A DNA stretch of 31,135 nt from a virus. The stretch is taken from the IMG/VR virus record IMGVR_UViG_3300040801_002783, positions 1 through 31,135 of that record, one strand, 5' to 3'. This document shows positions 1 through 31,135 of this stretch, one piece after another. The translations under genes and the position numbers were made by a program. Every line of letters begins with the position of its first letter. Positions within the stretch are counted from its first letter, which is position 1. The notes beneath the pieces were generated by a model. The model saw nothing but the letters and a program-made list of their open reading frames with translations. It did not search any database and was not told the origin of the DNA.

Positions 1-97
1 AAAACGTAAAAATTTTAAAAACAGAGGGATCTAAAACAAAATATATTTTTTTAGGTAAGTTAGAAGATATAATCAATGCTTACAATAGTTGCATAGA
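1..97. repeat. 97 bp exact direct repeat, copy 1 (copy 2 at 30669-30765)
   Basis: Bases 1-97 are identical to 30669-30765 and the copies diverge at base 98 (t versus c). In copy 2 the repeat lies inside the coding sequence at 30563-30829, and here it is the 3' part of a related gene. The repeat begins exactly at the first base of the window. If the window is circular, the bases to the left also differ (a versus c), so base 1 would be a true repeat boundary, which is where a short-read assembly graph would be cut. Confidence 0.95.
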
Positions 98-146
98 TAA
101 TATTAAAAATAAAAGACCTGCTGCTCCTTTTAAAAAATATGCTTGA
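3..146 (+). CDS. 3' end of a small paralogous gene (5' end missing at window edge)
   Basis: The last 47 codons of a small gene, ending in TGA at 144-146. The product is nearly identical to residues 37-83 of the protein encoded at 30563-30829 (shared NVKILKTEG and LGKLEDIINAYNSC segments, ending in PFKKYA instead of PFKKYYPGCDN). I do not recognise the family. The missing 5' part may be the frame opening at 31056 if the molecule is circular. A direct join of base 31135 to base 1 would put the two parts one base out of frame, so either the junction has a missing or extra base or that copy is broken. The stop overlaps the next gene's start by 8 nt. Confidence 0.7.
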   Translation, partial: NVKILKTEGSKTKYIFLGKLEDIINAYNSCIDNIKNKRPAAPFKKYA

Positions 147-330
147 AGACACTTCTGGAGTTTTTTTTGAGCAAGGCTCTTATATCATAACAATTAAAAA
201 ATACAGTGTGTGTACTGTTAAGCTTTATCATGTAGTTGATAATGATTTAATTTTAGATTACAGCTCTACTTGTCACTCTTTTGAAGAAGCTTTGACTCTT
301 AAAGACCAGCTGTTTGATAATTACAGATAA
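139..330 (+). CDS. Small hypothetical protein, 63 aa
   Basis: Unrecognised 63-residue protein. Its ATG overlaps the stop of the preceding partial gene by 8 nt (ATGCTTGA), a translational-coupling arrangement, so the two probably form one plus-strand unit. The sequence has alternating hydrophobic beta-type segments (YIITIKK, VCTVKLYHVV, DLILDYSS) followed by a charged helix (FEEALTLKDQLFDNY), suggesting a small alpha/beta fold without membrane segments. There is no SD before the start. It is followed by a hairpin at 348-371. The coupled position makes it plausible as a real gene, but there is no functional clue. Confidence 0.55.
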   Translation: MLEDTSGVFFEQGSYIITIKKYSVCTVKLYHVVDNDLILDYSSTCHSFEEALTLKDQLFDNYR

Positions 331-347
331 TTTTTAAAGACACTAAA

Positions 348-371
348 AATCCCTGGATAAAACCAGGGATT
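348..371. terminator. Perfect 9 bp hairpin, probable bidirectional terminator
   Basis: AATCCCTGG (348-356), loop ATAAAA, CCAGGGATT (363-371). Read on the minus strand the stem is followed by TTTTTAG, the better terminator direction; on plus no T-run follows. It sits just after the gene ending at 330. The remaining bases 372-439 show nothing else I can identify. Confidence 0.6.
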
Positions 372-439
372 GTCGTCCTATGCCCGTAGCTTGTAAGTTG
401 TTTAATCTTACTATTTATTAATAACACAAAAGTAAAGAG

Positions 440-478
440 TTGTCAACCTTGACAAAAGTAAGCTTAGAGGTGTATTTC
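440..478 (+). promoter_or_regulatory. Plus-strand promoter with palindromic operator, leaderless start
   Basis: TTGACA (449-454), 18 bp spacer, TATTTC (473-478), then only 7 nt to the ATG at 486, so the transcript should begin at or near the start codon. The -35 box is the right half of a perfect inverted repeat, TTGTCAA-cc-TTGACAA (440-455), which is well placed for a repressor that blocks polymerase. Confidence 0.6.
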
Positions 479-485
479 ATAAAGT

Positions 486-878
486 ATGAAACTTGCAAAA
501 TTGGTTAGAAACCAATTTGACACATTCGATTGGTTTATAAATCACAAAAACACTTTAAAAGTGTTAAAAAATGCTATACATGAAGAAATAACAGTCTCGG
601 CAAGGCTAAATTCAATGTATATATATAAAACATTAGGTTTAGCTTTTTTATTGTATACCGATTGGCATGTAGCTTTAGCTGTAAATGTAGCTAATCGATT
701 GTCAATTGATTTAATATATGCAGTATATACAAGCCAGATATTAGCGGGTGTCTTACTTTTAATATTTATAAATATGATTTTAATCGAGATACCAGCTGGA
801 ATTATTCTTGGCATATGGAGACGATTGAGCGTTTACAAAAATCAAGCGATATATAAAAAAAATAAACTAAAAAAATAA
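486..878 (+). CDS. Hypothetical membrane protein, 130 aa
   Basis: First gene of a plus-strand set opposite to the phage structural genes. About 40 N-terminal residues are soluble, followed by a hydrophobic stretch (YIYKTLGLAFLLYTDW, about 56-71) and a long one (about 85-118, including ILAGVLLLIFINMILIEIP). The C-terminal tail is strongly basic (YKKNKLKK), so it is probably an inner-membrane protein with a cytoplasmic tail. The family is not recognised. Opposite orientation, its own operator-bearing promoter and membrane location resemble phage 'moron' cargo such as superinfection-exclusion proteins, but that is inference. Lysis proteins are an alternative. Confidence 0.65.
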   Translation: MKLAKLVRNQFDTFDWFINHKNTLKVLKNAIHEEITVSARLNSMYIYKTLGLAFLLYTDWHVALAVNVANRLSIDLIYAVYTSQILAGVLLLIFINMILIEIPAGIILGIWRRLSVYKNQAIYKKNKLKK

Positions 879-879
879 T

Positions 880-1098
880 ATGTTAGATATTGTAGAAGTA
901 GCTAAATATGATGATGTTAAAATAGCAGTCAACACTTTTGCAAGTTTAATCTTTTTTATCGCATTTGTATTGCAATTAATAGCTAATAATGATGGCTATG
1001 TAAGTGAACACTACAAAGTTTCAGTTGAGACTGAGTATTATGTGTTAGACACTCACTTTATGATAACAGAAATTTATCACAAGCAAAAAAGAAAATAA
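880..1098 (+). CDS. Small single-span membrane protein, 72 aa
   Basis: Starts one base after the upstream stop (TAATATG), so translation is probably coupled. One clear membrane span lies at about 20-36 (FASLIFFIAFVLQLIA), followed by a roughly 35-residue segment with many beta-type residues (YKVSVETEYYVLDT) and a basic end (HKQKRK). I do not recognise it. Position and shape suggest it works with its two membrane-protein neighbours. Confidence 0.6.
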   Translation: MLDIVEVAKYDDVKIAVNTFASLIFFIAFVLQLIANNDGYVSEHYKVSVETEYYVLDTHFMITEIYHKQKRK

Positions 1099-1099
1099 T

Positions 1100-1390
1100 A
1101 TGTCAATGATAACAGAACAATTAGTAAACACTTTTTTTGATTATAGTATTCTAGGAACTGCAGTAATTTTATTTGGTTTCTTAGCTTGGAATAGATACAA
1201 TCATCTTGAAAAACAAGTAAAAATATTAAGTCAAATTGTAGTATTGCAAAGCTCTGCTATCGCAGAGATTAAAGGCTTTGTAGTAGCCTCAGATAAATTT
1301 GAAACTAATGAAAAAGATAGCTTTTTGTCAGTTTTTGACTCTTTACACTCAAAAGTTCAGGAGTTATATAACAATGAAAAAAATAGTTGA
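1100..1390 (+). CDS. Membrane-anchored coiled-coil protein, 96 aa
   Basis: Starts after another TAATATG junction. An N-terminal membrane span (about 14-29, YSILGTAVILFGFLAW) is followed by a predicted helical, coiled-coil-like region (HLEKQVKILSQIVVLQSSAI) and an acidic C-terminus. A short anchor plus coiled coil recalls phage lysis accessory or i-spanin-like proteins, but there is no partner lipoprotein gene and the set is far from the endolysin, so the function is open. Third gene of the plus-strand membrane-protein set. Confidence 0.6.
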   Translation: MSMITEQLVNTFFDYSILGTAVILFGFLAWNRYNHLEKQVKILSQIVVLQSSAIAEIKGFVVASDKFETNEKDSFLSVFDSLHSKVQELYNNEKNS

Positions 1391-1428
1391 CATGAGTAAA
1401 AATAAGTATTTTATATATAAAATAAATT

Positions 1429-1572
1429 ATGGCTTGTAAATTTGATCACCAAATATCAAACAATATAACACTAAGTAAGTGTTGCCAAACTGGGTTTATT
1501 CTTAAATTAGGTAGTAAGCAAATAAGATTAAGATTCTTAGAACCAATTTTACAATTTTTTAATGAAAGATAA
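1429..1572 (+). CDS. Small basic protein with a Cys-Cys pair, 47 aa
   Basis: ATG at 1429, TAA at 1570-1572. Unrecognised. Features are Cys3, a Cys18-Cys19 pair (KCCQTG) and a basic hydrophobic second half (KLGSKQIRLRFLEPILQFF). It is last in the plus-strand set and directly precedes a hairpin at 1609-1629. A 21-codon frame at 1374-1439 overlaps its start and is probably not meaningful. Confidence is limited because of length. Confidence 0.45.
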   Translation: MACKFDHQISNNITLSKCCQTGFILKLGSKQIRLRFLEPILQFFNER

Positions 1573-1608
1573 GTACATAAAATTAGACTAGATACAAAAT
1601 GTAAATTC

Positions 1609-1629
1609 AATCCAGGTTACGGCTGGATT
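1609..1629. terminator. Hairpin between convergent transcripts
   Basis: AATCCAG (609-615 of this kilobase), loop GTTACGG, CTGGATT (623-629): a perfect 7 bp stem. It lies between the end of the plus-strand set (1572) and the end of the minus-strand tail operon (1663), the expected site for a shared terminator, although the flanking T-runs are weak. Confidence 0.5.
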
Positions 1630-1662
1630 TCACGGCAAGTTTCAAAATAGCCAATCACAACT

Positions 1663-4600
1663 CTAAATTACAAGACCAGTTATAACTTGCTCATGTCGAT
1701 TTTTATTATAAATAAAGTCCTGAGCAATCACAGTAAAAGTAATTTCATTGTTGTTTTCGTCATATAATCTGTAGGTGTTACCCATAACTATTGTGTATCT
1801 ATAATCGATCACAAGTTTAACCGTTTTAGTCTGACTTGATAGATTAAGAAAATCAGCAACTAGTTGAGTATTCCAAGGAGCAACTGCATTACCGCCAAGA
1901 CCAAAACTAGAAAACTCATTATTGAGTACAATATTATTATTTGATACAACATCGGGTTTAATAGCTTGAAAATTTTCAAGTTCAAAAGCGTTTTCACGGA
2001 AATAAAAATCTACCCCGTCAATAGATAAAAGATAAGCTAAATTATCTTTTTTAAAGTTAGCAACTAGGCCAACGGAGGCGTAGCCAAAAATACTGAATAA
2101 GAATCTATCTGATGAGTTACTGTTATAGTATTCCATTATAAGCTCTCCAAACTCGACACGATAGTCTGTCAGTGGTACTGATGGAGTGGCACCCAAAGCT
2201 AGATCGCCAGCTGGTATAGAAGGGGCTGTCATGCTAGTAACAAAGTAGTAATTAAAGCCAGGCACAGGATCAATTAGCTTAACACCGCTAATCCCACCAA
2301 CCCCAGCTTTGTTGTAGTCATCTTCTTTATAGCTAATTTCTTTAGTAGCCAACTTTTCGATTGCGTCCCCCAACCCCGATAGAAAAATGAAAGTTGCGTC
2401 TTCCTTTATATCCACTACGGTGTTGCCAGCTATATTTAGTGATCTAACATTTTTAACTTTTTGGTTCTGATCTATAAAACTGTAAACATATTTCGGATCA
2501 ATAAACGTTGGGTCTACATTTTTAAACTTAAGATATCTTTCCCAGTCTGTTAATCTATAGACACCCTGGTGTTTTGATAAGATACCAAAATAATTGATCA
2601 AAGCAAAATCTAGCAACTTAGAAAAGTTTACATTGTTTTTTGTCATCACTATACCTTGATAATAATGTGACCAAAATAGCTGTAAAAGTTCAAAAAACTT
2701 AAAATTATAATCCACCTTAGACACCAAATCTAGCACATAACTAGGCAAGCCGTAGTCTGGTAACTTTACCTGCCAGTCAATCGACGGTCTAGTAGACGTT
2801 GTAGTTCTAACGTTAATCCAAGCATTATTCAGGTTAGTGTAGCCAACTAGTGAAGTAGTGTGATTGCCAGTGCTGTCAATCATAGACGTGCCCACGCCTT
2901 GATCTAAAGGTTCAGAATAAACTAAATTATTTTCGTTACCATTCAGTCTAACTGCTAAATATTGACCAATTTGTGTTGCAGTTAAGGCAGTGTTAAATAT
3001 ATTGACGTGAGATATCCTTCCGTTGTACCAAGTTACAGCGTTTAAGTCGTTACGCTGACCGATAAATACAGGACTAGTATTACTAGTAGATACCCCAGCA
3101 CCAACCGTGCCAGTCCCCGCCGAAATACCGTTGATGTAGAAAGTTACATTTGTACCGTTGCGAACTACTGCAACATGACTCCACACCCCAGCAGTAAGAG
3201 CGGTGGTAGAGACTAACGTTCTCAAAGTGGTATCACGCCTGAGAAACTGTAGTCTCCCAGTTGTTTGTTCAATCCTAAACTCATAAGTATTATTTGCAGC
3301 ACCACTGCCAACAGTTTTAGCTGCAATCACGTTAAAATTAGTGAAGTTGGTTGGCCGAACCCAAGCCATAACTGTTAAATTGCCAGTCACTGATAGACTA
3401 TTGGCGTGTGGGATAGAAGCGTAGTTAGATGTCCCGTTCAGACCTAGAGTAGGTCTAGAAGATATTATTTTTGAACCAACTGCTAATTGTGGCCACGCTA
3501 TACCAATTACAGCCCCGTTCATATTAGAGGGTAACTTAACTATCATAAAACCAGCTTGCCAGGTAGCAGTCAACTCAAACCGTTGCCACGAGCTAGTAAG
3601 AGTCAGGCTTGCTGAATCACTACTAGATAAAAATGTTGGACCTGCATTATACCAGTCAATCCCGATCTTATCAAAATTAGAAGTAGTGCCACTAATTAGC
3701 TTGAGATAGACAGATAGTTTAAATTCTTGGCTAGGTACACCAGAGTTGTTAAACAAAACAGTTTGTATAGTTGCATTCGAGCTAGAGTTGTATCTAAAGC
3801 TATAAGCTGATCCAGATAAATTACCATCCGGATCTTCTATTTCTTCAACTCGTTCAACATTAGCTCCTAAAACCCATCCATCACCAAACGTATCAAGCCC
3901 CATTTTAGCATATAATTCCAGATTATCACCTGGACTGATAGTATTAAGCAATGATACTACATCATATTCTTGATTACTTCTGTGGTCTGGCAAAGTTAAA
4001 AACCCTCGTTTTTCTGATGGTAGCTCAAAAACCTGCGTTTCAAGGGAAGTCTGTAGACGGTCTAGCACTTCAAAACTCCAATCTTCAGTTGTACTATTGA
4101 CTGAGTCAACAATACCTTCATATACAACATCACTTGCCCAAGTCGTGCCACTGTCAGAACTTACATTAGTAACAATTTGAATCTCACTCCCAAGTGTAAA
4201 AAGTCTGCTATTATCAATTTCTAGCCTTAGCCAGCCATATTTAGCTGTGATATTACTTGTCGACTCAAGATAAATATTGACAGTGTGGCTAACTTCTGAC
4301 CAATTTGGAGATCCGCTACCTACAAAATCAGATTTACGTATCTTTATAGTGTTTCTACCAGTAATTAAACCGTTAATATTGTCATCTAAATAGCCTGTTT
4401 TACTTTTAGTTCCAGAACTATTTTCAAACTGAATATAACTAGCTGACAAATCTAGTCTCGTGTGGTCTTGAATCCAAAAATCAAGGCAAATGAAGTCATC
4501 ATCAGTTGACGTGTAGGTTGTACTAGTTAGCTGGTTTTCTAGGTGAAACTCAGATAGGTCATGAATGTTAGTACCAGTTACAGTACGGTCAAAAACGGCT

Positions 4601-6066
4601 GTATCAGTTACACCTGAATTTGTCACTAGAATAGATCTACAGTATTGACCGATAACATCCCCAGTCTCATCCAAATTGGAGCCAGACCAGTTTTCGGTGT
4701 CAGTACCCACCAGTAAAGTCTGTTTTAAAAGATTTAAAATGGTGATTTTAGTCTGATCTATTTCGTACCCATGCCATTCTTTAGAAAGCTTTTTACGTAC
4801 CTCAACTTTATCGACAAGAGGATAAAAGCTAGTATATGTTTTAGTTATGGTGATATTGCTTTCAGATCCAACTGATACAGTTGGATAACTGCTTGTATTT
4901 AAGTTATGTTTTAAGTTTAGGTATTTTTGAATATTTGCTCTTTGAGTAGCACTCAAATTGCCAAAAGGAAAGCGACCCCCAAAAACTAGAACCTCATAAA
5001 TCAAGCCTTGAAAAAAGTCTTGTTCAGGCTGTGCTCTAGCACCAATTACAAGTTGATTATTAAAAGCTAAAGTCTGGACAGTTGTATTGCTAGATATAGT
5101 AGCCCCATTAAGATTATTTGTGATCCTAGCTACACCGTATCCAGCGTCATTGTTGGAGTCATGAACTACATTATGTACATACTTATTGTCAGGCGAGTAA
5201 CTAGTAATACTGCCGTACGTGTCGTTATGATAATACCCTCCGCCAACAAGCGTCCCATTGATGTATTGAACTTGAATTGCATCGTAATTTCCAGGTGCAG
5301 AAATCGCTCGTAACTGTCCAACAACAACACGGGTTGCTGTTTCTGAACTGACCCAGTTAGGTTGGGTCACACTAAAAATCTCCCAGTCATTACCAGGTGT
5401 AACTTTATTATTATCATAGCTAAAATCTTTTAATGACTGCCCACCTGTAAATCTGACAGCAGGGTTTCTATCTTTGTCAAGCCAGAACGATGGCCTTGAA
5501 AGCTCATTAGGCACGATAAACTTTTTACCTGTCTTGCTGACATCATCCCATATCCTTACTGTACTATTGTATAATTTGTTATGCCTGGTTAAGTAATCAG
5601 TTCTAGTTAGTTGAGAAGCCTTGAGCCAGTTCAGACAGTGGCCATTGCCTAAAACTTCATCAATAGTATCAGAGTTGCTACGATTAACTAAAGTTTGATT
5701 GCCATACTCTAAATAAATATCTTTAGTGGTACTAGCCCCTATCGATGGAACTCTTATAAATATTTTTGTCCATATATACCCTGGAGATTCGACATAGAAG
5801 TCAAGTTCAGTTGTTAAATCAGTATCATATACTCGAAGATCATTAAAAGTGCTAGAACACTTTTTTTGAAGTATTAGCTTGAAGTGATCAATCGGGATAC
5901 AAATAAGCTCATTAGTTAAGGCACCTCCTGAGTTGGTAATCGTAACTGTCCGTCTGTATGTATTATCTGGTTTGGATGGTGTATCACGTAGCTTTACATC
6001 TACAGCCACTTGCTTAATTTGCTCATCAAAATCACTAATTACTGAAGCCATACTATATTTCGTCAA
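1663..6066 (-). CDS. Tail-tip / host-adhesion protein with DUF2341 and two LamG-like domains, 1467 aa
   Basis: Large last gene of the tail operon, in the position of tail-hub, lysin and receptor-binding genes in siphoviruses. In order: an N-terminal DUF2341-type beta domain (about 35-115, RRTVTITNSG to KDIYLEYGNQ); a first LamG/concanavalin-like region (about 140-395, ending in a YEVLVFGGRFPFG strand); a middle beta-rich region; a second LamG-like domain (about 855-1010, with LTVMAWVRPTNF and WSHVAVVRNGTNVTFYING); and a C-terminal segment (about 1110-1467) that may be the structural hub part. LamG folds bind glycans, so the protein probably combines tail-tip structure with surface recognition. 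Its ATG overlaps the upstream stop by 14 nt. No separate fibre gene is seen, so this is the best host-range determinant. Confidence 0.8.
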   Translation of the reverse strand: MTKYSMASVISDFDEQIKQVAVDVKLRDTPSKPDNTYRRTVTITNSGGALTNELICIPIDHFKLILQKKCSSTFNDLRVYDTDLTTELDFYVESPGYIWTKIFIRVPSIGASTTKDIYLEYGNQTLVNRSNSDTIDEVLGNGHCLNWLKASQLTRTDYLTRHNKLYNSTVRIWDDVSKTGKKFIVPNELSRPSFWLDKDRNPAVRFTGGQSLKDFSYDNNKVTPGNDWEIFSVTQPNWVSSETATRVVVGQLRAISAPGNYDAIQVQYINGTLVGGGYYHNDTYGSITSYSPDNKYVHNVVHDSNNDAGYGVARITNNLNGATISSNTTVQTLAFNNQLVIGARAQPEQDFFQGLIYEVLVFGGRFPFGNLSATQRANIQKYLNLKHNLNTSSYPTVSVGSESNITITKTYTSFYPLVDKVEVRKKLSKEWHGYEIDQTKITILNLLKQTLLVGTDTENWSGSNLDETGDVIGQYCRSILVTNSGVTDTAVFDRTVTGTNIHDLSEFHLENQLTSTTYTSTDDDFICLDFWIQDHTRLDLSASYIQFENSSGTKSKTGYLDDNINGLITGRNTIKIRKSDFVGSGSPNWSEVSHTVNIYLESTSNITAKYGWLRLEIDNSRLFTLGSEIQIVTNVSSDSGTTWASDVVYEGIVDSVNSTTEDWSFEVLDRLQTSLETQVFELPSEKRGFLTLPDHRSNQEYDVVSLLNTISPGDNLELYAKMGLDTFGDGWVLGANVERVEEIEDPDGNLSGSAYSFRYNSSSNATIQTVLFNNSGVPSQEFKLSVYLKLISGTTSNFDKIGIDWYNAGPTFLSSSDSASLTLTSSWQRFELTATWQAGFMIVKLPSNMNGAVIGIAWPQLAVGSKIISSRPTLGLNGTSNYASIPHANSLSVTGNLTVMAWVRPTNFTNFNVIAAKTVGSGAANNTYEFRIEQTTGRLQFLRRDTTLRTLVSTTALTAGVWSHVAVVRNGTNVTFYINGISAGTGTVGAGVSTSNTSPVFIGQRNDLNAVTWYNGRISHVNIFNTALTATQIGQYLAVRLNGNENNLVYSEPLDQGVGTSMIDSTGNHTTSLVGYTNLNNAWINVRTTTSTRPSIDWQVKLPDYGLPSYVLDLVSKVDYNFKFFELLQLFWSHYYQGIVMTKNNVNFSKLLDFALINYFGILSKHQGVYRLTDWERYLKFKNVDPTFIDPKYVYSFIDQNQKVKNVRSLNIAGNTVVDIKEDATFIFLSGLGDAIEKLATKEISYKEDDYNKAGVGGISGVKLIDPVPGFNYYFVTSMTAPSIPAGDLALGATPSVPLTDYRVEFGELIMEYYNSNSSDRFLFSIFGYASVGLVANFKKDNLAYLLSIDGVDFYFRENAFELENFQAIKPDVVSNNNIVLNNEFSSFGLGGNAVAPWNTQLVADFLNLSSQTKTVKLVIDYRYTIVMGNTYRLYDENNNEITFTVIAQDFIYNKNRHEQVITGLVI

Positions 6067-6436
6067 TTACCACTGAAAAATTATAACGTATATCTTGACC
6101 AATTCCGACAGGGTTGATGTTTGTCATCGTCAAAAAGCAAAACCCATCAATGAGTTTTACACCATTGCCATCTTCTAGAATAACATAATAAAACTCAGGT
6201 ACATCACAGTACTGTTCTATAGCATCTTTAGTAGTTTTAGTTTTGTTTTGGAATTCTAAGCCAAAGCTACGCTTGACTTGACCTATATAGTTAACCCTCA
6301 ATTCACCCGTTACAGTTCGTTTTTTTTGCACTGTTAAATTCTTATTCAAGTCAACAGTTACACTTGGCCAAGCGTCGTTATCCGGACTACTTGCCGAGCC
6401 TGAAGTGTTGCCAATTCTAAAGTTAGTATATGCCAT
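6053..6436 (-). CDS. Probable distal tail / tail-hub adaptor protein, 127 aa
   Basis: Small beta-rich protein between the tape measure and the adhesin, where siphoviruses encode the distal tail protein (Dit) or an equivalent hub. It has no recognised motif. Strand patterns such as SVTVDLNKNLTVQKKRTVTGELRV and RYNFSVVIDEI suit the N-terminal beta-sandwich of Dit-type proteins, but at 127 residues it is shorter than typical Dit. It starts 4 nt after the tape-measure stop and its end overlaps the adhesin start. The role is inferred mainly from position. Confidence 0.6.
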   Translation of the reverse strand: MAYTNFRIGNTSGSASSPDNDAWPSVTVDLNKNLTVQKKRTVTGELRVNYIGQVKRSFGLEFQNKTKTTKDAIEQYCDVPEFYYVILEDGNGVKLIDGFCFLTMTNINPVGIGQDIRYNFSVVIDEI

Positions 6437-6440
6437 AATA

Positions 6441-8489
6441 TTATGCTATTTGATAGCCTGCTTGTTCCGCTTCACGCTTGAATTGCCTAAAGAACTCTAC
6501 TGGATCAAAAACAGGGCCATTCATAACAAGCTGGATTACGGGGGGTTGGCTAGGGTTATTTTTACCACCTCTTCCGTTGATATTAGAACCAGAAAGTGGG
6601 GTTATGTCAATTTGCTCACGTCCGCCAGGATTATCACCAACCATCATCAGAGTTGGTCTATCTACCATCATGCTACCGCCTTTTGCAAACTTTGGTACGT
6701 TAGGTATACTAGCAGACCAGGATTGACCGCCTATTGCTGGTACCCAGTCAGGGGCGGTAAACTTAATACCGTTGATACCATCTATTAGTTTATTGACACC
6801 ATCAATAGCAAAGTTAACGCCTCCTTTAATAGTGTTTTTAATACCATTCCAAATGCTGCTAATAGTCGTACTTAAACCTGACCAGGCTCCTTCAATTCCA
6901 CCAGTCACGGTATCAAACCCAGCTTTGAGTGAATTCCATTGAACCATCCACGCCCCTACCACTGCGGTCTTAACAAAGTTCCAAGCCTTGCTTAAATTAC
7001 TTGTTAACCAGCTCCAGCCTGCACTAATACCAGCAGTAACTTGATCCCAGTTTTTCCACAATAATATACCAATAGCTATCAAAGCTCCCAAACCTAGAAT
7101 TACCCAGCCAATTGGTGATAAAGAAAGTGCAAGATTGAAAGCAAGTTGAGCTGCAGTTAGAGCTTTTTTGGCTGTTGTCCAAGCCCAAACTGCCGTGGTT
7201 ACTATACTGTATGAAGTAGCCATCGAGGCAATGACCACAGCTAAAGTATCAATAGCAGCTTGATTTTCTTGATAGAACACCATCAAATCTCCAAAAGCTT
7301 CTTGTGAAGCCAGGATTTTTTCCGTTATGAACTCAAAACCAGCACTAAGATAAGGCAAAGCATCGTTTGCTAGGGATAGTAGCCCTTCACCTACTGGTAC
7401 TAAAGCAACAGTAGCCTCCCTCCAAACTCCTTGGAATAAATCTTGAAAATTATCGTATCTCTTATTAATCTGATCTATAGCCTTGCCTTGATCTGCCCAA
7501 GCACCGCTGGACATGTCTAGCCCTTTGACTGCTGAAGCTCCAAGATCTTCAAACTTAGTACCTAGCAAACCAACTCCAGCTTGCATTAATTTAGCTTCAT
7601 CATCTGTATTAGCTAAAGCAGTTTGAACCTGGTCAAAAGCATCTATAGGTTGAATAGTATCGTTAGCTAGATCAGTTAATATTTGCTCAGCATCTAGACC
7701 TAACATTTCTAAGCTCTCAACTGTTAATTTAGAGCCGTCTTGAATTCTAACTACAAACTCTTTAAATAAGTCTCCAGCTTTATCTGTACCTAATATTCCA
7801 GTTCCAAGACCGCTTGCCATGATATTAAAAAACTCATCAGCACTAGCCCCACCCTCCTTGAATTGGTTAGAGTATTCAGTGATTGACTCAAGAAAGTCAC
7901 CATTAGCATTAAGACCTGCTTGCATGCCGTTGGCTATCATGTCTAGGGCATCTGTAGAACTAATACCAAAATTTTCCATCAATGCTTTAACTGCATTAAC
8001 AGACTGACTTACATCCGAATCAAAAGCATCTCTGAGAGCCAACGCCCCTTCAGTTACATACTGAAGCTCATCTTCAGCTAGATCCCCAAGTTGCTGTCTA
8101 ACTTGAACGATAGTATCTTTAGCATCTAAAACTGAATCTCCAAAATTATTGCCAAAGACATCAAGAGCAACGTTTTTTAAATGTTCTGCTTCATCAGCTG
8201 TCACTCCTAGTTCGCTCTGGAACTCACCAATAGATTTTTGAGCGTCTAAACTTGCTGAAGTCACACTAGCACTCATTGCTACCGCACCTGTGCCAACTAA
8301 AGCAAGCCCTCCCACTGCTAAACCAGTTAAAGTACTTTTAGCTAGGTCACCAACTTTCTTAAGACTAAAAAACCCTTGCTTGCTAGCTTGATCAGCTGAT
8401 TTATCTGCTATCTCAATATCATTAGACACATCAGCAAGTGCGGTTCCTTCAAGATTTTGGCTAATGATTAACTCTAACTCTTCAGACAT
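6441..8489 (-). CDS. Tail tape measure protein, 682 aa
   Basis: Sets tail length and is expelled into the host during DNA entry. Supported by position after the frameshifted chaperone, an Ala/Gly-rich hydrophobic stretch (about 47-74), long helical TP901-type segments (about 75-360), a strong hydrophobic segment (about 450-476, LSPIGWVILGLGALIAIGIL) that may insert in the membrane, repeated Trp-rich units (about 480-560, AWNFVKTAVVGAW type), and a Gly/Pro-rich C-terminus. At about 1.5 angstrom per residue, the usual rule, 682 residues predict a tail near 100 nm. It starts 2 nt after the upstream stop in the TAACTATG junction. Confidence 0.9.
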   Translation of the reverse strand: MSEELELIISQNLEGTALADVSNDIEIADKSADQASKQGFFSLKKVGDLAKSTLTGLAVGGLALVGTGAVAMSASVTSASLDAQKSIGEFQSELGVTADEAEHLKNVALDVFGNNFGDSVLDAKDTIVQVRQQLGDLAEDELQYVTEGALALRDAFDSDVSQSVNAVKALMENFGISSTDALDMIANGMQAGLNANGDFLESITEYSNQFKEGGASADEFFNIMASGLGTGILGTDKAGDLFKEFVVRIQDGSKLTVESLEMLGLDAEQILTDLANDTIQPIDAFDQVQTALANTDDEAKLMQAGVGLLGTKFEDLGASAVKGLDMSSGAWADQGKAIDQINKRYDNFQDLFQGVWREATVALVPVGEGLLSLANDALPYLSAGFEFITEKILASQEAFGDLMVFYQENQAAIDTLAVVIASMATSYSIVTTAVWAWTTAKKALTAAQLAFNLALSLSPIGWVILGLGALIAIGILLWKNWDQVTAGISAGWSWLTSNLSKAWNFVKTAVVGAWMVQWNSLKAGFDTVTGGIEGAWSGLSTTISSIWNGIKNTIKGGVNFAIDGVNKLIDGINGIKFTAPDWVPAIGGQSWSASIPNVPKFAKGGSMMVDRPTLMMVGDNPGGREQIDITPLSGSNINGRGGKNNPSQPPVIQLVMNGPVFDPVEFFRQFKREAEQAGYQIA

Positions 8490-8491
8490 AG

Positions 8492-8758
8492 TTATTTTTT
8501 ATACTTTTTTTTAGATTGGTTTATTTTATCTCGTTTTCCATCGTTTTCTGCCATCTGAAATTCACGCCAAGCCCCAATGAAGACATCTGGCAAACTGTAA
8601 TAGTCGTCAGGGCTTGTAAAACTTAGTCTTTTGGCAATGGTCATTATTATATTATATCTTAAAGGAACCTGACCATCCCCATCCTTAAAATTAGCAGTAG
8701 ACACCTGCCAAAACTCTTCTAAAGTTATGTAGTGGAGGTCAAGGTCGACCCCTTTTTT
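8492..8758 (-). CDS. -1 frame extension of the tail assembly chaperone (T part of G-T fusion)
   Basis: Reached by -1 slippage from the gene at 8725-9156. After the slip the new frame reads 86 codons (from 8752 to the TAA at 8492-8494) with no stop, giving a fusion of 221 residues. The frame contains GTG at 8704, but 17 sense codons upstream are also open and join exactly to the slippery site, so a separate start is unlikely. In siphoviruses such as lambda the G-T form binds the tape measure while G coats it; here the extension directly precedes the tape-measure gene (TAA-CT-ATG). The basic end (INQSKKKYKK) is typical of a region handling a long helical protein. Confidence 0.8.
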   Translation of the reverse strand, partial: KKGVDLDLHYITLEEFWQVSTANFKDGDGQVPLRYNIIMTIAKRLSFTSPDDYYSLPDVFIGAWREFQMAENDGKRDKINQSKKKYKK

Positions 8759-9156
8759 TCTACCTGCTCTAACCCCGCAGGGTTTTTAGCTATAATATAG
8801 TCAACTAATTTTTGATAGTCTTCAGCTACAATATTATCAGCTCCGATATGTTGCAAACCAAATAATACGTTGACTAGTTCAACCCTAGCTCTGTCTCTAG
8901 CTTGGTTTAACCCGGCTATGTCAATTGACTTAGTTTTAGGTTTATCACCTTGTGCAACTACTGAGCTAAAATCATACTCAGCAAATTTAGTGACATCCAC
9001 CATTGCTCTAATCTCAAGACGCTTGCCGTAGCTAAGCTTGAGAGGGCTGTATTGAATATTTAAATTTTCAGTATTGTCACCCTTCAGGGTTCTAATAGTG
9101 AATTGACCATCAGACGTATCTTGAGTTGGTATTTGAGGGTTAGTGTAATCTGTCAT
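8725..9156 (-). CDS. Tail assembly chaperone (G-type), 143 aa
   Basis: Lies between the major tail protein and the tape measure, the conserved site of tail chaperones, and carries a slippery A-AAA-AAG near its 3' end. The product has a beta-rich front (QFTIRTLKGDNTENLNIQYSPLKLSYG) and an acidic helical second half (QARDRARVELVNVLFG, VAEDYQKLVDYI). In-frame termination gives the short form; -1 slippage gives a 221-residue form. It starts 2 nt after the tail-protein stop in the TAACTATG junction. The family assignment rests on position and frameshifting rather than a motif. Confidence 0.8.
   Translation of the reverse strand: MTDYTNPQIPTQDTSDGQFTIRTLKGDNTENLNIQYSPLKLSYGKRLEIRAMVDVTKFAEYDFSSVVAQGDKPKTKSIDIAGLNQARDRARVELVNVLFGLQHIGADNIVAEDYQKLVDYIIAKNPAGLEQVEKKGSTLTSTT
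8752..8758 (-). promoter_or_regulatory. -1 ribosomal frameshift site A AAA AAG
   Basis: On the minus strand the frame reads GAA AAA AAG GGG, giving the classical heptamer A-AAA-AAG at 8758-8752. Slipping one base back puts ribosomes into the open frame that ends at 8492. The sequence right after it, GGGGTC-gacctt-GACCTC, can form a 6 bp hairpin (one G-U pair) that begins at the heptamer's last base, closer than the usual 5-9 nt spacer. Confidence 0.85.
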
Positions 9157-9158
9157 AG

Positions 9159-10151
9159 TTAATAGCTTGCAACTTCGTTTTGGACGTATCCAGTAATGTA
9201 TTTAGAATCACTAAAATCATATTCGGGATTAATTGTCAACTCAAGCATGACTACATCATTTAACTCTTTTTGTCTTGTAATCTCGAACAAGGTTGGCCCG
9301 ACGTCAACTCTCATCATAGGGTACAATCCTGAAGCAGTACCTAATTCTGGAACGGCTGTATTTTCAAATTCAAATCGTAAAGCTTTTTTAGTTCCAGCAG
9401 TCCTAAAAGTCTCGAAAGTTGAAGCTTTCATTACAATTGAAATAGTCCCTTCGATTGTAAAGTTTTTAGCGTAGACATCAACTGGAGTTAAACTACCAAG
9501 AGCTGGGTCTAGTTCAGAGTTATTAGATATTGTAAGATCAACTGAGCGAGCGTCAAAAAGCGTACCGCTTGACTCAAGATCATCTATAGCATCAGCATAA
9601 GAAACTTTCAAAAATCTTGACTGCATTGGCATTGTAGGGTCAGCGTAAGCAGGTGTTGCTGAGCTTGCTGTTGTTTCCGACAGACCCATAACAGTAGCTG
9701 TAAGTTCCGCCCTTGAGTTAACCTCAGCAGAGATCTGCAATTGACTAATATGTAATCCGTTAGCTTTAAGATCCCCAGTATTTGGCAGGTTATAAAATCC
9801 TGTAAAAGTAGGTAACTGAGTGTTTTCAAGGGGGCTAAATGTGTGCTTATAAGCTCCAGATGTTGACTCTTGAGCTGAGCTTACCGATCCAAAAAAATAG
9901 TAAAATAAATCACCAGCGTGAGTCGCGTCAGGGAGTACGGTTATGTCGCCCTCTACTCTTGAGTATTCAATATGCCGTTTCATCATAGAGTGACGAACCC
10001 CGAAAGCTGAGTCATCATCAGTATAATCAATTACTTTATCTAGTGAATTAGACAAGATAGGAAGCCACTTTGACGCTGAACTTTCTGCTGTTAATCTTGT
10101 GCCTTCTTTAGTGAAGCCAAAGTATAGTTGTCTACCAATATTAATAGCCAT
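9159..10151 (-). CDS. Major tail tube protein, 330 aa
   Basis: Builds the tail tube. Identified by position (before the frameshifted chaperone), length, and the pattern of siphovirus tube proteins: an N-terminal section describing a solved-up fold (GRQLYFGFTKEGT, KWLPILSNS), repeated beta strands (RVEGDITVLPDATHAGDLFYYFFG, ISAEVNSRAELTATVMG, NFTIEGTISIVMK) and a C-terminal strand-rich end (VVMLELTINPEYDF). It starts 2 nt after the stop of the dockerin-like gene in the TAACTATG junction and is the second gene behind the late promoter at 10390-10419. Confidence 0.8.
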   Translation of the reverse strand: MAINIGRQLYFGFTKEGTRLTAESSASKWLPILSNSLDKVIDYTDDDSAFGVRHSMMKRHIEYSRVEGDITVLPDATHAGDLFYYFFGSVSSAQESTSGAYKHTFSPLENTQLPTFTGFYNLPNTGDLKANGLHISQLQISAEVNSRAELTATVMGLSETTASSATPAYADPTMPMQSRFLKVSYADAIDDLESSGTLFDARSVDLTISNNSELDPALGSLTPVDVYAKNFTIEGTISIVMKASTFETFRTAGTKKALRFEFENTAVPELGTASGLYPMMRVDVGPTLFEITRQKELNDVVMLELTINPEYDFSDSKYITGYVQNEVASY

Positions 10152-10153
10152 AG

Positions 10154-10384
10154 TTATTTTTTATCTTGATGTTTTTTAAGTGTTTTACCTGCAATCTTAG
10201 CGTCTTGAGCGTCAAACTTACCGTCATTGTTTAGATCTGTTGAAGGGTCAACTTCGGTAGCAGGGGTGTCTACATGCAATTTATTAAGGGCGTCCTCATA
10301 AGAATATGCAAGTACAGAACAGCCCTCAGTAGGGAAAGTATAGAACTTGAGCTTGTGGTTTTGCTTGGGTTGCGTTGCTTTCAT
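10154..10384 (-). CDS. Small protein with a dockerin-type calcium-binding loop, 76 aa
   Basis: First gene behind a late promoter, so probably abundant in late infection. Residues 50-61 are DLNNDGKFDAQD, which fits the dockerin type I / EF-hand loop pattern (acidic or Asn at 1, 3, 5, 9 and 12, Gly at 6), followed by a helix (AKIAGKTLKK). Only one such loop is present, whereas true dockerins have two. The first 40 residues are an unrecognised alpha/beta segment. A calcium-binding role in a virion or tail protein is plausible. It sits between tail terminator and tube genes. The start at 10384 is set by the -10 box 5 nt upstream. Confidence 0.7.
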   Translation of the reverse strand: MKATQPKQNHKLKFYTFPTEGCSVLAYSYEDALNKLHVDTPATEVDPSTDLNNDGKFDAQDAKIAGKTLKKHQDKK

Positions 10385-10389
10385 AATAC

Positions 10390-10419
10390 TATATAACTAT
10401 CTTTGATGGTATTAAGCAA
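10390..10419 (-). promoter_or_regulatory. Late promoter A, TTGCTTAATAC type, leaderless
   Basis: TTGCTT (10419-10414), 18 bp spacer starting AATACC, TATATA (10395-10390), then 5 nt to the ATG at 10384. It fills the 37 bp gap after the tail-terminator gene. The extended block TTGCTTAATAC is shared with the promoters at 15024-15052 and 18145-18173. Confidence 0.75.
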
Positions 10420-10421
10420 AA

Positions 10422-10865
10422 CTACGTCATAGCCTTCACGCTAAACACCTCTACAGATATGCTTTTATAAATTCTATTATCAGTAATTGAACTCTCAGGC
10501 TCAAAAATACTGCTTACCCCTGTTACTTGTAGATCTAGCCAGCTACTATCTAAGCTGTTATTACGTACAGCTTCAGTTTGTAGCTTGGCAATAACTAGCT
10601 CTTCAAGGGTGTCTATCCTGACCTCTTGCATAGGATCATCTAAATCATGCTTGACATCAAAAGCCATGGTAATCAGGAAGTTGTAATCCATTTTGTAGTT
10701 GCGGTTGTCAAGTAAGCTAATTGATAGCTCACCACTTTGAACCCATAAATAAGGATCAGTTAAAGCGTTAGACAGATAATGATCAGTGACGGTTAAGTTG
10801 GCACCCTCAAAGCTAATTGTCTGAAGTTGGGTTATAATATAGTTTTTGTAAGTTGATCTGGACAT
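10422..10865 (-). CDS. Tail terminator-like protein, 147 aa
   Basis: Probably the ring protein that ends tail-tube growth and docks to the head connector. Position between the HK97 gp10-like gene and the tube gene, and length, match the gpU/tail-terminator group. The sequence shows an N-terminal helix (TYKNYIITQLQTI), strands (PYLWVQSGELSISLLDN, YNFLITMAFDV), a helical middle (RIDTLEELVIAKLQTEAV) and a final strand pair (YKSISVEVFSV). It starts 2 nt after the upstream stop (TAACTATG). Confidence 0.65.
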   Translation of the reverse strand: MSRSTYKNYIITQLQTISFEGANLTVTDHYLSNALTDPYLWVQSGELSISLLDNRNYKMDYNFLITMAFDVKHDLDDPMQEVRIDTLEELVIAKLQTEAVRNNSLDSSWLDLQVTGVSSIFEPESSITDNRIYKSISVEVFSVKAMT

Positions 10866-10867
10866 AG

Positions 10868-11347
10868 TTATTTGAACGCTTGTTTGATTTGTTTAGATAA
10901 AAAGGCTTGAGCTGATTTTCTACCCGTGGCAATTGCTGGAGCAAAGAACGGTCTACCTTTCATAGGTTTGACTTTTTTAGTCAGAACAAAATCTTCGCCA
11001 AATACCATCCCTGACTGGTAACCTTGCCGTTTAGCTTTGATACTTAGAGGGATAAATAACCACTTTTTACGTTTGGGTTGAATACCTTTATGTCCTTTTT
11101 CAAGGATAGGTAGATATTTTTTACCTGTAAACACCTTAGCCTTAGCCAAGCCTAGTCTCTGAGTCTGAATTGACTGAATACCCTGCCCAGTTATTCTGTT
11201 GAATTTAGAGTCAAAATTCTTTTTTGCTAAAGTTTCAACCAGATTAGCAGTCTGAAAAACTGCTTTGGCAATAAAAGGCGTGATATTTTTTGAGTATTTT
11301 TTTTGAGCCTCTATAAAACCCTTGGTCGTTATTCTTAAATCTATCAT
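10868..11347 (-). CDS. HK97 gp10-like neck / tail completion protein, 159 aa
   Basis: Joins head and tail. The start was placed at 11347 (MIDLRITTKG) because it gives an ATGA overlap with the upstream stop; a longer in-frame ATG at 11374 would overlap the previous gene by 31 nt. An N-terminal strand (IDLRITTK) leads to a helix (ITPFIAKAVFQTANLVETLAKKNF), and a basic, positively charged C-terminal half includes RPFFAPAIATGRKSAQAFLSKQI, a 'PFF.PA' ending seen in gp10-family proteins. The basic character is typical of a protein near the DNA channel. Confidence 0.75.
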   Translation of the reverse strand: MIDLRITTKGFIEAQKKYSKNITPFIAKAVFQTANLVETLAKKNFDSKFNRITGQGIQSIQTQRLGLAKAKVFTGKKYLPILEKGHKGIQPKRKKWLFIPLSIKAKRQGYQSGMVFGEDFVLTKKVKPMKGRPFFAPAIATGRKSAQAFLSKQIKQAFK

Positions 11348-11670
11348 AAAGCCTTGGATTCTTTTACGTTGCATTGGTAATAGCTAACTATAGCTAGGTT
11401 TTTCATTAGCTTTGAGTCGATAATTTCATACCCTTTCCCGTTCAAAGTAAAATAGCCTTTAGCTGGATCATGATCAACTAAACTAGTGGATATTTGTACT
11501 TTATACTGAATACCTAAAACTCCAGGCTGGATTTGACCAGTGGATTCATAGAATACTACGTTGTCAAGAGTGGCTGCGTTGGCGTATTTAGCACCTGACG
11601 TGTTACGTTTACGGTATGAAATCGTGACATTATATGGCGTTGCAGACGGTAGGTTGTAGATTTGTATCAT
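11344..11670 (-). CDS. Head closure / connector protein, 108 aa
   Basis: Small beta-rich protein between the head-tail connector and the gp10-like gene, the slot of head-closure (stopper) proteins such as SPP1 gp16. Strands include NVTISYRKRNT, GVLGIQYKVQIST and GYFTLNGKGYEI. It overlaps both neighbours by 4 nt (ATGA), so the three genes are probably translated in series. No diagnostic motif; assigned by position and size. Confidence 0.65.
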   Translation of the reverse strand: MIQIYNLPSATPYNVTISYRKRNTSGAKYANAATLDNVVFYESTGQIQPGVLGIQYKVQISTSLVDHDPAKGYFTLNGKGYEIIDSKLMKNLAIVSYYQCNVKESKAL

Positions 11671-12299
11671 AAGCTTGGATATATTCCAATGTAGCGTGAT
11701 ATTCGGGTACTAAAGTCTGGCCAATCAATTATGGAAGGGTATGATTTACCACCTCCCACGTGATAATCAAACTTTATATCTGATTCACCTGTTTTAGCTC
11801 CCATAATTTTAGTCCCTACATTATATTGATCAGTAGCCCTGATTGTAAGCTCCCGATTAATATATTTAACAATTAAATTGACTAACGGTGTAGGAACTGT
11901 AGTTTGGTAACCCCTGGTACCAATTAGCTCGATATAAAATGGGTTGGAAATACCCTTAAAATAGTGATTTGTCAATTCAAGTCCATAATAGACATCTGGT
12001 AAGTTTTTTATGCTTTGGAGCTGGTAGTCATCATTTAGGGTCAATAACTGCTCATAATCGCCCTCCCATGATTTAATTTTTACAGAGGTTACTGATTTGA
12101 AATACCAGTAGTGAAAAAATGACTTGTAATTATATTCTGGAGCTATGAGTGTGGCAGTCAATGGGCTATCACTTACCCAAGTCATTTTATACTTGTAAAG
12201 TAAATCCTCTTCGATATCTTCTAAAAACTCCTCGACCGTAGCCTGAGGAGTTCCTGCAATAATTCTGCTAGATATATCTGAGTAAACGATAAAAGCCAT
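11667..12299 (-). CDS. Head-tail connector (adaptor) protein, 210 aa
   Basis: Likely the ring that attaches below the portal (gp6/gp15-type adaptor). It is mostly helical at the front (SSRIIAGTPQATVEEFLEDIEEDLLYKYK) with a strand-rich middle (SVKIKSWEGDYEQLLTLNDDYQL), a pattern common in phage connector proteins, and a late helix (PLVNLIVKYINRELTIRA). It begins at a TAATG overlap with the preceding small gene and ends in an ATGA overlap. Confidence 0.7.
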   Translation of the reverse strand: MAFIVYSDISSRIIAGTPQATVEEFLEDIEEDLLYKYKMTWVSDSPLTATLIAPEYNYKSFFHYWYFKSVTSVKIKSWEGDYEQLLTLNDDYQLQSIKNLPDVYYGLELTNHYFKGISNPFYIELIGTRGYQTTVPTPLVNLIVKYINRELTIRATDQYNVGTKIMGAKTGESDIKFDYHVGGGKSYPSIIDWPDFSTRISRYIGIYPSL

Positions 12300-12436
12300 T
12301 ATTTAGTTTTTTTAGCTGGTCTGATTTTATCAAGGATAGCCTTAATATCAGCCAAACTTACATCAGGGTTTTCAACTAAGATAGCAAAAACCTTAGTCAA
12401 AGCTGATTGTTTTTGAATTTCTTTTTTGTAGTCCAT
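12299..12436 (-). CDS. Small helical basic protein, 45 aa
   Basis: A short gene filling the gap between the decoration protein and the connector. ATG at 12436-12434; TAA at 12301-12299 shares its last A with the next ATG (TAATG). The product reads as two helices joined by a turn (KEIQKQSALTKVFAILVENPD and SLADIKAILDKI) with a basic tail (RPAKKTK). Several siphoviruses carry a small helical protein at this spot, sometimes with a Rho-N-like fold, but I cannot confirm that. The exact junction supports it as a real gene. Confidence 0.7.
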   Translation of the reverse strand: MDYKKEIQKQSALTKVFAILVENPDVSLADIKAILDKIRPAKKTK

Positions 12437-12441
12437 AAGGA

Positions 12442-12825
12442 TTAGATAAATGAATTATATGCACAGCCAGCAATATTGGTCATAGTTGGAGAACCTCCAC
12501 CAATAGCGTCAAGTTCAACGTATGAGTGGGTGTGATAACCTTCATAGGTTAATTGTCTGATAGCACCAGCGTCATCTAAATTGTCTGTATTAGAGTCAGC
12601 GTTGAAGTATGTGGCACCCCCATCGATTGATACCCAAAGGATAGCAGTGATAGTATTGGTGTCAGTAGTAGTATTAGCTTTGTAAGTCCAAAGTAGGTTC
12701 TTGAATCCTTCTGAGTACATACTAGCAGTGTTTTCACCTGCAGCGTCGAGCGTTGCAGATTGAACAGCAGAAACGAATCTGCCGTCTCTGTTGTTTGTTG
12801 TTGTTAATGTTCCGATTATAGCCAT
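12442..12825 (-). CDS. Probable capsid decoration / head stabilisation protein, 127 aa
   Basis: Directly follows the capsid gene, like lambda gpD or other capsid cement proteins. It is Thr/Ala/Gly-rich with short beta segments (GTLTTTNNRDGRF, TNTITAILWVSIDGGATYF, HTHSYVELDAIGGG) and no charged helices, consistent with a small surface trimer. No exact family is recognised. A gap of 24 nt separates it from the capsid stop. Confidence 0.65.
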   Translation of the reverse strand: MAIIGTLTTTNNRDGRFVSAVQSATLDAAGENTASMYSEGFKNLLWTYKANTTTDTNTITAILWVSIDGGATYFNADSNTDNLDDAGAIRQLTYEGYHTHSYVELDAIGGGSPTMTNIAGCAYNSFI

Positions 12826-12849
12826 AATGTATAGTTAATTAGTGATTGA

Positions 12850-14046
12850 TTAGATAGTTGTATGTCTGAATAAGTTTCGTGCTTGGTTATCATCAGCCCC
12901 TGCACCAGATCCGACTGCGTTCTTGTGTGCCATAATCATTCCGCCGTCGCAGTATTGTCTAGCTACTACAGTCACTTGATCATTTTTAATCGCAGATAAG
13001 CCTTGATCATCAGTAAGTTCTAACCCAGAACCCAAGGCTACTATGTAGTTTGATAAGTTACAGTATACAACTTGGCTATCAGTTAAACCGTTAGACACTT
13101 GAACTACAGCGTTGTTACCATATCTGCTTTGAGACCTCTCTTCTTGAGATAACAAAAGAATATCATCACCATTACGAACATTCTTTATTTTGTTTTTCCA
13201 AGCTTTCGGTGTCATGATGTAAACAAAGTTATTTTCGATTGACGCGTCTAGAGTGTTAGGTAGATCACCTGACATTTGATCTAGTGTATCATGACTGTTA
13301 ACTGGAGTTGTCGCAGTGAACGCCAAGGATCCAAACTCATTGCCTTCAGTGCCACTAAATGAGTTGATAATACCCATAAAATTATTTGTGCCGTTGTCAG
13401 CAGATAAGATCTGTAACTGTATTCTAGCTTTTATACGGTTAACAAGTCTAGCATAGTGAAAAGCTAAAACCTGAGGTCTGGCTTGTCTTATAGCTTGTCT
13501 TGAGATTGTAGTTGAGGCTTGAATTTTCTTTTTGTTTGCGTCTAGTGAGTCACCATCGCGAATAATATCATCTGCTTCAGTACCTGCACCATTCTCAGCT
13601 AGAGACTCTGCAGCGACTTCCCCTCCAAATTCGTCAAGATCTATTTTACCCTGACTAGGTGTTACATAAGTCACACGTGATAACAGTGGATCAGTGTTGA
13701 TTAGCAACCCTTCGACTACTGGAAATATATCAGTAACCATTGTGTCATCAAGATCGGTTGTGACATCGACAATGAAGTTTTGTTTACGATATTCAGATAA
13801 TTTAGCTTTGTCTTCGTCATTCATCAGGTCAAAGTTAGCTTCTAGCCCAGTTACTTTGTTAAACTCAGACTGAAAAGCTTCACGCCACGCTTCGTTAACT
13901 GCTAATGAATCAATAAGTGCCTTAAATGTAGAACCAGGGCGAGTATTAAGTTGTTGTACTGCTCTGTCGGTCATTTGATCAAAGTCACCTCTTGCAATGT
14001 CTTTTTTGACACTGTCAATTTCTTGTTGGTTGTATGTGTAGAACAT
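12850..14046 (-). CDS. Major capsid protein, HK97 fold, 398 aa
   Basis: Forms the head shell. It follows the protease/scaffold gene and shows an N-terminal helical delta-like part (about 1-95), then the HK97-type body: an N-arm/E-loop region around residues 115-165 (RVTYVTPSQGKIDLDEFGGEVAAE, then SLDANKKKIQASTTISRQAI), the long spine helix region (VLAFHYARLVNRIKARIQLQIL), the A-domain (NFVYIMTPKAWKNKI) and a late strand (VTVVARQYCDGGMIM). The N-terminal part may be cleaved by the upstream protease. Confidence 0.88.
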   Translation of the reverse strand: MFYTYNQQEIDSVKKDIARGDFDQMTDRAVQQLNTRPGSTFKALIDSLAVNEAWREAFQSEFNKVTGLEANFDLMNDEDKAKLSEYRKQNFIVDVTTDLDDTMVTDIFPVVEGLLINTDPLLSRVTYVTPSQGKIDLDEFGGEVAAESLAENGAGTEADDIIRDGDSLDANKKKIQASTTISRQAIRQARPQVLAFHYARLVNRIKARIQLQILSADNGTNNFMGIINSFSGTEGNEFGSLAFTATTPVNSHDTLDQMSGDLPNTLDASIENNFVYIMTPKAWKNKIKNVRNGDDILLLSQEERSQSRYGNNAVVQVSNGLTDSQVVYCNLSNYIVALGSGLELTDDQGLSAIKNDQVTVVARQYCDGGMIMAHKNAVGSGAGADDNQARNLFRHTTI

Positions 14047-14055
14047 ATATAGTAA

Positions 14056-15015
14056 TTATTTAATGAATTTTTTAAAAAAGCTTGGCTTCAAACTCTTGGA
14101 TCTTGTAACTTTCCCAGTATCATCCCGATCTGGTACTTGTTCAAAGTCTTGTGAGGTTGCCTCTTTTTTAACTGTTTTTGAGGCTTTATCTAGGCTAGCC
14201 TCAAAGTTAGCCCCCTCTATGTCTACTCCCTCATCCTTATTGTTAGTATTATCATCTTGCTTTTTGTCCATAAACTGGATGATACCATTAGTTACATCTT
14301 GAGTTATATCCTGAACTAGTGTCTTAAATTCTGACTCAGTTAACACTCGGTATACCTTCCCATCATCAGTTTGGTAGGTGCCTTCTGAGGTACTTTTAGA
14401 CCCGTATTTGTCAACCGTTTCAGCAAAGTTAGCTTTAGCGTCTGTGGGTTTCTTTTCTACCTGCTCAGAATTATCGCCCAAAGAAAAAGTGGACACATCT
14501 CCTTCAATTCTTGCGTCCCCTGAACCTGCTAATAAGCCAGTCAAAAATGCCACACCTGCTAGTTCATAATTAGTAAAGTAATACCCTGAACCATCATCAA
14601 AAGTTTTAACAAATTCTGTCTCGATTTCAAGCTCAATGCTTGGAGCCGTAATTTCTTTATATCTGCTAACTACATTAGGATCAGTACTTTCAACAGTTGC
14701 AAAAACTTCAAAAGCTCCGTCATTGTATTCCCCATACATAGACCCGTCAATAATTTTAGTTGTGTTGCCTAGGTATTGACCGTCAGTCTCTGATAAGTCA
14801 TGATTGAAATTAAACATTACTTTGCCAGTTTTTTTTGTCCAGCGAAGCAAATCAGATACTTGAAAGTAGGCGTGGTTACGATTCCAAGCGGTCGAGAATA
14901 ACATAAGTTTCATTCTGATACCTTTGCTTTCACCTTCTTGGTAGTTTTCAACTTTGGTAATTGCTGAAGGTTTAGCTTCATTAATCACAGATGAAAAGTG
15001 AATTTTCTGTTTCAT
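14056..15015 (-). CDS. Prohead maturation protease fused to scaffold-like tail, 319 aa
   Basis: HK97-type serine protease (S78/U35 group) that trims scaffold and capsid proteins. The start was set at 15015 (MKQKIHFSSV) because a promoter lies 8 nt upstream; the longer frame to 15243 overlaps the portal C-terminus. Conserved His lies in NFNHDLSETDGQYLG (about 67-81) and the Ser nucleophile in APSIELEIETEF (about 119-130), with typical spacing. After about residue 175 the sequence turns acidic and low in complexity (EQVEKKPTDAKANFAETV, DKKQDDNTNNKDEG) with a basic end (SFFKKFIK), typical of an internal scaffolding domain. Confidence 0.83.
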   Translation of the reverse strand: MKQKIHFSSVINEAKPSAITKVENYQEGESKGIRMKLMLFSTAWNRNHAYFQVSDLLRWTKKTGKVMFNFNHDLSETDGQYLGNTTKIIDGSMYGEYNDGAFEVFATVESTDPNVVSRYKEITAPSIELEIETEFVKTFDDGSGYYFTNYELAGVAFLTGLLAGSGDARIEGDVSTFSLGDNSEQVEKKPTDAKANFAETVDKYGSKSTSEGTYQTDDGKVYRVLTESEFKTLVQDITQDVTNGIIQFMDKKQDDNTNNKDEGVDIEGANFEASLDKASKTVKKEATSQDFEQVPDRDDTGKVTRSKSLKPSFFKKFIK

Positions 15016-15023
15016 ATTTTTTA

Positions 15024-15052
15024 TATATACACTGGCTTGCAGTATTAAGCAA
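15024..15052 (-). promoter_or_regulatory. Late promoter B, TTGCTTAATAC type, leaderless
   Basis: TTGCTT (15052-15047), 17 bp spacer starting AATACT, TATATA (15029-15024), 8 nt, ATG at 15015. It lies in the 40 bp gap between the portal stop and the protease start and should drive the head genes. Confidence 0.75.
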
Positions 15053-15055
15053 TAA

Positions 15056-17170
15056 TTAGTAGCTATCAGGGGGTAACATAAAACTAGTGCACCTGCAGTT
15101 TGGCCGTTGCCCTGGTCTAGTCTCTCCACTTGGAAAGGCTTTGCCAAGCTTTCGGGTGATACCCTCATTCTGCTCATGATCGTCACCAACTCGCTCATCT
15201 TTTGCGGTCGACCATCGACTAGTCCCATCTTTGCCGTACTCATCTTGGTATAATATATATCTTGAGCCTTCTAAAGCGTTTGATACCTCTGTCCTTGCTA
15301 TAGTCTCGGCCCTGGCGGTTGTCATTTCTTCGAATTTAGAAGTTAGCTCGTTAATTAGTTTAGGCACACCCTCTTTGCCACGAGTCTTCAAAAAGTTGCT
15401 GATTTGGTTGCTCGTCTCTTCATCTACACCTTTAAAATTTTTAATACCCATCCATAAAGGAATTAGCTCGTTGTATTCATCTACTTCAATAAAATCCTCA
15501 CCTTTGAGTAAAAGCAAGACACGAAACTCTAGGGCTTTTTGTATGATGGTTGGCAATCCCGATTCTATATATTTAACTTTTTTAAATTTAATGTTTTTAT
15601 CCTTGTTAAATTCATCAACCCCAAACTGAGCAAATTTAGCTAAGTCTTTTTCTAGGGCTGGAAAAGAATAGTAGCTCTCTATCTTAGGTAATTCAACCTT
15701 GTATTTGCTAAGGTCTTCAGGATTATCAGATTTAAATTTTGCAAGCCAGTCAGTAAGTTGACTATCAATAGCTTTCTCCCACTTTTGGATAAAGCCTTTC
15801 TTTTTTTTAGATCCGTTAACCAGCTCAGATTCTAATACTTTTTCAATGGGTGTCTTTTTGTATATTTTTTTTTTAAATTCCTCTTCAGTATTCGGTGGGG
15901 TCTCCTCTCCCTTTTGGATTACTGCACTGCTTGACTGTCTAGCCCGCCACTCAGAGTAATATACATCACCGTCATCAACAGGAGGCATGTCAATAAAATC
16001 TCTATACTCATTTAAAGTTATTGTATCAGATAGCCAGTTTTGCCTTGCTTGTTCAAGTGTAGATGCCCTGTCTGGACTTGAGGGTTCAACGTGAGTTACA
16101 GAGATCTCACCGTAGACACTTGTTGGCAAATTAAACGCTGGTAAAAGAAATGTATTAAGCATTGAATCAATCTGTTGCTCTATATGACGTCCAATTTTTT
16201 CATACAATACATATGAAAATGTTTGAGTGTTGTTATATGTCGTGGCTTCACCAGAGCCAAGGTCGGCAAGAGTTATTCCCCATGCCCATGCTATACGCTC
16301 AGGAGTCAAATATCGCAGTAGTTCAGTAAACTGCATATCCTTATTACTTTTCCCGATTTCGTAGACATTCTCTACTTTTGGTATAGTTCTGATGGTGTTA
16401 GCATTTTTAGACCCTGTTAAATTAGACCAAGTTTCTTTTAACCACTGCTGAAGTGCATTTTCACCCTCTTCGTTAGGTGCTGAATTTGCAAGCTCGCTGT
16501 ATGACTGTGGGTCAAGGGATAATATAGTTAGCCCGATTGCACCGCGTGCAAAGATATTAGAGTTAGTTTTTATGCCGTGACTTTCAAGGGTTAGCCACGA
16601 ATAAGCTAAGTCTAAACGTGACGGAGCTACTGCGTAATCTTCAAAAAGGGGGTCTTTGATATGCCATATATCTTTACCATGATATAGCCAATTACTGCGC
16701 TCACCTGTTGTATCTTTGAGTTTGTATCTAGTAATATTCAATTTTTTGTTATGTTCTATTTTATAGTATCTGATAGACTTGAGCACTGGCTTGCTATCTA
16801 CAACCTCAATAATAGCATTACCTTCAGCAAACAATAGAGAAACTATCTGCCTGCGTAAAGAATTGTACTCAAGGTCAGAATAGACAAAGTTATACAGTTT
16901 GTTTTTTAGCCTTTCTTTGGAAGAGTCAGTAAAGTTATTATCAATGGCTACATTAAGTCCATTCCTGCCTATATTTGCAAGCCAAAGACTTTTAAGGTGG
17001 ACAAGTTGTGAATTACTTTGACATATATCGTCTATTGTTTTCCAGGGTAAAGCAGATGCTCTGAAAGACTGATATTCGTTATACCTATTTTCGCTTGCAG
17101 AGTTGCCACCAAGCACTAATAGTCCTAGATCATTAAGTTTACCAGATAAAAACAAATCTTTGATATCCAT
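15056..17170 (-). CDS. Portal protein fused to a C-terminal MuF-like domain, 704 aa
   Basis: The portal dodecamer is the DNA channel of the head. Residues about 1-430 are portal-like (SLWLANIGRNGLNVAID, SLLFAEGNAIIEVVDSKP, the helix with LTPERIAWAWGITLADLGSG, and EYRDFIDMPPVDDGDVYY). Past a Lys-rich linker, the C-terminal 80 residues carry the Mu gpF / SPP1 gp7 signature: ETIARTEVSNALEGSRY, a Trp (RWSTAKDERVGDDHEQNEG), and PGQRPNCRC near the end. These are usually two adjacent genes (portal and minor head protein). Here they form one uninterrupted frame, a natural fusion. The gene follows the small membrane-protein gene after 43 nt. Confidence 0.87.
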   Translation of the reverse strand: MDIKDLFLSGKLNDLGLLVLGGNSASENRYNEYQSFRASALPWKTIDDICQSNSQLVHLKSLWLANIGRNGLNVAIDNNFTDSSKERLKNKLYNFVYSDLEYNSLRRQIVSLLFAEGNAIIEVVDSKPVLKSIRYYKIEHNKKLNITRYKLKDTTGERSNWLYHGKDIWHIKDPLFEDYAVAPSRLDLAYSWLTLESHGIKTNSNIFARGAIGLTILSLDPQSYSELANSAPNEEGENALQQWLKETWSNLTGSKNANTIRTIPKVENVYEIGKSNKDMQFTELLRYLTPERIAWAWGITLADLGSGEATTYNNTQTFSYVLYEKIGRHIEQQIDSMLNTFLLPAFNLPTSVYGEISVTHVEPSSPDRASTLEQARQNWLSDTITLNEYRDFIDMPPVDDGDVYYSEWRARQSSSAVIQKGEETPPNTEEEFKKKIYKKTPIEKVLESELVNGSKKKKGFIQKWEKAIDSQLTDWLAKFKSDNPEDLSKYKVELPKIESYYSFPALEKDLAKFAQFGVDEFNKDKNIKFKKVKYIESGLPTIIQKALEFRVLLLLKGEDFIEVDEYNELIPLWMGIKNFKGVDEETSNQISNFLKTRGKEGVPKLINELTSKFEEMTTARAETIARTEVSNALEGSRYILYQDEYGKDGTSRWSTAKDERVGDDHEQNEGITRKLGKAFPSGETRPGQRPNCRCTSFMLPPDSY

Positions 17171-17213
17171 ATTTATAATTATTTTTAGCTATATATAATA
17201 TTTTAATCATATG

Positions 17214-17528
17214 CTATTTAATTTCTTTTGCTACATCTACAGCCCCTTGACCTAAGATATACCCACCAATGATTGTAGTGATCTCAGTAGTGACCTCTTC
17301 AAGCTCTGGTAAGTATATACTGACTATGAGAGCAATTATACCAGTGATTAAAGCCCATAACTTACGAGAGCGAAGGCGGGGGGGTATTTGGACGGTGTCC
17401 TTTTTAGGTCGTGCAATAGTTATAAGCTCGTTAATCGGCTCTGTAACTGGATTTTCTATAGCCATTGACTCATCTAAAATAGGTTCATTTGTAGTTACTG
17501 CTACTGTTGGTAATTCGTGTTCTGGCAT
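17214..17528 (-). CDS. Single-span membrane protein, holin-like candidate, 104 aa
   Basis: Directly follows the endolysin (TAA-T-ATG), a classic place for a holin. The start was set at 17528 (MPEHELPTVA) because longer frames overlap the endolysin. The first 45 residues are acidic and soluble; a basic segment (RPKKDTVQIPPRLRSRK) precedes one strong span (about 57-73, LWALITGIIALIVSIYL), and a second, weaker hydrophobic stretch (TTIIGGYILGQGAVDVAKEI) resembles the end of several phage membrane proteins. A pinholin or endolysin regulator are alternatives. Confidence 0.65.
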   Translation of the reverse strand: MPEHELPTVAVTTNEPILDESMAIENPVTEPINELITIARPKKDTVQIPPRLRSRKLWALITGIIALIVSIYLPELEEVTTEITTIIGGYILGQGAVDVAKEIK

Positions 17529-17529
17529 A

Positions 17530-18138
17530 TTATGGTAATTTAATTTGTTGACCTGGGTAAATAACTCCAGGGTTTGAAATTCCATTGATACGGGCTATTT
17601 CAAGATACTTAGCTTTGATTTGTGGCCAAGAGTTTAGGCTATAATGATTAGCTACTATTTCAGATAAGGTATCACCTGATTTGACTGTATAAACTGGAGT
17701 TGAAGGGGCTGGTGGCGGTGTTGGCTGGCTAGGAGGTACTACACTTGGCTTGTATGGTTGGCTGTTAAAGTCTACTACAGATCTTGGGTCTACTCTTTGA
17801 TTATTTACCCAGGTCTCGAAGTGGAGATGACGGCCTGTAGAGTTGCCGGTATTGCCAACATATCCAATTAATTGACCTCTCTCTACTCGTTGGCCTGCTC
17901 TAACTAGATTCTGACGATTGTGTACGTATCTAGTACGTTGACCGCCGTTATCAATCTGAATCCATAACCCTCCGAACTGATCTTTAGCTGATTGAGTGAC
18001 CACCCCCTCATGGCTTGCATAGATGTTATCTGATTCAGGTCTTAAGTCTACTCCATTGTGAAACTTGCCCCATCTCGGGCCAAAGTTATCATTCTTTAGA
18101 ATCGACACTGGCGGTATGATTGGGTTAGAGAAGTTCAT
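17530..18138 (-). CDS. Endolysin: M23 metallopeptidase with LysM, 202 aa
   Basis: Cuts peptide cross-links of peptidoglycan at lysis. The N-terminal M23 (lysostaphin-type) domain has zinc ligands His27 and Asp31 (KFHNGVDLRP), catalytic His73 (RTRYVHNR) and the HxH pair His104/His106 (TGRHLHFE). A Pro-rich linker (about 129-149) leads to a LysM cell-wall-binding domain (150-202, VYTVKSGDTLSEI to YPGQQIKLP). No signal peptide is seen, so release should need a holin; the next gene is a membrane protein. It is the first gene behind late promoter C, 6 nt from the -10 box. A tail-associated role is possible but less likely. Confidence 0.9.
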   Translation of the reverse strand: MNFSNPIIPPVSILKNDNFGPRWGKFHNGVDLRPESDNIYASHEGVVTQSAKDQFGGLWIQIDNGGQRTRYVHNRQNLVRAGQRVERGQLIGYVGNTGNSTGRHLHFETWVNNQRVDPRSVVDFNSQPYKPSVVPPSQPTPPPAPSTPVYTVKSGDTLSEIVANHYSLNSWPQIKAKYLEIARINGISNPGVIYPGQQIKLP

Positions 18139-18144
18139 AATTAC

Positions 18145-18173
18145 TATTTAGCTAGACAACTAGTATTAAGCAA
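18145..18173 (-). promoter_or_regulatory. Late promoter C, TTGCTTAATAC type, leaderless
   Basis: TTGCTT (18173-18168), 17 bp spacer starting AATACT, TAAATA (18150-18145), 6 nt, ATG at 18138. It follows the winged-helix gene and should drive endolysin, membrane protein and portal. Confidence 0.75.
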
Positions 18174-18180
18174 ACACCCG

Positions 18181-18465
18181 TTACTCTCTTGCATTATACA
18201 CTTGCTTGAGGTTAAGGATGTTCATATAGACCCTGGAGTGATATAGCAACTGATAGCCATTTTCAGTCAATTGATAGCTACGATGACTGTATGCACGAAC
18301 TACATCTTCGGATGTAACATAGCCTAGCTGGGACAGCCTTTGGACTCTTTGAGTAATTGCAGGCATTGAAAAATTAAGCACCTTGGCAAGGTAATTGCAT
18401 CGATCCGCACCCATACCTACAAGAAGCATTATAACGTGGTCAACTTCGTCAAGTATTTTTTGCAT
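18181..18465 (-). CDS. Winged-helix (MarR-like) transcription regulator, 94 aa
   Basis: Small DNA-binding protein with a winged-helix core: a helix (DEVDHVIMLLVGMGADRCNYLAKVL), the recognition helix (SMPAITQRVQRLSQLGYV) and a wing (YSHRSYQLTENGYQLL). It is coupled to TerL through the TAACTATG junction and sits just before late promoter C. Position and timing (translated with the terminase operon, before the late genes) make it a candidate regulator of the TTGCTTAATAC promoters; that is inference. It could equally repress an early promoter. Confidence 0.75.
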   Translation of the reverse strand: MQKILDEVDHVIMLLVGMGADRCNYLAKVLNFSMPAITQRVQRLSQLGYVTSEDVVRAYSHRSYQLTENGYQLLYHSRVYMNILNLKQVYNARE

Positions 18466-18467
18466 AG

Positions 18468-19916
18468 TTATCCAAGCAAGTTAGTTAAGTTAGTTACTGG
18501 TCGTAACTCAAAGTAAGATCTCATTATCAGAGCATCACCGTCATCAGGTGATCGTCTCAATGATTCTTTTTGCTTCTCTTTACTCTCTAAACTTAAAGGT
18601 CCATCTTTGTCAATTTTGTCTATCTTGTAGCTATCAAGATCTTCAATTATTCTATGCCTAATTTCAGGGTTATCGATTGAAGTGATTAGAACTTGGTTAT
18701 TATTAACCTTGCCTGCAAAAATAAATGCACATTGAGCTTTTAAATTTCTATAGTTGGCTCCGAGTTTTTTTGCTTCTGGGCTTCGCCTTGTAGCAAACTT
18801 CTGTAATATAGGGGCTGAGTTTGAAATGAAACCCTTATACCCACCGAAGTCTACAAGACCCCCTCCTACTCCATCTTCATCAATTAACACTTGAGATTTA
18901 GGTATACCTAGATTTAATCTCTGCTCTTCTATTCTAAGCATTTGTTTGTCTAGGGTGTCTTTGGCTATTTCGATTCTGTTGACTACTTTCCAGCCGTGCC
19001 AAGAGTAAATCACAGTTTTATCTTTACCTTTTCTAGCAACGTCTACAATTATATATCTGTGATCAGATGGCGTTGGGTTGATTGCATTTGAAAATATATC
19101 ATTAAGTTTGTTGTAGTCCATTAGTTTGTTCTTAGAGTCGTCAAACTCCCAATCACCTTCTAGTAGTCTCTGCTTAGTAACAGTGTCACTAATTCGCTCC
19201 AGTTGTTTCTGATAGGTTGTATTAAACGGGTTGTCAGTAACTCTTGCTTGTAAGTATTTTTTGTATTCTGGTAACCTATCTTTTTTATGTGGTACGTAAA
19301 ACTCTGAGTAAGTCCAATTATGGCTAGGATTGGCTGTAGTTAGTTTTTTAGGCAGTAGGTTGTATTTTGTGTTGTACTGTCTACCACATCTAGTCTTGAG
19401 TATCTCATAGGCCATCCAGTGTATACCACCACCTTCTTCAAAAGCCCCTCCTGTGAATTCTAGTGAACCAAACCCGTGATATTCAGGGTCAGAAGGTTGA
19501 AAGGCACAATCTAGTAATAGTATCTCAGACCCGTTCTTAAAAATCACTTTATTATCCATAAAGTTGACGTGATAGAGGTTAGACAGACCTAGTTCATTCT
19601 GGACTTTCTGCATTGTTGGAAGTGTTGTTAACCTAATTGACTTCAAAGTTTCTCGAGCTACAAACCACCTAGTCCCAGGGTAAGCTAGGCTAGACATAAT
19701 TAACCAGTAGGCCAAGGTGAAAGACTTGGATCCTCCTGCAGCACCACCATAAAGTAACTCTTCAGTGGTATCATCAGTCAGTATGTTTAAGGCCTCTTCC
19801 ATTTTAGCATGGTGCTTGCCTTGCTTCCTGGTAATAGCTGAGAAGTCTTTTTGTTTAAACGCTTGAACTTGAAGCGTAATTATATCTTCTTGGCTAAGGT
19901 AGATATTACTGTTCAT
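18468..19916 (-). CDS. terL: Terminase large subunit, 482 aa
   Basis: Packaging motor ATPase and nuclease. The Walker A-like loop is GGAAGGSKS (57-65); a later acidic region (LEFTGGAFEEGGGIHW) fits the Walker B/C area. The C-terminal RNase H-like nuclease shows the expected acidic positions in IIVDVARKGKDKTVI, QVLIDEDGVGGGLVDF and the final SPDDGDALIMRSYF. The length is normal. The ATG lies 11 nt inside the end of TerS, and the stop forms the TAACTATG junction with the next gene. Confidence 0.93.
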   Translation of the reverse strand: MNSNIYLSQEDIITLQVQAFKQKDFSAITRKQGKHHAKMEEALNILTDDTTEELLYGGAAGGSKSFTLAYWLIMSSLAYPGTRWFVARETLKSIRLTTLPTMQKVQNELGLSNLYHVNFMDNKVIFKNGSEILLLDCAFQPSDPEYHGFGSLEFTGGAFEEGGGIHWMAYEILKTRCGRQYNTKYNLLPKKLTTANPSHNWTYSEFYVPHKKDRLPEYKKYLQARVTDNPFNTTYQKQLERISDTVTKQRLLEGDWEFDDSKNKLMDYNKLNDIFSNAINPTPSDHRYIIVDVARKGKDKTVIYSWHGWKVVNRIEIAKDTLDKQMLRIEEQRLNLGIPKSQVLIDEDGVGGGLVDFGGYKGFISNSAPILQKFATRRSPEAKKLGANYRNLKAQCAFIFAGKVNNNQVLITSIDNPEIRHRIIEDLDSYKIDKIDKDGPLSLESKEKQKESLRRSPDDGDALIMRSYFELRPVTNLTNLLG

Positions 19917-20367
19917 CGGTTGGTTTTATTGCTTGGAGCAAAATAGACCTTTCTTTTGTTGACAAGTTCTCCGTGTTTAGTGGTGTCAAGGACTGTCCTT
20001 TTGTAGTCAAGTCTGTCCGTGTTGGAGCATAGATTCCAATTAGTTTATTTTGCATGTCTAGGCCTTTATAGTAATTTGCCCAGTCTCCAGCTTTCAAACA
20101 TTCCTCTATTGCTTCCTGACAGAATTTAAGTTGCCTTTCTACTGTAATTTGACTGGCTAAATCAAGGGTTTTAGTAAATTCTTTTTTAAGTTTGTCAACC
20201 CTCGCTGATATCTCGCTGTTTTGCATTAGCATGTAAGCATTATTTTGAATCGTCTCAGGCTTCATTCTTGAGCTGTTGTAGGCTTCTCTGTATGCGTCTG
20301 CCTGTGTTTTACCTTCAGCAACTAATCGTGCGAATTTCTCTTGTTTTGCGGTTAGTTTTTTGTTCAT
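19906..20367 (-). CDS. terS: Terminase small subunit, 153 aa
   Basis: Recognises the packaging site on phage DNA. It has the typical N-terminal terminase_2 HTH: LTAKQEKFARLVAEGKTQ, then ADAYREAYNSS, METIQNNAYMLMQN-like helices and EISARVDKLK. Directly before TerL (11 nt overlap) and 4 nt overlapped with the ParB-like gene (ATGA). The C-terminal part (about 95-153) is less conserved and Thr-rich, as usual for this family. Confidence 0.88.
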   Translation of the reverse strand: MNKKLTAKQEKFARLVAEGKTQADAYREAYNSSRMKPETIQNNAYMLMQNSEISARVDKLKKEFTKTLDLASQITVERQLKFCQEAIEECLKAGDWANYYKGLDMQNKLIGIYAPTRTDLTTKGQSLTPLNTENLSTKERSILLQAIKPTDEQ

Positions 20368-20651
20368 ACTTTTACAATTTCAAGTTCTGGGTCAAGTTTT
20401 TTCATTCTGTCAATAATTACTTGGGTATACTTCTCGTCTAATTCTTTGAGTGCTTGCAGCCTTCCGGTCCCATCAAATACAAATTCATTCCAAATCATGA
20501 ACGGGCTAAAAAAACCTCTATTTAAAATTGATTTTTTAAGCTTTGCTACATCACGATCAGAATTATTTTTAAGTTGATTAAATTTTAGCTTTTTAACTTC
20601 ACTCCAACTTAGCTTTTTTAATTCTTTTACTTTGTTTTGTAAGGTTTCCAT
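20364..20651 (-). CDS. ParB/Srx-like domain protein, 95 aa
   Basis: Short protein with a ParB N-terminal-like fold: FNQLKNNSDRDVAKLKKSILNRG, then SPFMIWN, and the signature FVFDGTGRLQALKEL. This domain binds a nucleotide and DNA in ParB proteins, and phages often carry stand-alone versions beside terminase genes. The partition-protein HTH is missing, so a plasmid-partition role is unlikely. First gene behind the promoter at 20657-20686; the start codon is only 5 nt from the -10 box, and its end overlaps TerS. Confidence 0.75.
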   Translation of the reverse strand: METLQNKVKELKKLSWSEVKKLKFNQLKNNSDRDVAKLKKSILNRGFFSPFMIWNEFVFDGTGRLQALKELDEKYTQVIIDRMKKLDPELEIVKV

Positions 20652-20656
20652 ATCTT

Positions 20657-20686
20657 TATAAACTTAAAATAGGCGTTTTTAGTCAA
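20657..20686 (-). promoter_or_regulatory. Terminase-operon promoter, leaderless
   Basis: TTGACT (20686-20681), 18 bp spacer, TTTATA (20662-20657), then 5 nt to the ATG at 20651. Should transcribe ParB-like, terS, terL and the winged-helix gene. It lacks the extended TTGCTTAATAC block, so it may act earlier than promoters A-C. Confidence 0.6.
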
Positions 20687-20754
20687 GTGTTGGTGTTGTA
20701 AACTTTATAACCTACTCAAAAATTGTAAATAGTCTAACTTTTGATCTTGACTCA

Positions 20755-20979
20755 TTAAGCTGGCCTTATCTGGTAAAAATAAAAGTCTTGGATTGTGTTA
20801 CCCTCGACAACTGTGTCGAACCCCTGGTAGTCTTCACCTTCTAAGGCAAATTCATTATTGATAATAGTTTTTTTAAACCACCTTGAAATTTGGTTTTTAG
20901 ATAGACCTAAAAAAGTATACAAATTACGTGCTGTAACTTTGTTATCTTGATTTGGTTGGATTAGTTGTAAGTTATTCAT
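20755..20979 (-). CDS. AntA/AntB-type antirepressor, short form, 74 aa
   Basis: Has the AntA/AntB domain pattern: KVTARNLYTFLGLSKNQISRWFKKTI, then FALEGEDYQGF and a final strand (TIQDFYFYQ). Full-length antirepressors add a C-terminal domain, which is absent, so this is a short form or a remnant. The ATG at 20979 was chosen over the TTG 9 nt upstream. Known antirepressors inactivate phage repressors during induction or affect immunity. A structured leader (20984-21039) stands immediately before it. Confidence 0.7.
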   Translation of the reverse strand: MNNLQLIQPNQDNKVTARNLYTFLGLSKNQISRWFKKTIINNEFALEGEDYQGFDTVVEGNTIQDFYFYQIRPA

Positions 20980-20983
20980 AAAA

Positions 20984-21039
20984 AACAAAATCTCGGGCTG
21001 TGTAACGAAAACTGCACCCGAGATAATGTTCGTTACACA
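20984..21039 (-). promoter_or_regulatory. Overlapping-hairpin leader (attenuator or pseudoknot) before the antirepressor
   Basis: Two perfect inverted repeats interlock. Stem 1 is ATCTCGGG (20990-20997) with CCCGAGAT (21017-21024), 8 bp. Stem 2 is TGTGTAACGAA (20999-21009) with TTCGTTACACA (21029-21039), 11 bp. On the minus transcript stem 1 forms last and is followed by TTTTGTTTTTT up to the ATG, so it is an intrinsic-terminator shape. Stem 2 uses bases from its loop and flank, so the two can form a pseudoknot or compete. At DNA level they could also be operator arms. Confidence 0.75.
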
Positions 21040-21076
21040 TTTAAGCAGTTGTCGTGACTATACAATACTTAGTATT

Positions 21077-21556
21077 TTATGTTTTGTCAATAAAAAAAGG
21101 ATAGTGAATAACAAAAAAGACAGTGTGCATGATCCAAGTGTGTCTAAACTCTTCATACAAGTCTCTTACTTCCTCTCTTTTTTTACCTCTCAAATTGCCA
21201 TAGATTAAATTAGGTGGGATCAAATAGTCTACGTGTTCTACATTTAATTGCTGTTCAGTCTGATTTGCCATTGCTAAAATTCTCAGATCTCTTTTATGCT
21301 GTTTAAGCATGTCGTTGTGATAACAACCATCAATTTCAAGAATTAGATTTTTTTCAGGAACATAAATATCAGCCCTTAGGGGATGTGATTTTTGACTCGG
21401 TGTTTGATAATTAGGTATAACTAACTGTTGTACAACTTCCAAACCTCGGTTCTCTATTGCTCTTGTCGTCTCATCTTCCAACTTAGAAATGTGCTTTTGT
21501 TTTCTAAGCTTTTCTAGATTGGGTTTTTCGGTGATTTTACAGCTCCATTCTTGCAT
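21077..21556 (-). CDS. PD-(D/E)XK (Vsr/DUF559-like) endonuclease, 159 aa
   Basis: Probable DNA nuclease. The core reads PLRADIYVPEKNLILEIDGCYHND, followed by KQHKRDLRILAM: Asp63 and the Glu74-x-Asp76 strand fit the PD-(D/E)XK active site, with His/Asn and Lys nearby as in Vsr/DUF559-like proteins. Glu30 on the first helix may be a further ligand. Roles could include DNA processing near packaging, host DNA breakdown or mobility. It precedes the antirepressor leader and is followed upstream by two tiny membrane-protein genes. Confidence 0.75.
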   Translation of the reverse strand: MQEWSCKITEKPNLEKLRKQKHISKLEDETTRAIENRGLEVVQQLVIPNYQTPSQKSHPLRADIYVPEKNLILEIDGCYHNDMLKQHKRDLRILAMANQTEQQLNVEHVDYLIPPNLIYGNLRGKKREEVRDLYEEFRHTWIMHTVFFVIHYPFFIDKT

Positions 21557-21613
21557 AAGTTATTTATAGACATTGTGAAATTAAGTAGATGATTATAGAT
21601 ATAGCTAAAATAG

Positions 21614-21709
21614 TTAAACATAATAAGTTATTAATGCTAAAATTAAGAAAAAGAATCCAGACATTGTTAATATTTGTTCTGAGTCAAGGTCTCGTATTGG
21701 GTTAGACAT
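21614..21709 (-). CDS. Very small membrane peptide, 31 aa
   Basis: ATG at 21709, TAA at 21614-21616. A polar front (MSNPIRDLDSEQILTM) is followed by one hydrophobic span (SGFFFLILALITYYV). It starts 5 nt after the next small membrane gene and before the endonuclease. A further hydrophobic frame between 21557 and 21614 has no clear start. The context of small membrane peptides suggests a real gene, but the length limits confidence. Confidence 0.45.
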   Translation of the reverse strand: MSNPIRDLDSEQILTMSGFFFLILALITYYV

Positions 21710-21714
21710 AAGTA

Positions 21715-21858
21715 TTATTGATTTAAATTGTAAATTAGTTGCTGTTTAGCAATGCGATTTTGTCTTATTGCAACTGCAAATTCGTAAGTACTAGCTACAA
21801 ATAAATACATAAATGTAGTTAGTATAATAAAGATTAAGATTGTTAGTAGATATTTCAT
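21715..21858 (-). CDS. Small membrane protein, 47 aa
   Basis: ATG at 21858, TAA at 21715-21717. An N-terminal hydrophobic span (residues 3-21, YLLTILIFIILTTFMYLFV) is followed by a basic helical tail (RQNRIAKQQLIYNL), so it is probably anchored with the tail in the cytoplasm. It directly follows a 27 bp sequence shared with the end of the gene at 23918. No family recognised. Confidence 0.5.
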   Translation of the reverse strand: MKYLLTILIFIILTTFMYLFVASTYEFAVAIRQNRIAKQQLIYNLNQ

Positions 21859-21878
21859 ATTATTTGTTAAGTGCTTTT

Positions 21879-22094
21879 TTAATTTGTTTCTTGTTGTTTT
21901 ATATAATCCAAGTATATTTTAGCCTCTCTCTGGATGTCCTCATCGTTATCCTCGAGAGCTTCCTTTGTAAAGCCCAGGGTTCTGTAAGCATTTAGTCGGA
22001 TGTATCTATTTTCATCTTTTTTAGCTTCTTCTGGAAAGAACTTAATTAAAGCTAATTTTTCTAGTCGAGTAAGTTTGTTGTAGTTTGTAGACAT
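21879..22094 (-). CDS. Small HEAT-like repeat protein, 71 aa
   Basis: Residues about 28-65 (NRYIRLNAYRTLGFTKEAL, then EDIQREAKIYL) resemble a HEAT-type repeat unit found in other phage and bacterial proteins. The first nine residues, MSTNYNKLT, are identical to those of the gene at 22138, and the DNA around the start is a 33 bp exact repeat. The 3' end borders a 27 bp sequence shared with the gene at 23918 but read in another frame, so this may be a recombinant gene. TAACTATG precedes the start without an upstream stop codon in use. Confidence 0.55.
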   Translation of the reverse strand: MSTNYNKLTRLEKLALIKFFPEEAKKDENRYIRLNAYRTLGFTKEALEDNDEDIQREAKIYLDYIKQQETN

Positions 22095-22641
22095 AGTTAT
22101 TTTTTATCAAATGTTTGTTTAAATTATTGTTTTAATCTTAATCAATAACTCTTTGAATTGCTTTTTTGAAAGGGTCATATTCCCACTCAATTAGCTTTTT
22201 ATAAATTCCTGGGTTTATAACTAACGGCGCGGGTTCTTGATGGAATATGGTAGCGGGGGCTTCTTTGACCTCTGTATATATAGTATCTCCATCTTTATAG
22301 AAGTTAACAACGCCGCCAATTGTTGGAGCAATTGCGTGATAATTCCCTGTGTGCTCGCCTAACTCAAGCCAAACTCCGTGTGGGGTAAGATTGGTTTTTT
22401 TGATTGTATCATTTATAAGCTTTGCCGTTTTTGGTAAAATATTGCAACCAATTAAATTCACATCACCATGTATCACATTTTTTGGTTTTAGGTCTTTCCA
22501 AATTTGTCTACTCCGTATTCGCTTAACTGTAGATATAGAGACACTGTATATCTTAGCTAAAGTTGAAGTTGTTTTAGAGCTGTTGCGAATAGATAATACT
22601 TGTTCTTCAGTAAGTTTGTTGTAGTTTGTAGACATAGTTAT
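22068..22641. repeat. 33 bp exact repeat covering two gene starts (22068-22100 and 22609-22641)
   Basis: Each copy holds the ATAACT upstream element, ATG and the codons for MSTNYNKLT of its gene. Flanking bases differ on both sides, so only the start region was shared. Confidence 0.9.
22138..22635 (-). CDS. HTH DNA-binding protein, 165 aa
   Basis: N-terminal helix-turn-helix: LTEEQVLSIRNSSKTTSTLAKIYSVSISTVKRIRSRQIWKDL, the form common to phage regulators and to DNA-binding modules of HNH homing nucleases (the TVKRIRSRQIWKDL end is typical). No nuclease domain follows. Residues about 55-165 are unrecognised, with strands (VIHGDVNLIGCNIL, YHAIAPTIGGVVNFY) and a final helix (YDPFKKAIQRVI). Likely an early regulator; its target is unknown. 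Translation starts in the shared 33 bp element. Confidence 0.7.
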   Translation of the reverse strand: MSTNYNKLTEEQVLSIRNSSKTTSTLAKIYSVSISTVKRIRSRQIWKDLKPKNVIHGDVNLIGCNILPKTAKLINDTIKKTNLTPHGVWLELGEHTGNYHAIAPTIGGVVNFYKDGDTIYTEVKEAPATIFHQEPAPLVINPGIYKKLIEWEYDPFKKAIQRVID

Positions 22642-22657
22642 AGTATATTATAGTTTT

Positions 22658-23878
22658 TTAAGATTGTGAAGTTGCTAATAGATATTCATCTACTGACATA
22701 TTGTGATATTTAGCAATTGAAGCTATTGAGCCTTCTTTTGCGGTTTCTGGATCTACACCTTTCCAATAAGACAAGCCATCTACTGAAGCATGTGGATAGA
22801 CTAGCATATATTCAGGCTCATCGAATATATCGGGTATAATAACCTTATATAGCTTATAGCTCAATAGTTTTTTTATTTCTTTTGGTTTTTCGATTGTAAA
22901 GTCAATTTGAGCTATTCCGTCAATAAACTCTACAGAGTCGTGTTCAAGATAGCTTGCTTGCTTAGTTGCTTCATCTATGAGTTCTGCTTGCCCCGACTTC
23001 TCAAGATCGTCAATAATTGATTTAGCATTACAGTATTTAAGAGCTATTGCTCTTTGATCAATGTCTTCAATAGCAAGAATCTCTGGTAGTGTAAGCTCGT
23101 GCTTTACTATCTTCCAATATAGTTCTTCTTGCCCTTTGCGGTCAAATCTAATACCGTCAAGACAGTACATTTTGTATCCGTCTTCAAACTCAAGACAATG
23201 GCCGTCTTCGCAGTGCAAATCATTATTATTATTTCTTTTGATATAAGTTGGAAAAGGACAAACAATACAGAGACCTTTTAACTGTATTGACATAAATACA
23301 CCTGTGTTTATGTAGTCAATTATCATCTCTAGTTTTTCTTTAAGCTTTTCATTAAAAAATTGTAACTCACTATTAAAAAAGTCATAAGAAGATAGCCATC
23401 CAAAATCTGAATAATTTAGGTAACTGGAAAAATAATAATGTTTTATATCCCAGACTTGATACCCGACCTGATTCTTGACCTGATCCTTGACTTGACTCCC
23501 GACTTGATTCCCGACCTGACTCCCGACCTGATCCCAGACTTGACTCCCGACCTGATTCTTGACTTGATCCCAGACTTGATACCCGACCTGATCCCCGACT
23601 TGATCCCCGACTTGACTCTTGACTTGATCCCAGACTTGATCCTCGACCTGATTCTTGACTTGATCTTTTTTGACTATGTTAGCCATTATCTGAGCCTCAA
23701 ATGGACTCCTAGCTACTAATGTTAGTGGCTTAGATAAACCACAAAACTCATACATTATATTGTTTTGCTTTATCATCTCGGCTAAATCAATTTTTTTTGG
23801 GTTAAGCATTTTGTTTATCCATTTTTCTCTGTAGACAGATAATTTAGATTCTTGTTGTTTTGTTAATTGTGTAATCAT
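22658..23878 (-). CDS. DUF6745-like protein with 18 QV tetrapeptide repeats, 406 aa
   Basis: Three parts. An N-terminal helical region (1-70) contains SPFEAQIMANIV. Residues 71-142 are 18 tandem units of form xxQV (KDQV, KNQV, GDQV, WDQV, GSQV and so on). The third part has DLHCEDGHCLEFEDGYKMYCLDGIRF, which resembles the 'GPA..w.DG...Y..G' motif of DUF6745 proteins, and a long helical C-terminus (ELYWKIVKHELTLPEILAIEDIDQRA). The function of this family is not established. The repeat probably forms a long amphipathic rod or coil. It is in the accessory early block; 40 nt separate it from the next gene upstream. Confidence 0.7.
   Translation of the reverse strand: MITQLTKQQESKLSVYREKWINKMLNPKKIDLAEMIKQNNIMYEFCGLSKPLTLVARSPFEAQIMANIVKKDQVKNQVEDQVWDQVKSQVGDQVGDQVGYQVWDQVKNQVGSQVWDQVGSQVGNQVGSQVKDQVKNQVGYQVWDIKHYYFSSYLNYSDFGWLSSYDFFNSELQFFNEKLKEKLEMIIDYINTGVFMSIQLKGLCIVCPFPTYIKRNNNNDLHCEDGHCLEFEDGYKMYCLDGIRFDRKGQEELYWKIVKHELTLPEILAIEDIDQRAIALKYCNAKSIIDDLEKSGQAELIDEATKQASYLEHDSVEFIDGIAQIDFTIEKPKEIKKLLSYKLYKVIIPDIFDEPEYMLVYPHASVDGLSYWKGVDPETAKEGSIASIAKYHNMSVDEYLLATSQS
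23453..23668. repeat. 216 bp tandem repeat, 18 x 12 bp, inside coding sequence
   Basis: Units of 12 bp of general form GAtCAaGTC or GgTCAgGT, encoding the xxQV peptide units of the protein at 22658-23878. The units are degenerate at the first two codons and conserved at the Gln-Val codons, so selection acts on the peptide pattern. Unit number is likely to vary between relatives. Confidence 0.92.
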
Positions 23879-23917
23879 ATGTTAAGTTTTTAATATTTAG
23901 TTAACTTTATTTATTTG

Positions 23918-24490
23918 TTAAGTGCTTTTTTTAAGTGCTTTTTTAATTTGTGACAGTGTATAATCTACACCGTCAATATTTATTGTTTCTTGTTTTGACT
24001 CTAATTCAAATTCAATATACGGCTCAAGCTGACCTTGGCTATAAAAAAAACTGTGATTAAGATCGTTAAAGACTACTTTATAAGTAAGGGCGCCTACCCG
24101 TTCTATTGTTCCAGCGTGTCCAGCTGTAGATTTATAATCTGACGGGTGACCTACCCAGTTGAGATTATACTGAGTATCGGCTAAATCAGTTCTGACTCTA
24201 ACTTTATCACCAACTAAAAATCTTTTTATGGGTGGGTGGTAGAAGCCTATTATTTTGAAGCCTTTTTCTCCCAGGCATTGCCACTCAGCTTCGTGCTCAC
24301 CATCTATTTCCCCGACATACATTTTAGCTTTTTCTAAAGTGTCTTCAAAAAAACTTCTTCTCCATTGATCGTGAGGACATTTAAATGGGCTTATAACTAC
24401 GTATTCCAGGCTATTACTGACGATGGGGTAATATCCCATCTCACAGTACTGATTGATTTGCTGGTATAGTGTTTTAGTTGTTTTGGACAT
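23918..24490 (-). CDS. Hypothetical protein with SH3/KOW-like segment, 190 aa
   Basis: The N-terminal half is compact with YPIVSNSLEYVVIS and a cysteine pair in separate loops. The middle, FLVGDKVRVRTDLADT to HAGTIERVGALTYKVVFND (about 93-140), looks like an SH3/KOW-type beta barrel. The C-terminal piece reads as a short regulator module (ETINIDGVDYTLSQIKKALKKS). The family is seen in phages but its role is unknown. Its 3' end holds an internal 13 bp duplication and shares 27 bp with the end region at 21861-21887. Located 6 nt after the glucosaminidase gene. Confidence 0.55.
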   Translation of the reverse strand: MSKTTKTLYQQINQYCEMGYYPIVSNSLEYVVISPFKCPHDQWRRSFFEDTLEKAKMYVGEIDGEHEAEWQCLGEKGFKIIGFYHPPIKRFLVGDKVRVRTDLADTQYNLNWVGHPSDYKSTAGHAGTIERVGALTYKVVFNDLNHSFFYSQGQLEPYIEFELESKQETINIDGVDYTLSQIKKALKKST

Positions 24491-24496
24491 AATTTT

Positions 24497-25357
24497 TTAG
24501 TAATTTATATTTAGTTGTTGTAAATTGTTAATTCGTTCGGCATATTTTTGACTTGCTCGAACATCAGTCATGTATCGTTTACCTGCTATGTTACATCTGA
24601 CTGCTCTAAAGTCTCTGTCAATCCAAGTCTGTAAACTAATAGGCTCACCTTCGTTGAAGTAGCACCTTGTGATTAGAGATGTAAAAGCGTCTAGCCCAGC
24701 TTGCCAGCCCTCTAAACAATTATTGTAGCTAGTTGCACAGTCAACTGCTTTAGTATCTCCAGCATCAGTATTACCAACATTGAAAGGGTTACGAGTTTGA
24801 ACTGCCCGCCCTTTTGTCCCCATATGGCTTTCATTGTGGCCTACTGCTAAAATAAAGCCTACTGGTACACCAGACTTAACTGACTGATCAACAATCATCT
24901 GTGCAGTAACTGGTGAAGTTGGAAAGTATTTGTTAATATAAGTCTGTATAGACTCAATAGATGACGTAGCTTTTTGGGTTGGGGTAGCTACTGACCCCTG
25001 ATCTTTTTTTGAGATCTGATTTTCTTCTGTAGCAGGTAACTGCTCTAACTCTTGATTTAAAGAATCATAGTTATTATCACCGCATAGTTCGGGTTGATCA
25101 AAGTCAAGACTACACAGTTCTTTTAGTTTTTCAGCTTGTTGAAGTTTAAGTTCTGCTTCGGCTTTTTTAGCTTCACCATCTTTTTGAAGTTCTTCGTAAG
25201 CTGGTGTAGTATTGATCTCGCCTGCTTTAGCTGTTTCAGGTTTGTAACCTGTTATTGCAGGCCAAAACATCGTGACGGCCATAAAAATAAAGATAATTCC
25301 TGACATAAATTTAAATGATTTTGAGTTTGGGTTTATTGTGTATTTGTTTGTAGACAT
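24497..25357 (-). CDS. Membrane-anchored glucosaminidase-like cell-wall hydrolase, 286 aa
   Basis: An N-terminal membrane span (17-37, FKFMSGIIFIFMAVTMFWPAI) acts as anchor or uncleaved signal. A coil-rich linker follows (about 55-130). The C-terminal domain (about 131-286) resembles GH73-type N-acetylglucosaminidases: FILAVGHNESHMGTKG with likely catalytic Glu176, and TRNPFNVGNTDAGD plus EGWQAGLDAFTSLI. Six Cys (82, 92, 207, 214, 232, 255) may form disulfides outside the cytoplasm. It belongs to the early block, far from the endolysin, so cell-wall remodelling during infection or superinfection control is possible. Confidence 0.75.
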   Translation of the reverse strand: MSTNKYTINPNSKSFKFMSGIIFIFMAVTMFWPAITGYKPETAKAGEINTTPAYEELQKDGEAKKAEAELKLQQAEKLKELCSLDFDQPELCGDNNYDSLNQELEQLPATEENQISKKDQGSVATPTQKATSSIESIQTYINKYFPTSPVTAQMIVDQSVKSGVPVGFILAVGHNESHMGTKGRAVQTRNPFNVGNTDAGDTKAVDCATSYNNCLEGWQAGLDAFTSLITRCYFNEGEPISLQTWIDRDFRAVRCNIAGKRYMTDVRASQKYAERINNLQQLNINY

Positions 25358-25368
25358 ATTTTTTGTGT

Positions 25369-25608
25369 TTAGTTTATTAAAAAATTAATTAGATCAAATA
25401 CTTCAGCTTTTGACATCCCAAATTTTGTGTATTTGAAATCTTTATATTCTTCGTCATCATATACATGAAAATCTAAAATTAAATCTCCGTTTATATATAA
25501 TTTTAAAAAGGTGACTGAGTATTCATCTTTCCAGATAAAAAACTCTGCATTTTGTTTTAAAAAAGAAAGCTTTTTATTTTTGCTTGTAAATCTTTTTACT
25601 AGTGACAT
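25369..25608 (-). CDS. Hypothetical protein, 79 aa
   Basis: Unrecognised. A basic N-terminus (VKRFTSKNKKLSF) is followed by three beta-like strands (AEFFIWKD, VTFLKLYING, ILDFHVYDD) and a final helix (KAEVFDLINFLI). It lies 11 nt from the glucosaminidase start and 7 nt after the small gene at 25616. Probably cytoplasmic. Confidence 0.5.
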   Translation of the reverse strand: MSLVKRFTSKNKKLSFLKQNAEFFIWKDEYSVTFLKLYINGDLILDFHVYDDEEYKDFKYTKFGMSKAEVFDLINFLIN

Positions 25609-25615
25609 AAGTTTT

Positions 25616-25765
25616 TTATTTATTAAATTCTTTGTTTATAAGTTTTTGAGCTTTTTTATTTACCTTGCCATCACGGCTAAGGTTCTTAGCTAGCTCAAGA
25701 GCTTTTAAGTTGTCGACAAAACCAGGTTTTGTCATTAGTTTGCTGTTTTTAAGTTGAGTGGACAT
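25616..25765 (-). CDS. Small basic helical protein, 49 aa
   Basis: ATG at 25765, TAA at 25616-25618. Lys-rich and helical (FVDNLKALELAKNLSRDGKVNKKAQKL), probably nucleic-acid-associated, but no motif is recognised. The hairpin at 25791-25844 ends 25 nt before its start, so the hairpin may influence its mRNA. The start fits the MS-rich pattern of neighbouring genes. Confidence 0.5.
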   Translation of the reverse strand: MSTQLKNSKLMTKPGFVDNLKALELAKNLSRDGKVNKKAQKLINKEFNK

Positions 25766-25790
25766 AGTGTGTAATTAAATTAGAGAAGCT

Positions 25791-25844
25791 AGCTCCTCTC
25801 CGCAAGGGGCAAGGCTATACTATTACACCTTGCGGGGAAGAGCT
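25791..25844 (-). other. Long hairpin before the 49-aa gene
   Basis: Arms 25791-25807 and 25828-25844 pair over 17 positions (15 Watson-Crick, one G-U, one mismatch) around a 20-nt loop. On the minus strand the arm overlaps a second small hairpin, AGAGCT-aaa-AGCTCT. No T-run follows on the minus strand, so a terminator is unlikely; mRNA processing, stability or translation control is more likely. Confidence 0.65.
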
Positions 25845-25851
25845 TTTAGCT

Positions 25852-26079
25852 CTATATTGTAAAATTAAATATTTGGTTAAAAGAGTAATTGTTATTATAA
25901 CAATCAGCCTCAAAATCTTGAATTTTTTTATCGGTAGTTTCGTCACTAGTGTATTCAATAATTGCATCTAGTCCTGTTACATCTTCATATTTATCAGATA
26001 CAAAGAGATTGTAACCGCTTTTTGCAAATAAGTTAAGAGTAGAAACGTGTGCTGTGTTTGTGATTGTGATTGTAGACAT
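25852..26079 (-). CDS. Hypothetical protein, 75 aa
   Basis: First gene after the promoter at 26192-26220. No motif is recognised. Thr-rich beginning (STITITNTAHVSTLNL), then YNLFVSDKYEDVTGLDAI and acidic middle (YTSDETTDKKIQDFEADC), ending in NNYSFNQIFNFTI. The 5' leader of about 105 nt contains two TGCTAATTAG elements. Small early genes of this kind often inhibit host functions, but nothing here identifies the target. Confidence 0.5.
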   Translation of the reverse strand: MSTITITNTAHVSTLNLFAKSGYNLFVSDKYEDVTGLDAIIEYTSDETTDKKIQDFEADCYNNNYSFNQIFNFTI

Positions 26080-26112
26080 ATTATAGTATAATTAAGTATT
26101 ATTTGTCTTGAT

Positions 26113-26143
26113 TGCTAATTAGTTGATTTGAAGTGCTAATTAG
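26113..26143. repeat. Two direct TGCTAATTAG elements 21 bp apart
   Basis: TGCTAATTAG at 26113-26122 and 26134-26143; each contains the palindrome CTAATTAG. Start-to-start spacing of 21 bp is two helical turns, as for a dimeric operator. They lie downstream of the promoter at 26192-26220 in the leader. Confidence 0.6.
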
Positions 26144-26191
26144 AGTTGCCCCTTCGATGTATCAATTAAGTTAATCAATCTTAACAATATA

Positions 26192-26220
26192 ATTGTACAT
26201 AAACTATTAACTTTTGTCAA
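26192..26220 (-). promoter_or_regulatory. Early promoter P2 with duplicated operator
   Basis: TTGACA (26220-26215), 17 bp spacer, TACAAT (26197-26192). The sequence AACTCTTGACAAAAGTT around the -35 is an imperfect palindrome and is repeated exactly in P1 at 28688-28696. A transcript from here should have a leader of about 105 nt before 26079. Confidence 0.85.
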
Positions 26221-26290
26221 GAGTTATTGTATAATAACTGAAAAACCCATCTAAATGATGGTTAACGTAACGTAAATTTATTTGTATTTT

Positions 26291-26320
26291 AAAAATCCCA
26301 CCCCACAAAAAGTGGGGTGG
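26291..26320 (-). terminator. Strong intrinsic terminator
   Basis: CCACCCCAC (26298-26306) with GTGGGGTGG (26312-26320), perfect 9 bp GC-rich stem, loop of five bases; on the minus strand it is followed by GATTTTT. It ends the operon from 28551 and insulates promoter P2. A weaker hairpin (AACCATC/GATGGGTT) lies at about 26253-26273. The rest of 26080-26430 holds P2, its leader and a 20-codon GTG frame. Confidence 0.88.
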
Positions 26321-26430
26321 TGGCTGTATTTTTTAATTGTAGAGGTTAAAAAACATAAACAAACACTTGCTTACTGACAGCTTTTGTACCAACTCGTCGA
26401 TATTTCACGATAGAACCAGTATGTTTTTTA

Positions 26431-26562
26431 TTATAGTAATATTTCTAAAATTTCTGATATTGAATCTTTGCCAATATTCTTAAAAAAATCATTAGCGGTT
26501 TCTTTAGTTATTTTGTAGAACTTAAAAAGCTCTTCTAGCTGTTTTTCTGTTATTTTAGACAT
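26431..26562 (-). CDS. Small helical protein, 43 aa
   Basis: ATG at 26562, TAA at 26431-26433. The start lies 8 nt inside the previous gene, consistent with coupling. All-helix acidic/basic pattern (EKQLEELFKFYKITKETANDFFKNI) and a hydrophobic end (ISEILEILL). Not recognised. Just after it, a different frame stays open to 26346 and includes a 20-codon GTG frame. Confidence 0.5.
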   Translation of the reverse strand: MSKITEKQLEELFKFYKITKETANDFFKNIGKDSISEILEILL

Positions 26563-27079
26563 ATTGTAAATATATTAAATTTATGGTTTTATAACTTTCC
26601 TCAAAAGTTTTACCATGGGCTAAAAACCAATTGAAGAGCAAACTTAGAATTTCTAGAAGATTATTAGATATTAAATAAAAGGGAGGATAATCCTTATCCT
26701 CTAAATACCCTGCAAGCTCGTCTTTGTCTAATTCCACATCCAAAAACTCCATTACTGCTTGACCGTCTGGAGTTCTGGATAAAAAGTTGAAAGTAAGTTC
26801 TTTTTGATATATTTTATTTAATTTTAAAAAAGGTGTTAATCCAAATTCAAAATCTAGCGGGTCTTCGCTTAATAAATCACAAATACATATTTTGATCGAA
26901 TTAAATTCAGAAAAACTTATATAACCTATATCGTCTATTTTTTCTAAAGTTACTGCATTAAAACTTTTTTGAGTTTCTTTGTTATTTTTCAACTCCTCCA
27001 AACAATTCTCAATCAATACATTTTCAAGGCTTGCTGGTGAGGTTTTAGCTTTTCCTATAATATATTGTTGTTTAGTCAT
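26555..27079 (-). CDS. Acidic hypothetical protein, 174 aa
   Basis: Not recognised. Long acidic protein of probable helix-rich fold: IENCLEELKNNKETQKSFNAV, SFNLSRTPDGQAVM-like loop and DVELDKDELAGYLEDKDYP, then a hydrophobic helix (LLEILSLLFNWFLAHG). It lies between the ERF/helper genes and the terminator. High acidity and early expression are features of DNA mimics or host-inhibitor proteins, but that is only a possibility. Confidence 0.55.
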   Translation of the reverse strand: MTKQQYIIGKAKTSPASLENVLIENCLEELKNNKETQKSFNAVTLEKIDDIGYISFSEFNSIKICICDLLSEDPLDFEFGLTPFLKLNKIYQKELTFNFLSRTPDGQAVMEFLDVELDKDELAGYLEDKDYPPFYLISNNLLEILSLLFNWFLAHGKTFEESYKTINLIYLQYV

Positions 27080-27083
27080 AATA

Positions 27084-27506
27084 TTATTTATTTAAAGTTG
27101 ATTGGATAACCACAGTTTTTCGTGGTGTTGACGGCTTTAAAAATTGGGTTTCGTCAAAATCTACATTAAGCTCACTATAAGCTCGTTCAAGCTCTGTTTT
27201 AAGCTTTTCACCGTCCAGTGTATCTTTTGGGTAGGAATACTTAACAAATACGCTTGCCCCGTCAAACTCTACTTCTTGACTTTTACCATCTCCTGAATCT
27301 GCTAAATTTTCGCTTGCAAAATCTTTTATTTCTTTTTCTATATTTTTAAAATGTTTATCTACAGGCTTTAATTCCAAAAAAATTCTTTGCAAGAGCAAAA
27401 ACTTTTCACCTTTTTTTAAGTTTGTGTCGTTGCTAATCTCGGAGGCCACGGCGTTGACCATAGCCCCAAGTTTTGCAATTTGTGTGTTGTATTTATCAAT
27501 AGACAT
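27084..27506 (-). CDS. Hypothetical recombination-associated protein, 140 aa
   Basis: Directly behind the ERF gene, where phages often encode a small partner such as an exonuclease helper or Gp157-like protein. It has a helical first half (IAKLGAMVNAVASEISND, KPVDKHFKNIEKEIKDF) and a strand-rich second half (SVFVKYSYPKD, then RKTVVIQS). The shape, coil followed by a short beta domain, loosely matches Gp157-type proteins, but no signature residue confirms it. The gap of 75 nt to ERF shows no other gene. Confidence 0.5.
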   Translation of the reverse strand: MSIDKYNTQIAKLGAMVNAVASEISNDTNLKKGEKFLLLQRIFLELKPVDKHFKNIEKEIKDFASENLADSGDGKSQEVEFDGASVFVKYSYPKDTLDGEKLKTELERAYSELNVDFDETQFLKPSTPRKTVVIQSTLNK

Positions 27507-27581
27507 ATTTTAAGTTCTTTTTTTTTGATTTTTCCACAAATAAATTGTAATTTATTTTTTTAGCTTTAAATCTAGGGGTTA

Positions 27582-28229
27582 TTATAAGTTATTTAATTTT
27601 TCTGTTAGTTTTTGACGGTATTCTTTTTTCATTCCGAAGGTTTTACCTTCTTTCGTTTGTTTAGATGATAATACAGTTTCAATAAGTGTTGAGTCAGTTG
27701 ACTCAATTAAATTATCAAACTGTTCTTGACTCATCCAAACTTCAATTTTTGGTTTATCAAAAGTTTTTGCTGGTTTATATTCCTTGTTTGCGGTATTTTT
27801 TTGAATGTTATAATCTTCAAAAGGAATTGAGAAAACTAAACCATAGACATATCTAGTAATATATGTAATAGCAGATCCTGAGTCTTGAATTTTATATACA
27901 AAATCGTCAAAGCTTTCACCTTTTCCTTTCGTTGTAATAACTGCACCGTGCAAAATATAGTTAAAGTCAATTGTTTGATCACTATCTGAATCAATTAAAA
28001 TAGCTTTGATTGTGTAAGTTTTGTCTCCGTTGTCATTGTATTCTACAATATTAAAAGATAAATCATTATCTAATAACAATTGATTAACCTCCTCTAGTAT
28101 AAAGTCCAGGCTTGTATACCAAAATCCAGCATATTCATTTTGTCGATTTTTTTTAATTTTTAAACCAGCTTTGACTTTTGCTAGTTTTTTGTAAATATTT
28201 ATTGTTTGTTTATTTTGTGTATTAGACAT
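27582..28229 (-). CDS. ERF-family single-strand annealing recombinase, 215 aa
   Basis: Anneals single DNA strands during phage recombination and genome circularisation. The core follows the ERF pattern: INIYKKLAKVKAGL, then GFWYTSLDFILEEVNQLLLDNDLSFNIVEY, and the characteristic KIQDSGSAITYITRYVYGLVFSIPFED. The C-terminal part (about 145-215) is a variable basic tail. It overlaps the upstream gene by 8 nt. The nearby VRR-NUC nuclease and replication protein complete a recombination/replication module. Confidence 0.87.
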   Translation of the reverse strand: MSNTQNKQTINIYKKLAKVKAGLKIKKNRQNEYAGFWYTSLDFILEEVNQLLLDNDLSFNIVEYNDNGDKTYTIKAILIDSDSDQTIDFNYILHGAVITTKGKGESFDDFVYKIQDSGSAITYITRYVYGLVFSIPFEDYNIQKNTANKEYKPAKTFDKPKIEVWMSQEQFDNLIESTDSTLIETVLSSKQTKEGKTFGMKKEYRQKLTEKLNNL

Positions 28230-28551
28230 AATAATTTGTTAATTTGTAATTTTTAATTAGATTTTGTATTGAAAAATATTGATCTGACATTATATGTTCA
28301 CCGTCAATATCTACTGACAACCAGTTATCAACTTGAAAATCATCAGAATCAAATAGTACTTCTATTCGATAGATAACTTTATTGAGTTTTTCTAACAGAG
28401 AATCTGCTATAGCTTCTGGCCAAAGATTGTAGATGTTTTTATGAAGATCTAGGATTGCAAATTCTGCGACTTCGGGTTTTTCTAAAAACCAGTTAAATAA
28501 CTGATCTTCTGTTTGATTATCGATTAAATAAGAGAATTGTGTTGCATACAT
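28222..28551 (-). CDS. Hypothetical acidic protein, 109 aa
   Basis: First gene behind promoter P1, so it is early. It is acidic, mostly helical in the first half (TEDQLFNWFLEKPEVAEFAILDLHKN) with a strand-rich centre (RIEVLFDSDDFQVDNWLSVDIDGEHI). Not recognised. The 5' leader of about 105 nt contains a perfect 8 bp hairpin at 28573-28594. It overlaps ERF by 8 nt, so expression is probably coupled. Confidence 0.55.
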   Translation of the reverse strand: MYATQFSYLIDNQTEDQLFNWFLEKPEVAEFAILDLHKNIYNLWPEAIADSLLEKLNKVIYRIEVLFDSDDFQVDNWLSVDIDGEHIMSDQYFSIQNLIKNYKLTNYYV

Positions 28552-28572
28552 AAGATATAGAATTTTAATTTT

Positions 28573-28594
28573 AAGTTACACAATCGTAACTTAT
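28573..28594 (-). promoter_or_regulatory. Perfect hairpin in the P1 leader
   Basis: TAAGTTAC (28573-28580), loop ACAATC, GTAACTTA (28587-28594), 8 bp. On the minus strand it lies about 22 nt before the ATG at 28551. Operator or RNA element; no T-run follows. Another symmetric element, ATAGAAC...GTTCTAT, flanks the leader. Confidence 0.6.
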
Positions 28595-28664
28595 GGACAT
28601 AGAACTTGATGACTGTTGCAAGAGCTTATAGCTTCTATCTTGTTCGATCTTGTGTTCTATACCT

Positions 28665-28693
28665 ATTATAGAATAACTATTAACTTTTGTCAA
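28665..28693 (-). promoter_or_regulatory. Early promoter P1, consensus sigma70 type
   Basis: TTGACA (28693-28688), 17 bp spacer, TATAAT (28670-28665): both boxes match consensus. The -35 overlaps the stop of the nuclease gene. The flanking AATAACTCTTGACAAAAG and the TTAATAGTT that follows are the same as in P2, an imperfect palindrome suited to one common repressor. Confidence 0.9.
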
Positions 28694-29133
28694 GAGTTAT
28701 TTTCTTTTAGTTTGCTCACCATCTTATATCCTTTCATTTTTGCTTTTGCATATCTTGTGTCTTCGAATTTAATTTGTGCTAAGCTTGAGTCAATACAATC
28801 TTCAATCAACAAAGTAAACTCTTCAAAACTGCAAGCAATATATGCAAGCATAAACCTACTATTTAATTTTTTTATCCACTCTTTTTGAGTTTGTTGTAAA
28901 GTTCCTTTGATTGTTTTTAATTCAATAAAATATGGAATGCCACGAATAACAATTAGAAGATCACACAGCCCAGCTCTTACACCACTCAGTGTATTTTTGC
29001 GTTTTACAGCCCAGCTTTTTGTAAAAGTTGAATTAGGAATCGAAGTAAACAAGTCAATCCTGCCCTGGGTTTTTAATTGTTCCAGATACTTGACACATTT
29101 TACTTGCAGTTCAAATTCTGTTAGTTTAATCAT
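28690..29133 (-). CDS. VRR-NUC-type nuclease, 147 aa
   Basis: Structure-specific or Holliday-junction-like nuclease of the PD-(D/E)XK superfamily. GVRAGLCDLLIVIRGIPYFIELKTIKGTLQQTQKEW carries the VRR-NUC pattern, with Asp58, Glu71-x-Lys73 and a downstream Gln; the first helix Glu (LTEFELQVK) completes the site. Its ATG overlaps the preceding gene by 8 nt. Its end overlaps P1's -35 box. Together with ERF it forms the DNA-processing part of the early region. Confidence 0.85.
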   Translation of the reverse strand: MIKLTEFELQVKCVKYLEQLKTQGRIDLFTSIPNSTFTKSWAVKRKNTLSGVRAGLCDLLIVIRGIPYFIELKTIKGTLQQTQKEWIKKLNSRFMLAYIACSFEEFTLLIEDCIDSSLAQIKFEDTRYAKAKMKGYKMVSKLKENNS

Positions 29134-29386
29134 TTTTATCCTCTTTTTTAGCTTCTTCTTTTCGAATCTTTAAATATTCTTTGGTAGTTAAGTTAATCTT
29201 ACCTTCATACAAACCTAAAAACTCATCCAAAGGTGAATTGGCAATTAGCTTGCCCTCTTCTTTACGTATCTTGAGATACTCGTCAGTGCTAAGGTCGATT
29301 TTACCTTCAAGTATTCCGAGATACTTCTCTAAAGGTGATTTCAAAACACCTATTCTAATTAGTAATTGTTTAATTTTTTTGATCAT
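29126..29386 (-). CDS. Two-repeat small protein, 86 aa
   Basis: After a basic front (MIKKIKQLLIRIGVLK), residues 17-45 and 51-79 are two copies of a 29-residue unit, 20/29 identical, each of form SPLxxxLGxxEGKIxLxTxEYLKIRKEE. This is a clear internal duplication of a helix-strand-helix unit, not recognised as a known domain. Duplication suggests it binds a symmetric partner or a two-site DNA or protein target. It lies between the replication protein (15 nt gap) and the nuclease (8 nt overlap), so a role in replication or recombination is suggested. Confidence 0.6.
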   Translation of the reverse strand: MIKKIKQLLIRIGVLKSPLEKYLGILEGKIDLSTDEYLKIRKEEGKLIANSPLDEFLGLYEGKINLTTKEYLKIRKEEAKKEDKND

Positions 29387-29400
29387 ATTTTATACATATT

Positions 29401-30312
29401 TTAATTTTTGGCTTTGGTCAAAGCTTGCTTTTCGATGGCAACAAAAAAAGCAACTTGTTGCTCGAGTGGTGTTTTCATTACTGATTTAAAAAGACTGGGA
29501 TTCAAGACGGGGTAATCACTGAGCTTAATACCTCCATTTTGAAGACGTTTTTTTATATTCTTAGTAAGTTCCTCTATACGTGGGTCAATCTCTTCTCTTT
29601 GTGGCTCTTGTAAAGCCTCGTCCATGCTCAACAAATTGCCGTAAGCTTGACTGTCGCTGTCGCTGTCTTCTTTAGCTTTTTCAACATTTTCTTGATAAAC
29701 AACCTCACTTTCTTTTGCTTTTACCCAGTTAGGTTTCTTGTGTTTTTTGTTGTAATCAGTCAGGTAGCCAACAATAGAAGTTGTTTTGGCCTTCGGATAA
29801 TCACTTAAGTAAGTTTCTATAGCTAGTTCTAGTTGCTCATCAGTTAAATCTGGAAAGTCAATAGCCCTCCACTTTGGAAAGTTAGGATTATTTTTAAAAT
29901 CTTGAATTTTTTGAGTGCTTTCTAACTCTTTATTACTTAATAATTTTTTGTTTAAATCTTTTTTATTATAGTCTATCCCATTTTGGGAGGTGCTGGTTTT
30001 AGGAGGTGCTGGTTTTGGTGTCCCCTGTTCTGGTATGTCATACAAAATATATTCCTGACCTGCTAGTTGATTGTCTTTGTATTTTGCTCTGTAGCCTAAA
30101 TAGCCAAGATCGTGGAGATCTCTTAATCCTGATCTTACAGCTTTTTCACCTTCTTTTGTTTCTTTGGCTATTCTCCAGACTGCAAAATCCCAACCTTCAG
30201 GTTTAGAATTTATATACATCCAAAGGCCTTTAGCCTTGAATGTTAAATTAACGTGGTTAATTATGGTGTTAGGAACTTGAGTCCATCCATTTGTAAATTG
30301 TTTTTTTAGCAT
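29401..30312 (-). CDS. HTH replication-initiation-like protein, 303 aa
   Basis: Likely origin-binding or replisome-organiser protein. The N-terminal winged helix (1-95) shows GWTQVPNTIINHVNLTFKAKGLWMYINSKPEGWDFAVWRIAKETKEGEKAVRSGLRDLHDLGYL, a pattern common to phage replication proteins of the DnaD/ReP type. A Pro-rich linker (about 97-110) follows; the C-terminal half is helical and charged, with an LTDEQLELAIETYLSDYPKAKTTSIVGYL segment that may be the helicase-loader region. No phage polymerase or helicase is present, so it probably recruits host enzymes. The mRNA leader (30313-30465) is structured. Confidence 0.75.
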   Translation of the reverse strand: MLKKQFTNGWTQVPNTIINHVNLTFKAKGLWMYINSKPEGWDFAVWRIAKETKEGEKAVRSGLRDLHDLGYLGYRAKYKDNQLAGQEYILYDIPEQGTPKPAPPKTSTSQNGIDYNKKDLNKKLLSNKELESTQKIQDFKNNPNFPKWRAIDFPDLTDEQLELAIETYLSDYPKAKTTSIVGYLTDYNKKHKKPNWVKAKESEVVYQENVEKAKEDSDSDSQAYGNLLSMDEALQEPQREEIDPRIEELTKNIKKRLQNGGIKLSDYPVLNPSLFKSVMKTPLEQQVAFFVAIEKQALTKAKN

Positions 30313-30333
30313 ATATAAAAATATCCAGGCACT

Positions 30334-30360
30334 AAAAAACCCAGCCTGTCTTGGGCGGGT
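30334..30360 (-). promoter_or_regulatory. Leader terminator with competing hairpin, upstream of replication gene
   Basis: On the minus strand ACCCGCC pairs with GGC-T-GGGT (one bulged base) and is followed by six T's (30339-30334), an intrinsic-terminator shape 22 nt before the ATG. Its 3' arm can instead pair CAGGC (30348-30344) with GCCTG (30330-30326), which would break the terminator. This is an attenuator-like arrangement. Confidence 0.65.
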
Positions 30361-30399
30361 CTAAAATTCAGATAAGTTTCAGCTTTATCAAGAATTATA

Positions 30400-30460
30400 G
30401 ACTTTCCAGGACTTTTTAGGTCACTGGTTCTTGATGGGTGCTGAAAAACCCTGGAAAATC
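30400..30460 (-). promoter_or_regulatory. Long RNA hairpin in the replication leader
   Basis: Arms 30400-30420 and 30441-30460. In the minus-strand RNA the arms pair at 19 of 20 positions because plus-strand mismatches (C-A and A-C) become G-U pairs; on the plus strand the same hairpin has three more mismatches. This strand preference points to selection on the minus transcript. Confidence 0.7.
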
Positions 30461-30471
30461 TATTCTTTTTA

Positions 30472-30500
30472 AATTTAAAATATATTTTTGAATTAGTCAA
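30472..30500 (-). promoter_or_regulatory. Promoter for the replication operon
   Basis: TTGACT (30500-30495), 17 bp spacer, TAAATT (30477-30472). The start would be near 30465, leaving a leader of about 150 nt before 30312. Divergent from the promoter at 30526-30554; between them TGTCAA (30508-30513) and TTGACA (30526-30531) form an inverted pair. Confidence 0.6.
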
Positions 30501-30525
30501 TGTAATATGTCAATAATATTAAGAC

Positions 30526-30554
30526 TTGACAATTGTTAAGAAGTAAATTATTAA
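30526..30554 (+). promoter_or_regulatory. Plus-strand promoter with near-palindromic operator, leaderless
   Basis: TTGACA (30526-30531), 17 bp spacer, TATTAA (30549-30554), then 8 nt to the ATG at 30563. TTGACAATTGTTAA (30526-30539) is a one-mismatch palindrome and is a perfect palindrome in the second paralogue's promoter at 31020-31033. Confidence 0.65.
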
Positions 30555-30562
30555 TCATATTA

Positions 30563-30829
30563 ATGACTTTTCTATTAAATCATATCATTAGAGATAACAA
30601 AATTGGCAATTATGCTACTTGGAAAATGCTGTTAGATCAGGAAGAATATCTAAATGTATTTGATAACCAAAACGTAAAAATTTTAAAAACAGAGGGATCT
30701 AAAACAAAATATATTTTTTTAGGTAAGTTAGAAGATATAATCAATGCTTACAATAGTTGCATAGACACTATAAAATCAAAACGGCCTCAAGCCCCATTTA
30801 AAAAATATTACCCAGGGTGTGATAACTAA
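30563..30829 (+). CDS. Small paralogous protein, 88 aa
   Basis: ATG at 30563 chosen because the promoter's -10 box is 8 nt upstream (an earlier in-frame TTG lies inside the promoter). A small alpha/beta protein with N-terminal helices (FLLNHIIRDNKIGNYATWKMLLDQEEYLN), a hairpin (NVKILKTEGSKTKYIFLG) and a helix (KLEDIINAYNSCIDTIKS). The C-terminal half is near-identical to that encoded by 3-146. Family unknown. Divergent orientation next to the replication operon and palindromic operators are what one expects of a small autoregulating repressor; this is inference. Confidence 0.6.
   Translation: MTFLLNHIIRDNKIGNYATWKMLLDQEEYLNVFDNQNVKILKTEGSKTKYIFLGKLEDIINAYNSCIDTIKSKRPQAPFKKYYPGCDN
30669..30765. 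repeat. 97 bp exact direct repeat, copy 2
   Basis: Identical to bases 1-97. It encodes part of the paralogous protein's C-terminal half (from NVKILKTEG on). High DNA identity, with the flanks diverged, suggests recent duplication or gene conversion. Confidence 0.95.
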
Positions 30830-30833
30830 CATT

Positions 30834-30944
30834 TTACTCACACCCTTTGCGCTTTTCTGCTCTACCCTTTCGGTAAGCTCTTGAGGCAATAAGTCTAGCA
30901 CTGGGGTCGCTTATTAGCCTGCCAACCTTGTCAGTTAGTATGAT
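30834..30944 (-). pseudogene. Short open frame without a start codon, possible gene remnant
   Basis: Between in-frame TAA at 30945-30947 and TAA at 30834-30836, 36 sense codons read as a basic peptide (LTDKVGRLISDPSARLI, then AYRKGRAEKRKGCE) with no ATG, GTG or TTG start. The stretch is more GC-rich than its surroundings and has a bulged hairpin (GGCAATAAG with CTTATTAGCC). It may be a gene remnant, an RNA element or chance. It lies between the plus gene ending at 30829 and the next paralogue. Confidence 0.3.
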
Positions 30945-30949
30945 TTAGG

Positions 30950-30998
30950 TTGACTTGCTATATCAAATGCTAGTCAAGCCATTGCAAAGTCGACTAGC
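30950..30998. repeat. Three inverted half-sites upstream of the second paralogue
   Basis: TTGACTTGC (30950-30958), GCTAGTCAA (30969-30977) and GACTAGC (30992-30998). The first and second form a one-mismatch inverted pair, and the second pairs perfectly over seven bases with the third. Such an array suits a dimeric regulator or origin-binding protein. Together with the preceding GC-rich stretch it fills the gap between the paralogues. Confidence 0.5.
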
Positions 30999-31019
30999 AA
31001 TATAAAGTTAAACCAATAC

Positions 31020-31047
31020 TTGACAATTGTCAAATATTATATAAATA
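31020..31047 (+). promoter_or_regulatory. Plus-strand promoter with perfect palindrome, leaderless
   Basis: TTGACAATTGTCAA (31020-31033) is a perfect 14 bp palindrome that includes the -35 box. A TAAATA box (31042-31047) follows with 16 bp spacing, and 8 nt further lies the ATG at 31056. Confidence 0.55.
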
Positions 31048-31055
31048 ACTTAAAA

Positions 31056-31135
31056 ATGACTTATTCAATACGAAAATTACACCGAGATATAGGGATAGGT
31101 ATAAGTGTTGGTTGGAAGAGGTTTTTAAATGATAA
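31056..31135 (+). CDS. 5' end of a second paralogous gene (runs off the window)
   Basis: 26 codons (MTYSIRKLHRDIGIGIS and so on to FLND) starting 8 nt after a -10 box, as for the gene at 30563. The translation loosely aligns with that protein's beginning (MTF/MTY, RD, IG, WK..L). The missing 3' part could be the piece at bases 3-146, which would imply a circular molecule, but a direct join is one base out of frame. Confidence 0.55.
   Translation, partial: MTYSIRKLHRDIGIGISVGWKRFLND

Follow-up and report, generated by a model that had tools for sequence, protein, structure and literature searches.

The virus record IMGVR_UViG_3300040801_002783 of IMG/VR was analyzed over 31,135 bases, and this whole stretch of DNA is referred to here as the window. 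The nearest relatives of its large terminase, at about 40%, are the terminases of Bacteroides, Cellulophaga, Flavobacterium and Polaribacter phages, and its genes possess A-rich start contexts and no Shine-Dalgarno sequences. Taken together, the affinity of the terminase and the nature of the gene starts indicate that the host belongs to the Bacteroidota. All late genes of the window are carried on the minus strand. The leader described here sits between an ORF that resembles HNH endonucleases (21077-21556) and an ORF with an AntA domain, designated antA (Table 1). Downstream of antA are a ParB-like gene and then TerS- and TerL-like genes.

The product of antA is a putative antirepressor, a function assigned by homology only. 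It is shorter than its relatives, which are 229-242 aa in the alignment. The ORF stops early, and the remaining residues resembling the AntA domain are found in the next frame, extending to about 20706 (20706-20979, minus strand). The gene is thus truncated, and it may be a remnant or contain a sequencing error. The switch upstream of it may nowadays govern a remnant.

Table 1. Features of the antA leader and the gene that follows it, in order of the minus-strand transcript.
Feature	Position	Strand	Basis or remark
Promoter-like element, TTGACA-17-TATTGT	21062-21090	-	Consensus scan, 10/12 matches; predicted start about 21055
Segment A (ACGACAACUGC), first antisense segment, predicted RNA 5' end	21045-21055	-	Pairs with 21005-21015, 10/11
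Hairpin H1, AAUGU(GUAACGA)ACAUU, loop is the core of segment B	21025-21041	-	Prefix folding, -2.3 kcal/mol
Possible 22-aa upstream ORF (MCNEHYLGCSFRYTARDFVFYE) across the switch	20972-21040	-	Stop overlaps antA start; sequence reading
Segment B (UGUGUAACGAA), second antisense segment	21029-21039	-	Pairs perfectly with 20999-21009 (11 pairs)
Terminator 5' arm C (AUCUCGGG)	21017-21024	-	Forms 8 bp with 20990-20997 in a hairpin of -14.4 kcal/mol
Loop of the terminator, covered by A' at 21005-21015 and B' at 20999-21009	20998-21016	-	A'/B' overlap of 5 nt
Terminator 3' arm C' (CCCGAGAU)	20990-20997	-	Pairs with 21017-21024
U-run TTTTGTTTTTT	20980-20990	-	Abuts the antA ATG, which starts at 20979
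antA, AntA-domain ORF, 74 aa	20755-20979	-	Pfam AntA match of 29.5 bits (cut-off 27)

An initial annotation of this region had drawn attention to two interlocking inverted repeats before the antirepressor gene, and both are present and perfect. The 8-bp repeat joins ATCTCGGG (20990-20997) to CCCGAGAT (21017-21024), and the 11-bp repeat, which interlocks with it, joins TGTGTAACGAA (20999-21009) to TTCGTTACACA (21029-21039). As the annotation also described, the distal 8-bp arm on the minus strand leads directly into TTTTGTTTTTT (20990-20980), with the ATG of antA at 20979. The antA start is thus preceded by a U-run where the window's other genes are A-rich. A third helix, together with a hairpin in the 5' part of the leader and the parallel with C4 RNA, was absent from that first description. 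This helix, A, joins ACGACAACTGC (21045-21055) to GCAGTTTTCGT (21005-21015) with 10 of 11 pairs and crosses stems B and C; as RNA, it pairs ACGACAACUGC (21055-21045) with GCAGUUUUCGU (21015-21005). All three helices are mutually crossing, and segments A and B each complement the loop of terminator C. Read along the RNA, the elements are A B C A' B' C', then UUUUGUUUUUU, and then the antA AUG.

The -10 of the promoter-like element ends 6 nt upstream of segment A, so the RNA would start with A, at about 21055. Two further promoters of the form TTGACA-17-TATAAT/TACAAT lie in intergenic regions of the window. At the sequence level the leader has the features of an attenuator, namely a terminator hairpin and a U-run between a promoter-like element and a gene, with A/B exclusive with C. 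The 22-aa upstream ORF that spans these elements may be a chance occurrence.

No other repeat of the window spanning up to 60 nt is as long as the 11-bp one, but alone it is ordinary, since a simulated window is expected to contain 0.45 of them. None of 60 simulated 31-kb windows contained an interlocked pair whose arms add up to 19, the best sum being 17. The stacking energy of the crossing pair (-39.3) was reached by none of 2000 dinucleotide shuffles (best shuffle, -32.2), and that of the crossing triple (-56.1) was likewise reached by 0 of 2000 (best shuffle, -36.7). Pairing of segment B is significant against shuffled upstream sequence (p = 0.006), and none of 23 upstream regions from other loci pairs as well as the B helix of the window, which has an energy of -18.7 kcal/mol. 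The leader folds at -22.6 kcal/mol (z = -3.2) into a structure in which C is extended with part of the U-run. When growing prefixes are folded, the best structure is A, next B, and next C with the U-run. A general scan for crossing helices that allowed G-U pairs and long spans had a high background, and for this reason no claim is made for single crossing-helix matches elsewhere.

The 8-bp and 11-bp stems had also been proposed to form an H-type pseudoknot, a suggestion that their geometry does not favor. A single base (20998) separates B' from C', and this one crossing nucleotide would need to span the 11-bp stem B. By the general rules of pseudoknot geometry, crossing an 11-bp groove with 1 nt is infeasible, while the 6-7 nt available to A and C are feasible. 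Helices A and C, whose H-type pseudoknot would have 0-1 nt separating the stems and 6-7 nt crossing, are therefore the better candidate. On these geometric grounds, B and C are best viewed as alternatives, and A and C may coexist.

Searches for relatives of the leader sequence gave no match. Only the low-complexity edge or antA coding sequence was matched by blastn against phages and plasmids, by exact arm patterns in IMG/VR, and by blastn over all collected loci and 396 genomes of one order. At loose thresholds (E up to 10, 20700-21300), Rfam gave no match, riboswitches, C4 and isrK included. When trans targets of the leader were sought elsewhere in the phage, the longest complement was 11 nt and of the poly-A type. 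Because no relatives of the leader sequence were found, its architecture was compared instead. A separate idea, that of an attenuator of the late operon, was rejected because relatives of the terminase have no consistent interlocking leader before the terminase.

Loci with antA genes were collected by two AntA protein searches across many phages, and a few were added by genome searches. There were 75 distinct antA leaders, 24 of which possess, no more than 55 nt from the start codon, a hairpin of -10 kcal/mol or below with a U-run. Pairing was measured as the best helix between the hairpin interior and the 80 nt upstream, and native leaders were compared with swapped loci. For these 24 leaders, which were selected by criteria fixed after examples had been seen and whose test is incompletely independent because some of them are related, the mean pairing energy was -14.7 kcal/mol for native and -10.9 for swapped combinations (Mann-Whitney p = 4e-8), and Fisher's method over shuffles gave 5e-8. 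An earlier and looser survey, which included hairpins without a U-run, had yielded weak single-locus values and was replaced by the stricter criteria. The control consisted of 75 terminator-like hairpins located ahead of other ORFs in these loci, whose means were -11.5 for native and -10.9 for swapped combinations (p = 0.28). Several of the strongest outliers in the control (L171, L167 and L186) were small ORFs shortly upstream of antA, an arrangement of leader, small ORF and antA like the c4-icd-ant order of P1. Since these outliers belong to leaders of the antA type, the control errs on the safe side.

The recurring architecture extends to the details of the loops. In 19 of the 24 antA leaders, a hairpin loop contains the upstream segment, as it does in the window with AAUGU(GUAACGA)ACAUU. 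In 14 leaders, for which the 7-mers were picked by eye, differing 7-nt loop segments are complementary to the terminator loop of the same leader, with one G-G mismatch in 98 positions. In about ten leaders, TATATTTG, the Bacteroidota -7 box, is found 3-15 nt upstream of the segment. These comparisons support the earlier proposal that alternative RNA structures, including a terminator, decide the transcription of antA, in that relatives retain the RNA pairing as well as the terminator and its U-run. Upstream of a 134-aa protein with no Pfam match, L036:424-521 shows the same architecture, with CATCTCACA as the loop and TGTGAGATG in that of the terminator.

Six leaders (L126, L178, L181, L188, L192 and L194) can be aligned and have in common H1, a long outer stem and an inner hairpin. 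Compensatory changes are found in 20 of their 27 predicted pairs. The co-variation that the initial annotation had recommended as a check is thus seen in these leaders; for the window leader itself, no sequence relative was found. A covariance model built from the six, R1, matches a leader outside the training set (L125, E 3.5e-5). It also matches L181:751-865 (E 9e-7), before a gene (866-1564) with Phage_pRha and ANT(KilAC) domains. This Rha/KilAC gene belongs to an antirepressor family other than antA, and the same phage has two antA genes. R1 matches neither the window leader nor the C4 RNA of P1, and the window is therefore not a sequence member of the six-leader subfamily. A search of 396 genomes with R1, run without a positive control, gave no match.

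The leader resembles the C4 RNAs of P1 and P7 (RF01695, RF03163) in its order of promoter, targets, hairpin with complementary loops, (small ORF) and antirepressor. The targets are close to the transcript's 5' end, two segments are paired, and specificity is given by the letters of the loops (PMC5320573, PMC8198154). In P1, the order is promoter, a1, b1, C4 RNA, a2, b2, icd and ant1; within C4, a hairpin loop carries b', and the junction of a closed stem carries a'. The C4 loops of P1 bind targets close to the ribosome-binding site, and the RNA is excised by RNase P (PMC5320573). Similarly, the window leader is directly upstream of an antirepressor gene on the same strand and ends at its ATG, and two of its segments complement the same transcript, with 10 of 11 pairs for A/A' and 11 of 11 for B/B'. 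However, A' and B' overlap in the window, whereas they are separate sites in P1 and in the alignable leaders. The latter repeat the P1 order: first a1, which occupies a hairpin loop, then b1, and then a closed stem whose inner hairpin loop carries b', with a' after it. In contrast to C4, the window hairpin is also an intrinsic terminator abutting antA, with its U-run beside the antirepressor start. While the 3' end of the P1 RNA, a free molecule of about 77 nt that acts in trans, is made by RNase P, that of the window RNA would arise from termination.

The C4 model RF01695 gave no match at the gathering score in either the window or its relatives, while P1 itself scores 68.8 bits. For a second target of the a2 b2 type at the antA start, the best pairing in the window was -7.7 kcal/mol, and 20 of 23 swapped regions were equal or better. 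Across the leader set, a second target near the antA start was likewise not supported (p = 0.54). Because neither a match to the model nor a second target was found, the window element is placed outside the Rfam C4 family. A C4-like leader at L115:1299-1465 precedes an antA whose start (ATGCCAAACAACAGTCT) is a perfect 16-nt target of the terminator loop, like a2 of P1.

Other phage RNAs share parts of this arrangement. IsrK of the Salmonella prophage Gifsy-1 controls the antirepressor anrP through orf45 and alternative structures (PMC4825925). Like the window leader, IsrK (RF01394) combines a short leader running to a terminator, readthrough to an antirepressor, alternative structures and an upstream ORF (PMC4825925). 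IsrK differs in activating translation in trans, the two have no sequence match, and an orf45-like role of the window upstream ORF is only putative. The isrK model (RF01394) has no match in the window. The a1b1 region of P1 (L205:2231-2312) scores 35 bits against isrK (E 6e-6), below the cut-off of 50, which suggests that IsrK and the C4 target leader are related.

In attenuation of the pT181/pIP501 type, which acts on replication genes, antisense pairing selects among leader structures, one of which is a terminator. The window leader is similar in having alternative structures that include a terminator and in the prospect that antisense pairing chooses between them. The antisense RNA of those plasmids comes from the opposite strand, whereas that of the window comes from the same strand and transcript. 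The sar RNA of P22 is a phage antisense RNA that silences the antirepressor ant at translation initiation. It is therefore also a case of a phage RNA silencing an antirepressor, but there is no terminator switch in the ant leader as described (PMC12197685). Two other Rfam families were encountered near antA genes. The antA leader at L202:1869-1959 (plus strand) matches sRNA-Xcc1 (RF02221) with 54.2 bits against a cut-off of 53. This RNA is known upstream of symE in integron cassettes (PMC12444791), and it may be a C4-like leader RNA. Matches to a FopS-like sRNA (RF04319) at L010:3358-3437 and L022:3858-3937, both on the minus strand, score 41.3 bits against a cut-off of 56. Their 5' part is strongly conserved, near the antA of a Chryseobacterium prophage.

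Overall, the leader is a real and significant RNA element with a well-supported RNA logic, and it is a C4-like variant. Its anatomy, its improbability, the recurrence of the architecture with changed letters and retained pairing, and the covariation in the alignable subset are established. The window leader is probably a compact C4-like antisense attenuator that controls antA. The following scheme adds what we infer, namely that the promoter is used, that transcription terminates in vivo, which way the switch turns, and that the RNA acts in trans. Transcription would begin at A, and A and B would be copied with the core of B held in a small hairpin loop. Hairpin C, with its loop complementary to A and B, would be copied next, followed by the U-run up to the antA start codon. 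If C is undisturbed, transcription would end just before antA, and an RNA of ~75 nt would be released. Should the loop instead be bound by A or B of its own nascent transcript, C would be hindered and readthrough into antA would follow. By analogy with the C4 RNA of P1, the free loop of the released RNA would occupy A/B of new transcripts and lead to their termination. Such action in trans would keep the antirepressor off in a cell already carrying the phage, an immunity of the P1 type.

A simpler possibility is that hairpin C is a plain intrinsic terminator for the transcript of the upstream HNH endonuclease, with the interlocking being incidental and antA a decayed passenger. The HNH-like ORF ends at 21077, just upstream, and C with its U-run makes a good terminator. 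The antA gene is truncated and does not possess the A-rich start context of the other genes. A terminator of this kind has no need of A and B, and yet both complement its loop to an extent reached by 0 of 2000 shuffles. Moreover, pairing between loop and upstream sequence characterizes antA leaders but not terminators at large, and the stretch from the HNH stop to the hairpin contains a promoter-like sequence. This explanation is accordingly judged unlikely. Somewhat less credit is given to a translational switch like that of IsrK, in which the 22-aa upstream ORF would govern mainly the translation of antA and not its transcription. This ORF covers the entire switch and ends over the antA ATG, and the lowest-energy fold pairs the U-run beside the ATG; in addition, IsrK of Gifsy-1 provides a precedent in its control of anrP through orf45 (PMC4825925). 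Nevertheless, it is not unlikely that an upstream ORF this long would occur, and the U-run, with its end at the ATG, better suits a terminator.

Perfect symmetric arms near a promoter could be DNA operator sites for a repressor or antirepressor, as phage regulators bind palindromes and the window contains others, such as TTGACAATTGTCAA at 31020-31033. On this explanation, relatives would keep the arms and lose the T-run or the RNA pairing, which the initial annotation had named as the outcome that would speak against its proposal. The reverse was seen, in that the letters of the arms change completely while the pairing stays. The relatives retain complementarity and the U-run rather than letters, and use G-U pairs. 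The arm also recurs elsewhere in the window no more often than by chance (6 matches with at most 2 mismatches vs 10 expected), and the arm centers are 27-30 bp apart, with 19-bp spacers and interleaved arms. An operator is thus very unlikely. The prospect of a ligand-binding riboswitch or pseudoknot aptamer is more doubtful still, even though A and C can be drawn as an H-type pseudoknot. There is no conserved unpaired core, and the letters of the segments differ at every locus. The selection between conformations by a ligand that had been suggested initially found no evidence, with no match to an Rfam riboswitch at E up to 10.

Published descriptions of C4 RNA come from Proteobacteria and the phages that infect them (PMC2864571, PMC5320573), and a literature search found no report of it in Bacteroidota. 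If the architecture works as proposed for the compact attenuator, RNA immunity based on antirepressor leaders would be far more widespread than the Rfam model shows. It would also represent a same-strand form of antisense attenuation, with the failed transcript acting as the repressor. Furthermore, specificity would reside in a loop of 7-11 nt that is readable from sequence, so predictions of cross-immunity between prophages would be testable. A broader and more tentative proposal, which we regard as possible without favoring it, is that phages of Bacteroidota and other hosts widely use a self-feeding immunity RNA. Every antirepressor leader terminated prematurely would serve as the antisense RNA that drives the next one to terminate, the few letters of the loop would be an immunity code determining which phages silence one another's antirepressors, and the window would contain a minimal version with both recognition segments in one terminator loop.

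Additional regulatory elements were observed in the window. A second structured leader (30312-30480, minus strand; z = -3.1) lies directly before a gene resembling replication initiators. Its competing helices are AUAGAUUUUCCAGG.../...CCUGGAAAGUCUAU, UUUCAGC/GCUGAAA and AUCAAGAA/UUCUUGAU. Just upstream of the ATG are two hairpins that resemble terminators, overlap each other and carry U-runs. The palindrome TTGACAATTGTCAA (31020-31033) and two promoters that share AACTCTTGACAAAAGTTAATAGTT (28693 and 26220) are likely repressor sites.
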